A stretch of DNA of 64,000 nt from an uncultured Desulfobulbus sp. (lineage in GTDB: Bacteria; Desulfobacterota; Desulfobulbia; Desulfobulbales; Desulfobulbaceae). This document shows positions 1-64,000 of this stretch, one piece after another. How positions within the stretch are numbered: the first letter of the stretch is position 1; each line of letters starts with the position of its first letter. The position numbers and the translations under genes are program-made. Below the pieces are notes generated by a model, which had not been told where the DNA came from, did no database searches, and saw only the letters and a list, made by a program, of their open reading frames with translations. The DNA is taken from contig NZ_OY762276.1 in NCBI RefSeq assembly GCF_963665445.1, positions 4,954,601 to 5,018,600 of the forward strand, given 5' to 3'.

Positions 1-7
1 TTAACGC

Positions 8-844
8 ATGACTGATCTTGCCCCTCTTTCCCTGGGCTTTTCCCCCTGTCCCAACGATACCTATATTTTCAATGCCCTGGTACACTCTCTGGTCCAGCCC
101 CGTACCGTTTCCTTGCAACCGCCGATTCTTGCGGATGTGGAAACGCTCAACGAGTGGGCGCTCCAGGGACGCCTGGATGTGAGCAAACTCTCCTTTCATG
201 CCCTGGGCCATGTACTGGACCAGTATGAACTGCTGGCTGCCGGCTCGGCCCTGGGACGGGGCTGCGGGCCTTTGTTGATCACCGGGCTCACAGCAAGCGA
301 TAAACCGCTTGACCAGTGGAAGGTCGCCATTCCCGGCCGCCTGACCACGGCGGCCCTGTTGCTGCGCCTCTATCATCCGGGATGCGAGGATTTGCATGTC
401 ATGCGCTTTGACCAGATCATGGAGGCTGTCCTCCAGGGGCAGGTTGACGGCGGTGTCATTATCCATGAAAGCCGTTTCACCTACCAGGCGTTTGGCCTGC
501 GATGTGTCCAGGATCTGGGGGAGTGGTGGGAGTCAACCACCGGCCTGCCCATTCCCCTGGGGTGCATCGTTGCCAGGCGATCACTGCCCGAGGAAATGCG
601 CGCCGATATCAGCGCGGCCATCTGCGCCAGTATCCACTGGGCAGACGCCCATCCCAAAGAGTGCCTGCCCTATATTCGCCAGCACAGCCAGGAGATGGAA
701 CCGGAGGTGGTCAACAGTCATATTAACCTCTATGTGAATCAGTATTCCAAGGATCTTGGCGAGGAAGGACTACAGGCGGTGCGGGAGTTGTTGCGCCGAG
801 GTGCTGCGATTGGCCTGTTTCCGCAGGGTGCCCATCGTTTGTGA
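8..844 (+). CDS. mqnD: 1,4-dihydroxy-6-naphthoate synthase MqnD
   Basis: This 278-residue protein should convert cyclic de-hypoxanthinyl futalosine to 1,4-dihydroxy-6-naphthoate, a late step of the futalosine route to menaquinone. The family hallmark SPCPNDT is at residues 12-18, and the IHESRFTY segment carries a conserved His at residue 153 that acts as the catalytic base in characterised MqnD. The length is normal for the family and no signal peptide is present, so it is cytoplasmic. The ATG lies only 7 bases from the window edge, so its ribosome binding site and any upstream operon partner cannot be judged. Its stop overlaps the GTG start of mobA by 4 bp, suggesting translational coupling. 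The menaquinone made here is the likely electron acceptor of the Hyb hydrogenase further along. Confidence 0.93.
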   Translation: MTDLAPLSLGFSPCPNDTYIFNALVHSLVQPRTVSLQPPILADVETLNEWALQGRLDVSKLSFHALGHVLDQYELLAAGSALGRGCGPLLITGLTASDKPLDQWKVAIPGRLTTAALLLRLYHPGCEDLHVMRFDQIMEAVLQGQVDGGVIIHESRFTYQAFGLRCVQDLGEWWESTTGLPIPLGCIVARRSLPEEMRADISAAICASIHWADAHPKECLPYIRQHSQEMEPEVVNSHINLYVNQYSKDLGEEGLQAVRELLRRGAAIGLFPQGAHRL

Positions 845-1464
845 TTGTCCAAGATTCGTGTCCTGAGGAGGTTTGGGGCTGCGTACTGATCGGCGGCAAA
901 TCCCGCCGCATGGGCACTCCAAAGCACCTGATCATGCAAGACGGCCAGACCTGGGTCGAACGGACAGTGACGCTCTTGCAACAGATGCTGCCCAGGGTGG
1001 TCATTGTTGGTGGGGGCGAATTACCGGCATCACTGCACACTCTTACTCGCGTGCCTGATGTCCCCGCTATCGGTGGGCCGCTTGCCGGCATTCTGGCCGC
1101 GCTCCGTGCTTTTCCCCGTGTTTCATGGCTGGTCGTTGCCTGTGATCAGCCGGATATGCGTGCGGAGGCGATCGCCTGGCTCCTTGCCTGCCGTGAACCC
1201 GGGGTGCTCGCGGTCATGCCGGATATCGCCGGCACCGGACGGGTCGAGCCCCTGTTGGCCTACTATGATCGGGCAATCTTACCGCTTCTTGAAACCATGG
1301 CGGCCCAGGGGCATCGGCGCATGAATCGCTTGCAGTCGTACCCGGGGGTAAAAACGCCGACTCCTCCTTCACATCTTCACGATTCCTGGCACAATATCAA
1401 TACACCCGATGCGTTGGCACAGGTAACCGGGTGTCTCTCCCCACTTTCCCATCGGCAAGGATGA
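841..1464 (+). CDS. mobA: Molybdenum cofactor guanylyltransferase (MobA-like)
   Basis: This 207-residue nucleotidyltransferase probably attaches GMP to molybdopterin to make the MGD/bis-MGD cofactor of molybdo- and tungstoenzymes such as formate dehydrogenase. The nucleotide-binding loop GGKSRRMG is at residues 18-25, followed by a Lys in the usual place, and the metal-binding ACDQPDM motif is at residues 100-106. It begins with GTG, embedded in the last codon and stop of mqnD, and lies 3 bp before gdhA. The fold is shared with other small nucleotidyltransferases such as the CTP-dependent MocA, but the RRMG loop favours MobA. The C-terminal 30 residues are divergent. Confidence 0.85.
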   Translation: MIVQDSCPEEVWGCVLIGGKSRRMGTPKHLIMQDGQTWVERTVTLLQQMLPRVVIVGGGELPASLHTLTRVPDVPAIGGPLAGILAALRAFPRVSWLVVACDQPDMRAEAIAWLLACREPGVLAVMPDIAGTGRVEPLLAYYDRAILPLLETMAAQGHRRMNRLQSYPGVKTPTPPSHLHDSWHNINTPDALAQVTGCLSPLSHRQG

Positions 1465-1467
1465 AGC

Positions 1468-2817
1468 ATGGAACACATTTTGGCCACAGTTCTTCAGCGT
1501 GACCCCGATCAAGAAGAGTTTCACCAGGCAATCGCAGAATTTCTGGCAACTGTTGCCCCTGTACTTGAAAAACATCCCGAATTTCGTAAATTTGCACTGT
1601 TGGAACGGTTGGTCGAACCGGAACGGATGATCGTTTTTCGCGTCCCGTGGATGGATGACCAGGGGGAGGTCCAGGTGAACCGCGGCTACCGGGTGGAGAT
1701 GAACTCCGCAATCGGTCCCTATAAGGGCGGTTTGCGCTTTCATCCCTCGGTCAACCTCTCGGTGATCAAGTTTTTGGCCTTTGAGCAGGTCTTCAAGAAC
1801 AGCCTGACCACCTTGAGTCTCGGCGGCGGCAAGGGCGGCTCGGATTTCGATCCAAAAGGCCGAAGCGATACCGAGGTAATGCGATTTTGCCAGTCCTTCA
1901 TGGCCGAACTTTTTCGGCACATCGGCGAAGATACCGATGTGCCGGCCGGTGATATCGGCGTGGGGGCGCGGGAGATCGGCTACATGTTCGGTATGTACAA
2001 AAAATTGCAGAATAAATTCACCGGCGCGCTCACCGGAAAGGGGATTGGTTGGGGGGGCAGCCTGATTCGACCGGAAGCCACCGGCTACGGCGTTGTCTAC
2101 TTTGCCTCGGAGATGCTGGCGTTACGCGGCCAGACCATGGAGTTCAAGCGGTGCCTGATATCCGGATCCGGCAACGTGGCCCAGTTTACCGCTGAAAAGG
2201 TGCTGCAGCTTGGGGGCAAGGTCATGACCATGTCCGACTCTTCGGGATACATTTACGACGAAGAGGGCATTGACTTTGCCAAGCTCGAATTTATCAAACA
2301 GCTCAAGAACGTTGAGCGTGGACGCATTCAACGCTACTGCCAGCAGTACCCGCGGGCGGTCTTTGTTCCGGTTGATCCTGCGTTGAACTACAATCCCCTG
2401 TGGCAGCATCCGGCGGATTGCGCCCTGCCCGCAGCGACCCAGAATGAGATCAACGACCAAGACGCCTTCCATCTCATAGAGGGTGGGGTGAAACTGGTCT
2501 GCGAAGGGGCAAACATGCCCTGCATGCCCGAGGCAATCGCCCTTTTGCAGGAACAGAACGTGCTCTTCGGGCCATCCAAGGCGGCCAATGCCGGCGGGGT
2601 GGCCGTGTCCGGGTTGGAGATGGCCCAGGATGCGATGCGGATCAGTTGGAGCCGGGAGGAGGTGGATACACGGCTGCGCGCCATCATGGAAAACATCCAC
2701 CGCACCTGTTTGGATGCGGCCTCGGCCTACGGGCAGGGCGGAGACTACCTTGCCGGAGCCAATATTGCCGGATTTGTCAAGGTTGCCAACGCCATGCTTG
2801 ATCAAGGAGTGGTATGA
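1468..2817 (+). CDS. gdhA: Hexameric glutamate dehydrogenase (NADP type)
   Basis: At 449 residues this matches the small hexameric bacterial glutamate dehydrogenases, which interconvert 2-oxoglutarate plus ammonia and glutamate. The substrate-binding segment PYKGGLRFHP is at residues 84-93, the catalytic-lysine loop GGGKGGSDFDPKG at 119-131, and the dinucleotide-binding SGSGNVAQ at 232-239. Sequence similarity along the whole length is to the NADP-dependent biosynthetic GdhA class, but cofactor choice is inferred. The ATG follows mobA after 3 bp, and its stop overlaps the ATG of bpt by 4 bp (ATGA), so the four genes mqnD-mobA-gdhA-bpt form one tight transcription unit although their roles differ. 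Confidence 0.94.
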   Translation: MEHILATVLQRDPDQEEFHQAIAEFLATVAPVLEKHPEFRKFALLERLVEPERMIVFRVPWMDDQGEVQVNRGYRVEMNSAIGPYKGGLRFHPSVNLSVIKFLAFEQVFKNSLTTLSLGGGKGGSDFDPKGRSDTEVMRFCQSFMAELFRHIGEDTDVPAGDIGVGAREIGYMFGMYKKLQNKFTGALTGKGIGWGGSLIRPEATGYGVVYFASEMLALRGQTMEFKRCLISGSGNVAQFTAEKVLQLGGKVMTMSDSSGYIYDEEGIDFAKLEFIKQLKNVERGRIQRYCQQYPRAVFVPVDPALNYNPLWQHPADCALPAATQNEINDQDAFHLIEGGVKLVCEGANMPCMPEAIALLQEQNVLFGPSKAANAGGVAVSGLEMAQDAMRISWSREEVDTRLRAIMENIHRTCLDAASAYGQGGDYLAGANIAGFVKVANAMLDQGVV

Positions 2818-3551
2818 CCGGAAGAGAACGGGGGAAAGACGGGATGCCATCGCGCATGTTCGAGAACCTTGAGCGCTATTTTGTCAATGCCGTGGCTGAA
2901 TGTCCCTACGGCCAGAATGAGCCGGCGATTTATCATCAGGCTGTGCTCGGGCCGGTCGATGAGCTGACCATGGGGGAACTCCTGGCCCATGGATATCGCC
3001 GCAACGGCAACTGCATGTACAACATGCGCTGTCCCAACTGTTCCCTGTGCGTCCCGATACGCCTTCGAGCGGATCGGTTTCGTCCCAACAGGAACCAGCG
3101 GCGAGTATGGAAAAAGAATCAGGACGTGAGCGTGGAAATCACTCCCCTGACCATGTCACGCGAGAATCTGGCCCTGCTGCAGCGTTTTCTCTCGACCCGT
3201 TTTCCCACTGGCAGGAGCAGCGCCGAGAGTTATTATGCCGGTTTTTTCATTACCACAATCAGTCGTTGCTTTGAGGTGCGCTACACGGTTGGTGAGGAGC
3301 TTCTGGGCGTGGCCGTTGTCGATGCCGCCCCCGGCTGGCTCAATGCGGTCTACTTTTTTTTTGATCCGGAGCAGGGATGGAGGAGTCCGGGAACGCTCAA
3401 CATCCTCACCCTGCATCACATCTGTCGCAAACATGGCATGGAGTATCTCTATCTGGGGTACTGGATCGATGGGCACCGGGCGATGAGCTACAAGAGTGCC
3501 TTTCGTCCCCACGAGTTGTTGCTCGACGGGGCCTGGCAGGAGCAGGGTTGA
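2814..3551 (+). CDS. bpt: Aspartate/glutamate leucyltransferase (N-end rule) Bpt
   Basis: This 245-residue protein belongs to the arginyl/leucyl-tRNA-protein transferase family. The bacterial enzyme Bpt adds leucine to N-terminal Asp or Glu and so marks proteins for ClpS-ClpAP. The conserved cysteine-rich N-terminal region is complete (Cys30, Cys67, Cys73, Cys76, Cys79), and the C-terminal acyltransferase motifs YLYLGYWI and YKSAFRPHE are present. It overlaps gdhA by 4 bp. A second ATG at codon 11 could be the real start, because the first ten residues are poorly conserved. ClpA and ClpS, the degradation side of the same pathway, are encoded at 12.8-15.6 kb, so the window holds a nearly complete Leu/N-degron route. 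Confidence 0.9.
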   Translation: MTGRERGKDGMPSRMFENLERYFVNAVAECPYGQNEPAIYHQAVLGPVDELTMGELLAHGYRRNGNCMYNMRCPNCSLCVPIRLRADRFRPNRNQRRVWKKNQDVSVEITPLTMSRENLALLQRFLSTRFPTGRSSAESYYAGFFITTISRCFEVRYTVGEELLGVAVVDAAPGWLNAVYFFFDPEQGWRSPGTLNILTLHHICRKHGMEYLYLGYWIDGHRAMSYKSAFRPHELLLDGAWQEQG

Positions 3552-3573
3552 AGCAGAAAAAAGTTGACTGCGG

Positions 3574-3613
3574 TCAAAAAACGCCGGAATCGATTGCTGT
3601 CGATTCCGGCGTT
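3574..3613 (-). terminator. Rho-independent terminator of aspS
   Basis: Positions 3580-3592 and 3601-3613 form a perfect 13-bp stem with an 8-nt loop. On the reverse strand the stem runs into a T tract (the A run at 3576-3581), which is the layout of an intrinsic terminator 23 bp beyond the aspS stop. The forward side lacks a T run, so it should stop bpt transcripts less well. Confidence 0.85.
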
Positions 3614-3635
3614 GCTGTGTGCCGCAGAGGGCTGA

Positions 3636-5423
3636 TCAGGGCTTTTCCTTCCAGTCCGGCCGCAGGTGGAGCTCGGTGAGTTGCTTGCGGGCCACCGAGG
3701 AGGGGGCCTCGGTGAGCGGACAGGTGGCCTTCTGGGTTTTGGGGAAGGCAATCACGTCGCGGATTGAGGAGGAGCCGGTGAGCAGCATCATCAGGCGATC
3801 CACGCCAAAGGCGATGCCGCCATGGGGCGGAGCGCCGAGTTCGAGCGCGCGCAGGAGGAATCCGAATTTTTCCTGGGCCTCCTCGGATTCGATCCCCAGG
3901 GCTTTGAAAACTTTCTCCTGCATCAGCGGGCTATGGATACGAATGGAGCCGCCGCCGATCTCGTTGCCGTTGAGAACCAGGTCGTAGGCCCGGCTTTTGA
4001 CCGCACCGGGATCGCTTTCGAGTAGGTCGAGCTGGTCTTCAAAGGGGGCGGTAAAGGGATGGTGCACGGCGGTGAAGCGCTTTTGCTCCTCATCATACTC
4101 GAGCAGCGGAAAGTCGGTGACCCAGAGGAAGTTGAACGAATTGCCGTCGACCAGGTTAAGGCGACGGGCCAGTTCCAGGCGTAGTTCGGCAAGCACCTGA
4201 TGCACCACCTTGGATTTATCGGCGCCGAAAAGGATCAGGTCGCCGGGTTGGGCATCCAGGGCCTGGGCCATGGCGGCAATTTCCTGCTCGCTGAAGAACT
4301 TGGTGATCGGCGATTGCCATTCATCCTCTTTGATCTTGATCCAGGCCATGCCGCGGGCACCGAAACGTCCGGCATAGTCGGTGAGGTCATCCAGATCCTT
4401 GCGGGAAAAAGCACCGCAACCCTTGGCATTGATCGCTTTGACCACCCCGCCGTTGTCGATGACGGTGTTGAAGACCTTGAATCCGCAACCGCGCAGCGAC
4501 TCGGTGAGATCGACCAATTCCAGGCCGAAACGGGTATCGGGCCGATCCGTGCCGAAGCGGCGCATGGCCTCGTCATAGGTCATGCGGTTGAAGGGCGGCG
4601 CCAGGTCGAGATCGCGGGCAGCCTTGAACAGGGTCTTGATCATGCCCTCAACGATGGTGATGATCTCCTCCTCGGTGACAAAGCTGAGTTCCATATCGAT
4701 CTGGGTGAACTCGGGCTGCCGATCGGCGCGGAGATCCTCGTCGCGGAAGCATTTGACGATCTGGTAGTAGCGGTCCATGCCCGCCACCATCAGGATCTGC
4801 TTGAACAGCTGCGGTGACTGCGGCAAGGCAAAGAATTTTCCGGCATGGACACGGCTCGGCACCAGATAGTCGCGGGCGCCTTCCGGGGTGGAGCGGGTCA
4901 GCATCGGGGTCTCGATCTCAAGGAACTGGTTCTCGTTGAGATAGTTGCGAACGGTCTGGATCGCCTGGTGGCGGAGAATGAGATTTTTGGCGATCTCGGG
5001 GCGGCGCAGATCCAGGTAACGGTACTGCAGGCGCAGGGTGTCGGAGATTTCGATGTCCTCATCCAGGGGGAAGGGGGGCGTTTCGCTGGTGTTGAGGATA
5101 CGGAGCTCATCCACCAAAACCTCGATGGCGCCTGTGGCCAATTTGGCGTTCTCCATATCGTCGGGGCGTTTGCAGACCCGCCCGCGTACGGCAATGACCC
5201 ATTCGCTGCGCAGCTGATGCGCCTTGGCATGCACTTCGGCGTTGACCTCAGGATTGAACACCACCTGGGTGATGCCCCAGCGGTCGCGAAGGTCGATAAA
5301 GATAACGCCGCCGTGATCGCGGCGGCGAAGGACCCAGCCCATGAGGATGGTTTCCTGCTCCAAACAGGTCGCATCCAGGTCGTTACATGTGTGTGTGCGC
5401 CGAAGCGCGCCCATAGATTCCAT
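3636..5423 (-). CDS. aspS: Aspartyl-tRNA synthetase AspS
   Basis: This 595-residue class IIb synthetase charges tRNA(Asp), or possibly tRNA(Asp/Asn). It has the N-terminal OB anticodon-binding domain (about residues 1-120, with the signature RRRDHGGVIFIDLRDR), class II motif 2 (FRDEDLRADRQPEFTQ), the bacterial GAD-type insertion, and motif 3 (GIAFGVDRLMML) near the C-terminus. The start is well supported: GGAG lies 8 nt upstream of the ATG. hisS lies 105 bp upstream on the same strand, so hisS-aspS is probably one operon, a pairing common in bacteria. The gene ends at a strong terminator. Confidence 0.97.
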   Translation of the reverse strand: MESMGALRRTHTCNDLDATCLEQETILMGWVLRRRDHGGVIFIDLRDRWGITQVVFNPEVNAEVHAKAHQLRSEWVIAVRGRVCKRPDDMENAKLATGAIEVLVDELRILNTSETPPFPLDEDIEISDTLRLQYRYLDLRRPEIAKNLILRHQAIQTVRNYLNENQFLEIETPMLTRSTPEGARDYLVPSRVHAGKFFALPQSPQLFKQILMVAGMDRYYQIVKCFRDEDLRADRQPEFTQIDMELSFVTEEEIITIVEGMIKTLFKAARDLDLAPPFNRMTYDEAMRRFGTDRPDTRFGLELVDLTESLRGCGFKVFNTVIDNGGVVKAINAKGCGAFSRKDLDDLTDYAGRFGARGMAWIKIKEDEWQSPITKFFSEQEIAAMAQALDAQPGDLILFGADKSKVVHQVLAELRLELARRLNLVDGNSFNFLWVTDFPLLEYDEEQKRFTAVHHPFTAPFEDQLDLLESDPGAVKSRAYDLVLNGNEIGGGSIRIHSPLMQEKVFKALGIESEEAQEKFGFLLRALELGAPPHGGIAFGVDRLMMLLTGSSSIRDVIAFPKTQKATCPLTEAPSSVARKQLTELHLRPDWKEKP

Positions 5424-5528
5424 AGTTTATCTCCAAAGTGTATCGGATCGTTGTGCAGGATCCGGGAAAAGCTCTTGTCTGTTGATTGCTGGGCAAACGG
5501 CAAGGGCGGGAGCTGCAGTAAGACGGGT

Positions 5529-6803
5529 TCAGCGCAGGGCTGCCTGCAAACGTTCGCTTTGCTGGGTATCGGTCCCGCTCAGGTCAAAGGGCTGCTGCTC
5601 CTGGGTGGCCATATTGCGCAAAATACCCTGCTGGTTGGACAGTTCCTCTTCCCCGATGATCAGGCTGAATCTGGCATTGATCCGGTTGGCCTGTTTGAGC
5701 TGGGCCTTGAGGCTGCGGCCGCTGTAATCAATGGCCGCCTTGATCCCATGCCGGCGCAGCGCCTGGGTGAGCTGGCTGCAAAACGTGAGCGGTACCTTGC
5801 CCAGTGCCGCGACGAAGACATCCATGGATTCCAGCGGCAGTTGGCTTTCGTCCTGTTGTTCCATCAACAGGGCGATACGTTCCAGGCCCATGGCAAAGCC
5901 GATGCCCGAAAGCGCAGGGCCACCGAGCTGCTCGATCAGTCCGTCGTAGCGGCCCCCGGCACCGACCGCCGCCTGGGCGCCGAGGTCGGTGGTGAGAAAC
6001 TCGAAGGTGGTGCGGGTGTAGTAATCCAGGCCGCGGACCATGAAGCGGTTGATGGTGAAAGGCACCTGCAGGGTATCCAGGGACTGACGTACCTCGAGAA
6101 AATGCTGGTCGCAGTCGGGGCAGAGGGCGTCAAGCAGGGAAGGTGCATCGGCCACCACTGCCTTGCAGGCGTCCTTTTTGCAATCGAGTACCCTGAGCGG
6201 ATTGGTATGGGTGCGGCGGCGGCAGTCCTCGCAGAGCTGGTCGCTGCGTTGCTCAAGATACTGCACCAGACGTTCCTTATACGGAGGGCGGCAGACCGGG
6301 CAGCCCAGGGAGTTGATTTCCAGGCTGACCTTGATCCCCAGTGTATCCAAAAGCATCTGGCCCATGGTGATCAGCTCGGCATCGATCTGCGGTTCCTGGG
6401 CACCGATAATCTCGGCGTCGAGTTGGTGAAATTGACGCAGCCGACCCTTTTGCGGGCGCTCGTGACGAAACATCGGGCCGATGGTGAAAAGCCGTTGTAC
6501 AGGACGCTGCACATGCAGTCCGTGTTCGATAAAGGCCCGCATGATGGAGGCGGTGGCCTCGGGGCGCATGGTCAGTCCCTTGTCGACGAAGGTGTACATC
6601 TCTTTTTCCACCACATCGGTGGCCTCGCCGATGGAACGGACGAACAGCTCGGTCTTTTCCAGGATAGGTAACCGGATTTCACGCATTCCGAAGCGTTCGA
6701 AGATGTCCCGGGCACACTGTTCAATGTGCCGCCAACGAATGGCTGTCTCCGGCAGTATATCTTTAAAACCGTTAATCGCTTGAATCTTCAAAGAAAACTC
6801 CAT
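5529..6803 (-). CDS. hisS: Histidyl-tRNA synthetase HisS
   Basis: This class II synthetase charges tRNA(His). The start was placed at the ATG at 6803, giving 424 residues beginning MEFSLKIQAINGFKDILP, which matches the family's usual N-terminus. The reading frame stays open 15 codons further up to a TTG, but that extension is not family-like. Motif 2 (MFRHERPQKGRLRQFHQ) and the histidine-specific segment RGLDYYTRTTFEF are intact, and a C-terminal anticodon-binding domain follows (VFVAALG onwards). No convincing Shine-Dalgarno sequence precedes the ATG. It probably leads the hisS-aspS operon; the 285 bp upstream region is shared with a divergent gene. Confidence 0.96.
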   Translation of the reverse strand: MEFSLKIQAINGFKDILPETAIRWRHIEQCARDIFERFGMREIRLPILEKTELFVRSIGEATDVVEKEMYTFVDKGLTMRPEATASIMRAFIEHGLHVQRPVQRLFTIGPMFRHERPQKGRLRQFHQLDAEIIGAQEPQIDAELITMGQMLLDTLGIKVSLEINSLGCPVCRPPYKERLVQYLEQRSDQLCEDCRRRTHTNPLRVLDCKKDACKAVVADAPSLLDALCPDCDQHFLEVRQSLDTLQVPFTINRFMVRGLDYYTRTTFEFLTTDLGAQAAVGAGGRYDGLIEQLGGPALSGIGFAMGLERIALLMEQQDESQLPLESMDVFVAALGKVPLTFCSQLTQALRRHGIKAAIDYSGRSLKAQLKQANRINARFSLIIGEEELSNQQGILRNMATQEQQPFDLSGTDTQQSERLQAALR

Positions 6804-6909
6804 TTTTGCTCTGGAGGGATCTGAGCCCGCCTTCCAGACTACTGTCAATTGTCGCGAAAAATTAAGAAATGTACTCGTAAAACGGGTGAAAAGTCAAGCC
6901 GATGTGGCT

Positions 6910-6932
6910 GTGTTGTGGTAGAATGACAACAC
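6910..6932. repeat. Inverted repeat in the divergent hisS / oxidoreductase promoter region
   Basis: GTGTTGT at 6910-6916 and ACAACAC at 6926-6932 are perfect 7-bp inverted arms with a 9-nt loop. They sit in the 285-bp divergent intergenic region between hisS and the flavin oxidoreductase. No T tract follows on either side, so this is not an obvious terminator. It could be an operator or part of the hisS leader; nothing else in the region decides between these. Confidence 0.35.
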
Positions 6933-7027
6933 GTATTTGCTTTTACGGTCTCTTTTCTGTAGATGTCACCAGACTTGACACGTGAGGGGAGGCCGACATT
7001 GTTTTTTTCACGCCTGAAGGCAGAAAG

Positions 7028-7058
7028 TGGACAATGGAGCAGTCGTTTTTTATATAAT
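7028..7058 (+). promoter_or_regulatory. Putative sigma-70 promoter for the flavin oxidoreductase
   Basis: TGGACA at 7028-7033 and TATAAT at 7053-7058 resemble -35 and -10 boxes with a long 19-bp spacer; reading TATATA at 7051 as the -10 gives 17 bp. The start codon is at 7089 with AAGGGG 6 nt before it, leaving a short 5' leader. The call rests on motif match and position only. Confidence 0.45.
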
Positions 7059-7088
7059 ATTGATAGTAACATCAGATAAGGGGCTTGA

Positions 7089-8066
7089 ATGAAACTGCCA
7101 GAACTGAAAATTGGATCTCTCATCGCCAAAATTCCCATAATTCAAGGGGGAATGTCCATTCGTGTATCCACCTCGGCCCTTGCTGTGCCGGTGGCGGAAT
7201 GCGGTGGAATCGGCACCATCGGCGGCTCGGGAATACCGGTGCCGGAGTTGCAGGAGGATATCCGCAAGGCCAAAAATGCGACAAAGGGTATCATCGCCGT
7301 CAACATCATGTATGCGATGCGTGATTTCTATGAACTGGTCATGGGGTCGATCGAGGCGGGAGCCGATATGATCATTACCGGTGCCGGTTTTTCCCGGGAT
7401 ATTTTCAAGATCGGAAAAAAGTTCAATATTCCGATAGTTTCCATTGTTTCTTCTCCAGGCTTGGCCAAACTCGCCGAAAAGTTGGGCGCTGCGGCCGTGA
7501 TCGTCGAAGCCACTGAGGCTGGCGGACATCTGGGTACTGAAACGCCTCTGCGCGAGCTTTTCCCCTCCATTCGCAAAGTGGTTTCCAAAATTCCGCTGAT
7601 TGCCGCCGGTGGCATCACCGATGGCTATGATATGGCCGAGATGATGGATAAATACGGTGCCGATGGGGTGCAGATTGCCTCGCGTTTCGTCCTGAGCAAG
7701 GAGTGTTCGGTCTCTGAGAAGTTCAAACAGGCCTATTTGAATGCGCACAAGGACGACATCGTTCTCGTCACCTCCCCGGTTGGCTTGCCCGGGCGGGCGG
7801 TGAAGACGGGGTTTGTGGAAAAGATGCTGCGCGGAGATGATATTTCCACCGATAAATGCGCCTTTAAGTGCCTGAAAAAGTGCAGCTATAAATACTGTAT
7901 CAGTGAGCGGCTCCACAATGCCCTGGTGGGCGATGTGGAAAACGGGCTTGTCTTTTCTGGTGCCAACACCTTTAAAATGAAGGAAATTTTGTCGGTGCAG
8001 GAGATTTTCGATCGTTTCGTCCAGGCCGCGGAATCGGTGTACAAGGAACAGGTGCCGCAAACCTGA
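7089..8066 (+). CDS. NAD(P)H-dependent flavin oxidoreductase (nitronate monooxygenase / FabK-like)
   Basis: This 325-residue FMN-binding TIM-barrel protein belongs to the 2-nitropropane dioxygenase/FabK superfamily. The FMN-binding N-terminal segment IPIIQGGMS is at residues 15-23, the catalytic-region motif EATEAGGHLG is present, and AAGGITDG forms the phosphate-binding strand. The substrate cannot be named from sequence; family members include nitronate monooxygenases and enoyl-ACP reductases. Unusually, a cysteine cluster (Cys257, 261, 265 and 270) sits in the C-terminal part, spaced like a metal or Fe-S site. AAGGGG lies 6 nt upstream of the ATG. pcnB follows after 52 bp. Confidence 0.8.
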   Translation: MKLPELKIGSLIAKIPIIQGGMSIRVSTSALAVPVAECGGIGTIGGSGIPVPELQEDIRKAKNATKGIIAVNIMYAMRDFYELVMGSIEAGADMIITGAGFSRDIFKIGKKFNIPIVSIVSSPGLAKLAEKLGAAAVIVEATEAGGHLGTETPLRELFPSIRKVVSKIPLIAAGGITDGYDMAEMMDKYGADGVQIASRFVLSKECSVSEKFKQAYLNAHKDDIVLVTSPVGLPGRAVKTGFVEKMLRGDDISTDKCAFKCLKKCSYKYCISERLHNALVGDVENGLVFSGANTFKMKEILSVQEIFDRFVQAAESVYKEQVPQT

Positions 8067-8118
8067 TGGATGGAAGCAAGTTTTTCAGAATGCTTTTGAA
8101 GCTGGAGAACCAGGGACG

Positions 8119-9510
8119 ATGACGGATAGCGTGCAGGAGATTCCCTTGGAGCCACAAAACCTACCGGCTGTCGAGGCGAGGGTTATTCCCGAATCGGAGC
8201 ATCCTATTCGGGAAAATCTGCTCGATCGTGAGGCCCTGAAGGTGCTGTATCGTCTCCGTGATGCCGGTTTCAAGGGGTACCTGGTCGGCGGTGGCGTTCG
8301 CGATCTGTATCTGGGGCGTACGCCCAAAGACTTTGACATCTCCACCGATGCCCGTCCGGGGCAACTGCGGCAGCTGTTCCGCAACAGCCGCACCATAGGC
8401 CGCCGGTTTCGCCTGGTCCAGGTTTTCTTTCGTGGCAACAAGATCATCGAGGTCTCCACCCTGCGGTCAAGCAGTGAATTCGATATCAAGGGCGATGATG
8501 CGGTTCTGCCCTCGAACAACACCTTCGGCACCTTGGAGGAAGATGCCTTTCGCCGTGATCTGACGATCAACTCCCTCTTCTATGAGATCGAAAATCATAC
8601 CATCATCGATTACACCGGTGGGGTGAGCGATCTTGACCAGGGGATCATTCGCGTGGTGGGCGATCCGGACCGGCGTTTTACCCGTGATCCGGTGCGGATG
8701 ATGCGGGTCATCCGCCACTCGGCCCGGACCGGGTTCACCATTGAGGAGGCAACGCTGGCCGCGGTCCGAGATCATCGCGACAAGCTGCAGCTCTGCCCGC
8801 CTTCGCGTATTCGTGACGAGGTGCTCAAGGATCTGCAATCCGGCGCCAGCCTGGCCTGGGCAAAGCTCTGCCTGGAGTCCTCCCTGTGGGACGCCTTGTT
8901 TCCCCTGTACACGGAATATCTCGAGGGAGAGAACGGGGAACAGGTTCGGGACGAACTGTTGCGGGGCTTCTCGGTCCTTGACCGGCTCCATCAGAAGGGA
9001 GGCAGCGAAAACAACATCAAGGTTCCGGAGTCTTTTCTCCTGGCAACGCTCCTTCTCCCCTGGGCCTGCGAACGCTACAAGCTGCCGGAGACCAATGCGC
9101 GCGGTCAGGGATTTCATCGCCTGTCGCGAAAAATCCGGGAGGATGTGGACCGGTGTTTCGGCGAGCCGTTCAACATTCAGCGTATGGCCAAGGAGTCGAT
9201 GACCACTTTGTTGATCAATCTCTCAACGTTTCACCATACCCGCAGCCAGGGGGGCGATCCCAAATGGCTGAAAAAGAAGAGCTATTATACGGACTGCTCC
9301 CGTTTTTACGATTTCTACCTAGAGATGCAGGGGATCGAAGCGGTGAAGCCGGAGGGATTTGTGGTTGAGCCGCCTGCGGAGGAGACCATGGAGGTGATCA
9401 GCATCCCCGGCGGCAATGGCGACTCGGGGGCACGTGGCCGACGCGGGGTCAATCCCGCCTTCAGCAGTAAAAAGCAGGGCGTATTCGGCTTGCGTAAGGT
9501 TCGGGAATAG
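8119..9510 (+). CDS. pcnB: Poly(A) polymerase PcnB (class II nucleotidyltransferase)
   Basis: This 463-residue protein adds 3' poly(A) tails to RNA, promoting decay. The nucleotidyltransferase core shows GGGVRDLYLG at residues 57-66 and the metal-binding acidic pair Asp71 and Asp73 in DFDIS. The segment IGRRFRLVQVFF matches the poly(A)-polymerase signature that separates PcnB from CCA-adding enzymes. RRDLTINSL and the RRFTRDPVRMMR region that follows are also typical. The C-terminal tail (about residues 425-463) is rich in Gly and basic residues, as often seen in RNA-binding tails of PcnB. A tRNA nucleotidyltransferase is the alternative but is less likely given the signature. Confidence 0.88.
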   Translation: MTDSVQEIPLEPQNLPAVEARVIPESEHPIRENLLDREALKVLYRLRDAGFKGYLVGGGVRDLYLGRTPKDFDISTDARPGQLRQLFRNSRTIGRRFRLVQVFFRGNKIIEVSTLRSSSEFDIKGDDAVLPSNNTFGTLEEDAFRRDLTINSLFYEIENHTIIDYTGGVSDLDQGIIRVVGDPDRRFTRDPVRMMRVIRHSARTGFTIEEATLAAVRDHRDKLQLCPPSRIRDEVLKDLQSGASLAWAKLCLESSLWDALFPLYTEYLEGENGEQVRDELLRGFSVLDRLHQKGGSENNIKVPESFLLATLLLPWACERYKLPETNARGQGFHRLSRKIREDVDRCFGEPFNIQRMAKESMTTLLINLSTFHHTRSQGGDPKWLKKKSYYTDCSRFYDFYLEMQGIEAVKPEGFVVEPPAEETMEVISIPGGNGDSGARGRRGVNPAFSSKKQGVFGLRKVRE

Positions 9511-9519
9511 TTGCGCGCC

Positions 9520-9529
9520 GGGGGGGGGG
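9520..9529 (+). repeat. Ten-base G homopolymer between pcnB and the EEP gene
   Basis: A run of ten G residues lies 9 bases after the pcnB stop codon and 4 bases before the TTG start of the next gene. It is placed where a Shine-Dalgarno sequence would be, and it is the longest G tract noticed in the window. Length change by slippage here could alter translation initiation; alternatively the run length may be a sequencing artefact. Confidence 0.6.
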
Positions 9530-9533
9530 TCGC

Positions 9534-10274
9534 TTGCGCTTTTTACTCTACAACATTCGCTATGCAACAGGGAACGGGCATCGGTTTCATTTTCCCTTTC
9601 CCTATGCGGGCTATCTGCGTCCATCCCATACGACCCTGCAGCAGATCTTGGACTTTATCCATTCCGTCCAGCCCGACATCATCGGCCTGGTGGAGGTCGA
9701 CGGCGGCTCTTTCCGCACCGGACAGATGTGCCAGGCGGAGATGATCGCCCAAAACCTTGGATTTCATCACGTGATCGAAACCAAGTATGCTTCAACCGCC
9801 ATGGTCAAGCGGTTGCCGTTGTTAAAGACCCAGGGCAATGCAGTCCTGACCCGAATGCCAATCATCAGTCACCGGTTCCACTACTTCGATGAGGGGGTGA
9901 AACGGCTGGTGATTCAAGTCTGCACCGAGCAGTTGACCATCTTCCTGGTGCATCTCTCCCTGACCTACCGCAATCGTCAGTACCAGTTGGAGCGGCTCTA
10001 TAAACTCATCCGCCAGGTGGATCGTCCGATGATCCTTGCCGGCGATTTCAACGTTCTCTGGGGAGGGCGCGAGTTGGAACTGTTCCTCGGGGCCACCGGT
10101 TTGGTCAGCGCCAATCCCGAAAAAAAACCCTCCCACCCCAGTCGAGCTCCCACGCGGGAGTTGGATTTTATCCTCCACAGCCCGGAGCTGCGAGTGACCA
10201 ACTTTCAGATTCCTCCGGTCACCTTTTCAGATCATGCACCGTTGATCTGCGATTTCGAGTTCGCCCCTTTTTGA
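9534..10274 (+). CDS. Endonuclease/exonuclease/phosphatase (EEP) family hydrolase
   Basis: This 246-residue protein has the complete Mg2+-dependent EEP catalytic set: the N-terminal strand MRFLLYNIRY with Asn7, the metal-binding Glu in GLVEVDGG, the HLSLTYRNRQ histidine region, Asp-Phe-Asn in LAGDFNVLWGG, and the C-terminal SDHAPLICDFEF with the catalytic Asp-His pair. The family includes DNA exonucleases, sphingomyelinase-like and phosphoinositide phosphatases, so the substrate is unknown. There is no signal peptide. The start is a TTG that fits the family N-terminus exactly; no better ATG exists in frame. It is convergent with pgeF, whose stop is 11 bp away. Confidence 0.82.
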   Translation: MRFLLYNIRYATGNGHRFHFPFPYAGYLRPSHTTLQQILDFIHSVQPDIIGLVEVDGGSFRTGQMCQAEMIAQNLGFHHVIETKYASTAMVKRLPLLKTQGNAVLTRMPIISHRFHYFDEGVKRLVIQVCTEQLTIFLVHLSLTYRNRQYQLERLYKLIRQVDRPMILAGDFNVLWGGRELELFLGATGLVSANPEKKPSHPSRAPTRELDFILHSPELRVTNFQIPPVTFSDHAPLICDFEFAPF

Positions 10275-10284
10275 GTTCAAGCGG

Positions 10285-11031
10285 TTACAAACCAATAATC
10301 GAGCCGTTTCTGCCGGTGATGCCGTCAGCCGTGTGCACGGCCCTGCGGTAGGAGAAGAACTGCTCGCTGCAGCGTGTGCAGATACCTGCAACATCTATGG
10401 ATGTCCCGTTCAGGCCTGCCTCACACAGCTGGTCCCGGCTGATCGCCCAGAAATCAAAATAGGTCGGGCGGACCTGGTAGGCATGCATCCACTGCGGCAA
10501 CTCTTTGCGAAAATTTTTGAATTCCGCGCAGCAGGGGCCAAGAGAAGGACTGATCACCGCCCTGAGCCATTGCGGATCCACGCCGTAGTCGTCTTTCATC
10601 CGGGATATGGTTTTGCCGATGATCCCCTGGACGCTGCCGCGCCAGCCGCAGTGAATGGCGGCCACCACCTTGGCCCTCGGCTCCCAGAGGAGAATCGCCT
10701 GACAGTCTGCCTGCTGGATCAAAAGACCCGTGCTGGGCAGGTCGCTGATGATCGCATCATAGCCCTCGGGTTCGCTCTTTGTATGTCCTTTTTGCGCCGC
10801 GAGAATCTGGTCTCCATGAACCTGTTTGACCGAGATGAGGTCCGTGAGTTTAAGCGCCTGCAGGGCTCGGCGGCGATTGTTGTCCACGTTTGCCTGCGCA
10901 TCCCCGGTATAATAACTTACATTGAGGGAGGCATAAGGGGGCGGGCTCACTCCTTCCAGGGAGGTGAAGCACCCATGGGGAACGGGAATGAGGGAACTTG
11001 TAAAGAAGGGGAAGAAGCTTTGCAATTGCAT
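10285..11031 (-). CDS. pgeF: Purine nucleoside phosphorylase / laccase-domain protein (YfiH, PgeF)
   Basis: This 248-residue protein belongs to the multicopper polyphenol oxidase (YfiH/COG1496) family, whose members act as purine nucleoside phosphorylases or adenosine deaminases and in E. coli as the peptidoglycan-editing factor PgeF. All conserved metal-site blocks are present: VKQVHGDQI, QQADCQAIL, AIHCGWRGSV, SPSLGPCC and the C-terminal CTRCSEQFFSYRR. The ATG at 11031 was chosen; the frame stays open two codons further to a TTG. Which activity applies cannot be told from sequence. It lies downstream of the DUF3373 gene, separated by a terminator, and is convergent with the EEP gene. Confidence 0.87.
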   Translation of the reverse strand: MQLQSFFPFFTSSLIPVPHGCFTSLEGVSPPPYASLNVSYYTGDAQANVDNNRRRALQALKLTDLISVKQVHGDQILAAQKGHTKSEPEGYDAIISDLPSTGLLIQQADCQAILLWEPRAKVVAAIHCGWRGSVQGIIGKTISRMKDDYGVDPQWLRAVISPSLGPCCAEFKNFRKELPQWMHAYQVRPTYFDFWAISRDQLCEAGLNGTSIDVAGICTRCSEQFFSYRRAVHTADGITGRNGSIIGL

Positions 11032-11042
11032 GGGCAATGGTC

Positions 11043-11075
11043 CAAAAAAATGGGGAAAGCCAAACGACTTTCCCC
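11043..11075 (-). terminator. Rho-independent terminator of the DUF3373 gene
   Basis: GGGGAAAG at 11052-11059 pairs with CTTTCCCC at 11068-11075 around an 8-nt loop. On the reverse strand the stem is followed by seven T residues (A run 11044-11050). It begins 30 bp beyond the stop codon of the porin-like gene and overlaps the pgeF leader. Confidence 0.82.
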
Positions 11076-11104
11076 TTGGATGACAGGTGTGTGATGAACA
11101 GTAA

Positions 11105-12592
11105 TTAAAAGTACGCCTCGAAGGTCAGATAGACCTGGTTGGCACTTTCAACCGGGTTCATGCCCATAGCCTGCAGTTTAGCCTTTTCGCTGTCCAGGTC
11201 GTAGGGTTTCACGTTCCAATCGAATCCACCGGAATAGTTGTAGTCGTAGTACTGCCAGCCAAGACGGATAAAGGTCTGGGCGTATTTGGAAATTGCCTCT
11301 CCGGTGGGCAGGTCGTAGATCAGATACAACTCATAGGCGTTACCACGGGTTGCCAGCTTGGACATGTAGAGGTCATCATGCCCCGGTGAAAAGGAAACCC
11401 AGTATTGTGAACCGTAGTTGTATTCAGCCCCGAGCTTGAGGCCAAGGTTGTCGATGTCGTAGCGTATGCCCGCATAGACAGAATAGCCGTTTTCACTGCT
11501 GGTGTTTCTGGTCCCTGTTGTGTAATCGTTGAACATACCGTTGCTGTTCGGATCGCTTCGGCTCCAGCCGCCGGCAATGAAGTAGTTCAGGTTTTCCACC
11601 TTATCCATGTAAATTGCACTGGTGTGGTAGATGTTGCCCACGTTGACCTGATTTCCGTAGGCTGATGGGGCTCCATAATTAACCAGGTCGCTGGAAAAGG
11701 TCGGATAGTTGAAGAGGTTAAACGCTCCAAAGGACTGAATGTTCATGAAACGGTGACCTTGTTGCAAAACATCCCAATCGATTCCGGCGAAATCGGTATC
11801 GTCAATTGTCGGCCCTGAATCGTTCTGCAACCCATTTTCAAAACCCCGACCGTAGCAGAAACGAATTCGGCCTTCACCCAAGGCTTCAGCGCCCCAGTCA
11901 TAGCCATATCCCAAGGAGAGGCCATCAAAGGGATAGTCCATATACGCGATCGGGGTGGCCATGCGATCGGTACCCATGCGCAGATGTGCAGGAGGACCAT
12001 CCGAAGTGGGGCGGCGACCAATGGAAAACCAGATCGGAGCTCCGCCAATGTTGGTCCAGTTAACATAGGCGCGATCGACATAGAGTGCGCTATCCTCCGG
12101 AGTCCGGGTGGTGTTGCCGTCAAAAATGGGGAAACCACCTCCCAAGCCATCGGGGGTTGTCTGCATGCCCCAGGCCTTGTACATGGCAAGACGTCCCTTA
12201 AATTCCAGGTTTTCCGTTGCCTTGACCCGCATGTTGAGGCGAAGGCGATTGGTCATGATCGTATCATTTGATTGATCGCCTCCCGCAAACACGCTATCCG
12301 CATCGTAATAATCCCCGCGGGCTCGGAAATCGCCGTTGAACTGAAAACGGGCGGCCAGATCCCAGGATTCGGATTTTTCATCGAGCATTTCGTCGATATC
12401 CTCGACTTTGTCGCCGTACTCGGTGATCGTCTCGTTCTGTTGGGCCATCTGTGCCTTGAGCTCATCGAGCTGGCGTGAGAGCTCCTCTATCTTTCGCTCC
12501 AGGTCTGCATTGCTTTTTCCGCCACCGGCGGCTGCCATCGTGGGGAGAACCATCAGTCCCGCCAATGCCAGCATGGAAATGCGCTTTACCAT
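11105..12592 (-). CDS. DUF3373 family outer-membrane beta-barrel protein
   Basis: This is a 495-residue exported protein. The start at 12592 has an ideal AGGAGG 9 nt upstream; the frame extends 13 codons further but without a better site. Residues 1-23 form a signal peptide (VKRI, hydrophobic core, then AAA). Residues 26-70 form a Glu/Lys-rich coiled coil like the trimerising helix of some porins. The remainder is Gly/Tyr/Asp-rich with alternating beta strands and ends in a C-terminal Phe (FEAYF), the usual outer-membrane targeting signal. It resembles the DUF3373 family known from Desulfobacterota and Campylobacterota, function unproven. The AT-rich upstream region holds two direct copies of ACAGTAT (12691 and 12711). 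Confidence 0.8.
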   Translation of the reverse strand: MVKRISMLALAGLMVLPTMAAAGGGKSNADLERKIEELSRQLDELKAQMAQQNETITEYGDKVEDIDEMLDEKSESWDLAARFQFNGDFRARGDYYDADSVFAGGDQSNDTIMTNRLRLNMRVKATENLEFKGRLAMYKAWGMQTTPDGLGGGFPIFDGNTTRTPEDSALYVDRAYVNWTNIGGAPIWFSIGRRPTSDGPPAHLRMGTDRMATPIAYMDYPFDGLSLGYGYDWGAEALGEGRIRFCYGRGFENGLQNDSGPTIDDTDFAGIDWDVLQQGHRFMNIQSFGAFNLFNYPTFSSDLVNYGAPSAYGNQVNVGNIYHTSAIYMDKVENLNYFIAGGWSRSDPNSNGMFNDYTTGTRNTSSENGYSVYAGIRYDIDNLGLKLGAEYNYGSQYWVSFSPGHDDLYMSKLATRGNAYELYLIYDLPTGEAISKYAQTFIRLGWQYYDYNYSGGFDWNVKPYDLDSEKAKLQAMGMNPVESANQVYLTFEAYF

Positions 12593-12796
12593 ACCCCCTT
12601 CCTCCTTTCGGTTGAATCCCACTCCCTTCATTCAGCCAACTGATCTTCATCGCGCATGAAATTTTTTTAACTCTTCATTAACAATGAATCACAGTATTAT
12701 TCATAAAATGACAGTATCTTGTCTCTTTTTGAATGTCAATGAAAGGAGGGGAGGCGGGTAAAAAAAATTGTACTCAAGGGCGGGGTGAAAGCGGAG

Positions 12797-12828
12797 ACGC
12801 CGCCGGGCAGAAGTGTGTCCGGCGGCGT
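12797..12828 (-). terminator. Stem-loop after clpA (weak terminator)
   Basis: A perfect 10-bp GC-rich stem (12797-12806 with 12819-12828) lies 11 bp beyond the clpA stop. No T tract follows directly, so it may act as a transcript-end stabiliser rather than a full intrinsic terminator. Confidence 0.5.
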
Positions 12829-12839
12829 ATAGAGGCAGG

Positions 12840-15116
12840 TTATTTGTAGGAGAAGGTGGTCTTATCGTTTTTGCGACCAATTTTGACCGTGCCCCCCTTG
12901 GTGAGGTGGCCAAAGAGAATTTCCTCGGTAAGGACGTCGCCGATTTCCTTCATGATCAAGCGGCGCAGGGGGCGGGCGCCAAAGGCGGGCTCATAGCCCT
13001 CTTGGGCGAGCCATGTTCTCGCTGCCGGGCTGAGCGAGATTTCCACCTTCTTGCTCGCCAGCTGCTGCTGCAGTTCGCCGATCATCTTGTCCACCACTTT
13101 TTCCACCGTCTCCGGGCTGAGCGGGCCAAAGGTGATGGTGGCATCGAGGCGGTTGCGGAATTCAGGGGCAAACATGTTTTTCAGGGCCTTCTGCTCCTTG
13201 CCCTTGTTGTCCCCCAAAAAGCCGATGCTGCGTTCGCTCATCTCACGCGCGCCTGCATTGGTGGTCATGATCAGGATCACGTTGCGGAAATCCGCGCGAC
13301 GCCCTGCATTATCGGTCAAGGTCGAGTGATCCATGACCTGCAGCAGGATGGAGAAGACATCGGGATGCGCCTTTTCGATCTCATCCAAGAGGAGCACTGT
13401 GTAGGGGTGCTTGCGGATGGCATCGGTGAGCAGACCGCCCTGGTCAAAGCCGATGTAGCCGGGAGGCGCGCCGATCAAACGAGCCACCGCATGCTTCTCC
13501 ATATACTCGCTCATGTCGAAACGTTCAAAGTTGACGGAAAGCGACGCCGCTAACTGCCGGCCCACCTCGGTCTTGCCGACACCGGTCGGACCGGCAAAGA
13601 GGAAGGAGCCGGTGGGCGCCTGGGGATTGCCCAAGCCCGCCCGCGAGCGTTTGACCGCCTTGACCAGCGCCTCGATCGCCGGATCCTGGCCAAAGATAAC
13701 CGATTTGAGACTCTCATCCAGGTGGAGCAGGTCGTTGAGGTCGGTTCCCGATTTACTGTTCACCGGCACCCGCGCAATCTTGGAGACGATCTGCTCCACG
13801 TCACGCACACCGATGGTCCGCCCGGTTTTCCCGTTGAGACGGAAAAAGGCCCCGACCTCATCCATGACATCGATCGCCTTGTCCGGGAGGAACCGGTCGT
13901 TGATGTAGCGGTAGGCCAACTCCGCGGTGGCATCGATGGCCGCCTTGCTGTAGCGGATGTTGTGATGCTCTTCATAACGGGACTGCAGCCCTCGAAGAAT
14001 ACGGCAGGTATCACTGACCGACGGCTCGTCGATGTCGATTTTTTGAAATCGTCGCGACAGGGCCCGATCTTTTTCGATGTGATTTTTGTACTCTTCATAG
14101 GTGGTGGAGCCGATACAGCGGATCGTGCCCGACTGCAGGGCCGGCTTGAGCAGGTTGGAGGCATCCATGGAGCCGCCGCTGGTCGCACCCGCACCGATGA
14201 TGGTGTGCATCTCATCGATAAAGAGAATCGCCTTGTCCTTCTTCTCGATGGCAGAGACCACCTCCTTGAGCCGCTTTTCAAAATCGCCCCGATACTTGGT
14301 TCCGGCCACCAGGGTGCCGAGATCAAGCATGTAGATCTCCGCATCCTGGAGCAGATCCGGCACCAGCTTTTTGGGATCGGGCTTGGGCTCCTGACGGGCA
14401 ACCGTATCCTCGTAAATCCGCAGGGCCAACCCTTCGGCCATGGCCGTTTTGCCCACACCGGGTTCGCCGACCAGGAGTGGATTGTTTTTCTTGCGTCGGC
14501 AAAGGACCTGCATCATCCGGTGCAGTTCATGATCCCGACCGATCAGCGGATCGATGCCCCCTTCAGCCGCACGTTTGGCAAAGTTTACCGTGAACTCGTC
14601 CAGGGCATCAGAGGGCTTGTCCTGCCGTTTCTTGGAAGGCTGTTGCTGTCCTCCGGGCGGGGGCTGGCGGTACGGCTCTTTTTGCAGGTATTCGGGCAGC
14701 CCGTGGGAGATGTATTCCACCACCTCCATGCGACCGACGCCCTCGCTGCCGAGAAAGTAGACCGCGTGCGAATCGGGCTCGGTAAAGATGGAAACGAGTA
14801 CGTCTCCGGTATCGACCTGTTTTTTGCCGCAACTCTGCACATGACTGACCGCACGCTGCAGAACTCGATTAAAGGCAACGGTCTGCGCGGGTTCGCCATC
14901 GATCTCCTTCATGATCGGCATGCCGGACTCAAAGAAGCGTTCCAGCCGTTCCTTGATATTCTGATTGTTGCCACCGCATTTATCGATGATGTGGCGGGCA
15001 AGATCGTCGTGCAGCAAACCGTAGAGCATATGCTCGACTGTCACGTACTCGTGACGATGGTTTTTTGCTTCTTTGATCGCTTTTATCAGGGCAAGTTCCA
15101 GTTCTTTACTCAACAT
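12840..15116 (-). CDS. clpA: ATP-dependent Clp protease ATP-binding subunit ClpA
   Basis: This 758-residue AAA+ unfoldase should feed substrates to ClpP. It has the ClpA-type N-domain (residues 1-145, starting [14 protein letters not shown]), two AAA+ modules with Walker A boxes GEPGVGKT and GPTGVGKT, and an IGF loop (RSIGFLGD), the ClpP-docking tripeptide. The middle region is short, so it is not ClpB. clpS lies 121 bp upstream on the same strand, the usual clpS-clpA arrangement. With Bpt at 2.8 kb it completes the recognition and unfolding steps of the N-degron pathway; clpP is not in the window. Confidence 0.96.
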
Positions 15117-15237
15117 GATCTATTACCTCGTCGGGGAATCAAGACCCCCTTCAATCTTCGGATACCGGGGTAACCGTCGAGCAACCGTGTAACAATTTTC
15201 CCTCGTGCACGGTTGCCATCTAGCTGTACTGCCTGTT

Positions 15238-15555
15238 TCAACAATCCTTTTCCAAGGAACAGCGTAGCGGGAATTGGTGTTGCTTGGCCATCTGATGGAC
15301 AGTTGCCACTTTGGTCTCTGCAATTTCCCGGGTGTAGACACCTGCAATGCCAATGCCCTTGTGATGCACATTGAGCATGATACGGGTCGCCTCTTCGGTG
15401 TTTTTATGAAAAACCGTCTGCAGAATCATAACTACAAAATCCATGGTGGTGTAATCGTCGTTATGCAGCAGGACTTTGTACTGCGGCGGCTCCTGAAGTA
15501 CTTCACGATTGCTGCTTTCAATTTTTTCCTGAACAATGGAATCTTCTTTTGCCAT
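15238..15555 (-). CDS. clpS: ATP-dependent Clp protease adaptor ClpS
   Basis: This 105-residue adaptor binds N-degron residues and delivers substrates to the ClpA N-domain. The core carries the recognisable YKVLLHNDDYTTMDFVV segment, in which the Asn-Asp pair contacts the substrate alpha-amino group, and the HHKGIGIAGVYTREIAETK region with the conserved His. The ATG at 15555 was chosen; the frame opens four codons earlier at a TTG. A 20-residue acidic/polar N-terminal extension precedes the fold, as in E. coli ClpS. It probably heads the clpS-clpA operon. Confidence 0.93.
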   Translation of the reverse strand: MAKEDSIVQEKIESSNREVLQEPPQYKVLLHNDDYTTMDFVVMILQTVFHKNTEEATRIMLNVHHKGIGIAGVYTREIAETKVATVHQMAKQHQFPLRCSLEKDC

Positions 15556-15748
15556 GCTTCTACTCAATGGGGACTACACACTGCTCTCAAGAACGAGGCT
15601 ACCTAAAGGATATACGGTTTCTTGCAAGAAGCGTAAGGGAATATGTTGAAAATCGAGTGGCTTGGAGAGTACCACCATCGATAACTTCCGTCCATGTCAG
15701 TATTTTAATGCCCGTCGGTGATTTTGCAAGGCCGGTTGAATTTGCCCG

Positions 15749-17110
15749 TTACACTTTTGAGTTCGGTCGGTTCAGCATCGAGAACAGCAGATGTTGCAAA
15801 ACTGTCTCCGCTGCGACCGGAGAACCTTTGAGGCGCAACTCCGCCTTGAGGAGGAGCTGCAGCCAGTCTGTGAGGGTCGTCAGGGTAAAACCGGAGGCGG
15901 TTTTAAACTGCATGTACAGGGCAAAAGGATGGCCGCTGAGCTCTTTTTTCCACTGCTCTTTTTCTTTCAGTCGGACCAGGCAGGTATTTTGAAAGGCCGC
16001 GGCTGGCATGGATGGTTGAAAGCCGATTTCCGGTTGCTCCAGCAGGGCCCTGAACAGCATCAGGGTGCGGACATAGTTGCGCAGAGTGGCCACCACCGCC
16101 AGGGGGTGGATGCCGTTTTCCTGGAGGCGGGCACCGATTTGCATCGCCTGGGCAAGGTTTCCGGCGGACAGGGCCCCGGTCAGTTCAAAGAGCGCTTCCT
16201 GGCGGGTGCGGCCGACCAGGAGGTCGAGATCGTCGCGGTTGATCTGACGCCGCTCGCCGACATAGGTCATGACCTTGCGCAATTCCATGGCCACGGCCAC
16301 CGGATGGAATCCGACCCGTTCAAAAAGCAGGTCCATCAGACCGGGGGCCAGCGTTTTATCCTGCTCGGCAAGGGTTTGCTGCACCAGTTCCTGGAGCACG
16401 GCCTTCTGCACCTTCTGTGCCTTGGCGCCGCTTCCGGATTCAACGCTCAAGTCGACGATGGACTGCTCTTCCTTGAGATACTTGAACAGTTTTTTTCGCT
16501 TGTCGACATCCTCGGCCAGGAAGAGAAGGATGTTGGCCGGCGGCAGGCCCGACTTGAGGACGCTCATCAGGGCCTCGGCCGGATCGGTTGTCCCCGGTGA
16601 ACTGGATGCGCCTTGATTTTCGAGCAACAAGGGACCGGTCCAGTTGAGGTCGCCGCCGGGTTTGGCAAAGCCGAAGCACTGCTGCCATTCCCCGGCGCCC
16701 ATGGCTTGCAGATCGTTGTCCGAGGAAACGCTGAGCCCGCCGCTTTCGATGAAAGCCCGAAGCGTGCGAGCCGCCTGTTCCTGTTTTCCCGCGGCCTGAG
16801 CCTTCTGTGCCCGTTCCCAGATATTTTTGGCCACCTGCTTGGAGTGAAACAGGCGGGTGTCCACCACCCGATAGATCTGGCGGCCCGGAAGCAGACTGTA
16901 GCCGCGGACTTTGGCCAGGGTGGTCGTGCTGTCTTCCCGGTCGCCGTCTATGGCATGGACCGTGCCGCCGTTTTTTAGCAAGACCTGTTCCAACTGCTCC
17001 ACTGCATTTCGGCACAGGTACCGTTCGCCAAAGAACAGGTAGACCTGCGTGGGCGCGGAGCCTGCCTGCTTGAGAAGGTCAGGCAGGCTGTCGCGGCTGT
17101 AAAGCGGCAT
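15749..17110 (-). CDS. holA: DNA polymerase III subunit delta HolA
   Basis: This 453-residue protein matches the clamp-loader delta subunit, which opens the beta clamp. The N-terminal domain begins SRDSLPDLLKQ and QVYLFFGERYLC, the usual DNA pol III delta opening. The C-terminal helical collar includes MELRKVMTYVGE and the FELTGALSAGNLAQAMQ segment. It is about 100 residues longer than E. coli HolA (343); the extra sequence lies around residues 100-190 and is rich in Ala, Gln and Ser-Gly, so it is probably a flexible insertion. The next upstream gene, of unknown function, ends only 8 bp before it, suggesting co-transcription. Confidence 0.85.
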   Translation of the reverse strand: MPLYSRDSLPDLLKQAGSAPTQVYLFFGERYLCRNAVEQLEQVLLKNGGTVHAIDGDREDSTTTLAKVRGYSLLPGRQIYRVVDTRLFHSKQVAKNIWERAQKAQAAGKQEQAARTLRAFIESGGLSVSSDNDLQAMGAGEWQQCFGFAKPGGDLNWTGPLLLENQGASSSPGTTDPAEALMSVLKSGLPPANILLFLAEDVDKRKKLFKYLKEEQSIVDLSVESGSGAKAQKVQKAVLQELVQQTLAEQDKTLAPGLMDLLFERVGFHPVAVAMELRKVMTYVGERRQINRDDLDLLVGRTRQEALFELTGALSAGNLAQAMQIGARLQENGIHPLAVVATLRNYVRTLMLFRALLEQPEIGFQPSMPAAAFQNTCLVRLKEKEQWKKELSGHPFALYMQFKTASGFTLTTLTDWLQLLLKAELRLKGSPVAAETVLQHLLFSMLNRPNSKV

Positions 17111-17118
17111 AAACGTGC

Positions 17119-19578
17119 TTATCCCCTGCTGCGCTCAAACAGGTTCTTTTGTGGGACGCCGCCCGCGGCCTGTTGTTCTTCATCCAGAATCTTGTGGAGA
17201 ATTGCCGTCAACGAACCGGGGAGGAGATAATCCTGGCCCCGTTCACCGCGAAAGATCGAGGCCGATTGCTGGGCCACGTTTTTCCAGGTGATCGAACTGC
17301 TGTTGCTGGCGATGATCTCGAAAAACATCTTGTTGTACGGGTCGTTGATCATGGCCAGACCGGTGCCGATGGTGGCCAGAATGTCCACCGAGGAGGCGAA
17401 CAGACGGGTCAGGCTGGTGTAGACCTTGACGCCGCCGCAGGAGCCGAGGCTGAGAAAGCGCGGCTTGCCCCGCAGATCGGACTGGCTGACTTGCCCCTCC
17501 TCGATCAACTTGGTCAACGGTTCGATGATCTGCTCCGAGCGCCAGTAACTGTGACCGCGCTGGGCGAGCATCTCGTCGCCGGAGTGAATGAAGCGCTTGA
17601 GCATCTCCATCTGGTTCTCCACGTCCGAGTAGACGAACTGGGTGTGGACGATCTGGATGCCGTTGATCTGCTTGGTAAAGGCCACGGCAAAATGACGATT
17701 GCGCATCGCCTGGAACAGTGTGGCCAAACCGGCGCCCAGGTAGCGCTGGGTTTCCGCCCGAAAGGCCGCGGTCATCGGCGGGATGGAGTACTTGTCGGAA
17801 ACAACCAGCCGGTAGCCGTTTGCAAGGAGCATGTTGGCGTTGGAGGCAAAGGATTGACGGCCGTCATCATCGGGATGATACATGGAGACCGAGCCCAGGC
17901 GGCCATCCTGCTTCCATTCGGCAAAGGGCGTGTTTTGATACTGCTCAAGATTGATGGCTCCGTGATGGACGATCAATCGGCTGATCAGGATTCGATCCGA
18001 TTGGCCGAGCAGTTCCGGATAGGTTTGCAGATAATACTGGAGGATGACGTTGATCAGTTTGGCATAGGCTGCATCTCCCGCATCGCTTTGCTCGGCCATC
18101 AGGGAAATCAGATAGCTGCGCGCCTCGGGAGAAAGCACCTTGAGCAGATGGCTGAAGGTGGCGGAGAACAGCAGGATCGAATCTTCGTTTTTCAGCGCCG
18201 AGGACGCCACCAGCTGGAGGATCGCCTTTTGCTTGTACGGATCCGTGGGAAAAAATTCCGTGAGTTTTCCCTTTTGCGCACAACTGGAAATAAAGTCGGA
18301 CACGAGCAGGTTACCGGGGTCGACGACCTTGAGGAAGTTGAGCAGGTCACCCTGGTAGCGGCTACTGATGCGGGCCAGCAACACTGGAACCATGATGTTG
18401 CGGAAGGAGGAGTCGTACAGTTCGCTGCCCTGGGCCATGACGGCGTAGGCGTTGGCAATGGTGAGGTCACGGGCGGTCTGCACCCGTGCGGCTGCGGTGG
18501 CCCGCTTGAGCAGGGCCACGCCGCCATTGGAGATGCTGCCGAATTGGGCCCGAACCGAAGGCTGCAGTTCATTGTACTTCGCCTGCAGCTGCTGCATGGA
18601 CCAACTGTTCAAGGTACCATCGGATATCTCGTAGCCGTTTTGATCGGTGACCGCATGCAGGTTGTTGATCTTCCACAACACCTCGGTGCCGCCGTCATAA
18701 AGTGCCTGCAGCAGTCGGCTCTTTTTTTGTGCGTCGAATTTGTCGTACTGTGCCTCCTGAATGTTGGTCGGCAGGGCAAAGTAACTCACCAGCCAATCCC
18801 AGGCCTCCTGGGCACGCAAGGACTTGTTGGTGAACAGACAACGTGCGTTCCACGCATCGTCCTGGTACAGCTTCAGCAGCAGCCCCAGGCCGTCGTTCAT
18901 GGTCTCGGGATTCATGTCGGCAATCCTGGCATAGGCCTCGGCTGCCTTGGCCTGATTGTTGCGCAGGCGCATAATGGTGGAGAGGCCGTTGAGCGCCAGA
19001 TCGACCCGCATGCCCTTGACCAGGAAAAAGGCCTGGGCGGCACGGGCATTGGCACTGCTCATGTTGTTGAGCATGGGAAGGATGCCCAGCGCCTGACGGG
19101 CGGTGACGCCCCTGATACCGACAAAGGCACGGAAGGCGCGGCCTGCATCGAACCCCATCTGCTTGACCGTATCCAGGCTGGCAATGCCACCCTCGATATC
19201 GGTGGTGCTCAGGCCGGCCAGGGCCTCGAAGGTGAGCACCTGTTCATAGGTGAACCGCTCCCGGGAGAGCCGGTCGAGGACCTGCTGGGCGTACTGGAAG
19301 TTTATCCCCGGAAGGACGCAGATCTTGCGGAGGATGCGCTGGGCGTTATAGTTTAATCTCGGGATGATCGTCTTCCCGTATTGCATTTGTTGGCTGGTCA
19401 GGCCGGGAATATTCTGGTATAGGCCCATGGTCTGTTGCACGCTGACTGCACCTGGCTGGTAGGTGGCGCTCCAGCCGTGCGATGCCGTGATCGGCAGCAG
19501 GAGCAGCAACAGGAAAACGATCTGAACGGGGCGATGAATTCGCCGGGTGGTCCGACAAAGAGGAGTAGGGATGTGCAT
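17119..19578 (-). CDS. Large exported protein of unknown function, possible caspase-like C-terminal domain
   Basis: I do not recognise this 819-residue protein. The ATG at 19578 gives a basic n-region (RRIHRPVQ) and a Leu-rich hydrophobic core ending ASHGWSA, a clear signal peptide; the frame extends 14 codons further to a TTG. Residues about 50-480 are helical and rich in repeated Ala/Leu helices. Near the C-terminus a hydrophobic strand precedes RGHSYW (His676), and a second hydrophobic strand (RFLSLGS) precedes Cys714 in GSCGG. This His-then-Cys order, about 38 residues apart and each after a beta strand, resembles clan CD peptidases (caspase, legumain, gingipain). That is inference only. 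It sits 8 bp upstream of holA and is divergent from an EamA transporter. Confidence 0.6.
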   Translation of the reverse strand: MHIPTPLCRTTRRIHRPVQIVFLLLLLLPITASHGWSATYQPGAVSVQQTMGLYQNIPGLTSQQMQYGKTIIPRLNYNAQRILRKICVLPGINFQYAQQVLDRLSRERFTYEQVLTFEALAGLSTTDIEGGIASLDTVKQMGFDAGRAFRAFVGIRGVTARQALGILPMLNNMSSANARAAQAFFLVKGMRVDLALNGLSTIMRLRNNQAKAAEAYARIADMNPETMNDGLGLLLKLYQDDAWNARCLFTNKSLRAQEAWDWLVSYFALPTNIQEAQYDKFDAQKKSRLLQALYDGGTEVLWKINNLHAVTDQNGYEISDGTLNSWSMQQLQAKYNELQPSVRAQFGSISNGGVALLKRATAAARVQTARDLTIANAYAVMAQGSELYDSSFRNIMVPVLLARISSRYQGDLLNFLKVVDPGNLLVSDFISSCAQKGKLTEFFPTDPYKQKAILQLVASSALKNEDSILLFSATFSHLLKVLSPEARSYLISLMAEQSDAGDAAYAKLINVILQYYLQTYPELLGQSDRILISRLIVHHGAINLEQYQNTPFAEWKQDGRLGSVSMYHPDDDGRQSFASNANMLLANGYRLVVSDKYSIPPMTAAFRAETQRYLGAGLATLFQAMRNRHFAVAFTKQINGIQIVHTQFVYSDVENQMEMLKRFIHSGDEMLAQRGHSYWRSEQIIEPLTKLIEEGQVSQSDLRGKPRFLSLGSCGGVKVYTSLTRLFASSVDILATIGTGLAMINDPYNKMFFEIIASNSSSITWKNVAQQSASIFRGERGQDYLLPGSLTAILHKILDEEQQAAGGVPQKNLFERSRG

Positions 19579-19602
19579 GGTGTTCCAAATGGTGGATTGA
19601 TG

Positions 19603-20529
19603 ATGTCCGATGGTGTGCAAAGGATGCTCCCTGCCTTAGCCTTGCTGTTGGCCATGGCGCTTTGGGGCAGTTCCTTTGTGGCCTTGAAATACAGTTTTCA
19701 GGAGATGCATCCCCTTATGGTCATTCTGGGAAGAATGGTGGTTGCATCGTGTTGTTTTGTCCCTTTTATGCGATCGTTTTCCCGGGTCGGAATACGTCGT
19801 CGCCATGCACTGCCGGTCCTGCTCATGTGCCTGTGCGAGCCTTGTTGTTACTTTCTTTTTGAAACGGCGGCCTTGACCCGTACCACTGCCTCCCAGGCCG
19901 CAATGATCACCACCATGCTGCCATTGATGGTTGCCCTTGCTGCGGGGGCGGTCTTGGGGGAACGGATCACTGCGCGAACCATTGGCGGCTTCGTTCTCGC
20001 GGCCATCGGAGCGCTCTGGTTGAGCCTTGGCGGTCAGGGAACGCAGCAGGCACCACAACCTGCTTTAGGGAACTTTCTTGAGTTCATGGCCATGATTTGC
20101 GCGACGGGCTATACTATTCTAATGAAACGTTTAAGTAAAGAACTCCATCCGTTTTTTCTCACCGGGATCCAAGCTTTTACGGGCGCTGTGTTTTTTGCCC
20201 CGGTTCTGCTGTTGCCATCGGTTCGAGCCGCCTCTCTCACCTGGGGCGGCGTTGGTGCGATTCTCTATCTGGGGGTGGTGGTCAGCATGGGGGCGTACGG
20301 AATGTACAACTTCGGGGTCAGCCGGATTCCCGCCAGTCAGGCCTCGGCCTTTGTCAACCTGATTCCGGCGTTTTCTATCCTGCTGAGTTATCTGATCCTC
20401 GACGAGCGGCTCAATGTCGGTCAATGGATGGCCTGCGCACTGGTTTTTTGCGGTGTGCTGATCAGCCAGGAGAATATTTTCCCTAACGAAAAAAGGGGTA
20501 AATCGATCACTGAGGAAAGTTCGCCATGA
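19603..20529 (+). CDS. EamA-family (DMT superfamily) transporter
   Basis: This 308-residue membrane protein has ten predicted hydrophobic segments in two EamA repeats (first repeat MALWGSSFVALKYSF onwards, second repeat from MICATGYTILMKRLS). Such permeases export or import small metabolites, often amino acids; the substrate is not predictable. Of two adjacent ATG codons at 19600 and 19603 the second is better spaced (7 nt) from GGTGG. It ends in a 4-bp ATGA overlap with the DUF2905 gene. It diverges from the exported unknown protein gene, with only 24 bp between the starts, so the two promoters overlap the coding sequences. Confidence 0.82.
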   Translation: MSDGVQRMLPALALLLAMALWGSSFVALKYSFQEMHPLMVILGRMVVASCCFVPFMRSFSRVGIRRRHALPVLLMCLCEPCCYFLFETAALTRTTASQAAMITTMLPLMVALAAGAVLGERITARTIGGFVLAAIGALWLSLGGQGTQQAPQPALGNFLEFMAMICATGYTILMKRLSKELHPFFLTGIQAFTGAVFFAPVLLLPSVRAASLTWGGVGAILYLGVVVSMGAYGMYNFGVSRIPASQASAFVNLIPAFSILLSYLILDERLNVGQWMACALVFCGVLISQENIFPNEKRGKSITEESSP

Positions 20530-20726
20530 ACAGAGCCCTGGTGATTGTTGGCCTGCTTTGTATCATGATAGGTCTGCTCTGGCCCTGGCTGAAGCAACTG
20601 CCCCTGGGGCGGCTGCCCGGCGATATCCTCATTGTCCGCGAAAATTTCCGCTTCTCCTTCCCCCTGACCAGCTGCATCGTGGTGAGCCTGGTGCTCTCCA
20701 TTTTGCTCTGGCTGTTTCGGCGTTGA
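20526..20726 (+). CDS. DUF2905 family small membrane protein
   Basis: This 66-residue protein has two hydrophobic helices (ALVIVGLLCIMIGLLWPWL and SCIVVSLVLSILLWLF) joined by the conserved loop GRLPGDILIVRENFRFSFPL, which identifies DUF2905. Function is unknown. It is translationally coupled to the upstream EamA transporter through ATGA and lies 13 bp before the next gene, so it belongs to a four-gene forward operon ending with rluA. Confidence 0.88.
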   Translation: MNRALVIVGLLCIMIGLLWPWLKQLPLGRLPGDILIVRENFRFSFPLTSCIVVSLVLSILLWLFRR

Positions 20727-20739
20727 ACACGATCGTCCC

Positions 20740-21504
20740 ATGAGCAGCGTTCGCCCGCATTTCGACCTGGAAAATTTGCACAGTGGCGGTTGGTGCAGCC
20801 GGTGCGGGCTTCAGCACTTCCTACCGGCTCAGCCGGTGCTTGCGGATTGCCGAGAACTGATGGCCCATCTGGAGGAGCAAGGGCGGATCGACAACATTGC
20901 AGGGCAGGGAGAGGCGGCTTGCGATTGCGCAACCAAGGGGCTGTTTACCCCAGGCGGGGGGAAGATGTTCGGGATGCTCGCCTGTCGCGATAGGGCCGGG
21001 CGGCGGGTGGTCTTACGGGGCTTTTCCGGACAGTTTAATGGATTGTGGCGGGTTCCCGGTTGGGTGGGACCGATTTTCGATGAGGTTCGTTTTCAGCAGT
21101 TGGTGCGCCTTCCGGAAAGGCGCATCAAAGCGATGGGCAGGGAGTTGGCAACCCTTGTCCCTGATTCATCCCGTCACCGTCTGCTCAAACAACAGCGAAG
21201 ACAGCTCTCGCGGCAACTGATGAACGAGATCCACCAGCTCTATACGCTCACCAATTTCCGCGGAGAGGCGGTTACCCTTGTCGAGGCTTTTCAGGGCAAG
21301 GGAACGCCGCCAGCGGGGACCGGGGATTGCTGCGGCCCCAAACTGCTCAACCATGCAGCCCTCAATGGCCTTTGGCCGGAGGCAATGGCCGAGTTTTACT
21401 GGGGTGGGGCCAACAGCTCCGGGACAAAACAGCACGCACAGTGGTATCCGGCCTGTGCCCACAAATGCCAGTCCATCCTCGGCTTTCAACTCTGCGGCTT
21501 GTAA
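20740..21504 (+). CDS. Stand-alone N-terminal domain of a long RluA-type pseudouridine synthase
   Basis: This 254-residue protein matches, from memory of the family, the N-terminal half of the roughly 550-residue RluA-family proteins of gamma-proteobacteria. Shared landmarks are the C-terminal block GTGDCCGPKLLNHAA, the MAEFYWGG motif, and WYPACAHKCQSIL, which include four conserved cysteines. A further Cys pair lies near the N-terminus (WCSRCG), like a zinc finger. Function of this domain is unknown; an RNA-binding role is plausible. Its stop (TAATG) overlaps the start of rluA by 1 bp, so here the two halves of the fused protein are separate but coupled. Confidence 0.7.
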   Translation: MSSVRPHFDLENLHSGGWCSRCGLQHFLPAQPVLADCRELMAHLEEQGRIDNIAGQGEAACDCATKGLFTPGGGKMFGMLACRDRAGRRVVLRGFSGQFNGLWRVPGWVGPIFDEVRFQQLVRLPERRIKAMGRELATLVPDSSRHRLLKQQRRQLSRQLMNEIHQLYTLTNFRGEAVTLVEAFQGKGTPPAGTGDCCGPKLLNHAALNGLWPEAMAEFYWGGANSSGTKQHAQWYPACAHKCQSILGFQLCGL

Positions 21505-22148
21505 TGGAATTCGTGGTGGAGATATTGTACCAGGACCAGGATGTGGTGGTGGTCAACAAGCCCGGAGGGTTGTTGGCGGTTCCCGGTCGCGGCCCGGACA
21601 AGCAGGACTGCGTCACCGCCCGGGTGCGGCGGTTGATTCCCGGCTGCATCGAGCAGCCCGCTGTCCATCGCCTGGATATGGATACCTCCGGTGTGATGGT
21701 CCTGGGGCTGACGTGCGAGGCGCATCGGCAGTTATCCACACAATTTTCCGAGCGGTTGGTGGAAAAACAGTACCTGGCCCTGTTAAGCGGGGAGGTGGAG
21801 GCAGAGGCGGGGGAGATAGCGCTCCGCTTTCGCCTGGATCCGGAGAATCGTCCCCATCAGGTCTATGACCCGGTTCAAGGGAAGTTGGGCATCACTCTGT
21901 GGAAAAAACGAGCGACGCTGTGCGGGCGGAGTCTTGTTGCATTCACGCCACTGACCGGCCGGACCCACCAGCTGCGAGTCCATGCGGCCCACCCCTTGGG
22001 GCTGGGCTGCCCCATTGTCGGTGATCGGCTCTATGGTTCCGGCCGGCTTGGGGAGATGCTCTGCCTGCACGCGGCCCGGCTGCAGTTTGCCCATCCCACC
22101 AGCGGCGAGTTGATGTGTTTTGCCTCGGCTGCACCCTTTCTCGATTAG
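21504..22148 (+). CDS. RluA-family RNA pseudouridine synthase
   Basis: This 214-residue catalytic domain isomerises uridine to pseudouridine in rRNA or tRNA. It contains the NKPGGLLAVPGRG motif I and HRLDMDTSGVMVLGL, in which the Asp of RLD is the catalytic nucleophile. GRTHQLRVHAAHPLGLGCPI follows as the C-terminal motif. The start ATG at 21504 overlaps the stop of the upstream gene; no S4 domain is present. Which RNA site is modified cannot be told. The 3' end overlaps the convergent LysM gene by 4 bp. Confidence 0.9.
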   Translation: MEFVVEILYQDQDVVVVNKPGGLLAVPGRGPDKQDCVTARVRRLIPGCIEQPAVHRLDMDTSGVMVLGLTCEAHRQLSTQFSERLVEKQYLALLSGEVEAEAGEIALRFRLDPENRPHQVYDPVQGKLGITLWKKRATLCGRSLVAFTPLTGRTHQLRVHAAHPLGLGCPIVGDRLYGSGRLGEMLCLHAARLQFAHPTSGELMCFASAAPFLD

Positions 22149-23308
22149 TCCTGCTTACCGCTGTCCTCACAGTTGTTCTTTACCCCGCTGATCTGGATCT
22201 GCATCCCCGGGATGAGCAGATCCGGATCCTTAACCCGATCCCGGTTCTGCGTGTACAGCTGACGCCATGCATCCTGATCGCAGAAAAGACGTTTGGCAAT
22301 CTTGCTCAGGGAATCGCCGGGCTGCACGGTATAGGTCTTTGGCGCGGTCTTTTGGGGGAGAGGGGTGGCTTGGGCAGGGGCCTGTTCAGCTTTCTTCGGT
22401 GCCGATACCGGTGTGGGCGCGGGGGGAGGCGCGGATACAGGGGCTTGCTCCAACTTGTTTTTTGGCGTGTCAGGCTGCGGTGCGCTGGCCGTTATTTTGT
22501 CTGCCACCGTCAAGAGGGCTGATCGCACGCTATCGGCCTCTGCAGGCAACTCTGGCTCAGGAGGTGTCGGCCTGACTTCCGCTCTGTTTTGTGCGGCAAT
22601 GGGAGCAATCGGCTGCACGGAAGGTGCCTCAACAGCTGGAGAAGCATGTTGGCTGACCGTTTGTCCATCCTCCAGGGGGGCTTTGGGCGCAGGCGGGACA
22701 ACCTTGGGCTCACCTGAGGCGGAGGACAAGGTCTCCGTGTCAGGGGGTAGGGCTGCATTGCTTGAGATGTTTTCAGGCTGTTGAGCTGGTTGCTGCTGCG
22801 CTGCAGGGAGGGAAGGTGACGCAGGCGATGGTGCGGATGGTCGGTGGAGTCCCGGCTGGCCGAGATACCACCAGGCACCGGTACCGCCAATTCCCAAGAG
22901 CAGTATCCCGGCCGCAATGGGGGCCAGCGAGCTGTTTTTCTTTTTACTGCGACCGGTTTTTTCTGCCTGGGCGCGGATGCGTTTTGACCGCAGGCGCACG
23001 GCACTCGCAAGCTCCAGCGCTTCCTCAACCCGTTTGCAGTGTTCCTGGATGCCTGGAAAATCAGAGGCGATCCCGGCTGCCTGCTGGTAGCGGTGCCGGG
23101 CCTCCTCAATCCAGCCCTCTGCTTCAAGGGCCTCGCCCTCGGTGACCAGGGAGGTTGCCCGGGAGCAACGTTGCTCCCGCTCGGACTCCAGGGCCAGACG
23201 CTCCTCCGGATCCAGCTCCTCGCCGTGCATGGTCAAGAGGGTGCCTGCCTCGACAACACGTCCGCCCTCTAATGCTGCTTGAATCTCTGCTGATGAAATT
23301 GGTGACAA
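22145..23308 (-). CDS. LysM-domain, single-pass membrane protein
   Basis: This is a 387-residue protein. The start is most likely a TTG at 23308, because AGGAGG sits 6 nt upstream; the frame is open 22 codons further but without a binding site, and no ATG fits. The order is an N-terminal cytoplasmic helical region (about residues 1-125, tetratricopeptide-like), a transmembrane helix (LAPIAAGILLLGIGGTG), a long Pro/Ala/Gln-rich linker of about 170 residues, and a C-terminal LysM domain (TYTVQPGDSLSKIAKRLF to IPGMQIQI) that should bind peptidoglycan. The layout resembles proteins anchoring cytoplasmic or membrane machinery to the wall. It ends overlapping rluA by 4 bp. Confidence 0.75.
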   Translation of the reverse strand: MSPISSAEIQAALEGGRVVEAGTLLTMHGEELDPEERLALESEREQRCSRATSLVTEGEALEAEGWIEEARHRYQQAAGIASDFPGIQEHCKRVEEALELASAVRLRSKRIRAQAEKTGRSKKKNSSLAPIAAGILLLGIGGTGAWWYLGQPGLHRPSAPSPASPSLPAAQQQPAQQPENISSNAALPPDTETLSSASGEPKVVPPAPKAPLEDGQTVSQHASPAVEAPSVQPIAPIAAQNRAEVRPTPPEPELPAEADSVRSALLTVADKITASAPQPDTPKNKLEQAPVSAPPPAPTPVSAPKKAEQAPAQATPLPQKTAPKTYTVQPGDSLSKIAKRLFCDQDAWRQLYTQNRDRVKDPDLLIPGMQIQISGVKNNCEDSGKQD

Positions 23309-23470
23309 GGCAGTCCTCCTGAGGTGAAAATGATCATGCCAAGCAAGGTAGCTTTTTCGGGTGGCGCTTGTCAAGAAATGGAAAAAGCAAAGCAGATAGC
23401 CTCGTAAACGTCAAAACACTGAAAACCACCTATTGCGAAGCCAGTACGCTGCAAAACCTGAAGCGCAATC

Positions 23471-23496
23471 CTCGGGGCATTTGACGAGAATGACAA
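23471..23496 (+). repeat. Partial copy C of the dispersed hairpin repeat
   Basis: CTCGGGGCATTTGACGAGAATGACAA here matches the core of copies at 33.2 kb and 42.2 kb. Only the 3' arm and loop are conserved; the 5' arm is replaced by unrelated sequence, although TTGCGAAG at 23433 may be the remnant of the upstream part. It lies between the LysM gene and the mdh terminator. Confidence 0.5.
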
Positions 23497-23530
23497 ATAA
23501 AAAAGGGGTGCCCGAACAAGAGCACCCCTT
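23497..23530 (-). terminator. Rho-independent terminator of mdh
   Basis: AAGGGGTGC at 23503-23511 pairs with GCACCCCTT at 23522-23530 around a 10-nt loop. On the reverse strand a T run (A tract 23497-23504) follows. It lies 28 bp beyond the mdh stop codon. Confidence 0.87.
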
Positions 23531-23558
23531 GAAATCGCCTCAATGTTGAGGCAAGATC

Positions 23559-24539
23559 TTATTTGATGTGATCGGCAACAGCGGCGCGCTCACCCTGGAG
23601 CTCGGCCTCGGTTTTCTTGATCATCTCACGGCTGAAAGCGCTGATCTCCAGGCCTTCAACGATCTTGTAGTCGCCGCCTTCGCAGACGATCGGGAAGGCA
23701 AACATCAGATCCTCGTCCACACCGTAGGGGTTGCCCTTGCTGTAGATACCCATACTGACCCACTGACCGTTGCTGCCCAGCGCCCAGGAACGCATGTGGT
23801 CAACGGCCGCGGAAGCGGCAGAGGCTGCTGAGGATGCGCCACGGGCCTTGATGATGGCGGCGCCACGCTGCTGCACGGTGGGGATGAAGTAGTTGTTGTT
23901 CCACTCGTCGTCGACCAGCTCTTTCACAGCCTTGCCGTCAGCTTTGGCATAGCTGATATCCGGATACTGGGTGGAGGAATGGTTCCCCCAAACGACAACC
24001 TTCTCCACCTTGGTGGAGTGGGTACCGGTCTTCTCGGCGATCTGCGACATGGCACGGTTGTGATCCAGACGCATCATGGCGGTGACGTTGCGCGGATTGA
24101 GTTTCGGTGCATTCTTCATGCAGATCAGGGCGTTGGTGTTGGCCGGGTTGCCAACAACGAGCACGCGGCAGTTGGGATTGGCGTTGTCGCTTAACGCCTT
24201 GCCCTGGACGGTGAAGATGGCGCCGTTGGCGTTGAGCAGGTCGGAACGCTCCATTCCCGGACCACGAGGACGGGAACCTACCAGCAGTGCGAAGTCGATG
24301 TCTTTGAAGGCGACATTGGGATCATCGGTGGCGATGACGCCTGCAACCAGCGGGAAGGCGCAGTCGTTGAGCTCCATCAGCACGCCCTGAAGAGCGCCCA
24401 TTGCCGGGGGAATTTCGAGAAGCTGCAGGATAACAGGCTGGTCAGGTCCGAGCATGCTGCCGCTGGCGATGCGGAAGATGAGGGAATAGCTGATCTGACC
24501 GGCAGCTCCGGTTACTGCTACACGTACTGGTGCTTTCAT
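23559..24539 (-). CDS. mdh: Malate dehydrogenase
   Basis: This 326-residue enzyme interconverts malate and oxaloacetate with NAD(H), feeding the TCA cycle. It is of the cytosolic-type MDH subgroup: the dinucleotide loop GAAGQI is at residues 11-16, the substrate arginines lie in [13 protein letters not shown], and the catalytic His is in [13 protein letters not shown]. The length is standard. A GGAG lies just upstream of the ATG. The gene is monocistronic: a 369-bp upstream region with palindromes precedes it and a strong terminator follows. Confidence 0.95.
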
Positions 24540-24908
24540 TTGTTTCTCCTTGTTGTTGAACCTACCAAATTAGTAGACCAAAAAATTGGTTACTACCATC
24601 AGTTGTCATGCAAATCCCCCGGGGAGAGGATTTTGAATCAAGAAACGAACTCGGTACTCATGTGAAGCAAGATATGACTCTGGAATCGAACCGGGGAATG
24701 CGTTTGGGGCATGGCCGCCAGGACCGGCGGGACGCGTGTCTTGGTTGACAAGGATCCGGGAAGCGAAAGAAATACTGCAGTATTCTCGGACGCTTTACCC
24801 CAAAAAAATGAATTCCTATTCAGATTCCACCGTCATTGATACAAATCAACGGCTAAAAAGTCAAGTGCTCTTTCGTGGGAGGAGGGCTCTCTAGAATAGA
24901 GAAATTTT
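24540..24908. other. Intergenic region upstream of mdh, with two inverted repeats
   Basis: No gene is visible in these 369 bases. TAGTAGACCAA (24571-24581) and TTGGTTACTA (24586-24595) form an imperfect hairpin just upstream of the mdh ribosome binding site. AATACTGCAGTATT at 24771-24784 is a perfect 14-bp palindrome, suited to a dimeric regulator. Both lie on the promoter side of mdh and at the 3' side of the Nudix gene. No clear sigma-70 boxes were found. Confidence 0.4.
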
Positions 24909-25436
24909 TCAGGAAATAAGCGAGTATCGGTCGCTGATCACCATCATCAGCGTCTCGTAGGTGAAGCCCCAGATGAACCCTTCGGTAGCCGGGATGCAGG
25001 GGAAGAGGACGTCCGGGCAACGGGGGCTCATGGGCCGCTTGATGATGTTTGCGCTGTCCGACACATACTCCAGGTTCAGCCACTCATGGCAGCTGATTTC
25101 CGAGCGTTGGAGGGAAATGGGTGGGATTGCGGGGAGTTCAAAAAGATAGGTGGTCACCGGAATCGGTTGGTTGAGGTGATTCCCCGCCTGGCGGACCGGA
25201 TACTGTTTGACCAAAAGATCGGTGGAAAGTTGAATCCCGCACTCTTCAAAGGTCTCGCGGATGCAGGTCGCCAGCAGCGAGGGATCGCCGTCGTCACGAC
25301 GTCCGCCGGGGAAGGAGTAATGCCCGGACCAGGGATCCCGGGGGTTGGCTTTTCGTTTGAGCACCAGAACTTCCGGTTGCGGATCATAGGAAATGATGGT
25401 GGCAACGGCCGCCTCTTTTTTGGTGAAAGATTCCAT
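24909..25436 (-). CDS. Nudix hydrolase, CoA-pyrophosphatase-like
   Basis: This 175-residue protein carries the Nudix box GRRDDGDPSLLATCIRETFE followed by EC, in which the first Glu of the consensus is replaced by Asp. The preceding block VLKRKANPRDPWSGHYSFPGG resembles NudL-type coenzyme A pyrophosphatases, which cleave CoA to 3',5'-ADP and phosphopantetheine. The ATG at 25436 was chosen; a TTG 12 codons upstream is possible. No strong Shine-Dalgarno sequence is visible for either. The C-terminal YETLMMVISDRY helix is also typical of this subgroup. Substrate assignment is an inference. Confidence 0.8.
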   Translation of the reverse strand: MESFTKKEAAVATIISYDPQPEVLVLKRKANPRDPWSGHYSFPGGRRDDGDPSLLATCIRETFEECGIQLSTDLLVKQYPVRQAGNHLNQPIPVTTYLFELPAIPPISLQRSEISCHEWLNLEYVSDSANIIKRPMSPRCPDVLFPCIPATEGFIWGFTYETLMMVISDRYSLIS

Positions 25437-25726
25437 AACACTCTGTATAGCAAATTCCCGTTCGATACCCAAGGGGGGAATAGTGAAAAGTCGACATAAT
25501 CATGTCTGCGCTGGTTGACGTGGGGCGGTACAAAATGGTCCGGAGAGGGTGCATTTTCTGTACAATCCGAATGGTTTCCTGTACGTTTCAAGCGACGATG
25601 ATCTAAAAAAATAATCATCATCGGTGCTGCTTATCATCAATTTGTGGGGCAAAATGTTCTTTTTCCCCAGACGTTCAGTCCTCGCCACGGTCAGAAACGC
25701 ATTCTGCCTCTTTACCGAATACGCTT
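25437..25726. other. Intergenic region between the Nudix gene and trkA
   Basis: These 290 bases hold divergent promoters and no convincing gene. CGATGAT (25596-25602) and ATCATCG (25617-25623) are perfect inverted arms around an AT-rich centre, a plausible operator about 105 bp before the trkA start. Short open frames here lack ribosome binding sites and family features. Confidence 0.35.
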
Positions 25727-27061
25727 ATGAATGTTCTCATCTACGGTGCAACCGAAATCGGCTACATGGTGGCCTCGCAGCTGTACCGCAAACACAATAT
25801 AACCATTGTCGATGATCTCGACCGATTGCCCGACAAATTCAACAATCTCGATATCAGTTTCGTTGCGGGCAACGGCGCCGATGTTCAGGTCCTGGAAAGT
25901 GCCAATACTGCCAAGGCCGATCTTTTTATCGCCTGTTCCCTGATCGACGAGGCCAATATCGTGGCCTGCTGGACCGCCAAGAAGATCACCGAGGCCGAGA
26001 CCATCTGCTTTGTGCGGCGGATGGAACTGTACCGCAACCTCAACTCGCTCTCGCAGAACCGATACCAGAGCAAGTACGATATCGACACCATTATCTGGCC
26101 GGAACAGTTGCTCACCCAGGATATCTTCCGCATTATTTCCGTGCCCGATGCCATCGATGTGGAGTATTTCGCCCATGGCAAGGCCAAGATGTTCGAGTAT
26201 CGCATCAAGGAGAACTCCATTATCCGTGACCGACGGATCATGGATTGTTCCTTTCCGCAAAACGTGCTCATCGTCGGCATCACCCGCGACCACAGCCTGT
26301 TCATTCCCAATGGGTCCACCACCATTCAGACCGATGACAAGGTGGTGTTCATGGGCACCGGTCCGGCGCTCGATATCCTGGCGGCACAGGTGTTTCAGAA
26401 CGTGAACAAGATCAAGACCGCGGCCGTCATCGGCGGCGGCAGCGTCGGTTTCATGCTCTCGAAAAAACTCGAACAGGCCGGCATTCGCGTCAAGCTGATC
26501 GAGCACGACAGCAACCGCTGCATCTACCTGGCCGACAACCTGAAAAAAAGTTTGATCCTCCAGGGGGACGGCACCGATATCGAACTGCTCGAGGGCGAGT
26601 CGATCGGCGATAGCGACGTGACCGTCTGCGTCACCAACAACGATGAAAAAAATCTGCTCTGTTCGCTCCTGGTGAAACAGCTCGGTTGCGAACGGATCAT
26701 CACCCGGGTGGGCAATGTCCGTAATTCGGCCCTCTTTGAGCGGGTCGGGATCGATGTGGTGGTCTCGCCCAGGGAGTCTGCCCTCAAAGAGCTGCTCAAT
26801 CGCCTCCATGCCAAGGATGTCAATATCCTTGCCCTGGTGGAGGGCGGACAGGGCGAGGTCTTGCGCCTCACCTTGCCCGAGAGTTTCGAGGAAACCCTGG
26901 TCCGCGATTTCAAGCTGCCGGCACGGGCGATCATCGGGGTGATCAAGCGCGGCCGCAACGTCACCTTTCCCCATGGAGAGACCGCCCTGATGAGCGGTGA
27001 TCAGTTGATCATCTTTACCATGGCCAAGGATGCCGAAGCCATCAAGGCGGCCTTTGACTGA
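25727..27061 (+). CDS. trkA: Trk potassium uptake regulatory subunit TrkA
   Basis: This 444-residue cytoplasmic protein has two RCK modules, each an NAD-binding Rossmann RCK-N plus an RCK-C lobe. The first Rossmann loop starts at YGATEIGYMVASQL and the second at IGGGSVGFMLSKKL. In full-length TrkA these bind NAD(H)/ATP and gate the TrkH channel. The two Asp/Glu-containing strand ends (VDDLDRL, LIEHDSNR) are also present. Its stop overlaps the trkH ATG by 1 bp (TGATG), so the subunits are made together. No c-di-AMP riboswitch was recognised upstream. Confidence 0.95.
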   Translation: MNVLIYGATEIGYMVASQLYRKHNITIVDDLDRLPDKFNNLDISFVAGNGADVQVLESANTAKADLFIACSLIDEANIVACWTAKKITEAETICFVRRMELYRNLNSLSQNRYQSKYDIDTIIWPEQLLTQDIFRIISVPDAIDVEYFAHGKAKMFEYRIKENSIIRDRRIMDCSFPQNVLIVGITRDHSLFIPNGSTTIQTDDKVVFMGTGPALDILAAQVFQNVNKIKTAAVIGGGSVGFMLSKKLEQAGIRVKLIEHDSNRCIYLADNLKKSLILQGDGTDIELLEGESIGDSDVTVCVTNNDEKNLLCSLLVKQLGCERIITRVGNVRNSALFERVGIDVVVSPRESALKELLNRLHAKDVNILALVEGGQGEVLRLTLPESFEETLVRDFKLPARAIIGVIKRGRNVTFPHGETALMSGDQLIIFTMAKDAEAIKAAFD

Positions 27062-28539
27062 TGAAGCTTGCCGCCATCCTCAACGTTCTCGGCATTATTC
27101 TGGTCGCCCTGGGCACGATCATGCTCACGCCGATCTCCGTGGCCCTGCTCACCGCGGAATATGGTTCTATTGTGCCCTTTGTGGTGGCCTGCGCCACCAG
27201 CGTGGTCCTGGGGTTGATCTTCCAATGGCACGGTGGTTTTTCCCGGGACTTCGATCATCTCAAACGGACCGAGGGCATGTTGATCGTAACCCTGGCCTGG
27301 CTGGTCACCGGCTGTATCGGCGCGATTCCCTACCTGTTTTATCAGCTGGGGCCGCTTGATGCCTACTTTGAGTCCATCTCCGGCTTTACCACCACCGGAG
27401 CGACCATCCTCAAGGATTTCGCTCCCTACCCCAAGACGTTCTTTTTCTGGCGCAGCCTCAGTCAGTGGCTTGGCGGCATGGGGATCATCGTCCTCTTTGT
27501 GGCCATTCTCCCCCAGTTTGCCGTGGCCGGACGGCAGATGTTTTTTGCCGAGGCCCCCGGGCCCACCGAGGAGAAGGTCACGCCCCGCATCACCCATACG
27601 GCCAAGGCGCTGTGGATGATCTACATCCTCCTGACCGTGGTTGAAATTATCCTGCTGCATCTCCAGGGCATGCCGATTTTTGATGCGGTCTGCAACTCGT
27701 TCTCTACCATGGCCGCAGGCGGTTTTTCACCGAATCCGCTCTCCATCCAAGGCTACCAGAGCAGCGGAATCACCTGGACCATCACCCTGTTCATGTTTCT
27801 TGCCGGCGGCAACTTCGCCCTCCAGTACCGCGTGCTCTTTCAGGGAAAAATCCGCTCGCTGCTCCATAACGAAGAGTTTCGTTTTTATTTGAGTATCGTG
27901 ATCCTGATGTCGCTCATGCTCTGCACGTCCCTGATCTTCATTGAGGGCGACAGCTGGCACAACGGCCTGCGCGACGGCTTTTTCCAGATAGCCTCCATCA
28001 TCACCACCACCGGGTTTGCCTCGGTGGATTTCGGCCTCTGGGCCATCCCGGCGCAGACCATCCTCTTCACCATGATGCTGGTCGGCGGCTGCGCCGGATC
28101 CGCAGGCGGCGGCGTCAAGGTGGTGCGGGTGCTGTTCGGCCTGAAGTATCTCAAGCGGGAGGTCGCGCAGGTGGTCCATCCCAAGGCGGTACTGCCGATC
28201 AAGATCGACCGTGTCACCGTGCCCGGTGATATTCAGCGGCAGATCCTTGGTTTTCTCCTGTTTTACATTGCTCTCTCGACCATCTCCTCGCTGGTGGTCA
28301 CGGTGATCGAGAGCGATGCAGTGGTCGGGATCATCGGCACCGCCGCCACCATCGGCAACATCGGTCCCGGGTATGGCACCATCGGCCCGATGGGCAGCTT
28401 TGGTGGCCTCTCCCCCTGGACCAAAACCATCTTTATCGTCGACATGGTGGTGGGCCGGCTGGAGTTGATCCCCTTTCTGGCCATGCTCCATCCCGATTTT
28501 TGGACGTTTAAACGCAGCCTTTCCAACAAGCTCGCCTGA
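27061..28539 (+). CDS. trkH: Trk potassium uptake channel subunit TrkH
   Basis: This 492-residue polytopic membrane protein has the four K+-channel-like pore repeats of the SKT superfamily. The selectivity-filter segments are SGFTTTGATIL, TMAAGGFSPN, TTTGFASVDF and NIGPGYGTIG, each with the key glycine. A glycine-rich gating loop (GGCAGSAGGGVKVVR) lies in the third repeat. It works with TrkA, which is encoded immediately upstream with a 1-bp overlap. A radical SAM gene follows after 15 bp and may be in the same transcript. Confidence 0.95.
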   Translation: MKLAAILNVLGIILVALGTIMLTPISVALLTAEYGSIVPFVVACATSVVLGLIFQWHGGFSRDFDHLKRTEGMLIVTLAWLVTGCIGAIPYLFYQLGPLDAYFESISGFTTTGATILKDFAPYPKTFFFWRSLSQWLGGMGIIVLFVAILPQFAVAGRQMFFAEAPGPTEEKVTPRITHTAKALWMIYILLTVVEIILLHLQGMPIFDAVCNSFSTMAAGGFSPNPLSIQGYQSSGITWTITLFMFLAGGNFALQYRVLFQGKIRSLLHNEEFRFYLSIVILMSLMLCTSLIFIEGDSWHNGLRDGFFQIASIITTTGFASVDFGLWAIPAQTILFTMMLVGGCAGSAGGGVKVVRVLFGLKYLKREVAQVVHPKAVLPIKIDRVTVPGDIQRQILGFLLFYIALSTISSLVVTVIESDAVVGIIGTAATIGNIGPGYGTIGPMGSFGGLSPWTKTIFIVDMVVGRLELIPFLAMLHPDFWTFKRSLSNKLA

Positions 28540-28554
28540 ATTTAGGTATTCGCC

Positions 28555-29676
28555 ATGGAACCTGCAGAGGCTTACAACGGATTTGAACAGGGGCCGATCA
28601 GGCCGCCCAGTGAAAGCAACAGCCTGTTGATTCGGGTCACCCGCAACTGTCCCTGGAACCGCTGCACCTTTTGCGGCCTTTACAAAGGGGCGCAGTTCAG
28701 TCGTCGCCCGGTTGCGCACGTGCAACGCGATATCGCCTTGGTGAAACGCTTTGTCGATGCCCTGCAGAGGACCGGGAGCGTATCGCCGCAAGGGCTGGAC
28801 TGGAATGAGCAGATGGCCTTGTATGCCGCGCGTAACTGGCTCATGGGCGGAGCTCGATCGGTGTTTCTTCAGGATTCCAACAGCCTCATCATCAAGCCCC
28901 GGGATTTGGTCAGTATCCTGGGCTACCTCCGTAGCCTCTTTCCCCAGATTGAGCGCATAACCTCCTATGCCCGCTCCCATACCATCGCCCGCATGGATGA
29001 TGGTGATCTTGCCGCAATCGCGGCAGCCGGACTCAACCGGATCCATATAGGCCTGGAATCCGGCTGTGATGCAGTGTTGGCCAAGGTAAAAAAGGGGGCC
29101 GATGCAGAGGTGCATGTGCAGGCGGGCTTGAAGGTGCGCGGGGCGGGGATCGAACTCTCCGAGTACTACATGCCTGGCCTTGGCGGGCGTGAGTTCTCTG
29201 TGCGGCATGCCCTGGAAAGTGCAGCGGTTCTCAATCGGATCAATCCTGATTTCATTCGCCTCCGCACCCTCGCCCTGCCCGAGCAGCTGGAGTTGTCACA
29301 GGAGCAGGCCCGCGGCCAATTCAGCAAACTGGGAGACCGGGAAACCGCCATTGAGCTGCGCCTTTTTCTTCAGTCCCTTGATGGCATCACCAGCCGGGTA
29401 AAGAGCGACCATGTTCTCAACCTTCTTGAGGAGATCGATGGTGGCCTGCCCGAGGAGAAACCGCAGATGCTTTCGGTGATCGACCGGTTCCTCGACCTGG
29501 ATCCGGACGAGCAGGCACTCTACCAGATCGGGCGCAGAACCGGGGTGTTTCGCCAGCTCTCGGACCTACGGCATCCATCTCTGCGAAGCCAGGCGCTTCG
29601 TTATGTCGAGCAGTGGATGGTGAGCCCGGAGAATGTGGATCAGATCTGCGATCAGCTGATGAAAGGCTTTATTTGA
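28555..29676 (+). CDS. Radical SAM protein of unknown substrate
   Basis: This 373-residue enzyme belongs to a COG1032-like radical SAM group with the sequence TRNCPWNRCTFCGLYKG. The cluster-binding cysteines are Cys32, Cys37 and Cys40, spaced CX4CX2C rather than the classical CX3CX2C. The conserved Gly-rich GLESGCD segment of the SAM-binding barrel follows. No B12-binding or TRAM domain is evident. It lies 15 bp after trkH and faces the chemoreceptor gene, 21 bp away. The C-terminal 80 residues are helical and unrecognised. Confidence 0.78.
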   Translation: MEPAEAYNGFEQGPIRPPSESNSLLIRVTRNCPWNRCTFCGLYKGAQFSRRPVAHVQRDIALVKRFVDALQRTGSVSPQGLDWNEQMALYAARNWLMGGARSVFLQDSNSLIIKPRDLVSILGYLRSLFPQIERITSYARSHTIARMDDGDLAAIAAAGLNRIHIGLESGCDAVLAKVKKGADAEVHVQAGLKVRGAGIELSEYYMPGLGGREFSVRHALESAAVLNRINPDFIRLRTLALPEQLELSQEQARGQFSKLGDRETAIELRLFLQSLDGITSRVKSDHVLNLLEEIDGGLPEEKPQMLSVIDRFLDLDPDEQALYQIGRRTGVFRQLSDLRHPSLRSQALRYVEQWMVSPENVDQICDQLMKGFI

Positions 29677-29697
29677 TCGGCCGAGTTGGGCGTTTCA

Positions 29698-31851
29698 CTA
29701 CTTTTTCATGCTCGGAACATATCCTCGATCGACCTTCTTAATGTGATTGAGCAACCAGTCGCTCAAGAAATTCATGAGATCCAAGGTGATGGTGGCGCTG
29801 CCTGATTCAAACTGACGCTGGAAATCCACCACCTGCGATACCAGCTTTTCATGTTCGCGCTTATGTGCCTCCAATTGCGGGTATTTGACCGCAGCCATCA
29901 TTTTTTCCTCACTTTGAAAATGTTCCACCGTGTATTGAGCCAGTTCTTTCAGAGTGGCGGCAAGCACGCTTCTGCCGGCACGCCGGCGCATGGCGTGATG
30001 CAGTTTATTAACCAGGTCGACCAGATGATGATGCTGCTGGTCGATACTGTCGATGCCGAAGCGGATGGAATCGTTCCAGGTGATAAGATCGGGTGCGTTG
30101 TCATTGATTGCCCTTCCGCCTGATTCTGAACGATCCACCTTGAACTCACCGATCATCACCTTCAGATCTGCCGCCAATCGGGTCAGATCATTGGCATTGA
30201 CGCTCACCTTGTGGCTGCTGTCGGTAATTGTCCGGGCAATGGTGTTGACTTCGTTGATGTCCGAGGCGATTTCTCCGGAAAATGCGCTGCTGGCGGCCAC
30301 ATTGCGACTGACCTCATCGATTCCGGTGGAGGCCTGATGCAGGTTGTGGATGATTTCATCTGCCGCGGTTTTCTGGGTATGCACCGCCGTGGTGATGGAA
30401 GAGACCGTACTGTCAACCTCGTGAATGACTTCGGCAATGCGGCTGATATCGGTCACCGTCTCACGGATCTGGAGCTGTACACCTTCTATTTCCAGACGGA
30501 TGTTGTGGGTCGCCTGCGCGGTCTGTCGGGCAAGCTCCTTGATCTCGTTGGCCACCACCGCAAATCCCTTGCCCGCTTCACCGGCCCTGGCCGCCTCGAT
30601 GGTGGCGTTGAGGGCCAGCAGATTGGTCTGCTCGGAAATTTCGGTAATCGCCTCGGTTACCTTGCTGATTTCTGCTGCAGTGTTCCCCAGATTATTGACC
30701 TTGGAGGAGGCCTGGATCGTTTCGGTGACCGCCTTGCTGGAAATCTCCCGCGCCTTTTCAGAACTGGTGCCGATTTCCGCCATCATCTGGTTCATGCTGT
30801 CCACGGTCGAGGTGACGATTCGTACATTGGTGGCGGCCTCTTCCGTCGCTGCGGCCACGGAATTCATGTTCTGGCTCATCTCATTGGCCGCTTGGGACAC
30901 GGTGTGCGACTTGTTGCTCAAAGAGGTCACGCCCTCATCCATTTCCTTGGAGATAATCAGCAACTGGTTGGCCGAGGCGGTTACCGTCTCGAAATATTCG
31001 GCTATGTTCCGGACAATGTCATGCAGTTTGCTGATAAAGGCGTTGAACCAGCCGGCCATCCTGCTGACCTCATCCTTGCCGTGCACCTGCAAACGTTTGG
31101 TCAGATCCCCCTCGCCCTGGGCAATTTCCCGCAGAATTTCTCCGGTGTTGACGATTGGCCGGGTAATCCGTTTGCTGAGCACTGCGATGACAATCATGGT
31201 GAGCACAAGGGCGCCGACAATGATCAGCCCCAGATGGAGCCGTTGCTGATTGACCACTTGATTGACCTGTTCAGCTTTTTTTTCGACCGCGGTGTTGACG
31301 TCGGCAATATAGATCCCGGTGCCCACCAGCCAGTTCCAGGAAGCAAAGGCCTTGACGTAGGCCAATTTCTCCTCGGGCAGGTCATGGCCCGGTTTCTGCC
31401 AGAAGTAGGAGACCAGCCCCTGGCCTTGCCGCCGGCCGACCCGGCTGAATTCCTCAAACATCAACGCCCCGTTGGCATCACGGAAATTAACCATGTTCTT
31501 GCCTTCCAAATCTGGTTTCGCCGGGTGCAGAATCATGATCGAGTCGAGGGTGTTGATCCAGATGTAGTTGCCGTCACCGTACCGCATAGCCCGCAAGGTG
31601 TCGATGGCCAGCTTTTTGCGTGCATCCTCCGGCAGTTGACTTTGGCTCGCCGCATGCTCGATCACCTTGTAGGCCACCTCCACCAGGTTATGGATCGCAT
31701 TTGTTTTTTCATCCATCATCGAGGTGCGGATGGTGGTCAATTCATCCTGGCCCTGTTGGTCCAGAGTATGGACCGACCAAAAAAGAGCGAGCAACCCGAG
31801 CAGGACAAGACCTGCGCTATTGGAGAGAAGTATTTTTTTAAAGATATTCAT
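29698..31851 (-). CDS. Methyl-accepting chemotaxis protein with C-terminal hemerythrin domain
   Basis: This is a 717-residue chemoreceptor. In order: N-terminal transmembrane helix ([18 protein letters not shown]), a periplasmic single-Cache domain (residues about 40-185, [19 protein letters not shown]), a second transmembrane helix ([19 protein letters not shown]), a HAMP domain, the methyl-accepting signalling hairpin (tip [20 protein letters not shown]), and a C-terminal bacteriohemerythrin. The last has the diiron ligand pattern HxxxH, HFQSE, HKREH and HIKKVD. It should bind O2 at a non-haem diiron site and signal to CheA, as proposed for DcrH. The start at 31851 puts the first helix at the N-terminus; the frame extends to a GTG 19 codons upstream. 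No good Shine-Dalgarno sequence is seen for either. Confidence 0.93.
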
Positions 31852-32018
31852 TGGAGAGAGTTTGGAGAGGGGGATGGAGAGAAGCCTGGTTGGCTGGGAC
31901 AGAACCACGAGAAACTGTATTGCCTAGTATAGGCAGGGCATTTCACGAGAGTCAAGGGGACGTGGATTTTGTTGTTGTTAAAAAATGTGAGGGAATGCAT
32001 CCATCAACAATCCGCTCA

Positions 32019-32948
32019 TCAATGGTCGTGGCGAACGAAGGCAATCAGGCCGGCAATGGTGATGCACACCCCGACACAGCCGGTAAAATGGGGGAGCGAG
32101 GCGTGCAGAAATACAATCTCACCGATGAGGGCAAAGAGGACCTCGCTTGACTGGGTGGCATCGACCGCAGCGAGTTTGCTGGCATTGTCGGCCTGTCCCC
32201 GTGCATGGAGAAAGAGGGTGGTGGCGATGACGCCGGAAAACAGGGCAACCAGGCCGGCGTTGATCAATTGGCCGGATGCCGGCGGCGGCGGTGAGATACA
32301 GAGGTAGAGCACGGCCCAAAAGGGGAGGCTGCCCAGGGAAAGCAAAAGCACCTTGGTGAAGCTGTTGGCGATGAGTTGACCATCGATCCTGGGGAGCCGG
32401 GGATTGCCGTGGGACGCCTCCCAGACCAGCTGATTGCCCAGCGGATAGCAGAAGGCCGCAATCAGGACCGGCAGGGCGCCAAGCAGCAAGGAGCGGAGGT
32501 CGCCGGGGTGAACATGACTGAGATTGACCAGGGAGACCCCGGCAAAAACGACCAGTGCGTAGAACCAGATTTTTTTTGAGAAACGGCCGCCAAAACAGTG
32601 CAGCACAAGCAGGGTGGCGATGATCGTCAACTGCCAGGTGGTGGCGATCACCCAGCCGGGGGCGAAATCGGCGGCAAAACAGAGCAGTGCATAGAAACAG
32701 CCAAACCCGATCGAGCCGCTGAGTATCCAGAACAGCGCGTGACGAATGAATTCGACAAGGATTCGACGCAGGAACCCCAGCCCCTTGAGTGCGAACAGGC
32801 CGAAAGACAGCAGAACGACCATATAGAGGTATCGTAAAGCTGCGCTCCAGTACCAGTGGCCTCCTTCGAGGCTCATGGCCCGATTGAGGATAAAGGTGGT
32901 GCTGAAAAAGAGGCCGGCCGCCAGGCCGATGAGCATAAGGCGGATCAT
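32019..32948 (-). CDS. EmrE-like multidrug resistance efflux transporter family protein
   Basis: This 309-residue membrane protein has about ten hydrophobic helices and resembles the EmrE-like DMT family (PF13536-type) rather than classical EamA. It starts LMLIGLAAGLFFSTTFILNRAM, the typical N-terminal helix with Asn-Arg, and contains the ATTWQLTIIATLLVLHCF helix. The substrate is unknown; family members are annotated as drug or metabolite exporters. It stands alone between the chemoreceptor gene and a 331-bp intergenic region containing repeat copy B. Confidence 0.72.
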   Translation of the reverse strand: MIRLMLIGLAAGLFFSTTFILNRAMSLEGGHWYWSAALRYLYMVVLLSFGLFALKGLGFLRRILVEFIRHALFWILSGSIGFGCFYALLCFAADFAPGWVIATTWQLTIIATLLVLHCFGGRFSKKIWFYALVVFAGVSLVNLSHVHPGDLRSLLLGALPVLIAAFCYPLGNQLVWEASHGNPRLPRIDGQLIANSFTKVLLLSLGSLPFWAVLYLCISPPPPASGQLINAGLVALFSGVIATTLFLHARGQADNASKLAAVDATQSSEVLFALIGEIVFLHASLPHFTGCVGVCITIAGLIAFVRHDH

Positions 32949-33279
32949 AATTGTTTCACAGGATCTTTAAGGGGAAAAGAAAAATTGACCGTTGTCGTTC
33001 TTGTGAAAAATGCCAAGGACGGGGTCGCGAGCTTTACAATATGTCGATTTTGCGAAATGTTCATTGCGGGTGGCCAACTTTTAACGAGGCCTTTACCTTT
33101 CAAAGGTTTCTTCTTGCTCGCTTCTTCTGTATAGTTCTGCACGCTTGGGGAATGAACAGATTGTAGAGCATCATGGATTGTCCTTCTCGACAATGCCCCG
33201 AGAATGACGTTTCGATCTTCGTAACCTACTGATTCCACAAGATGTGATTTTCAGGTTTTTGACTTTTTACGATAGCAGC
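32949..33279. other. 331-bp intergenic region with repeat copy B
   Basis: No gene is visible. The region separates divergent genes and contains the short palindrome ACCTTTCAAAGGT at about 33098-33110 and one complete copy of the dispersed hairpin repeat (33170-33239). Small open frames on both strands lack start signals. Confidence 0.45.
33170..33239 (-). repeat. Copy B of the dispersed intergenic hairpin repeat
   Basis: Read on the reverse strand, this 70-bp element aligns along its full length to 42188-42258, from TGTGGAATCAG to TCCATGAT, with roughly four of five bases the same. Its centre folds into a stem: 33180-33189 pairs with 33199-33208 (GTCATTCTCG with CGAGAAGGAC, one mismatch) around a 9-nt GGGCATTGT loop. 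It lies upstream of the efflux transporter gene. Confidence 0.7.
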
Positions 33280-33594
33280 ATGGATTCAGAAGGCGCAGAG
33301 ATAGCCGATTGCCTGCCGCCCCCGCAACGTGGTTTTGTGGAGCGGCGTGTGGCAAAAAAAGATCGGCGACGCACCTGTGAGCGCCGTTGTGGCCAGGAGA
33401 GACGCCGGGATAACCGCCTTTCTCCGGCGAGGCAGGCCAAGACCCTGAAGGAGTGGTTTCGCTCGGTCACCCATTTACGCCTGGGGGTGGATCGGCGAAA
33501 AAATCGCGAGCGCCGTCTGCCCTATGATCGCCGTCAGGCCAACCAGGCCTCCTCCCTCCTCAGCCCCGAGGAGTTGGCCGATCTCCTCTCCTAA
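33280..33594 (+). CDS. Arginine-rich small protein of unknown function
   Basis: This 104-residue protein is not recognised as a named family. It begins at ATG 33280 (MDSEGAEIADCLPPP) and has two strongly basic blocks built of ERR and DRR triplets: VERRVAKKDRRRTCERR and DRRKNRERRLPYDRR. These are separated by a hydrophobic linker (TLKEWFRSVTHLRLG), and the protein ends in an acidic tail SPEELADLLS. Such composition suggests nucleic-acid or membrane-phosphate binding, or a short tail interacting with an acidic partner. Codon use is like its neighbours. Neither a signal peptide nor an operon partner is evident. Confidence 0.55.
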   Translation: MDSEGAEIADCLPPPQRGFVERRVAKKDRRRTCERRCGQERRRDNRLSPARQAKTLKEWFRSVTHLRLGVDRRKNRERRLPYDRRQANQASSLLSPEELADLLS

Positions 33595-33650
33595 ATGTTT
33601 GACAGTTCACGGGGGCAGGTCGTTCGCCCAGAAAAACGATCGGCCACTAG

Positions 33651-34202
33651 GATTGGCCCTTCAATTTTTCAACCCGTTACGCAAATGAGCATCGTCATCT
33701 GCGTGAACAGGCCCGCGAAAACTCTCTCCAGAACCATCCGGTCCACTCTTTTTTCCCAAAACAGTTCAGCAATCTTAATAGCCAGGTGCATGGCTCCGGC
33801 TTCAACGCGGCAGAGATCCGCATGGAAAATGGCAAACGGTCGAGAAGAAGAGTCGGCTTGCGGCCAAGTTACACGCCTGCTTGTGCAGTTTATCCCGGAT
33901 GGCGCACATGGGGACTGTTGTTAGGCGCTCGTGCTGTCGTTCCCCGTACGGAGAACAACAGTTTGTTCACCCTCGATTTTTTTTAGGATCCCCTGTTTCT
34001 TTCTAGGGATCTTGATTGCATCCGCCATGATTTCATCTTGACCACGGAGAATGAGAAGCTGGCCGATTTGGTGGAGCGGATGCACAACCCGCACACCAGC
34101 ATAGCCGTGGTCCTTGGTCGTGGTGGCCTCACCACCTGGAAGGATATTGCCGAAATTTTGGAGGAATCGGCTGAACTCTCCAGCGAATACCGCAAGCGTT
34201 AG
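33651..34202 (+). pseudogene. Decayed reading frame with an in-frame stop
   Basis: One frame remains open from 33651 to 34202 apart from a TAG at 33984. The part after that stop reads as convincing protein, ending HNPHTSIAVVLGRGGLTT then WKDIAEILEESAELSSEYRK, with GC-rich third positions like the rest of the genome. A rho-independent terminator follows about 65 bp after its stop, as expected for a once-functional gene. No start codon with a binding site is visible, and the 5' half reads less like protein, so further frameshifts are likely. The family is not recognised. Confidence 0.4.
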
Positions 34203-34266
34203 GCCTATCTCGGACAGAGTCTGCCAGCTCTCTGGGGCCGTTTCATCGGTGCGCCTTTGCACAATG

Positions 34267-34302
34267 AAAATCCCCCCATCCGGAATTGCCGGCAGGGGAT
34301 TT
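34267..34302 (+). terminator. Rho-independent terminator after the decayed gene
   Basis: AAATCCCC at 34268-34275 pairs with GGGGATTT at 34295-34302, with an inner CCGG...CCGG pairing, and T-rich sequence follows. The flanking A and T runs make it usable in both directions. Confidence 0.7.
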
Positions 34303-34922
34303 TGTCGTTTTGCCTCTTTCCGCGCAGAGCGGATCGCCTCGCATTCTTTTCAAGAAATTTTTCCGTAGAGTTTTTTTCTTTTCCAATCCAGGGGATAGTT
34401 TACGGTCGGCAATCGGAAGAGAAATTTTCCTTTGTGGAATATTTTTTCGCCGTATCAGGGGGGTAAGTGAACTGCGGCATGCCGGATTTCCTCCATGGTT
34501 TTGTTTGAGCGTGTTGGCGGGAGGCCGGTTTCCGCGGTTTGAGGACCATTGTGCGATTTCGCACTGTTGTTCAAAAAAATCAAGATAGTTTCACAATTTT
34601 CGCCACTGCCTCTCCTGAGACCCCGCCATTTTTATGTGGAATCTCCAATTCATTTTTTCCAAATAAATACAAGGCAAGGACCTAACTGCCACGTCTTTTT
34701 CCTGTTCCGTTCGGCCTTTTGTAGAAGTTCGATCGATAAATTTGATCAGTATTAATGAACTCGGGTGTGGAAAAACAATGTGTAAAATGTGCAAAATGTG
34801 TTATGAGCTCCAGGTTAGGTAGACCTCTACTTTGCTCTGGAATCAGAGGGATGCAGAGAACATGAACGCGAGTGTTTTTCCTGAATGTCCTTGTAGTAAA
34901 ATCTAATAAATATCAGCAGATA
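34303..34922. other. 620-bp AT-rich gap upstream of the hydrogenase locus
   Basis: No gene is supported in this region. It contains the palindrome GTGCGATTTCGCAC (34551-34564) and a tandem AAAATGTG motif near 34776-34795. It is the likely promoter and regulatory region of the downstream cytochrome-hydrogenase operon. I looked for -24/-12 (sigma-54) boxes and did not find a convincing pair. Small open frames here have no ribosome binding sites. Confidence 0.4.
34551..34564. promoter_or_regulatory. Candidate operator palindrome GTGCGATTTCGCAC
   Basis: Two perfect 6-bp arms (GTGCGA and TCGCAC) flank TT. The site lies about 360 bp before the first gene of the hydrogenase locus, an enhancer-like distance. 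No protein can be assigned to it from sequence. Confidence 0.35.
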
Positions 34923-35225
34923 ATGGATTGTATGGAGAAAAATGTCCTTATTGGCGGTATGCTTTTAATGCTTTTTGCAGGATGCCAATCGGCTGAATCG
35001 TGCAAAAAAGTATTAAATGAAAAGTGCATTCGGTGTCATTCGGTTTCAACAAGTTGTGCAAAAGTTGGCGAAAGCGAAGAGAAGTGGCACAAGACCATCG
35101 ATGCCATGGTGAAGCTCGGTGCGGACGTCTCGAAAAAGGAGCGCAAGACGCTTGCAGGTTGCCTCAGCAAACCGTCGGGTAATGATGGATGGTGCGGCAG
35201 TGTGCAGGTAATTCGGAAGCAATGA
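34923..35225 (+). CDS. Small haem-c lipoprotein preceding the hydrogenase genes
   Basis: This is a 100-residue exported protein. The signal peptide ends in the lipobox LFAGC, so the mature N-terminus should be lipid-anchored. One haem-c site, CIRCH, is seen shortly after, plus further cysteines (ESCKK, TSCAK, AGCLS, GWCGS) that may form disulphides. Start choice is uncertain: ATG at 34923 or 34932, neither with a strong Shine-Dalgarno sequence. It ends 58 bp before hybO in the same direction. It could carry electrons to or from the periplasmic hydrogenase, but this is inferred from position only; the protein family was not recognised. Confidence 0.65.
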   Translation: MDCMEKNVLIGGMLLMLFAGCQSAESCKKVLNEKCIRCHSVSTSCAKVGESEEKWHKTIDAMVKLGADVSKKERKTLAGCLSKPSGNDGWCGSVQVIRKQ

Positions 35226-35283
35226 TGCAGTAGGCATCCGGTGAATCGTGGTGTCCACCGTGCCGCTACTCAGGAGAGAGTGT

Positions 35284-36408
35284 ATGAAACAGAAAGAGTT
35301 TGATCAAATTCAACAACGATTGGGTGGAGTCTCTCGCCGGGATTTCATGAAATTTTGTTCGGCTGTGGCAGCCGGCATGGCCCTCCCGGAGGCCGTGGCC
35401 CCGAAAATCGCCCAGGCCATCACCAATCCGAACAGGCCGCCGGTTATCTGGCTGCACGGTTCCGAGTGTACCGGTTGCTCCATGTCCCTGCTGCGTTCCG
35501 AGCATCCGTCCATCGAAAAACTTATCCTCGATCTTGTCTCTTTGGACTTCCATGAGACTCTGTCCGCCGGTGCCGGTCATCAGGCGGAAGAGGCCCTTGA
35601 GCATGCGGTCGAGTCCAATTTCGGCAAATTCATTCTCGTGATCGAGGGTGCGGTACCGCTGAAGGATGGCGGCATCTACTGCCGCGTCGGCGGCAAGAAT
35701 TTCGTTGATGTGGTCCGTGAGATCGGTCCCAAGGCGGGGGCGATCATCGCGGTTGGTTCCTGTGCCTCCTGGGGCGGTGTCGCTGCGATGGATCCGAACC
35801 CCACCGAGTGTGTCGGTGTGCCTGAGGTGCTCAAGGAGAAGACGGTTGTCAGCGTCCCCGGCTGTCCGCCCAACCCCTACAACCTGCTCTCCACCATCAT
35901 CCACTATCTGACCTTCAACAAGCTTCCGGCCCTGGATGGGGAAAATCGGCCCAAGTTTGCCTATGGCCGCCTCATCCACGAGCACTGCGAGCGTCGGCCT
36001 CATTTCGACAACGGCCGTTTTGCCCGCGCCTTTGGCGATGAGGGCCATCGTCAGGGGTACTGCCTCTACTACCTCGGCTGCAAAGGCCCGGTTACCTATG
36101 CCAACTGTTCGACCTCGCAGTTCGGTGACGCCGGATCCGGCTGCTGGCCGGTTGCCACCGGCCATCCTTGTTTTGGCTGCGCCCAGAAGGGTGTCGGTTT
36201 CAATATGCCGCAATTCTCCACCAGCCCGGTCCTCCATGTTGCGCCCGCTGCGGAGCATGCCCCCATCACCGCAGAGCGTGGTCAGGGAACCTCCACCGGT
36301 TCGGTTGGCCTGATGGCTGGATTGGGCGGTGCCGCCCTCGGAGCCGGGGCAGTGTTTGCGGCAAAACTTGGCAGCAAGGGGACCAAGCATGAAGATGAAA
36401 AGGCGTGA
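35284..36408 (+). CDS. hybO: [NiFe] hydrogenase small subunit HybO
   Basis: This is the 374-residue electron-transfer subunit of a periplasmic uptake hydrogenase. It has a twin-arginine signal (SRRDFMKF, Arg18-Arg19), the proximal Fe-S cluster motif starting ECTGCSMSLLRS, further cysteines in VGSCASWGG and PGCPPNPYN, and the medial/distal cluster region (HEHCERRPHFD, CLYYLGCKGP, CWPVATGHPCFGC). A C-terminal Gly/Ala-rich hydrophobic segment (residues about 345-362) should anchor it. The start at 35284 follows AGGAGAG by 6 nt. It overlaps hybA by 20 bp. The co-exported partner is HybC, which lacks its own signal. Confidence 0.96.
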   Translation: MKQKEFDQIQQRLGGVSRRDFMKFCSAVAAGMALPEAVAPKIAQAITNPNRPPVIWLHGSECTGCSMSLLRSEHPSIEKLILDLVSLDFHETLSAGAGHQAEEALEHAVESNFGKFILVIEGAVPLKDGGIYCRVGGKNFVDVVREIGPKAGAIIAVGSCASWGGVAAMDPNPTECVGVPEVLKEKTVVSVPGCPPNPYNLLSTIIHYLTFNKLPALDGENRPKFAYGRLIHEHCERRPHFDNGRFARAFGDEGHRQGYCLYYLGCKGPVTYANCSTSQFGDAGSGCWPVATGHPCFGCAQKGVGFNMPQFSTSPVLHVAPAAEHAPITAERGQGTSTGSVGLMAGLGGAALGAGAVFAAKLGSKGTKHEDEKA

Positions 36409-37390
36409 TTTCATAAAGGGAGCTGCCGGCGGCCTGGCACTCCTGACCCTCGACGGCAAGGTTGTCGATGCCCGCTCGGTTGAGGCCCTGCCTCCCGAAG
36501 CCCTGGGCATCCTCTACGATTCCACCCTCTGCGTGGGCTGCAACGCCTGCATGGCAGCCTGTAAAGAGGCCAACAACAAGGAGCCGGAATCACGGGGCGA
36601 GTCGCCGATCTACGACAATCCCCAGGATCTTTCCGCCTCGACCCTGAACATCATCAAGCGCTACTCCAGCGGAACCGGTGATCACAAGGATCAGGTGGAA
36701 AACGGCTATGCCTTTATCAAGCGGCAGTGCCTCCACTGTGTCGACCCCTCCTGCGTCACTGCCTGCCCGGTCTCGGCATTGAAGAAGGATAAGCATACCG
36801 GCATCGTCACCTACAACAAAAACGCCTGTATCGGCTGTCGTTATTGCCAGGTGGCCTGCCCCTATAATATTCCCAAATTCGAGTGGGATGACCCGTATCC
36901 ACAGATCATCAAGTGCCAGCTCTGCTCGCACCTGATCGCCAAGGGCGGCATCTCGGCCTGCTGCTCCGTCTGCCCCACCGGCGCCTCCCTCTTTGGTCCG
37001 GTTGCCAAACTGCAGGAGGAAACCCGCAGAAGACTGCAGATGAAACCGGGCAAACGCTACAAATTTCCGGTGTCTTCCGTTGATTCAGGCAAATGGCATG
37101 AGTTCGAGGCCCCCAACTACCTGCCCCACGTCTACGGTCAGGAAGAGTTGGGTGGAACGCAGGTCATGTACATGTCTGCTGTTCCTTACGAAAAGTTCGG
37201 ACTGCCCAGCTTCCCCAAGGAGTCCTTTGTCTCCATGGCCAGTGGTATTCAGTACGCCATCTACAAAGGTATGGTCTATCCGCTGGTTGTTCTTGCCGGT
37301 CTGATCTTCATGGCGAAGAAGAATAAAAATGGTGAAGAGGCCGAAAAAACGGCATCCGCGCCTGATCAAGGAGAGACCCATGAGTCATGA
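36389..37390 (+). CDS. hybA: Hydrogenase-2 ferredoxin-like subunit HybA
   Basis: This 333-residue protein carries electrons between HybO/HybC and the membrane subunit HybB. A twin-arginine signal starts it (KRRDFIKGAAGG). Four ferredoxin-type cysteine groups follow: CVGCNACMAACKE, CLHCVDPSCVTACPV, CIGCRYCQVACPY and the CQLC...CCSVCPTG set, giving up to four [4Fe-4S] clusters. A C-terminal transmembrane helix (GMVYPLVVLAGLIFMA) is present. It begins inside the last 20 bp of hybO, with AGGGG 8-9 nt upstream, and overlaps hybB by 11 bp. Confidence 0.95.
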   Translation: MKMKRRDFIKGAAGGLALLTLDGKVVDARSVEALPPEALGILYDSTLCVGCNACMAACKEANNKEPESRGESPIYDNPQDLSASTLNIIKRYSSGTGDHKDQVENGYAFIKRQCLHCVDPSCVTACPVSALKKDKHTGIVTYNKNACIGCRYCQVACPYNIPKFEWDDPYPQIIKCQLCSHLIAKGGISACCSVCPTGASLFGPVAKLQEETRRRLQMKPGKRYKFPVSSVDSGKWHEFEAPNYLPHVYGQEELGGTQVMYMSAVPYEKFGLPSFPKESFVSMASGIQYAIYKGMVYPLVVLAGLIFMAKKNKNGEEAEKTASAPDQGETHES

Positions 37391-38534
37391 ACCTAAGCCA
37401 TTGGGCGGACGTATCTTTACGCCCATGTTTTGTTTTTGCCTGCTTATTGTCGCAATAGCCGGCTACTTTGCCCTCAAGCGTTTTATTTTTGGTATCGGTT
37501 CCATCTCCAACATGAACGATGGCTACCCCTGGGGCATCTGGATCGCCTACGACGTTGTTGTCGGCACCGCCTTTGCCTGCGGTGGCTACGTCATGGCGCT
37601 GATGGTCTATATCATCAACAAGGGCGAATACCATCCGTTGGTCCGTCCGGCCCTGCTGGCCTCGATGTTCGGCTATACCCTGGCCGGTGTGTCCGTTTTC
37701 CTCGATATCGGCCGGTATCTCAACGTCTACAACCTCTACCTCCCGTGGCAGATGAACTTTCACTCGGTCATGTTCGAGGTGGCGATGTGTATCGGTACCT
37801 ATATCTTCGTTCTCTGGCTGGAGTTCACCCCTGCCTTTGTCGAGAAATTCGGCCTCAAGGATTTCGGCAAGAAACTCAACAAGGTCATCTTTGCCATCAT
37901 CGCCCTGGGCGTACTCCTGCCCACCATGCATCAGTCCTCCCTGGGAACCATGATGCTGATGGCCGGCTACAAGCTCTCGCCGCTGTGGCACACCTCGACC
38001 CTGCCGCTGCTCTTTTTACTGACCGCGGTGATCATGGGTTTTGCCATGGTGGTCTTCGAGGCCACCATCTCCTCGCGTGTCTACGAGCTGGGTGACGAGA
38101 CCTCCATGCTCTCCAAGATCGGGCGGATTATGGTCTTTGTCCTGGGTTTTTTCCTGATCATTCGGTTCCAGAACATCTTCATCCGTGGCCAGCTGGGCAA
38201 TGCCTTCTCCGGAACCTTCCTCGGGAACATGTTCCTCCTGGAAAACCTGATGATGATCATCGGTCTTGTTCTCCTGGCTCAGAAAAAATTCCGCAATCAC
38301 CCGCGGTATCTGTTCCTCGCCGCCGTCTGTATCCTCGTCGGCGGATCGCTCTACCGTTTCAACACCTATATCATCGGGTTTGATCCGGGCACTGGCTGGA
38401 AATACTTCCCCTCTGTGGGCGAGCAGATGATCACCTATGGATTGATTGCCTTTGAGATCGCGATGTACACCCTCTTTGTCAAAATCTTTCCGGTCTTCAG
38501 CGTCCATTCCCCCGCTGAGTCGCATCATGGATAA
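37380..38534 (+). CDS. hybB: Hydrogenase-2 membrane subunit HybB (NrfD-like)
   Basis: This 384-residue integral membrane protein has about ten transmembrane helices and belongs to the NrfD/PsrC/HybB family, which passes electrons to or from quinone. The hallmark GYPWGIWIAYDV is near residue 45. The ATG at 37380 follows AGGAGAG by 5 nt. It has no haem ligands, consistent with the cytochrome-free HybB class. With menaquinone supplied by the MqnD pathway it would complete H2 to quinone electron flow. It lies between hybA and a 115-bp gap containing a repeat-like hairpin before hybC. Confidence 0.95.
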   Translation: MSHEPKPLGGRIFTPMFCFCLLIVAIAGYFALKRFIFGIGSISNMNDGYPWGIWIAYDVVVGTAFACGGYVMALMVYIINKGEYHPLVRPALLASMFGYTLAGVSVFLDIGRYLNVYNLYLPWQMNFHSVMFEVAMCIGTYIFVLWLEFTPAFVEKFGLKDFGKKLNKVIFAIIALGVLLPTMHQSSLGTMMLMAGYKLSPLWHTSTLPLLFLLTAVIMGFAMVVFEATISSRVYELGDETSMLSKIGRIMVFVLGFFLIIRFQNIFIRGQLGNAFSGTFLGNMFLLENLMMIIGLVLLAQKKFRNHPRYLFLAAVCILVGGSLYRFNTYIIGFDPGTGWKYFPSVGEQMITYGLIAFEIAMYTLFVKIFPVFSVHSPAESHHG

Positions 38535-38593
38535 CCCCGAAACGATGCAAAAAACTATGAAACATGCATCGCAACCATCAGATTACACAGCAC

Positions 38594-38635
38594 TGAACGT
38601 CGTTTTCGCAGCTCTTGGCGAAAACGTCACTCATT
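38594..38635 (+). repeat. Hairpin between hybB and hybC, repeat-family copy E
   Basis: CGTTTTCGC at 38601-38609 and GCGAAAACG at 38618-38626 form a perfect 9-bp stem with an 8-nt loop. The region from GAACGTCGTTTTCG onwards is clearly similar to copy A at 42 kb. The 3' end is about 15 bp upstream of the hybC start, overlapping its ribosome-binding leader (AAGGAG at 38636). It could change translation or processing between hybB and hybC. A 36-codon frame from 38527 crosses it but is not supported as a gene. Confidence 0.6.
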
Positions 38636-38649
38636 AAGGAGTTAGAATC

Positions 38650-40353
38650 ATGTCGAAGCAAATAGTCATTGATCCCATCACCCGAATCGAGGGGCATCTG
38701 CGCATTGAATGTGCCGTGGATAACGGTCAGGTGGTTGACGCCTGGTCCGTTGGCACCATGTGGCGCGGTATCGAAACCATCCTCAAAGGCAAGGATCCGC
38801 GAGAGGCCTGGCTGATTGCCCAGCGTATCTGCGGTGTGTGCACCACCGTCCATGCCATGGCCTCGGTGCGTGCAGTCGAGCATGCACTGAAAATGGATAT
38901 TCCCCGCAATGCCCAGTATATCCGCAATATGATCGTCGGCGCCCACTGCCTGGCCGACAACATCATCCATTTCTATATCCTTTCCGCCGTGGACTGGGTG
39001 GATATCGCCTCTGCCGCGCTCAAGGCCGATGCCCGCAATGCGGCCGCCCTGGCGCAGAAGCTCTCTCCCTGGAAGCGCAACTCCTACCAGGAGTTCAAGG
39101 AAGTCCAGGACAAGCTGAAAAAATTCATCGAGTCCGGCCAGCTCGGGCCCTTCTCCAGCGGCTACTGGGGCCATCCGGCCATGCAGCTTGATCCTGATGT
39201 CAATCTGATCGCCGCGGTCCACTACTTCCAGGCCCTGGAGTACCAGCGCAAGATCAACAAGGTGGTCACCATCCTCGGTTCCAAGACCCCGCACATCCAG
39301 AACCTGGCCGTCGGCGGTGTTGCCAACCCGATCAATCTCGACAGCCCGGCCACCCTCACCATGGAGCGGCTCTACTACATCAAGACCCAGATGGACGAGG
39401 TGCGCGACTTTGTCGAGCAGGTCTACATGACCGACGTGGCCGCCATCGGCGCCATGTATCCCGAGTGGTGCACCTATGGCAAGGGCAACGGCAACTACCT
39501 CTCCGTTCCCGAGATGCCCATGGACGAGAAGGGGCTGCAGTTCCTCATGCCCGGCGGCTACATCAAGGCGGGCGACCTTTCCTCCTTCCGTCGGATCAAC
39601 TCCTCCAGAGATCCCTACTTCGAGGAGAACGTCAAGGAGAGCGTCAAACACTCCTTCTACTCCGGCGACTGGACCATGCATCCCTATGTCGAGTCCACCG
39701 AACCCAAATTCGGCGAAGCCAAGCTTGACGGCAAGTACTCCTGGGTTAAATCGCCCTCATTCCTCAACGAGCCCGCTGAGGTTGGCCCGGTCGCTTCGGT
39801 CCTGGCAATGAATCTGGCCAAGCATGCACCGGCGGTCAAATACACCAACATGATGCTGGAGACGATGTCCGCCATTGGCAAGACCAAGTACGACATGGAT
39901 ATCCTGCCTTCAACCATGGGCCGCCATATCTCCCGCTCGATCCGTGCAGCCGTTGTCCAGGATGCCATGGCCGAGCAGTGGAACGCCCTGATCGCCAACA
40001 TCGAATCCGGTGACTGCACCACCTTCAACGAGCCGGTCTTCCCCGAAGGCGAGCAGCGCGGCGTGGGCATCCACGAGGCGCCCCGCGGCACTTTGTCGCA
40101 CTGGATCGTTATCGAGAACGGCAAGATCCGCAACTACCAGGCGGTTGTTCCCTCCACCTGGCTCGCCTGTCCGCGTGGCACCAACGACGAGCCCGGTTTC
40201 TACGAGCGCTGCCTGGTGGGCAACCCGATTGCCGATCCGGAAAAACCGCTCGAGGTTCTGCGGACTATCCACTCGTTCGACCCCTGCATGGCCTGCGCGG
40301 TACACATGTTGAACCCACGTGGAGAGAAGCTCTCCACGGTAAAGGTGCTGTAA
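38650..40353 (+). CDS. hybC: [NiFe] hydrogenase large subunit HybC
   Basis: This 567-residue subunit holds the NiFe active site and oxidises H2 in the periplasm. The N-terminal Cys pair is in RICGVC (Cys61, Cys64) and the C-terminal pair is in DPCMACAVH (Cys546, Cys549, His552). A 15-residue C-terminal extension beginning MLNPRGEK follows His552; it should be removed by the HybD protease after nickel insertion. This identifies a maturable, active-type enzyme of group 1 (Hyb-like, probably 1c). There is no signal peptide; export is with HybO. An intrinsic terminator follows 13 bp after the stop. Confidence 0.97.
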   Translation: MSKQIVIDPITRIEGHLRIECAVDNGQVVDAWSVGTMWRGIETILKGKDPREAWLIAQRICGVCTTVHAMASVRAVEHALKMDIPRNAQYIRNMIVGAHCLADNIIHFYILSAVDWVDIASAALKADARNAAALAQKLSPWKRNSYQEFKEVQDKLKKFIESGQLGPFSSGYWGHPAMQLDPDVNLIAAVHYFQALEYQRKINKVVTILGSKTPHIQNLAVGGVANPINLDSPATLTMERLYYIKTQMDEVRDFVEQVYMTDVAAIGAMYPEWCTYGKGNGNYLSVPEMPMDEKGLQFLMPGGYIKAGDLSSFRRINSSRDPYFEENVKESVKHSFYSGDWTMHPYVESTEPKFGEAKLDGKYSWVKSPSFLNEPAEVGPVASVLAMNLAKHAPAVKYTNMMLETMSAIGKTKYDMDILPSTMGRHISRSIRAAVVQDAMAEQWNALIANIESGDCTTFNEPVFPEGEQRGVGIHEAPRGTLSHWIVIENGKIRNYQAVVPSTWLACPRGTNDEPGFYERCLVGNPIADPEKPLEVLRTIHSFDPCMACAVHMLNPRGEKLSTVKVL

Positions 40354-40365
40354 TTCAACCACGTC

Positions 40366-40411
40366 AAGGTCCTCCTCGTCCCTGGGGAGCAGGGAAGGAG
40401 GAGGACCTTTT
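40366..40411 (+). terminator. Rho-independent terminator between hybC and hybD
   Basis: A perfect 12-bp stem (40366-40377 with 40398-40409) encloses a 20-nt loop with its own small CCCT/AGGG hairpin, and it is followed by TTTT. It lies directly after hybC and only 18 bp before the hybD start, so hybD is probably expressed by readthrough at a lower level than the structural genes. Confidence 0.8.
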
Positions 40412-40428
40412 CCTATGAGGTGACAACA

Positions 40429-40938
40429 ATGGAGCAGCAACAAAAATCGATCGGCATCATGGGACTGGGCAACCTGCTTTTGGGTGATGAAGGCTTTGGT
40501 ATCCACTGCATTCAATACCTTGAGGAAAATTACCATCTGCCGGAAAATGTCGAGGTGGTTGACGGCGGTACCGGCGGGATCCTTTTGGCTCCCTTTATCG
40601 AGCAGTTTGATGAGCTCTATGTGATCGATGTGGTGGATGTTGACGATAGCCCCGGATCAGTGCACTACTTCACCGATATCGACCTTCGCTCCGGGGGGAT
40701 TCAGACGCGGATGTCTCCCCATCAGATCGGCATGCTCGAGATCCTTGATATCTGCCGTATTCGCGGCAAGGTGCCGCAGCGTGTCCACTTTATCGCCGTG
40801 GTCCCCGAATGCCTGGATACGGGGATGGAACTTTCCCCCCTGCTTGCAGAACGGAAAAAAGATGTCCTTGAGGTTTTGTTCCAAAAACTTGGTGAAGAGG
40901 TGACCATTTCACCACGGACCTATGCTCAGGCCGCCTGA
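40429..40938 (+). CDS. hybD: Hydrogenase maturation endopeptidase HybD
   Basis: This 169-residue protease removes the C-terminal extension of HybC after nickel insertion. The family opening GLGNLLLGDEGFG is present, and the three nickel-sensing residues of the HybD family correspond to Glu21, Asp67 (VIDVVD) and His98 (SPHQIG). The ATG at 40429 is supported by GAGGTG 7 nt upstream; a GTG 9 bp earlier is less likely. It is separated from hybC by a terminator. No other Hyp maturation genes occur in the window, so these must lie elsewhere. Confidence 0.95.
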   Translation: MEQQQKSIGIMGLGNLLLGDEGFGIHCIQYLEENYHLPENVEVVDGGTGGILLAPFIEQFDELYVIDVVDVDDSPGSVHYFTDIDLRSGGIQTRMSPHQIGMLEILDICRIRGKVPQRVHFIAVVPECLDTGMELSPLLAERKKDVLEVLFQKLGEEVTISPRTYAQAA

Positions 40939-41015
40939 TCTGCTTTTTTCCCACTTCTCCCCATCGAGGGACAGGCAGTCATTTCTCCTTGTGTCCCTTT
41001 CCTCGGTCTTGAGAA

Positions 41016-41053
41016 AAAAATCCCCCGCCGGTTGCCGCCGACGGGGGATTTTT
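41016..41053. terminator. Bidirectional terminator between hybD and the small basic gene
   Basis: TCCCCCG at 41021-41027 pairs with CGGGGGA at 41042-41048. An A run before and a T run after make it function as an intrinsic terminator on both strands. It ends hybD transcripts on the + strand and the 37-residue gene on the - strand. Confidence 0.85.
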
Positions 41054-41100
41054 GGTTGTATGACCGGATTCTCCTTTCAAAGGGCATTTCGGTCGTGCAG

Positions 41101-41214
41101 TTATTCTTTTTTCTTGGGCTGGCGTTGCAGTCGCTCTTCCTCTCTGTGCTTCAGCTTATCGTCGTGCTGTTTCTTCAATTTGTCCTTTGCCTTTTTTCCA
41201 GCTCTATCGCCCAT
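41101..41214 (-). CDS. Small lysine-rich protein (37 residues)
   Basis: This short gene encodes a highly charged, almost wholly helical peptide that opens MGDRAGKKAKDKLKKQ, continues HDDKLKHREEERL, and ends QPKKKE. AAGGAG lies 7 nt upstream of its ATG, and a bidirectional terminator follows its stop, which together support it as real. Small proteins beginning MGD with Lys-rich repeats recur across bacteria, but this is recalled, not searched. It could be nucleic-acid-binding or a chaperone-like tail; the function is unknown. Confidence 0.6.
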   Translation of the reverse strand: MGDRAGKKAKDKLKKQHDDKLKHREEERLQRQPKKKE

Positions 41215-41394
41215 GATGGTGCTCCTTGTGGAGTCTGATAAAAGTTCGCCGCAACCTGTTTACGGTGAAAAAGAACTGTATCTTTCTCTCGAAAGATCAT
41301 AGAGCGCATCAGAAGAAAATAAAGAGATGTGAACGTAAAATTTTGTCATTCCCGGGACGCTTTTTCGCGCCTAGATATTGGCCGAGGCTATGCA

Positions 41395-41787
41395 ATGAAC
41401 ATACTTGATCTTCACCAAGGACAGGACACCTCGGAGTTCGATGCATTTTTGCAGCAGATCTCGGCAAAGCTGGCCGCCGCGATCTGTCGGAAGCTGCAGG
41501 CCTATGGCGAACTTGACGATCTCTATCCCTGCAGCAGCCTGAAAATACTCAATCCGCGGATTTGGGGGTACAAGGGCACCATCTACAAGCTTCGAGTGGA
41601 TTGCGGCAAGGAGTCGGCACGCGTGCTTTTTACAAAAACGGCTGCAAACGATATCGTGCTGCTCCACGGCTTTATCAAGAAATCCCGCAAGACACCAAAA
41701 AAAGACGCGCATATTGCCATGGAGAATTTTCAGCGGCTCAAGAACGGTGCGACCGTGGTGCCAATGCCCCTGACCCGCTACCTTTGA
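41395..41787 (+). CDS. Phage-derived Gp49-like (RelE/HigB-type) toxin
   Basis: This 130-residue protein resembles the phage Gp49-like HigB/RelE-type toxins (DUF891), which cleave mRNA at ribosomes. The typical end of the fold is clear: YKLRVDCGKESARVLF, NDIVLLHGFIKKSRKTP and ENFQRLKNG. The ATG at 41395 was chosen as the family-like start; the frame extends upstream without a binding site. In the usual arrangement an XRE antitoxin follows directly. Here only a short frame overlapping the stop (starting TNIRLAEKR) is seen before the duplicated deaminase fragment, so the antitoxin looks truncated or missing. Confidence 0.72.
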   Translation: MNILDLHQGQDTSEFDAFLQQISAKLAAAICRKLQAYGELDDLYPCSSLKILNPRIWGYKGTIYKLRVDCGKESARVLFTKTAANDIVLLHGFIKKSRKTPKKDAHIAMENFQRLKNGATVVPMPLTRYL

Positions 41788-41844
41788 CCAATATTCGCCT
41801 GGCGGAGAAGAGAGCGGTCAGCGCAGTTCAAAAGACAATGTTAC

Positions 41845-41935
41845 CCCCTGTCGACCGTTGTAGACAACCGGATTCGTGCAATAAAATCGCGAAAGCCTGC
41901 CAGCGCCTCCTCCCGCATCAATTCCTCGGTCGGTT
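41845..41935 (-). pseudogene. Truncated copy of the 3' end of the nucleoside deaminase gene
   Basis: Positions 41845-41920 match the last part of the deaminase gene at 43102-43178 at 73 of 77 aligned positions, with one single-base deletion that shifts the frame (about FIA then RIRLST instead of FIATNPVVYN). Beyond 41920 the similarity fades. The fragment has no start and is therefore a remnant. Together with the intact copy it brackets the AT-rich PEP-CTERM region. Confidence 0.75.
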
Positions 41936-42284
41936 ATAAAAAAGATGTTTCCCTCATGCGCTGTTGGCGCAGTCAACTCTCGGTTGTCAAGCCTTGAGAA
42001 GGTGCCTCGTCTGCCGTTGCCAGTATGTTTGCTGAATAGAACTTATATGCAATGACTCTACAATTTTACCACCTTGTGTTTTTTTTCTGTTTTGTTAATT
42101 TTTATTAAGTGCTGCGCATGCGTAATGCATTGGTTCGATCACAAGGGATGGCCTTGCAAAAATCTGAAATAATAGAAAGTTACCGTCGGTGGAATCAGTC
42201 TGTTGCGAAGCTCGAAACGTCGTTTTCGGGGCATTTTGACGAGAACGACATCCATGAGTAGTTTTGCCATTGAAAGGAGGAGCT
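41936..42284. other. AT-rich leader of the PEP-CTERM gene, holding repeat copy A
   Basis: No gene is visible. The segment has a TGCGC/GCGCA hairpin near 41959, a T-rich stretch around 42070 and repeat copy A at 42188-42258. It is distinctly richer in A+T than the surrounding chromosome, as is the gene that follows. Confidence 0.4.
42188..42258 (+). repeat. Copy A of the dispersed intergenic hairpin repeat
   Basis: This 71-bp element runs from GGTGGAATCAG to TCCATGAG and is the best match to copy B. GTCGTTTTCG at 42219-42228 pairs with CGAGAACGAC at 42240-42249 around an 11-nt loop. The pairs differ from copy B at two positions but remain mostly paired, hinting at conserved structure. It ends 26 bp before the start of the PEP-CTERM gene. 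Confidence 0.7.
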
Positions 42285-43001
42285 ATGTTGGAGAGAAAAT
42301 TGAGGAAAACCTTAAAAGCGATTTTTTTTGTGTGTCTAGCAGCTTCATTTTTTCCTGCCGCATCCAATGCACTGCCGATTACCTTGTATGATCGCCCTCT
42401 GACTGATCCATGGTGGGATCTCAGCGATAACTCAGGATTGACTAAATTGATTTTGACTGCTGCAGAATTTGATTTATCGACACCGTGGTCTCTGAAATGG
42501 AATGTGACAAATGGAAGCATATTTGAGTGCAATACGTATGACGTGCACCTCGAATGGATGACTGGATATACGAAAACATTTTCCCAAACTACAAATACAA
42601 CTGTAAATGGTGAATTAACAGCAGAGTTTAAAGGTATTGGTGCGAAAATAGGGGCTTCATATTCAAGTGCTTTAACGATTGGCGAATCTATGAGCAAGAT
42701 AGAGAAAGCAAGTATTGATACAAAAGTAACGCTTTGCTGTCTGCAAAATGGGAAATATTACACCAATGAAATTTATGATCTCTATAGCGGCACATTCCAA
42801 TGGTTTGACGATGTTGGGCCTCATGTGGGAGGAAATACTGAATATGGTACCTGGTCGGCAGTTGTCTACCATGGGCACGGTCTCAATGGGCCTGTTAAGA
42901 CTGGTGGAGTTCCATGCATACCTGAACCTTCAACTTGTGTTCTTTTTGGGCTTGGTTTGGTTGGAATAGTGCGAATGCAACAAGGGAGAAAAATACAGTA
43001 A
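42285..43001 (+). CDS. PEP-CTERM sorting-domain protein, otherwise unknown
   Basis: This 238-residue exported protein has a signal peptide (RKLRKTLKAIFFVCLAASFF to AASNA). Its C-terminus has the PEP-CTERM signature: PEPST, a short hydrophobic helix (LFGLGLVGIV) and a basic end (RMQQGRKIQ). Such proteins are processed by an exosortase and often end up in the exopolysaccharide matrix. The body is rich in Ser, Thr and Tyr with a few Cys (CNT, CC), beta-sheet like; no other domain is recognised. AGGAGG lies 4 nt before the ATG. Codon use is AT-richer than its neighbours. No exosortase (epsH/xrt) gene is in this window. Confidence 0.82.
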   Translation: MLERKLRKTLKAIFFVCLAASFFPAASNALPITLYDRPLTDPWWDLSDNSGLTKLILTAAEFDLSTPWSLKWNVTNGSIFECNTYDVHLEWMTGYTKTFSQTTNTTVNGELTAEFKGIGAKIGASYSSALTIGESMSKIEKASIDTKVTLCCLQNGKYYTNEIYDLYSGTFQWFDDVGPHVGGNTEYGTWSAVVYHGHGLNGPVKTGGVPCIPEPSTCVLFGLGLVGIVRMQQGRKIQ

Positions 43002-43097
43002 CCGGTGAGTTATACTCTGGTCTGACCGTTGCTCGCCCTTGCGGGTGACGTCAGATCAGGGCAGATCGGGTGAGGGGCACGTCTGTTCAGCAAACCA

Positions 43098-43688
43098 TCA
43101 CCCCTGTCGACCGTTGTAGACAACCGGATTCGTTGCAATAAAATCGTTAAAGCCTGCCAGTGCCTCCTCCCGCATCACTCCCTCAATCAGCTCTATGCCC
43201 CGATCAGCCAGCTCCTTTCGCCAGTTTTCGGGCATGGGGCCCTCGTCAAAGCCGGTGATGGCCATCATCTCCGCATCGGCCCCGGCAATCACCAGCGAGC
43301 GAATGCCGGACCAGAGTACGGCGCCGAAACACATTGCGCAGGGGCTCCAGTTGACCACCAACTGATGCGCCGGCATCCCCGGTCCGCCCAGATCATAGGT
43401 GCCCAGGATCTGCTGTGCCAGGGTAAGCGCGGTGACCTCGGCATGGGCAGAGGAGCAGTTGAGGGGAATGACCCGGTTCACGCCAATCACAATCAGTTTT
43501 CCCGAATCCCGCTCAAAGACACCGGCGGCAAAGGGTCCACCGCTCTGGTGTTCGGTATTGAGGCGGGCAAAGCGAAGCACCGCCGCCATCCGCTGCTCGA
43601 GGCTGGGGAGGTGCTGGGGCAGCGTTTCCAATTCTTGCCAGGCCCAGTCGGGCAGGTCGAGGGTAAATCGGGGAAGTGGGCTTGGCAT
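43098..43688 (-). CDS. Nucleoside / guanine deaminase (cytidine-deaminase fold)
   Basis: This 196-residue zinc deaminase has the HAE motif (SSAHAEVTAL, zinc His82, Glu84 as proton shuttle) and the SPCAMC zinc cysteines, then FGAVLWSGIRSLV. It resembles guanine deaminase-like and tRNA-adenosine-deaminase-like proteins; the N-terminal PSPLPRFTLDLPDWAW region is longer than in TadA, so guanine or another purine is a more likely substrate. GGAGG lies 6 nt before the ATG. Its 3' 77 bp are duplicated at 41845-41920. It precedes, by 24 bp, the end of the DUF486 gene on the same strand. Confidence 0.83.
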   Translation of the reverse strand: MPSPLPRFTLDLPDWAWQELETLPQHLPSLEQRMAAVLRFARLNTEHQSGGPFAAGVFERDSGKLIVIGVNRVIPLNCSSAHAEVTALTLAQQILGTYDLGGPGMPAHQLVVNWSPCAMCFGAVLWSGIRSLVIAGADAEMMAITGFDEGPMPENWRKELADRGIELIEGVMREEALAGFNDFIATNPVVYNGRQG

Positions 43689-43712
43689 GGTGTCCTCCGA
43701 TAAAAGAGTCGA

Positions 43713-44069
43713 TCAGGAGCCAAAAAGCTTGCTGCGAAAGAGAAAAAAGACCGCTCCCAGCAGGCAGAGTCCGGCCCAGAGATAATCCAGAGTAAGCTTC
43801 TCCTTGAGATAAAGCAATGAAAACGGGACGAAGATGGAGAGGGTGATGACCTCTTGCAGTACCTTGAGCTGACCAACCGACATCACCGTATGGCCGATGC
43901 GGTTGGCAGGCACCTGAAGCAGGTATTCAAGCAGGGCGATGCCCCAGCTTACCAGGGCCGCGAGGAACCAGGTTCTGTGGGACAGGTTGCGCAGATGCCC
44001 ATACCAGGCAAAGGTCATGAAGACATTGCTGCAACAGAGAAGACCGATGGTGAGAAGATAGCGGTTCAT
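43713..44069 (-). CDS. DUF486 family small membrane protein
   Basis: This 118-residue protein has four transmembrane helices (MNRYLLTIGLLCCSNVFMTF, TWFLAALVSWGIALLEYLLQ, VLQEVITLSIFVPFSLLYL and YLWAGLCLLGAVFFLF) and the conserved VPANRIG loop, which identify DUF486, a DMT-like group. No function is known. The ATG at 44069 was preferred over a GTG five codons upstream. It lies upstream of the deaminase gene on the same strand, with a 24-bp gap, so the two are likely co-transcribed. Confidence 0.85.
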   Translation of the reverse strand: MNRYLLTIGLLCCSNVFMTFAWYGHLRNLSHRTWFLAALVSWGIALLEYLLQVPANRIGHTVMSVGQLKVLQEVITLSIFVPFSLLYLKEKLTLDYLWAGLCLLGAVFFLFRSKLFGS

Positions 44070-44486
44070 AGTCCAGCCAGTCACTTGGAAGGAAAAGATG
44101 CGAGACGGATCCTGAGCACTCTTTAGTCAATAAAATTATCTTGACGCAACAAGATTACGGCGAAAAGTGCGTGGCCGTTTTATCATTTGAGCAGATGACA
44201 GTCGGTCGAGTTCAAGAGGCGGTTGTCTTGTGTGAAACCTGATAGAGCATGCCGTACCGTGTTGCATTTTCAATGTCCTCCCTGCCCGTTGCTCCTTGGC
44301 AAGCCTTTACGTTTGCCTGTCCCGTTTTCGTCCGTAAACCCCATCGTTTTAGAGGCTCTGCACTTTTCTTTGAGCTTTTGCAGGGTGCTTTCGCAGGGTA
44401 CCATGCGTATCATTGACGCCTTCCGATCCTTTTGCCCTCATTTGTCAAGGTTTTCCTTGAGAATTGCGCCTGCCTCGCCAGGAGCG
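44070..44486. other. 417-bp gap between divergent genes
   Basis: No gene is supported. The reading frame of the next gene is open into this region, but it carries no start signal and the encoded sequence (Cys/Pro-rich, no signal peptide) does not look like the N-terminus of its family. The region probably contains promoters for both divergent genes; no definite boxes are called. Confidence 0.35.
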
Positions 44487-45761
44487 ATGTATCATTCCGG
44501 GATTGCTCGCACAGGGGGGATGAACACCTCGGCGCGAGCAGGGCAGGCTTTTGCCTGCACCATCCCGATGGTGCTCCTGCTGACCATGAGCCTGGCGGCC
44601 GGCGTGCAGGCGCGAACCGAGGAAGGGCAGGGGATGGTCCGTCGTCTGGATGCGGCGGTGAACCATGCCATAGAAGAGGGGACGGTCGTGGGGACGGTTG
44701 TGGTTGTCCTCCGTGACGGCACGATGGTTTATCACCGGGCCGCGGGATTTGCCGACAGGGAAGCCGGGCGCCCCATGCGCGAGGATACCCTTTTTCGTTT
44801 CGCCTCGCTTTCCAAGCCCATTGTCACCGTGGCCTTGCTTCGGCTGGTGGAAGAGGGAAAGTTGAACCTTGATGATCCGGTCACCAAATATCTCCCCAAT
44901 TTTCGCCCCAAACTTGCCGACGGGAGTGTCCCGGTCATCACCTTGCACCAGTTGTTGACCCATACCGCGGGACTTTCGTCGGATTTCTTTAAGCAGACGG
45001 ATATCCCCTTGCCCGGATGCGAGGTGTCAAGGCCGACGCTCAGCGGTTCAACCATTGTTGACGAATTGAACCGTATCCAGGCGGTGGGGCTTTCCTACGC
45101 TCCGGGAAAATCCTGGGGATATTCCCTGGGGATCGATGTGCTGGGCATGGTTCTGGAACAGGTGACCGGCAAGCCTCTGGCGGATGTCGTCAGTCAGTTG
45201 GTGACCAGCCCCGCCGCAATGGCAAACACCGGATTCCAGCGGCCGGATCCCGACCGGCTGGCAACACCCTACGGAGACGGAGATCCGCCCGGGCGTATGT
45301 CGGATCCATGTCTGGTCCCGGTTGCAGGGCATGCCGGAGTCCTCTTTTCCCCGGGCCGCATCTTCGATACCTCCTTTTCGCCCACCGCGGGCAGCAGTAT
45401 GAGCGGAAGCGCACGGGATATGGCACGCCTGCTGGAACTCATCCGCATTGGCGGAGGCGGTCTGATCAGGCCGGAATCGGCGAGAACCATGATGGAAAAT
45501 CATATCGGCCGCTATTCCATCGTCGATGGACCGGGCTGGGGCTTTGGCTACGGCGGTGCCGTGCTGATCGATCCGCAGGCGGCAAGGACCCCACAGTCTC
45601 CTGGAACCTGGAAATGGGGCGGTGTCTGGGGGCATACCTGGTTTGTCGATCCCAAGCTCGGGTTGGTGGTGGTTTCGTTGACCAACACCGCTCTTGAGGG
45701 AGTTTCCGGTCACTTCCCCGAAGCAATACGGGATGCGGTCTACGGCCATTCATTCAGATAA
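44487..45761 (+). CDS. Serine hydrolase, beta-lactamase/esterase (class C-like) family
   Basis: This exported protein of about 424 residues has a signal peptide (MVLLLTMSLAAGVQA). The catalytic SxxK motif is in FASLSKPIVT, a Tyr motif in WGYSLGIDVLG, and the His-x-Gly-like GHTWF near the C-terminus. HTAGLSS is also typical of the class C beta-lactamase/EstB/DD-peptidase superfamily, which includes esterases and D-aminopeptidases, so a role in drug resistance is not implied. The start is uncertain: ATG 44487 (with AGGAG 2-3 nt upstream) or 44520. It stands alone between divergent DUF486 and the downstream DUF554 gene. Confidence 0.78.
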   Translation: MYHSGIARTGGMNTSARAGQAFACTIPMVLLLTMSLAAGVQARTEEGQGMVRRLDAAVNHAIEEGTVVGTVVVVLRDGTMVYHRAAGFADREAGRPMREDTLFRFASLSKPIVTVALLRLVEEGKLNLDDPVTKYLPNFRPKLADGSVPVITLHQLLTHTAGLSSDFFKQTDIPLPGCEVSRPTLSGSTIVDELNRIQAVGLSYAPGKSWGYSLGIDVLGMVLEQVTGKPLADVVSQLVTSPAAMANTGFQRPDPDRLATPYGDGDPPGRMSDPCLVPVAGHAGVLFSPGRIFDTSFSPTAGSSMSGSARDMARLLELIRIGGGGLIRPESARTMMENHIGRYSIVDGPGWGFGYGGAVLIDPQAARTPQSPGTWKWGGVWGHTWFVDPKLGLVVVSLTNTALEGVSGHFPEAIRDAVYGHSFR

Positions 45762-45877
45762 CAGCCGGGCATGTCGTTCCCTCATCATTGATTGCGCGTA
45801 TTGTTCGACGCCGAGTTGGCTTTCTTGGCAATTGCTGGTAGAACAGGCCAACATTTCTTTACGGCGGGAGCGTCATT

Positions 45878-46573
45878 ATGCTGGGAACCATGGTCAATGC
45901 CCTCGCAATCGTGCTGGGCAGCCTGTTGGGGCTGATCTGCAACAGGGGAATTCCGGAACAGTACAAACAAACCATCCTCCAGGGGGTCGGGCTTTCGGTC
46001 ATTCTCATCGGCTGGAAGAGCGCCCTGTTGGCGGATAACCTCCTGGTGGTGATTGTTTCCATCGTTATCGGCGGATTGCTTGGTGAATGGGTGCAGATCG
46101 AGGGGCGGCTGGAGGCCCTGGGGCAGTGGCTTGAGCGGCGCATTGCCGCCAGGACGGGCAACACCCAGTCGCTGGCGCGCGGCTTTGTCACCGCCAGCCT
46201 GGTCTACTGCGTGGGATCCATGGCCATCGTCGGCTCGTTGGAAAGCGGCCTGACCGGCCAGCACCAGACCCTGTTTGCCAAGTCGATCCTCGACGGGGTG
46301 ATCTCGGTGGTCTTTGCCTCGGCCATGGGCATCGGCGTGCTTTTTTCCAGCGTTTCGGTCCTGCTCTACCAGGGGACCCTCACCTTGGCGGCGGTGCTGC
46401 TCAAGCCGTTGCTCTCGCCGCTGGCGGTCAGCCAGATGACCTCGGTCGGCGGGTTGCTGATCGTCGCCATTGGACTCAACATGCTCAAGGTGGTCAAAAT
46501 TCGCGTGGGCAATCTGCTGCCGGCCATCTTTCTGCCGCTTGTCTCTCACCTGCTGCAGTCCCTGTTGGCCTGA
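45878..46573 (+). CDS. DUF554 family membrane protein (YdfK-like)
   Basis: This 231-residue protein has about seven hydrophobic helices and starts MLGTMVNALAIVLGSLLGLI, matching the DUF554 family. The central motif GFVTASLVYCVGSMAIVGSLESG and the repeat-like SILDGVISVVFASAMGIGVLFS are characteristic. Function is unknown. GGGAG lies about 7 nt upstream of the ATG. It stands alone; a promoter-like pair starts just downstream for the large PPDK-like gene. Confidence 0.87.
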   Translation: MLGTMVNALAIVLGSLLGLICNRGIPEQYKQTILQGVGLSVILIGWKSALLADNLLVVIVSIVIGGLLGEWVQIEGRLEALGQWLERRIAARTGNTQSLARGFVTASLVYCVGSMAIVGSLESGLTGQHQTLFAKSILDGVISVVFASAMGIGVLFSSVSVLLYQGTLTLAAVLLKPLLSPLAVSQMTSVGGLLIVAIGLNMLKVVKIRVGNLLPAIFLPLVSHLLQSLLA

Positions 46574-46622
46574 TCCCCTGAAGGTGTCCCCTCTCACCTG
46601 GGCAACTCTCTGAAAACTCCTG

Positions 46623-46651
46623 CTGACTTTCCCAGGCAAGGGAACTACAAT
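46623..46651 (+). promoter_or_regulatory. Putative sigma-70 promoter for the PPDK-like gene
   Basis: CTGACT at 46623-46628 and TACAAT at 46646-46651 are separated by exactly 17 bp and lie 46 bp before the start codon at 46697. The -10 box is a five-of-six match. Motif plus position is the only evidence. Confidence 0.45.
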
Positions 46652-46696
46652 GAAAAAGATATGGTGGTTTTTCTTAACCCTTTGAGGAGGTTGCCC

Positions 46697-49600
46697 ATGT
46701 CCATCGAATCCTGTCCCTTGCCCCTTGTTTCCGATGCGCTGGAGGCCAATCTGCGCGAAACTGCTGCTCCGGCGGTGATCAATCCCGCCTACGAGCTGCT
46801 GCGGGAGGTGGTCTGCCGGTTTCAGGGGATTCTCGGCAAGCTCGATGCCCTGCTCTATGAAATCAGCCATCCCTACCGCAATTGGAAGCTGATCGTCCCG
46901 GAATTACGGGCCTTTGTGCTCAAGAACTGCACTCACTATCGCGACCACGAGCAGGGACCCGAGGCCTTTTCCCTGTTCATGTCGATCTTCTTCGATGCAC
47001 TCAGGGACTCGACGCGCAACGACGAGTTGCTTCAGCGCATCCTCGAGGGCATGCTCGCCTATGCCGACAAGCTGATTCTTTCTTTGGATGGCGAGGCCCT
47101 GTTTCGTTACGAGGGCGCCCTGGGCGAGTTCTTCACCCGCCTGCGCAGCCTCAACGCCAGTGAACCGCAGGTGATGCTCTCCATGGTCCAGGGGCACCAC
47201 CCGGTGCGCAAGATGGCGCAGAAGGTGATCGCGCTCCGGCGGCAGCAGGCTGAACGTCCCTTTGACCTCCAGGCGCTGGCCCTGTTGATACGCACCATCC
47301 TGGAGCGCAACTACCAGTACTGGCTCTCCGAGGAAGACCCGCTGCCCTGGTTTGAACGGGAATGCGGCACCTACTGCGAAAAATGGGAGGGCCAATCCCT
47401 ATTGCACAGCATCTCGCATGCTCGCATCCTCGAGTGCCGGCAAATGCTGGAATCGATCGATTTTGCCGCCGACTACCAGATCGGCCTGGAAAAGATCCTC
47501 ACCCTGCCCAATCACATGGACCTGGTCCGGTTGTACAAGGAGATTCCGACCAAGATGGTGACCCTGACCTCGGGGGACGAGGAGGCTGCCCATTTTGTCG
47601 AGAACCGCAAGCTGCTCTTTCTTTTCCGCATCATGGAGAGCAAGGGATTGAACCTGATCCATGAGGAGACCCTGCGCGAGATCAACCGTTCGCTGGTCCA
47701 ACTGATTCGCAAGCAGAGTTTTGAGGAGATCGAACAGTTTTTCGTCACCACCTTTCAGTTGCTCAAGGCCAATGTGCGCCGCTACCCCCACACCTCACTG
47801 CAGTGTATCCAGGTGATCGGCAACGAGGTGTTCAAGCGCGGCAACTCGCGTCTGGTCGAGGCATTTTTGTGGGAAACGGTCCGTTTCGGTTTCCAATACG
47901 CCAATGTCCGCGGCGTGGACGAGGACTGGCAGCCCATCGCCAACCCGGCCCACCTGACCAACATCCGCGTCTGGCTCAACCTGATCGCCCAGGAGCCCAA
48001 ATGGTGCTCGACCCTGTTTTCGGCCCTGATCATCAACCTGCGCCTCTCCGGCACCTGTGTGCGCGATACCGACCTCTTCCAGCGCGACATCACCGATCTG
48101 CTCAACCATCCCATTGGCCCGATCTACAACCTGGCCAAGCAGTTCACCAAGCTGATGCCGGTGTTCTTCAACGAGATCGGTGCCGAAGGCGAGCTGCGCG
48201 ACGTTTCCACCGAGATCGACGAGATCCACAAGCGCCATGACGTGCTGATCCATTTCCTGCGCAAGCAGGCCCATGTGGAGTCGAGCAACCTGATCGTCGG
48301 CTTTATTCAGGCGATCTTCACCTTCTGGATCACCCTGGATAAATCCTATCTGCGCGAATACCTGCCCGAGGATGTCCTGCAGCAGGTCTCGGTAACCGGG
48401 CCCTATGTCGATGATCAGCATGCGCTGGCCGGTCGGATCAAGGAGGAGCTGCGCTTCAACCGCATGTCTCAGATTCTCGAGTGGAACGATGAGGAGCGGG
48501 AGGCCTTCCTTGCACGCCAGAGCGATCTTGCCGAGGTGGAACGGCGGCGGTTCACCCTCCTGGTGCGGATGTACAAGCTGCTCCATCAGAAGTACACCCT
48601 CAGCCTGCCCGAGATCCATCTTCAGCTGCAGCATGCGATGGGCAACGGCTTTCCCGAGTTGGGGAGGCTGCTCGAGCTGCTGGCCGAGGGCGACCCGATC
48701 CATTGCCTGGAGGCCCTGTTCGATGAGCTTGAACACCTGCAGGAGGTCATTCTCAGCCCGGAGAAGTTCCAGCCCAAGGAAGAGATCTACTATAAGCGCC
48801 ATATCGCGGTGGATATCCCCTCGGTCTACGGCCGCTACTCGGAACGCAAGTTCGACGCCCTCGGCCTGACCTTCCGCCTGGAGAGCCTGGCCAACGTCTA
48901 TCTGGAAAAACTCTTTGCCACGGTCAATCTCAACTTCATCACCCAGGCGACGTTTATCCGTATCCTCAAATGTTTGCGCCTGTTTACGCGGGCGCTGCAG
49001 GTGGATGGCATCTCCAGCCGCCGCCTCGACACCTACATCAGTCTGCTCGCGACCTCGATCGGTATCCGCCGCTTTTCCTACACCCAGCACCTCGATATCA
49101 TGCGCGGGCTTTCCGAAGGGGTCAAGGATATCATCTACGCCTACTACACCAACATCCACCAGAACAACCTGTCGATCATCGTCCCCCAGATCGGCAAGGA
49201 CAACCTGCTGCTCAAGTACCACAGCTCCTGGAACGAGAAGAACATGCCGGAGACCGTGCTGCGGATCTCCGAGATCTTTTTCCGCGACCTGATCTCCACC
49301 ACCTTCGGCCTGCAGCACCTGGACAACTTCATCGGCCAGGTGATCAATACCCTGGAGGCGCAGAAGGATATCCTCGATGAATCCACCCTGGACCTGCTCA
49401 TGACCTACAATCCGAAAAAGGCCATCAGCAGTCTCCACGAGGAAAACCAGCGCACCCACAACCTGATCCATCTCGGCAACAAGGGATTCAACCTGGTGGT
49501 CCTCACCCGGGACAATATGCCGGTTCCCCCGGCCTTCATCATCACCACTGAGGTCTTCCGCTGCTACCGCGCCATCCGCAAGTTCGACCGGGCGCGCGAC

Positions 49601-50956
49601 GAGTACATGCGGCGGGTGCGGGCGGCGGTCACCGGGCTCGAGCAGTTGACCGGACGGGTCTTCGGCTCACCGGAGCGGCCGCTGCTGCTTTCGGTGCGCA
49701 GTGGTGCGGCCATCTCCATGCCGGGCATCATGTCCACCATCCACAACGTCGGCGCCAATGCCGAGCTGGTGGAGGAGTTTGTCATCAACCATCCCAAATA
49801 CAAGTACTTTGCCTGGGACAACTTCCGCCGCTTCCAGCAGTCTTGGGGCATGGCCAAAGGCATGGAGCGCGAGGATTTTCAGGAGTTGATGAATGTCCAC
49901 AAAGAGCGGCACAACATCCATTACAAGCGTGATTTTTCCGCGGAGCAGATGCGGGAGCTGGCACTCAACTACAGGCAGGCGGTGGAGGCCCGCGGATTCG
50001 GCATTCCCGAGGATCCCTGGGAACAGCTGGTCAGGGCGGTGGATATGGTCTTTGATTCCTGGCACTTTCCCAAGGCCCAGGAGTATCGCCATCTCATGGG
50101 GGTGTCCGACGACTGGGGCACGGCGGTTATTGTCCAGGCCATGGTTTTCGGCAACCTGGGGCTGCAGGCGGGCAGCGGCGTGCTCTTCACCGCCCATCCC
50201 TACCGCAAGGTGCGGCGGGTGGCGCTGTGGGGGGATTATGCCATCGGCGACCAGGGCGAGGATATCGTCTCCGGCCTGGTCACCAGCCATCCGATTTCCG
50301 TGGAACAGGCCGAGATCGACGGCCGCGACGAGAACAAGAGCCTGGAGCGTCGTTTCCCCAAGGTCTATCAACGCCTCTTGGCCATCAGCCGGGAACTGGT
50401 CTACGACAAGGAGTGGAACCCGCAGGAGATCGAGTTCACCTTCGAGGGGCCGGAGGCCGATGACCTCTACATCCTCCAGACCCGGGACATGATCACCATC
50501 AAGAAGAAGGAGCACCTGACCGTGTTCGTCGACTCCGATCATGCCCATAAATCGATTCTGGCCAAGGGTATCGGCGTTTCCGGGTCGGCCATGTCGGGCA
50601 AGGCGGTGTTCACCGTGGACAATATCAACGAGCTGCGCGCCTCGGAGCCGGATACGCCGCTCATCCTCATCCGCCGCGATACCGTGCCCGAGGATATCCG
50701 CGAGATCTCCCTGGCCGACGGTCTGGTCACCTCCCGCGGCGGTCAGACCTCGCATGCCTCGGTGGTGGCCACCCGTCTGGAAAAGACCTGCGTGGTCGGT
50801 TGCCGCGACATGCAGGTCAATGAGACCGAGGAATACGCCGAGATCAACGGCACCCGCATCACCTTCGGCACGCCGGTCTCCATCGACGGCCGTCATGGGT
50901 TGCTGATCGAAGGCAATTACCCCCTGCGCGAGGAGGTGCATATCCTGCCGTTGTAG
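46697..50956 (+). CDS. Large PEP-synthase/PPDK-like phosphotransferase lacking the PEP-binding barrel
   Basis: This is a 1419-residue protein. Residues about 1-900 are a long helical region with no recognised domain. From about 920 comes an ATP-grasp domain of the pyruvate phosphate dikinase/PEP synthase type, with [14 protein letters not shown] (Arg1001) and the QEIEFTFEG nucleotide-binding strand. It is followed by the swivelling phosphohistidine domain with [13 protein letters not shown], whose His1353 is the expected phosphorylated residue. The protein ends at 1419, so the C-terminal PEP/pyruvate-binding TIM barrel of real PPDK (about 350 residues) is absent. It therefore probably moves phosphate from ATP to His and on to an unknown acceptor, as in rifampin phosphotransferase or glucan water dikinase. 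AGGAGG lies 6 nt before ATG; a strong terminator follows. Confidence 0.8.
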
Positions 50957-51001
50957 AATACTTTACCAAAATCTCGAGTCGTCTTATTGTTGCACCCAGG
51001 A

Positions 51002-51042
51002 CCGGTCCCCTACGCAGCTGTCGCAGGGGACCGGATTTTTCA
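51002..51042 (+). terminator. Rho-independent terminator after the PPDK-like gene
   Basis: CCGGTCCCCT at 51002-51011 pairs perfectly with AGGGGACCGG at 51025-51034, followed by ATTTTT. It separates the large phosphotransferase gene from the copper ATPase gene. Confidence 0.88.
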
Positions 51043-51065
51043 TTTTTTTATTCCCCCAGGTGATG

Positions 51066-54008
51066 ATGTCTCCACGCGCTCCTTTTCCTAACGTTGACGA
51101 ACCGGATACCCACGTTTTCCGTGTTGATGATATGACCTGCGAACACTGCCAGGGCAGGGTGGAAGCTGCGGCCCGAAGCGTGGCCGGTGTGCGCCTGGCA
51201 AAGGTGGATTTGGACGCGGCCACCCTGCGTATCGAGGGGGGGGATCCCGAGGCTGTTCTCCAGGCGGTCAATGAGGCCGGATATCCCGCCCGGTTGCAGG
51301 AGCCCGTTGCCGAGGCCTGCCCCTTGCCCGAGGCAAGGGTTGATAAAGGGCGAGCCGACAGGGAGGTACCTGCCGGGCAGTATCAGCTCAAGGTGGCGGA
51401 CATGCACTGCGCCAGCTGCGTTGCCCGGGTGGAGAAGGCGATTCTTTCCGTGCCCGGCGTTGTCTCGGCGGCGGTGAATCTGGTGGAGCACAGTGCGGGC
51501 GTCAGCGGTGGCGACCCTCAGTCCGTGGTTGCCGCGGTTGTCGATGCCGGCTACGAGGCTTCCCTTGTTCCGGAAGCCCGCACGTCTGCGGGAAACGGCT
51601 ATGAGGTCGACGTGCTCGGCATGCACTGCGCCAGCTGTGTCGCCCGGGTGGAGCAGGCAATTTTGGCCGTGCCCGGGGTGAACAGGGCCTCGGTCAACCT
51701 GATCGAGAAGGTGGCCCGGGTCGAGGGCGGAGATCCGGACGCCGTGGTGCAGACCATCGTCGATCAGGGTTATGGGGCTTCGGTGCGGCGTGTGCAGGCT
51801 ATCGATGCCTTTTATCTCCGCCTCCATCCCTGGCCGGAAGAAGAGGAGCTGCAGCAGGTTCATGAAATCCTGCTCGCCCGTGATCCCGCCGCCGAGATCG
51901 AGAAGGAGGCGGATCGTCTCCTGGTCCGCACCGCTGAACACCCTGCGGATGTGCTGTTGCGGCTGGGCGATATCGGCTATCAGGTCAGCCTGGAGGAGAC
52001 CTATATCGATCCCGGCCTGAGCCAGGCCGAGGAAACCAGGCAGGAGATTCGCCGTTCCTGGCAACGGGCGATTGTTGCTGCCCTGGTCGGGTTCGGCATC
52101 ATGGCCGGGCACATGGGGGGCTTTTTTCCCCACCTGCACGAAGGACAAGGGTTTTGGGCGATGCTCGCCCTGGTTTGCCTGGCAACGATGATCTTCAGTG
52201 GCCGCAACTATTTTATCGGTGCCTGGAAGCAGGCCAGGCACATGGCTGCCAACATGGATACCCTGGTGGCCATGGGCACGGGCGCGGCCTGGCTCTCTTC
52301 GGTTCTGGTGATAGCCAAGCCGGATTTCATTCCCGGAGCAGCCGATCACCTCTATCTCGATGCCTCGGTGATGATCCTCGCCTTTCTCCAACTCGGTCAT
52401 GCCCTGGAAACACGGGCCAAGCGAACCACCAGCGAGGCCATCGGCGCCCTGGTTGGGCTGCGTGCCCGGACCGCCCTGCTGATCCGCTCTTTTGCCCCGG
52501 TCGAGATTCCGGTCTCCCTGCTGCGAATGGGGGACCGGGTGCGGGTCAAACCCGGGGAAAAGGTGCCTATCGACGGCGAGATTGTCGAAGGGCAGACAAG
52601 TATCGACGAATCCATGCTCACCGGCGAACCCCTGGCCGTGTCCCGAGGTGTGGGCGACGCGGTCACCGGTGGGACCATGAACCGCTCCGGCACCTTTGTG
52701 CTCAAGGTGACCAGGTTGGGCGAGGACACCACCCTGGCGCGGATTATCCGCATGGTCAAGAGCGCGCAGATGAGCAAGCCGCCCATCGGTCGCCTGGTGG
52801 ACAGGATCGCCGGCGTCTTTGTGCCGGTGGTGATTTCGATCAGCCTGCTCACCTTTCTTGGCTGGTGGTTGCTGGCGGATGTTCTCCCCCTGGCCCATGC
52901 GCTCACCGCAGCCATTGCCGTGCTGGTTATCGCCTGTCCCTGTGCCCTGGGCCTGGCAACCCCGATTGCGATCATGGTCGGCACCAGCCGTGCAGCCCAG
53001 TGCAATGTGCTCATCCGCAATTCCGATGCCCTGCAGACCGCCTCCCGCCTGACCCATGTGGTGGTCGACAAGACCGGTACCCTCACCGAGGGGCGACCGG
53101 CGGTCACAGCCCTGTTTCCGGTTGCGGGGGTGAGTGAGGATCAGTTGCTCCAGTGGGCGGCCAGTCTGGAGAGCGGATCCGAGCATCCCCTGGCCGAGGC
53201 GGTACTGAATGCCCAGAACGAGCGCGGCGGGGAGGTCCTTGAACCGAAAAATTTTGCCGCTGTCCCCGGTCGCGGGGTGCGGGGCGAACTCGATGGACGG
53301 TTGTATTTCCTCGGCAACCACCATTTTCTTGAGGAACAGGGGGGCACCCTTCCGCAAACGCTCCTGGCTGAGGCGGACAAGGAGGCGGGCCGGGGGGGCA
53401 CCCCGGTCTGGTTGGGCCGGTCTGCGGAAGTGCTTGGGCTTCTTATCCTTCGCGATCCCCTGCGCCCAGATTCGACGGCCGCGATCCGTGCCCTGCAGCG
53501 CCAGGGGATTACGGTGGTCATGTGCAGCGGCGACAATGCCGCCACGGCAGGTGCCGTGGCCCGCGAGGTGGGCATTGGCGAGGTCCACAGCGAGATTCTG
53601 CCCGAGGAGAAGCTGGCGGTGATTGAAAACCTGCAGCGGCAGGGATTTTGTGTGGGCATGGTCGGCGACGGGGTCAACGATGCCCCGGCCCTGGCCCAGG
53701 CGGATACCGGATTCGCCCTGGGCAGCGGCACGGATGTGGCGATTGAGAACGCCGATATCACCCTCACCGGCGATTCCTTGATGCTGGTTGCCGATGCCAT
53801 TGCCATCTCCACCGCAACCATCAAAAATATCCGCCAAAATCTCTTTGGCGCTTTTGTCTACAATGTGATAGGTATCCCGCTGGCAGCGGGACTGTTGTAC
53901 CCTCTGACCGGCTGGCAGTTGGAGCCGATGTTTGCCAGTGCCGCCATGGCGCTTTCCTCGGTGACGGTCGTCACCAACGCCAACAGGCTGCGTTTCTTCC
54001 ACCCCTGA
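51066..54008 (+). CDS. copA: Copper-translocating P1B-type ATPase CopA
   Basis: This 980-residue ATPase exports Cu(I). The N-terminus has three heavy-metal-associated domains with CxxC sites (Cys25/28, Cys115/118, Cys188/191) and a fourth, degenerate one (about residues 240-310) that lacks cysteines. The membrane part has the CPC ion-binding motif (Cys624, Cys626), the phosphorylated Asp668 in DKTGT, the SEHPLAEAV His-Pro motif, and [10 protein letters not shown]. Of the ATG codons at 51063 and 51066 the second is better spaced from AGG. The gene follows the terminator of the previous gene by about 24 bp, so its promoter must overlap. No CopZ or CueR gene is adjacent. The YkgJ gene follows after 22 bp. 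Confidence 0.95.
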
Positions 54009-54030
54009 TCTCTTTTTTGAGTCAACTCCC

Positions 54031-54726
54031 ATGTTCTTAAATGATTTGAGTGCCCAGGTCATGGGCCTTTTTGAGGAGCTGGATGCCCGCACGGCCCAGT
54101 TCCGTACGGTTTCCGGCCTGCAATGCCCCACCGGCTGCGGTGCGTGCTGCCTCTCCCATAAGGTGGAGGCCACGGTGCTGGAGTTTTTGCCCCTGGCCAT
54201 GAGCCTCTTGGGCAGCGATGCTGGTGATCAACTGCTCGATAGGCTCTCCCAGCCGGGGCTTGCAAGCCACTGCGTGCTCTACGATTCCGAGGGCCAGGAG
54301 GGGCATTGCAGTGCCTACGCCCACCGGGGTGTGGTCTGCCGTCTCTTTGGTTTCGCCGGCATTCTCGATCGCCATCGCATGCCGCAACTGGCTGCCTGCA
54401 AGGTGATGCGGGCCGCGGATCCCCCCATGGTCGCCCGGGCCGAGGAGTTGATTGCCCTTGAGCCGACGCTGTTGCCATTGTTCACCGAGGCCGGGGTCCG
54501 CCTCAGTGCCATGGATCCTGGATTGGGCGCAAAACGGTTGCCGATCAATGAGGCGCTGCGTGAAGCACTGGCCAAGGTCGAGGTGATGCGTCTCTACACC
54601 GGTACGGTCAATATGGTGGTTGAGGAACCCGTTCGCGATGCACTTCTATTTGAAGATGGTCTCGAGGCCCATGGCCCGTTTCCTGGCGAATTTGGGAATG
54701 AGACCGGGGCGGGAGGCGTGCAGTAA
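54031..54726 (+). CDS. YkgJ-family cysteine-cluster protein
   Basis: This 231-residue protein has an N-terminal CPTGCGACC motif (Cys32, Cys36, Cys39, Cys40) and downstream CVLY, GHCSAY and VCRLFGF cysteine sites, as in the YkgJ (zinc/iron-chelating) family. Its biochemical role is unknown; the cysteines suggest a metal or Fe-S site. It is probably co-transcribed with copA, 22 bp upstream, which hints at a role in metal handling. Its last 81 bp overlap, on the opposite strand, the end of the next gene, which is an unusually long convergent coding overlap. Confidence 0.8.
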   Translation: MFLNDLSAQVMGLFEELDARTAQFRTVSGLQCPTGCGACCLSHKVEATVLEFLPLAMSLLGSDAGDQLLDRLSQPGLASHCVLYDSEGQEGHCSAYAHRGVVCRLFGFAGILDRHRMPQLAACKVMRAADPPMVARAEELIALEPTLLPLFTEAGVRLSAMDPGLGAKRLPINEALREALAKVEVMRLYTGTVNMVVEEPVRDALLFEDGLEAHGPFPGEFGNETGAGGVQ

Positions 54727-56370
54727 ACGGTAGGACAGGCCAAGCAGATGCACCACCAGCAGGTGGTCGATCAGTCGATAGCTCCGTTGGCGGCGAAGGA
54801 GCAATGCAAGGAGCCACCCCAGATATCGTCTGCGCAGGCGAAATGTCTTGAAACTGAGTTTCACCTTGTAGCGGCTGCGGGAGCCAGGGGGGTAAAGTTG
54901 TTTGTAGTGTTTTTTTGCCTGTTTGAGACGGGTCTTGAGCTCTTCGGAGTAGGGGAGGAAATAGTACTCCCGGGCCAGGGCCAGCAGGGTAAAGGTTGCG
55001 TGCATGTAGTCGATGTCGTCCACCGGGAGACCCGCCTGCTCAGCCAGCAGCCGCATCCGCTCGATTTTTTTCAGGCCGTCCCGGGCCTGCTCGAGGCAGG
55101 CTTCGGGATCGCTGACAAAGTGGCGCATCAGCTTGCGCATCGAGTGATTGATGAAGATCGTGTTCCAATAGACCGCGAGCAGCGGTGGAATGCGTACCCG
55201 GCGGAAAAAGAGCTGTTCCCGGGCATACTCGGGAACGTAGAGCAGCTTTTTCACCGCAGCTTCCGAAAGCTGCAAAAGTTCCCACATTGCCTCGCTCTGC
55301 CCAATGCCCCGCATGGTGCAGAACTGCTCGACCGCTGCGTTGGCACTGCTCCCCTGGGCGAAAATCCGTAGGCTGACAAAGGCGTTGATTTCCGTCCACA
55401 GGGCCTGATCATCGTCAAGAAAGGCAAGACGTCTGAAAGGGACCCAGCCGCCGGTTTGGCACCAGACCGACATTCCCACCACATTTTCCGCTTGGCGCAA
55501 CTCCTGCGCATAGGCCTCGTAATCACCGCCGATAAAGGAGGGGTATTCCCCGCACCCCTCGTACTCCCGCCGCGCCTGCAACTCGATCATCTTCTGCACC
55601 CTGGTGGTGAAAAAATGAGTGTTGAGCGGCAGGTAACGGAAAAAATCCGATTCCCCATACTTCATCGAGAGGATGAAGGCGGTGCTGTCGATTCCCTCAA
55701 GGCTCCGCTCGAGGGTATGAGCGTGCCAGATGCAATCGCCCACCGGATACGCACCTACGGTCCAGGTGCGGAGGATGAGATGGCGCTTTTCCCGTTCAAA
55801 AAGGGGGAGGAGCGTTTCCAGCATGCGGTTGAGTTGCTCGGGCGTGCGGATGGAGAGCTCGCTGCGGAACTCGTCCTTGACATCCCGGCCGTCGCTCTCG
55901 CCGATTCGGAGAATGACCCCGGATATCTCGGGAAAGTCCTGGAGCAGATCGCCAAGCAGTACCACGAGAAAGGCGTTGATCCGCCGCTCGTCGCCGTAGA
56001 GTTTGCGTTTGAGCCGCGGAGTGAGCGTCAGCACATCCATGGTGAGGTATATGGAAAGACCCTGGGCTTTGAGCAGGGCGAAGAGACGGCGGAATTCCTC
56101 GCGGTAGATCGCGATCCGTCCGCGAATTTCCTGCTCATACCAGGGGTGATCCGCAAGATGCGCCACATCATCCAGGCTGACCGCGTTGTAGCCGATCTCT
56201 TGGACCCGGTTTGCAAAAATCTGCAGATCCCGAGCGATCTGATCAAAACGTTGCCGCCTTTCGGAATTGGTCAAGGGAAGTTGGCTAAAGGGTATTTTTG
56301 ACCAGTTGAGGCGCCCCTTGGGCGGCGTACGGAAAAAAGGGCCAATGGCATCGATAAGCAGGATATTCAT
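54646..56370 (-). CDS. TIM-barrel (glycoside-hydrolase-like) protein of unknown function
   Basis: This 574-residue protein is not assigned to a named family. Residues about 1-330 look like a beta/alpha barrel of the glycosyl-hydrolase type: strands such as ISGVILRIGESDG, HLILRTWTVGAYPVGD and STAFILSMKYGES end in acidic or polar residues that could form an active site. The C-terminal third is helical and basic, ending in a hydrophobic-basic stretch (RRYLGWLLALLLRRQRSY, then HLLVVHLLGLSYRLL) that may associate with membrane. There is no signal peptide. It overlaps the 3' end of the YkgJ gene by 81 bp. Confidence 0.6.
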   Translation of the reverse strand: MNILLIDAIGPFFRTPPKGRLNWSKIPFSQLPLTNSERRQRFDQIARDLQIFANRVQEIGYNAVSLDDVAHLADHPWYEQEIRGRIAIYREEFRRLFALLKAQGLSIYLTMDVLTLTPRLKRKLYGDERRINAFLVVLLGDLLQDFPEISGVILRIGESDGRDVKDEFRSELSIRTPEQLNRMLETLLPLFEREKRHLILRTWTVGAYPVGDCIWHAHTLERSLEGIDSTAFILSMKYGESDFFRYLPLNTHFFTTRVQKMIELQARREYEGCGEYPSFIGGDYEAYAQELRQAENVVGMSVWCQTGGWVPFRRLAFLDDDQALWTEINAFVSLRIFAQGSSANAAVEQFCTMRGIGQSEAMWELLQLSEAAVKKLLYVPEYAREQLFFRRVRIPPLLAVYWNTIFINHSMRKLMRHFVSDPEACLEQARDGLKKIERMRLLAEQAGLPVDDIDYMHATFTLLALAREYYFLPYSEELKTRLKQAKKHYKQLYPPGSRSRYKVKLSFKTFRLRRRYLGWLLALLLRRQRSYRLIDHLLVVHLLGLSYRLLHASRPGLIPKFARKRAMGLETIFK

Positions 56371-56572
56371 AGGTAGCCCGTGGAAACGAGAGAGGTGTTT
56401 TTATAGGTTTTTGAAAAAACAATTAATTTTTTAAGTGTGGAACTGAGATTAATATGATAATTTTTCTCAAATGCATTCAATTTTTACTTGCAGTACGGAG
56501 GCTGCCGCTGTAGAAGGCACCTTCCGCACCCGACGTACCGCGCTCCGCTAATTTTAAACAAGCAGTCCTGTC

Positions 56573-57424
56573 ATGAACAACCTTTTTGCCCGAATCACCT
56601 ACATTTTTGATCCACTACAAACAATCTACGAACATGAGAAAGTGCACCGCAAGATTTCCGTGCTGCTGGTCTTTCTCTTTCTTGCCAGTCTGACGGTCAT
56701 CGAACTCAAGCGTCAGGGACTGCTCCCCACGGAGTTGGCCACGCTTGTTCCAGGAAACCATTTTTATGCGGTCCATGCGGCCTTCACCGTCATCCTTGTG
56801 CTGGAGATCATCAGTCTGATCTTTGTCCTGCCCTGTTCCTTTTCCCGTTCGCTGGGCAAGCAGTTCGAGATCCTGTCGCTGATCCTTATTCGAAATGCGT
56901 TCAAGGAACTGTCCTACTTTCCCGAACCGCTTGGCTATGCAGGCAATATCGATAAGATTCTTCACATTTTAGCCAGTGGTTTTGGCGCGCTGCTGATCTT
57001 TGCCCTGCTTGGCGTGTACTACAAGGTGCAGCGGCGCAGCGAAGACGAAACCCGCCACATGGATCTGTACAGTTTCGTGGCTTCGAAAAAGGCTATCTCG
57101 CTGGCCCTGCTGGTGTCCTTTGTCAGCTTGGGCAGCTATTCGATTTACGAGAGCCTCAATGGGGTAGAACATTCTGATTTTATTCATAGTTTCTATACCC
57201 AGCTGATCCTCACCGATATTCTCATTGTCCTGGTTTCGCAGTGCTTTCATCCTTCTGCCAAGATGATGTTCCGCAACTCGGGCTATGCGCTCTCCACCCT
57301 GATGATTCGAATCGCCCTGGTGGCTCCGGTCTATTACAATGTGCTTCTGGGGGCGGCGGCGATGATCTTCGCCATTCTCCTCTCCCTGGTGAGCCAGCAT
57401 CTGTTTCAGGAGCGAAAGATGTAA
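56573..57424 (+). CDS. Multi-pass membrane protein of unknown function
   Basis: This 283-residue protein has six to seven transmembrane helices (for example ISVLLVFLFLASLTVIEL, AVHAAFTVILVLEIISLIFV and ISLALLVSFVSLGSYSIY) and no recognised domain. The N-terminal RITYIFDPLQTIYEHEKVHRK is amphipathic and basic. A polar segment after the fourth helix (QRRSEDETRHMDLY) is probably cytoplasmic. It stands alone, with a 202-bp gap before it that holds no gene, and a perfect 9-bp stem-loop after it. A transport or signalling role is possible but not shown. Confidence 0.65.
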   Translation: MNNLFARITYIFDPLQTIYEHEKVHRKISVLLVFLFLASLTVIELKRQGLLPTELATLVPGNHFYAVHAAFTVILVLEIISLIFVLPCSFSRSLGKQFEILSLILIRNAFKELSYFPEPLGYAGNIDKILHILASGFGALLIFALLGVYYKVQRRSEDETRHMDLYSFVASKKAISLALLVSFVSLGSYSIYESLNGVEHSDFIHSFYTQLILTDILIVLVSQCFHPSAKMMFRNSGYALSTLMIRIALVAPVYYNVLLGAAAMIFAILLSLVSQHLFQERKM

Positions 57425-57441
57425 GCACCACGACAAACATT

Positions 57442-57474
57442 CCCTCGAGATTTTCAGAGCTCTAGTCTCGAGGG
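57442..57474 (+). terminator. Stem-loop after the membrane protein gene
   Basis: CCCTCGAGA (57442-57450) pairs perfectly with TCTCGAGGG (57466-57474) around a 15-nt loop. The following sequence is only moderately T-rich, so termination may be partial. Confidence 0.6.
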
Positions 57475-57582
57475 CTCCTTTGCGGTACATTTGATGAAGA
57501 ATGGATCAGTTCGAACCAAAGAAACGATCCGTCCTGAAAAGACTGTGGGCTCCTCGAAGGCAAACAAGAGCGAGGAACTCTG

Positions 57583-58770
57583 ATGGAGAACGGATCAGCC
57601 GTGGAGAGCGAGCGCAGGAACATAAATGCCAAGGGGTTGTGGTGGAAACGGTTCTTGTATTCCTTGACCGGAGCGAACCTCGATTATGAAGTCGGCCCGA
57701 ATTGGTTTGCCTCGGTGATGGGCACCGGTATTATCGCAAACGCCTCGGCCTCATTGCCGTTTTTTTCGACTCAACTCAGGGCGTTTGCTTTTGTTGTCTG
57801 GGCTCTCGCCTCGGTCATGCTGATCGGACTCGTGCTTGCAACGAGCTTTTTTTTATTTCGCCAGCAGAATGCCTGGGCCAGGCATTTTCGCGATCCGATG
57901 ATGGCGCAATTCTATGGAGCCCCTCCAATGGCAGCGCTCACCGTCGCCGGTGGCGCCGTTTTGGTTGGCCATAGTGGAATCGGCCAGGATCTTGCCCTCG
58001 ATATTTCCTGGATCCTCTGGAGTATTGGCACTCTCGCAGGCTTTTGTTCAGCGGTCGTCATTCCTTATCGTCTGTTCACCGTGTTCAAGGTCCGGCCAGA
58101 CTCCGCTTTCGGCGGATGGCTCATGCCGGTCGTCCCTCCCATGGTCTCCGCGACCATCGGTGCCATGCTCGTTCCCCACGCTCCCGTGGGCGTGCCGCGG
58201 CAGACGCTTTTCTATCTTTGTTTCTCCCAATTCGGTCTGAGTTTTCTCGCGGCAATGATCATTATTGCGATGATTTGGAGTCGATTGGCCCATCACGGCA
58301 CTTCGGGCACCTCCCGCGTTCCGACCTTGTGGATCGTGCTCGGGCCTTTGGGGCAATCGATGACCGCGGTCGGAATACTCGGCACGGTCGCAAAGGATGC
58401 TGTTCCGGCCCCTATGGCTGCCGGTTTTGAATTGTTTGCCGTTTTCTACAGCGTGCCTATTTTTGGGTTCGTGATCCTCTGGACCTGTCTTGCCATTCTT
58501 CTGACCCTCCGAGCCCGGAGGAGAAACATGAAGTTTGCCCTTACCTATTGGGCCTTTACCTTCCCGGTCGGCACCTGCGTTACCGGCACCGCACAACTGG
58601 CCCATCACACTGGCCTGCCGCTGTTTGCCTGGGCCAGTGTCGTATTTTATGGAGGGCTGATCCTAGCCTGGGGGGTGGCTGCCTTTGGTACGACCAAGGG
58701 CATGATAACGGGGCATCTCTTCCGGCCGCCCTCCGCACCGGCAGGCCCCATTATCTCGCTCAAGGATTGA
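57583..58770 (+). CDS. TDT-family transporter (TehA/SLAC1-like, sulphite or tellurite export)
   Basis: This 395-residue membrane protein has about ten transmembrane helices and the TDT family's first-helix motif GPNWFASVMGTGIIAN. Members export sulphite (SSU1), C4-dicarboxylates or tellurite (TehA), or act as anion channels (SLAC1). In a sulphur-metabolising organism, sulphite export is plausible but not shown. GAGGA lies 6 nt before the ATG. No regulator is adjacent; a long convergent stem-loop follows before fprA. Confidence 0.83.
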   Translation: MENGSAVESERRNINAKGLWWKRFLYSLTGANLDYEVGPNWFASVMGTGIIANASASLPFFSTQLRAFAFVVWALASVMLIGLVLATSFFLFRQQNAWARHFRDPMMAQFYGAPPMAALTVAGGAVLVGHSGIGQDLALDISWILWSIGTLAGFCSAVVIPYRLFTVFKVRPDSAFGGWLMPVVPPMVSATIGAMLVPHAPVGVPRQTLFYLCFSQFGLSFLAAMIIIAMIWSRLAHHGTSGTSRVPTLWIVLGPLGQSMTAVGILGTVAKDAVPAPMAAGFELFAVFYSVPIFGFVILWTCLAILLTLRARRRNMKFALTYWAFTFPVGTCVTGTAQLAHHTGLPLFAWASVVFYGGLILAWGVAAFGTTKGMITGHLFRPPSAPAGPIISLKD

Positions 58771-58944
58771 GTCCTTTGAAGGGGCTGAAGCGGCAAAAAA
58801 TCGTATCAACCCACTTGCGCCGTGGATTTTTCATGCAGGGCGCAACTCGGAGTTGTCAGGCTCGTCCGGGGCGCGGGGGATTTGTTTCTTTGGGAAAAGA
58901 ACAACAGATACGGTATACGAGATCCGTACAGTTCGGTGAAGGAG

Positions 58945-58974
58945 GATGAGGCAAGAGGACTCTCTTGCCTCATC
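58945..58974. terminator. Convergent stem-loop between the TDT gene and fprA
   Basis: A perfect 13-bp stem with a 4-nt loop (58945-58957 with 58962-58974) lies between two convergent genes. No T tract follows on either side, so it may block readthrough or protect 3' ends in both directions. Confidence 0.6.
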
Positions 58975-59005
58975 TCGTTGGGGCTGTCTTGAGCTGACTG
59001 ATGGC

Positions 59006-60232
59006 TTACTTGGTGAACTCGATCAGGGTATCGCAATAGGCCTCAACCGCCTTTTGGATAGCGGCCTTGTCCTCATCCGTGGGCGCGCCCTGCCATTCGT
59101 AGGATCCGAGTTTATCCCAGCCGGACTTTTCTGTCTTGGCTTCAAAATCCTTCTGTGCCCCGCCAGACCAACCAAATGAGCCGAAGCGGAACACCTTTTT
59201 GTTGGTGACCTTTTTCACCTGCAACTCTTCGATGACATGCGCCATTGGGGGGAACATCTTGTATTCGTAGGTGGGCATGCCGAAGATCAGGCCGGCCGAT
59301 TTCCAGGCCGAGGCCAGGATGTAGCCGATCTCGTCGCCGGGCACCTGAAAGACATGCACCGGAATTTCACGTTTGCGCAGGGTCTCGATCACGATATTGA
59401 GCACCTGCTTGGTGTTGCCGTACATGGAGCTCCAGACCACGGTCACCTCGCGTTCCGCGGGTCCCTTGGCATACTCGGCATAACGCTTGTAGTGCTCGAT
59501 GATGACTGCGGGGTTGTTGCGCCAGATGATACCGTGCGAGGGGCAGATCACCTTCACATCCAGTCCGCCGAGTTTTTCCAGACCCTTGAGGACAAAGGTC
59601 GAGAAGGTGGCCACGATGTTGGCGTAGTAGCGCAGGGCCTCTTCCTCGAAGAACTGGTGCTTTTCCGAGGAGATCTGGTCGTCAAAGATGGCGTTTTCGT
59701 CGATGCTGCCGTAGGAGCCGAAGGCGTCGCAGGAAAAGAGGATGCCGCGCTTGCGCTCGTAGGTCATCATGGTTTCCGGCCAATGGATGTTGGGGGTGTC
59801 GAAGAACTGCAGTTCGTAGTCACCCACCTCCAAGATCATGCCATCGGTGATGGCAATGGCACGCTCGGCCGGGACCTCGGCAAAGGCGTTCAGCAGCGGA
59901 ACCGCCTTCTTGGAGCAGTAGATCACCGCCTTGCTGTTTTTCTTGCAGAATTCGCGCAACCAGCCCGAGTGATCCGGTTCCATGTGATTGACGACGAGGA
60001 TGTCGATATCCTCGATATTCAGGGTCACCCCGCTCATCTGGTTGGTGAACTCCTGGGGAAAGTTGAAGATATCCTGGGTCAGATCGATCAGGATGTTTTT
60101 CTCCGATTTGATCAGATAGCCGTTAATGGAAATACCGTGGGGAATCGGCCAGATACCCTCAAAAAGATAGTTTTTGTCTTCGATGTTGGCGGAAAGACGA
60201 TAGATGTCGTCTATTACCTGTTGAATGTGCAT
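59006..60232 (-). CDS. fprA: Flavodiiron protein (rubredoxin:oxygen oxidoreductase type)
   Basis: This 408-residue protein reduces O2 (and in some families NO) with electrons from rubredoxin. The N-terminal metallo-beta-lactamase domain has the diiron ligands HMEPDH (His83, Glu85, Asp87, His88), a His in NIHWPE, an Asp in SCDAFG and a His in CPSHGI. The C-terminal flavodoxin domain (from about residue 260) has the FMN loop VVWSSMYGNTKQ. The ATG at 60232, with GGAG about 9 nt upstream, is preferred over a TTG five codons earlier. It supports O2 tolerance together with the hemerythrin chemoreceptor. A rubredoxin gene is not in the window. Confidence 0.94.
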   Translation of the reverse strand: MHIQQVIDDIYRLSANIEDKNYLFEGIWPIPHGISINGYLIKSEKNILIDLTQDIFNFPQEFTNQMSGVTLNIEDIDILVVNHMEPDHSGWLREFCKKNSKAVIYCSKKAVPLLNAFAEVPAERAIAITDGMILEVGDYELQFFDTPNIHWPETMMTYERKRGILFSCDAFGSYGSIDENAIFDDQISSEKHQFFEEEALRYYANIVATFSTFVLKGLEKLGGLDVKVICPSHGIIWRNNPAVIIEHYKRYAEYAKGPAEREVTVVWSSMYGNTKQVLNIVIETLRKREIPVHVFQVPGDEIGYILASAWKSAGLIFGMPTYEYKMFPPMAHVIEELQVKKVTNKKVFRFGSFGWSGGAQKDFEAKTEKSGWDKLGSYEWQGAPTDEDKAAIQKAVEAYCDTLIEFTK

Positions 60233-60423
60233 GGGTTGCTGCTCCAAAACAAAAATTAAACCATGAAAGAATTGGAAAAATTCTTACTATTGCCAGAATA
60301 GAGCGTAACATAAGCGCGTTACTGGAAAAATGCCAGACGCAAAATGACCCGAAGATACCTTTTCCAAGGGGCATTTTTTCCAGACGCTGCAGCAGGGACG
60401 CTGGCACTCTCCCTGAGAAAGCC

Positions 60424-60888
60424 TTACCCCAGCAGCGGAAGAGTTCGCGGCTCGTCGCAACGAATACCGATCGCATCTCCGGGGCACCCTTCCAGATCAA
60501 CGCCTTCCAGAAGGTTGAGTCGCGGGCTGGCCTTGCAGTTCACCCCGATCCGCTCCAGTTCATCGATATTGAATCCCACCAGACGTACGCTGCCGATTTC
60601 CATCAGCGGCCTCCGGATCAGCAGCGGGTCGGCAAGCATCGCGTCCAGGGCCTGGTCTTCGTCCATGCTGTGGATGTCCACCTCCCCGGATTTGACCTTG
60701 GGCGCCAAGGTGTTGAACCACTGCGGGACCGGCAGGGCACCGAAAAAGGAACGCAGTTCTTCTCGATCAAAGGGAAATTCAAGCAGATTCTCGGTGATCA
60801 ACCGGTGGCCGCTTGAAATAAGAATGGCTTTTTGGCGCGCGTTGCCGGTGCAATGGGGCTTTTCAAAAAAGCGGATGGTGGCTTTCAT
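60424..60888 (-). CDS. ArsC-like nitrogenase-associated protein
   Basis: This 154-residue thioredoxin-fold protein belongs to the ArsC/Spx superfamily and matches the nitrogenase-associated subgroup (TIGR01616-like): RFFEKPHCTGNARQKAIL near the N-terminus, then FFGALPVPQWFN and DPLLIRRPLMEIG. Only one active-site-like cysteine (Cys13) is present at the ArsC position; the following Thr-Gly and Asn-Ala-Arg are not an arsenate reductase pattern, so arsenate reduction is unlikely. GGAGG lies about 8 nt before the ATG. Its start overlaps the stop of the ABC ATPase gene by 4 bp (ATGA). It ends a four-gene operon. Its function is not known in any organism I can name. Confidence 0.75.
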   Translation of the reverse strand: MKATIRFFEKPHCTGNARQKAILISSGHRLITENLLEFPFDREELRSFFGALPVPQWFNTLAPKVKSGEVDIHSMDEDQALDAMLADPLLIRRPLMEIGSVRLVGFNIDELERIGVNCKASPRLNLLEGVDLEGCPGDAIGIRCDEPRTLPLLG

Positions 60889-61910
60889 GGCGTCGTCCTC
60901 CGTACTTCCTCAAGGTGGATGGGCGCGATCCGCTCTCCGTGACGCAGCTGGTGGCGGATGGCAGCATGGATATCGTCAAGTATTTCCAAATCCGTCAAAA
61001 TAGCCGCCTCTTCCGTGGTTCGTTCGTGCAGCGAGTGCATCGCGCCGTGGCGCATGCACAGTCGACGTGGTGCCAGCAGGGCCAGCAGGGGGTCATGGGT
61101 CGCGGAGAGGACAATTTTTTCCTGGGACAGGAGCAGGGAAAAGGCGGCACGCCGGTCAATGCCGGCATTTTCGATTTCGTCAATCAGCACAATGGGTGAA
61201 CGGCAGACCAGGGCGGTGTCCGCAACCATCAGGGCACGGGTCTGACCGCCGCTGAGGCTGGTCAGCGGGGTGTGGCCGCCAAAGGGTTCCCCGGAGAGCT
61301 CGTTGGCCGCTTCGATGGTGTCCTGGACAAGCGCGTTGCTCATACCCCGGCTTTCCACATGCAGCGCAAGCAGTTCTTCAACCGTTGCATCGAGCACAAA
61401 GGACATGGTCTGGGAGAGTTGGGCAATGAGCTGGTCGCCGCCGGTGGAAAAACGTTTGTCGGCGGCGTTTTGGCCATCCACGAGAATGTGTCGACCACTG
61501 GGCGTGTCACCGGCGGCCAGCCATTCGATATCGGCAAGCAATCGGCTCTTGCCGGAGCCGGTTGGGCCGACAATGGCCAGCAGGTCGCCACGCTTCAGGA
61601 GAATACGGTTGACGGCTTCGGCATTGCCCGACTTGTCCTGCCCGGCAATGATCTCTATCTGATTGAGGCTGTTGCTGCTACCGAGCAGGGCCTGCAGTTC
61701 GCTGATGCGCTCGATGAGGCCGGCAAGAAAGGATTCTGCCGATTGCTGGTGCAGGTCGGCCCACTGCTCCAATTTACTGCCGAGGGTCGCTTTTTCGTCG
61801 GGGTCGAATTCGATCCCAACCTCAAGCAGGGCCGATTCAAGCAGGGGATACTCGACAAGCAGGGTGGCGAGGCTGGTTTGCGCCAATATTTCGGGAGTCA
61901 GGTCGGGCAC
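60885..61910 (-). CDS. ABC-type ATPase with N-terminal DUF1858-like segment, no permease
   Basis: This 341-residue protein starts at GTG with GAGGA 5 nt upstream. Residues about 1-65 (TPEILAQTSLATLLVEYP, with LLEVGIEFD) resemble DUF1858. The ABC ATPase domain follows: Walker A GPTGSGKS (residues 115-122), signature LSGGQ (219-223), Walker B VLIDE (241-245) and the H-loop ATHDP. No transmembrane segment is seen and no permease gene is adjacent. This is more like a soluble ATPase acting on a protein or cofactor than a classical importer subunit. It lies 8 bp after the GTPase gene. Confidence 0.8.
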   Translation of the reverse strand: MPDLTPEILAQTSLATLLVEYPLLESALLEVGIEFDPDEKATLGSKLEQWADLHQQSAESFLAGLIERISELQALLGSSNSLNQIEIIAGQDKSGNAEAVNRILLKRGDLLAIVGPTGSGKSRLLADIEWLAAGDTPSGRHILVDGQNAADKRFSTGGDQLIAQLSQTMSFVLDATVEELLALHVESRGMSNALVQDTIEAANELSGEPFGGHTPLTSLSGGQTRALMVADTALVCRSPIVLIDEIENAGIDRRAAFSLLLSQEKIVLSATHDPLLALLAPRRLCMRHGAMHSLHERTTEEAAILTDLEILDDIHAAIRHQLRHGERIAPIHLEEVRRTTP

Positions 61911-61918
61911 GATTTCCT

Positions 61919-62608
61919 CTAATCGATATTGAGTTTGCGGAATTGGCCGATCTGGTAATCCGTGCCGACCCGTGTTTCGCCCAGGCAGTAGGAGCAGAGC
62001 GCCGCCGGCATGGGAAAGCGCAGCCGCAGGTTGTCCAGCGTCCCGTTCATGGGTGGAGCTTTAAGAAAGATCTGCGCCAGGGCATGGGAACCCTGGCCCG
62101 AACGGCCGTTGACCTGAATGATGCGCGCCCGCGGGGCCACGCTCTGTACCCGGTAGGCAAAGACCTCGCGCTCGGCCTGGGAGACGATGTCGCCTTTGGT
62201 GATCACCACCACATCGGCCAACTTGAGCATGGGGCCGATCTTTTTCGGGGTGTGGAGTCCGCTGACGTTGTCGAGCACGCAGACCGCCAGCGATCCCTTG
62301 ATATGGGGCGAGCAGCGGTTGCACAGCCCGGCGCTTTCGATCACGGTCATGCTCAGCTCCCGCTTGCCCGACCACTCCAGGACCCGGTCGATATTGGACA
62401 CGAAATAGTGGTCCGGGCAGAGCACGCCGGAAAGCCCCTTCTGCACCGGAATGCCGGCCTGATGGTAAATGGCGTCGTCGTCGGTGACCAGGCAGTCGAA
62501 CTTGATCACCCCGGCCTTGACGCCTTCGGCCATAACCGCCTCAAAGGTCTTGAGCAGGACCGAGGTCTTGCCGCTTGAAGGCGGGCCGGCCACGGTGATC
62601 AAACGCAT
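61919..62608 (-). CDS. HypB/UreG-like GTPase with two cysteine motifs
   Basis: This 229-residue protein belongs to the SIMIBI GTPases that supply metal to enzymes. The P-loop GPPSSGKTS is at residues 8-16 and the guanine-specificity motif TKGD at 137-140. Two metal-site-like motifs are present: Cys96-Asn-Arg-Cys99 followed by His102 (ESAGLCNRCSPH), and Cys203-Ser-Tyr-Cys206 near the C-terminus. The position of the first resembles the nickel site in HypB. It overlaps the binding-protein gene by 10 bp and is followed 8 bp later by the ATPase gene. Nickel, iron or a cofactor are all possible clients. Confidence 0.78.
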   Translation of the reverse strand: MRLITVAGPPSSGKTSVLLKTFEAVMAEGVKAGVIKFDCLVTDDDAIYHQAGIPVQKGLSGVLCPDHYFVSNIDRVLEWSGKRELSMTVIESAGLCNRCSPHIKGSLAVCVLDNVSGLHTPKKIGPMLKLADVVVITKGDIVSQAEREVFAYRVQSVAPRARIIQVNGRSGQGSHALAQIFLKAPPMNGTLDNLRLRFPMPAALCSYCLGETRVGTDYQIGQFRKLNID

Positions 62609-63828
62609 GTCGCCTCTCCGGTGCGCCGATATTCGCTGGTGAAGGTCTCGCCGATATCCCGTTTGACCTGCTCAAGGTCATGGCGGTAGATGAAATCCCA
62701 GCCGATCCAAAACAGTTTCTTGCCTTCGGGCAGGTTGGGGACCACCTCGGGATGGGGCGAGGGGAAGAAGTTGTCGCTGCAGTGCTGATGCAAGGACCGA
62801 CTCATGAGAAAATCGATAATCGGGGAGAGTTCCTCGCGTTTGCTCTTCTTCACCAGCAACTGTACCGGGCTGATAAAGGCGCCTTCCTCGGGAAAGATGA
62901 TCTCGATCCGCTCTTTGGCCTTGATTCTGTGGGCAAAGAACCAGGGCAGGATGAACAGCGGCGGACAGTTGTCGGCGTGGGTGTCGATCATCTTCACCAT
63001 CTGCGAGGGGTGCATGCCGTTGCAGACGTTGGCCGCCAGCTTGGGGATGGCCTCGCTGCCGAAGAGGCGGAAAAAGGGGACAAGAACGCCTGAGCAGAAA
63101 AAGCTGTCCTGGCCGCGCATGATGATGGATTTATTGTACCGGCTCTCCAGGAGATCGGCCCAACGCTCGGGCGGTGCCAGATCCGGGCGGATATCCTTGA
63201 CATGGACGCAGACCAGGGCGTTGCCGCAAAACATGGTGAGGTGCTGGTGCGGATCGGCAAAGCCGACATCCGCCATATGCGGGGCCATGGGACCGTTGAC
63301 GCTGACGAAGTGTCCGGGTTCGATGAATTTCTCCAGGAAGCGATGATGATAAAAGGCGTTGATGTCCGAGCTGAGAATCAGATCGGGCAACTCGTCGACC
63401 GATTCCACGGAGTCGATATAGGGGTAATAGGAGAGTTCGTGGTTGACGTTTCCCTCGGCCAGGTAGGCAAGGGGTGTGTCGTTTTTGGCCAGTTCCTCGG
63501 CAAAGCTCTGCAGGGCGTTGTTGAGCGAAACCTTGAGTCCGCAGGGGAGGAGTGCCAGCAGGGTGGGCTGGGCTCCGTGGATATCGGCTGCCGAGCTCGG
63601 AGCAGGTTCACTGGTTGCCGCGAGGGTGGTGCGGCAGCGCTGGAGAAAGGTTTCGCCATCGATGCCCTTGAACTTGAGCAGGGTGCGCAGCTTGAGAAAG
63701 GGGCCAAGTTTTTCCCGGACCTGGGGATTGTCGAAGTCGTGAAAACCAAAACCCTGGAAGACCGGCAGGGTCTGCGGGTAGGCATCCAAACATTCCTTGA
63801 CTGATAGATCGAGATGGAGCGGCTGCAT
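62599..63828 (-). CDS. Binding-protein-like (type 2 PBP) protein with DUF1858 domain, no signal peptide
   Basis: This 409-residue protein starts at ATG 63828 with AGGA 8 nt upstream; the reading frame extends 49 codons further but without a family-like N-terminus. Residues 3-60 resemble DUF1858 (LDLSVKECLDAYPQTLPVF), and the rest looks like an iron/spermidine-type periplasmic binding fold (NGPMAPHMADVGFADPHQH, SIIMRGQDSFFCSG). There is no signal peptide or lipobox, so it should stay in the cytoplasm, unusual for such a fold. Cysteines lie in GQDSFFCSG, FCGNALVC and NVCNGMH. It is the first gene of the four-gene operon, overlapping the GTPase gene by 10 bp. Confidence 0.75.
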   Translation of the reverse strand: MQPLHLDLSVKECLDAYPQTLPVFQGFGFHDFDNPQVREKLGPFLKLRTLLKFKGIDGETFLQRCRTTLAATSEPAPSSAADIHGAQPTLLALLPCGLKVSLNNALQSFAEELAKNDTPLAYLAEGNVNHELSYYPYIDSVESVDELPDLILSSDINAFYHHRFLEKFIEPGHFVSVNGPMAPHMADVGFADPHQHLTMFCGNALVCVHVKDIRPDLAPPERWADLLESRYNKSIIMRGQDSFFCSGVLVPFFRLFGSEAIPKLAANVCNGMHPSQMVKMIDTHADNCPPLFILPWFFAHRIKAKERIEIIFPEEGAFISPVQLLVKKSKREELSPIIDFLMSRSLHQHCSDNFFPSPHPEVVPNLPEGKKLFWIGWDFIYRHDLEQVKRDIGETFTSEYRRTGEATCV

Positions 63829-63933
63829 GGTTCGTTTCCTGGTTATGGCCCGTGAGTTAAGGCAGTTATGCGTGGGACATCGTAACATGCCAAAATTTGT
63901 AAATGCATGCACCGAAACTCCAGCTTGTTCCGG

Positions 63934-63980
63934 TGCTCGAAACGTTCTCATTACGGTTGTTGTTGAAAATGACAATCCAA
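63934..63980 (+). repeat. Partial copy D of the dispersed hairpin repeat
   Basis: This stretch runs GCTCGAAACG, a diverged centre, then GACAATCCA, and lines up with copies A and B, but with several substitutions in the stem (only TCATT and AATGA still pair). It lies about 110-150 bp upstream of the first gene of the reverse-strand operon, close to the window edge. Confidence 0.45.
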
Positions 63981-64000
63981 GGGAAAGCGCGCAAGAAAAA

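Follow-up and report, generated by a model that had tools for sequence, protein, structure and literature searches.

A conserved trio of soluble genes beside nifENB in Desulfobulbus: a candidate metal-handling NTPase system

How molybdenum reaches FeMo-co in nitrogen fixers that have no NifQ is, to our knowledge, not settled for most lineages, and molybdenum is scarce in sulfidic anaerobic settings. In an uncultured, sulfate-reducing Desulfobulbus sp., an operon encoding a solute-binding-protein (SBP) homologue, a G3E-type GTPase, an ABC ATPase and a NifO-like protein lies next to nifENB, and raises the question of what such a set of soluble proteins does there. The window analysed here is a stretch of 64,000 nucleotides (contig NZ_OY762276.1, positions 4,954,601 to 5,018,600).

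The operon and its four products

Checking of the open reading frames and family matching verified a reverse-strand operon of four genes: A (62599..63828, 409 amino acids), B (61919..62608, 229 amino acids), C (60885..61910, 341 amino acids, with a GTG start) and D (60424..60888, 154 amino acids). The first-pass annotation had described four overlapping or abutting genes, and all reading frames and spacings agree with it: A shares 10 bp with B, an 8-bp gap separates B from C, and C shares 4 bp with D. None of the four is a permease gene. Downstream of D, on the same strand, lies a gene for an FprA-type flavodiiron protein (59006..60247), which is also found downstream of D in three other loci (L017, L018 and L024); it is possibly linked to the operon, and we leave it out of the trio formed by A, B and C.

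The product of gene A carries a DUF1858 domain (48.6 bits; cut-off 32.2) followed by an SBP_bac_6 domain that is matched over its whole length (1.2e-59), with a conserved Cys96 in the motif LLPCGLKV. No signal-peptide-like N-terminus was found in any of the 28 A proteins tested (of 45 in all), that of the window included. The N-terminal hydropathy of these 28, part of whose starts were hand-picked, does not exceed 2.07; seven of the eight control proteins gave 2.33–3.2, and the eighth, the ModA of L062, gave 0.11, probably owing to an over-long start. By this measure A is not the exported SBP of an ABC importer, in line with its earlier description as a binding-protein-like protein without a signal peptide, and the trio is predicted from its sequences to be cytoplasmic. 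Relatives of A in the PDB include Fe(III)-binding proteins, the matches being weak but consistent. A shares its full-length domain with the Fe(III)/2-aminoethylphosphonate-type SBPs (SBP_bac_6; FbpA, 4r6y), from which it differs in having neither signal peptide nor permease, a DUF1858 domain in front, and a Cys in the early part of the binding domain.

Gene B encodes a GTPase that matches the cobW/HypB/UreG Pfam model with 46 bits (cut-off 20.7), and falls below the cut-offs for membership of both HypB (TIGR00073, 48.6 bits against 121.2) and UreG (TIGR00101, 26.5 bits against 204.2). In its G1 P-loop, GxxxxGK[ST], residues G8, G13, K14 and T15 do not vary in any of the 34 aligned rows, and the pattern is present in 47 of 48 B proteins; the G4 motif reads TKxD in 48 of 48, [NT]KxD being the guanine-specificity motif. 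Six Cys residues are invariant in the alignment, and three Cys-containing motifs are likewise invariant: C64-P-D-H67, C96xxC99 and C205xxC208. The earlier view of B as a HypB/UreG-like GTPase stands as regards family, and its count of two Cys motifs does not. In the alignment with UreG, the Cys-Pro of CPDH falls on the Cys-Pro of the metal-binding CPH motif, the His of B coming one residue later. In the G3 motif, Glu takes the place of Asp (E91, the same in all 34 aligned rows), a replacement that an excerpt of PMC9164220 gives for G3E GTPases. The CxCC motif, by which the same excerpt defines COG0523/CobW, is absent from the B protein of the window and from the alignment consensus. The closest solved full-length relatives of B are UreG and HypB proteins (5xkt, 4hi0, 2wsm, 2hf8 and 4lps); recA, which recurred in the PDB through weak P-loop matches only, was discarded as kin. 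B has the G1, G3-Glu and G4 motifs and the aligned Cys-Pro in common with these relatives, but lies far under their curated cut-offs, has two extra CxxC pairs, and is partnered by an SBP and an ABC ATPase, whereas UreG and HypB work with UreEFH or HypA.

Gene C encodes a soluble ABC ATPase (ABC_tran, 46.1 bits; cut-off 25) with Walker A, LSGGQ, Walker B plus catalytic Glu, and H-loop intact. Among 47 homologues, LSGGQ and DE[IV]EN are present in all, and Walker A and the THD H-loop in 46 each, the odd one being truncated by a contig end. No membrane domain was matched in C and no membrane partner was found among the genes of the window, which bears out the first reading of C as an ATPase without a transmembrane partner. 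C can be compared with SufC, described in an excerpt of PMC9164220 as the soluble ABC ATPase of SufBCD, which is used in metallocofactor assembly; family searches gave no SufC/SufBCD or HesA match for the trio (for C, among the best 25 of 127 NCBIfam matches). A library of defence genes gave only weak matches to C, around the P-loop region. A possible copy of DUF1858 at the N-terminus of C, spotted by eye, has an hhalign probability of 29.5.

Gene D had been annotated as a nitrogenase-associated, ArsC-like protein, and it passes the cut-off of that family (TIGR01616, 141.7 bits against 109) as a NifO-like protein of ArsC fold. D is joined to A-B-C only in the six Desulfobulbus loci, and is elsewhere in the genome or absent in others. 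NifO was found in 19 of 42 genomes with the trio and in 8 of 38 without it, and is only a weak marker of the trio. The available part of PMC5249018 gives no specific function for NifO/DraB; it places A. vinelandii nifO in the order nifB-fdxN-nifO-nifQ and mentions a possible part in molybdenum allocation.

Neighbouring genes and distribution

Immediately upstream of A, on the same strand, are nifB (L009:691-2001, ending 90 bp past the window edge), nifN (L009:1998-3383) and nifE (L009:3414-4772), and examination of the five further Desulfobulbus loci showed the same arrangement. A terminator-like hairpin follows nifB, beyond the window (about L009:606-656), its U-tract ending at 63996..64000; a pattern scan alone had missed both. 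No sigma-54-like site was found before A with up to two mismatches allowed. Read-through from nifENB into A is therefore weakened as an explanation. No Rfam element was matched between nifB and A. In L018, genes of nifI type, named by eye, lie a few kb from the trio.

Nitrogen fixation and the trio also go together across genomes. In the genus Desulfobulbus, A is present in 5 of 23 genomes; a nifD-family match was obtained in 11 of the 23, these five included. B is present in 20 of 395 Desulfobacterota genomes; 16 of these 20 are nifD-positive, compared with 83 of the 375 genomes without B (p 1.8e-7 at the species level and 8e-5 at the genus level). In the Bacteroidota all 19 B-positive genomes (of 296) have nifD, against 47 of the other 277; this is not independent co-occurrence, because the B-positive genomes are probably mostly one nif-rich group. 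No nifD match was found in four of the 20 Desulfobacterota genomes (G087, G131, G240 and G423), nor in G033. The link to nitrogen fixation suggested by the first-pass annotation is upheld by nifENB next door and by the joint occurrence of B and nifD.

That annotation had treated all four genes as one unit. The full set A-B-C-D turned up in the six Desulfobulbus loci and no others, and the conserved unit is A-B-C: among 48 loci with B (L105, a duplicate of L020, being excluded), 47 also carry C and 44 carry A, and A overlaps B by 1–13 bp in 18, belonging to several families. The trio is kept as a unit across genomes, and the 28 A proteins tested show no signal-peptide-like N-terminus; a permease or a signal peptide in close homologues, or loss of the unit, had been named as grounds for abandoning the original reading. 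The original reading was not refuted on these grounds: FecCD permeases do lie near 17 of the 48 trios, but in the loci read they are accompanied by a separate SBP and ATPase. Genes for nif, TonB/FecCD, Mod, Nramp, Znu or Fe-S proteins are near 36 of the 48 loci, compared with 2 of 40 control stretches, and nif genes alone are near 13 of 48 as against 0 of 40. L066, whose sole basis was a weak NifV-like match, probably to another acyltransferase, was not counted as a metal-gene locus. No recognised metal gene is near 12 loci, three of them on short contigs. In sum, A, B and C stay together as a gene unit with their NTPase motifs intact, and this unit occurs next to nif and metal-import genes more often than control stretches do. 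Among the matches listed in a literature search covering titles and opening abstract lines, no description of the trio was found.

Candidate metals and competing explanations

Since relatives of the trio often adjoin metal-uptake genes, it probably passes metal to intracellular enzymes, and we hold a general metal-handling role to be somewhat more probable than not. The soluble assembly machine for a metallocofactor that was first proposed is supported in part, by the solubility of the proteins, the missing permease and signal peptide, the metal-type GTPase and the nif link; against it, many homologous trios lie in metal-uptake loci (TonB/FecCD, Nramp, Znu), and some trio genomes have no nifD match. 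Whether A-B-C is a soluble metal-handling NTPase machine that serves nitrogenase cofactor assembly in Desulfobulbus is, in our judgement, evenly balanced. Molybdenum is a tentative choice for the metal of the Desulfobulbus copy. NifQ (Pfam PF04891) was found in 1 of 80 genomes, with no match in the genome of the window, and ModA in 75 of 80 regardless of the trio, so that ModA discriminates nothing. A trio in a Fusobacterium vincentii record, without a match to ModA or MoaA, shows that molybdenum cannot be the ligand throughout the family.

The trio could instead deliver iron generally in the cytoplasm, supplying NifB-co and Fe-S clusters in Desulfobulbus, which we regard as conceivable but doubtful. 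It would fit the contexts without molybdenum genes, namely Nramp directly upstream of A in four loci, ZnuA/ABC-3 genes beside the F. vincentii trio, and Rrf2, NifS-like and Fe-S-domain genes beside B-C in L065–L067, as well as the FecCD and TonB receptor genes of many loci and the Fe(III)-binding proteins among the nearest solved structures of A. Fe-S assembly, however, is universal, and B is rare and nif-enriched; Mod genes adjoin several trios (6 of 48 loci have ModA in the stretch that was fetched), and D is NifO-like. The absence of NifQ, together with the tie of NifO to molybdenum in print (PMC5249018, in part), narrowly favours molybdenum over iron here. Release of metal from a metallophore, in which a TonB receptor and FecCD import a chelate and A-B-C strips it and passes the metal on, seems rather unlikely. 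Many loci on the Bacteroidota side, as well as L050, L051 and L062, do have the trio within clusters of TonB, FecCD, FecE, methyltransferase and Peripla_BP_2 genes (L052 has the same cluster minus only the methyltransferase), but such an importer is missing from the fetched stretch of the six Desulfobulbus loci, seven f54 loci (L055–L061) and several others, and in Desulfobulbus it would have to be elsewhere or lost.

Two further explanations were considered. A cytoplasmic SBP without a permease is a plausible sensor, and A might read the level of a ligand while B and C alter nif or transporter activity through protein contacts, as the nifI-type genes near the L018 trio could suggest; two separate NTPases with full catalytic motifs and six invariant Cys residues in B exceed what a sensor needs, and we consider it improbable. 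A decayed or ordinary ABC importer with its permease encoded elsewhere is the least probable of all: A and C do belong to importer superfamilies, but none of the A proteins tested has an exported N-terminus, the GTPase B is highly conserved, and the FecCD permeases nearby have an SBP and ATPase of their own in the loci read. We reject an ordinary transporter on the N-terminus of A, the missing permease and the coupling of A to B.

Proposed mechanism and significance

In the metal-handling machine that we favour, the two-lobed cleft of A would bind a metal ion, an oxyanion or a metal complex, and ATP hydrolysis by C would shift the state of A, much as the ATPase of an importer acts by way of its permease. 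Like UreG and HypB with nickel, B would receive the metal, here at a GTP-gated site made up of CPDH and CxxC, and would then deliver it to a client. In Desulfobulbus this client would most likely be the NifB/NifEN assembly line, with molybdenum as the likeliest metal; the trio may fill the role that NifQ has elsewhere, with the NifO-like D tuning allocation.

NifQ, the molybdenum donor for FeMo-co, serves here as a working analogy, the likeness lying in the proposed role and the place beside nifB (in A. vinelandii nifQ is in the nifB operon with nifO, according to the available part of PMC5249018); the trio itself is not matched by the NifQ model. A parallel is offered by Paenibacillus, in which, as an excerpt of PMC6361004 states, the unrelated protein HesA is required for nitrogen fixation at low molybdate and the nif cluster has no nifQ.

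In its widest form, the proposal is of a new class of machine that loads metal inside the cell, coupling a membrane-free SBP and ABC ATPase to a G3E GTPase with six invariant Cys residues and bringing molybdenum to FeMo-co in anaerobic diazotrophs without NifQ and other metals in other clades; we put it forward as speculative. The small soluble gene set beside nifENB is a direct candidate for molybdenum delivery in sulfidic anaerobes. More broadly, an SBP and an ABC ATPase that cooperate with a metal GTPase in the cytoplasm would combine widespread components in a new way, and could easily be taken for pieces of a transporter.

The operon and its conserved core

The window (bases 4954601–5018600 of a 5.08 Mb genome in a single contig) carries four reverse-strand genes: A (62599–63828), with DUF1858 and SBP_bac_6 domains; B (61919–62608), a CobW/HypB/UreG-type GTPase; C (60885–61910), with an ABC ATPase domain; and D (60424–60888), whose score exceeds the curated cut-off for the nitrogenase-associated protein family TIGR01616. 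The reading frames and their spacing are as the first-pass annotation described, with A and B overlapping by 10 bp, a gap of 8 bp between B and C, and C and D overlapping by 4 bp. Downstream of D lies an FprA-type flavodiiron gene (59006–60247), as also in loci L017, L018 and L024; it may protect the nif locus against oxygen or NO.

Using a threshold of E 1e-20, B was detected in 20 of 395 Desulfobacterota genomes, in 19 of 296 genomes of the phylum to which a Sunxiuqinia MAG belongs (Bacteroidota as GTDB defines them), and once in a plasmid collection, on a Fusobacterium vincentii molecule of 2.1 Mb; a scan of genome contigs with A gave five loci. The neighbourhoods were fetched, and the following counts are over the 48 loci with B, including the fragment L108. 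C is present in 47 of these, and A in 44, at 45 places (two in L052). A was not found in L065, L066, L067 and L107 (a short contig), in which the order is C-B. In L062, L063 and L064 C is followed by A, and A precedes B in the other 41 loci. The members found share one strand at every locus, and A and B overlap by 1–13 bp in 18 loci from different families. The first-pass annotation treated all four genes as one system, but D stands beside the other genes in only six loci, all from Desulfobulbus, and the conserved unit is the trio A-B-C. Because of this restricted linkage, and because, at E 1e-10, 19 of 42 trio genomes have a NifO-like gene versus eight of 38 genomes that bear nif and lack the trio, D is regarded as a local addition. 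In a tree of 34 B proteins, the window B belongs to a Desulfobulbus clade with full support, which is nested in a larger group whose branching order is not resolved.

Several variants were encountered. In L106 (8535–9605, genome G489), a single frame of 356 aa fuses B residues 1–170 to C from its signature motif onward, without C's Walker A; this is probably a decayed trio. L108 (8859–9515, G638) holds A and B fragments between modA and nifB, probably a relic of a trio at a nif/mod locus. In a nif-unlinked form of the trio, a small Cys-rich protein is encoded directly downstream of C (L049, 10717–10899; L053, 8082–8324); that of L049 has zinc-finger matches, all below cut-off. Genome G249 contains both this nif-unlinked form (contig C27) and a nifH/TonB-linked form (contig C31).

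Features of the three proteins

A, B and C match broad Pfam domains only and fall under all NCBIfam cut-offs (for C, among the best 25 of 127 matches). Since B reaches none of these, those of HypB, UreG and MeaB included, it is classed as a G3E-type GTPase outside these subfamilies. It has the G1, G3-Glu and G4 motifs, and C64-P-D-H67, C96-x-x-C99 and C205-x-x-C208 are invariant in all 34 rows of an alignment that samples the 48 loci. When B is aligned with the UreG profile, the Cys-Pro of CPDH falls on the Cys-Pro of the CPH motif, which binds nickel. C retains LSGGQ and DE[IV]EN in all 47 rows. Walker A and the H-loop are each found in 46, the exceptions being the chimera L106 for Walker A and, for the H-loop, L092, which a contig end truncates.

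None of the 28 A proteins tested, out of 45, has a strongly hydrophobic N-terminus (highest value, 2.07), as against seven of eight exported controls (2.33 or more), which bears out the claim that A lacks a signal peptide. Its nearest solved relatives are one aminoethylphosphonate-type, one pyridoxal-phosphate-binding and several Fe(III)-binding proteins, with polyamine-binding proteins as weaker matches (E 1e-6 to 1e-2 over the whole set); these similarities do not single out one ligand. A Cys at position 96 of A is kept in at least 90% of rows.

Association with nitrogen fixation genes

The supposed link of the window operon to nitrogen fixation was supported: nifB, nifN and nifE (named by sequence; NifE and NifN are lower-scoring matches of the nifD model) are the next genes upstream of A on the same strand, in the 20 kb past the window edge (L009). 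A second group at 3.68 Mb comprises nifH, two nifI-type genes, nifD and nifK, all but nifD named by eye. The order nifE-nifN-nifB-A-B-C-D recurs in each of the five further Desulfobulbus loci that were inspected (L016, L017, which starts within nifE, L018, L019 and L024), and in D. elongatus one contig carries nifENB, the operon and nifH-nifI-nifD, with the operon in the middle. A perfect sigma-54 -24/-12 match precedes nifE in the genome of the window, L016 and L024, and is absent there in L018 and L019; in the 20 kb of L009, 0.07 such matches are expected, and 15 of 200 shuffles contained one. A NifA-type motif, TGT-N10-ACA, occurs about 104 bp upstream of this match in the window's genome and L016, and was not found upstream of it in L024. 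A hairpin with a U-tract (L009, 597–690) separates nifB from A; it is clear in four of the six Desulfobulbus loci (own, L016, L017 and L024), whereas those of L018 and L019 are unclear. No sigma-54-like site was found before A with up to two mismatches allowed. Genes A–D are thus nif-adjacent, and joint transcription with nifENB is at most a possibility.

Matches to the nifD family (E 1e-120) were found in 99 of 395 Desulfobacterota genomes, namely 16 of 20 B-positive genomes versus 83 of 375 others (Fisher p 1.8e-7), or, by genus, 11 of 14 versus 69 of 245 overall (p 8e-5). The B-positive genomes without a match at this threshold are G087, G131, G240 and G423, of which the first three carry a divergent C-B form without A. 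On the Bacteroidota side the figures are 19 of 19 versus 47 of 277, with a p of 4e-14 that overstates the case because the B-positive group is probably phylogenetically clumped. Within Desulfobulbus, where several of the genomes compared are incomplete, A is present in five of 23, all among the 11 with a nifD-family match (chance, calculated by hand, 462/33649 = 0.014); the six other nif-bearing genomes gave no match to A. G033, of the same family and 85% complete, has A-B-C and no nifD match.

Two further nif-related features were recorded. L050 (G202) encodes a short NifB-like protein (5306–6160; 284 aa) that aligns with profile positions 6–279 of 441 only and scores 338.5 bits, below the cut-off of 343.65. 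After it come NifV (522.5 bits against 462.9) and then the trio with a TonB/FecCD cluster. NifD-like proteins of about 480 aa in L113, L114, L115 and L116 (G353, G251, G425 and G294) contain exactly one in-frame TGA, as do those of G406 and G204. In L113–L116 it aligns with the Cys of GC(A/S)FAG, a P-cluster ligand position in NifD; the homologues L117 and L118, which have no TGA there, keep this Cys. Selenocysteine is a possible ligand of the cluster in such a nitrogenase-like protein.

Probable metal handling by the trio

Among the trio neighbours, Pfam recognizes TonB receptors, FecCD permeases, Peripla_BP_2, a methyltransferase, an Oxidored_molyb domain protein and DUF364/DUF4213 ('putative heavy-metal chelation'). 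In L055, L056, L057 and L059, Nramp is directly upstream of A, and HypD- and HypE-like genes, recognized by eye, face the trio. ZnuA and ABC-3 adjoin the Fusobacterium trio, and Rrf2, NifS-like (Aminotran_5) and Fe-S-domain proteins adjoin B-C in L065–L067; these Nramp, ZnuA and Rrf2 groups were named by Pfam on one example each and otherwise by similarity. Metal-import, nif or Fe-S genes occur in 36 of 48 trio loci (37 before L066, with a doubtful NifV-like match, was removed) versus two of 40 control stretches searched with the same seeds, a contrast that is only descriptive, because the seed families were picked from trio loci, round-number positions were chosen for the controls (18 kb, from twelve trio-bearing genomes), and the loci cannot count as independent. 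The counts are 34 versus one when NifV and TonB receptors are excluded, and 13 versus none for nif genes alone. Of the 12 loci without such genes, three are on short contigs (L020, L092 and L107), and L092 has a TonB-receptor fragment above the looser threshold only.

Soluble metal handling by A-B-C is the reading that we moderately favour. Beyond the motifs, the mechanism that we infer is that A would capture a cytoplasmic metal species, C would open A by binding and hydrolysing ATP, and B, as a GTP-gated dimer, would take the metal between its Cys motifs and deliver it to the NifB/NifEN line, with D as a redox or allocation partner.

Which metal is handled was judged from evidence on both sides. 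In favour of molybdenum, the nifO gene of A. vinelandii stands in the order nifB-fdxN-nifO-nifQ, and its product may steer Mo towards nitrogenase or nitrate reductase (PMC5249018); by that order, the window trio stands approximately at nifQ's place. On the same side, NifQ was matched in just one of the 80 genomes tested; however, it is missing also from nif-bearing genomes without the trio, which counts against the molybdenum argument. ModA, likewise in favour, lies within the fetched stretch at six of 48 loci (seven at a looser threshold), but, being present in 75 of 80 genomes irrespective of the trio, is not discriminating. Also against molybdenum, neither ModA nor MoaA was matched in the Fusobacterium record, and G033, G087 and G131 have MoaA without ModA. 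More of the trio contexts suit iron, namely those with Nramp, FecCD, Rrf2 and NifS. We therefore regard molybdenum as a tentative, rather doubtful assignment for the window copy, iron in its stead as slightly less likely still, and soluble metal handling as such as the fairly probable function.

The available part of a review of NTPase metallochaperones, in which SufC is an ABC-type ATPase of Fe-S assembly, contains no counterpart of the trio (PMC9164220), and no description of it was found in the literature at the level of titles and abstract openings. The parts A, B and C are known; joined in a cytoplasmic unit, they seem not to have been described in the literature searched. The place of the trio would be in NTPase-driven metal handling, of which it may represent a new variant.
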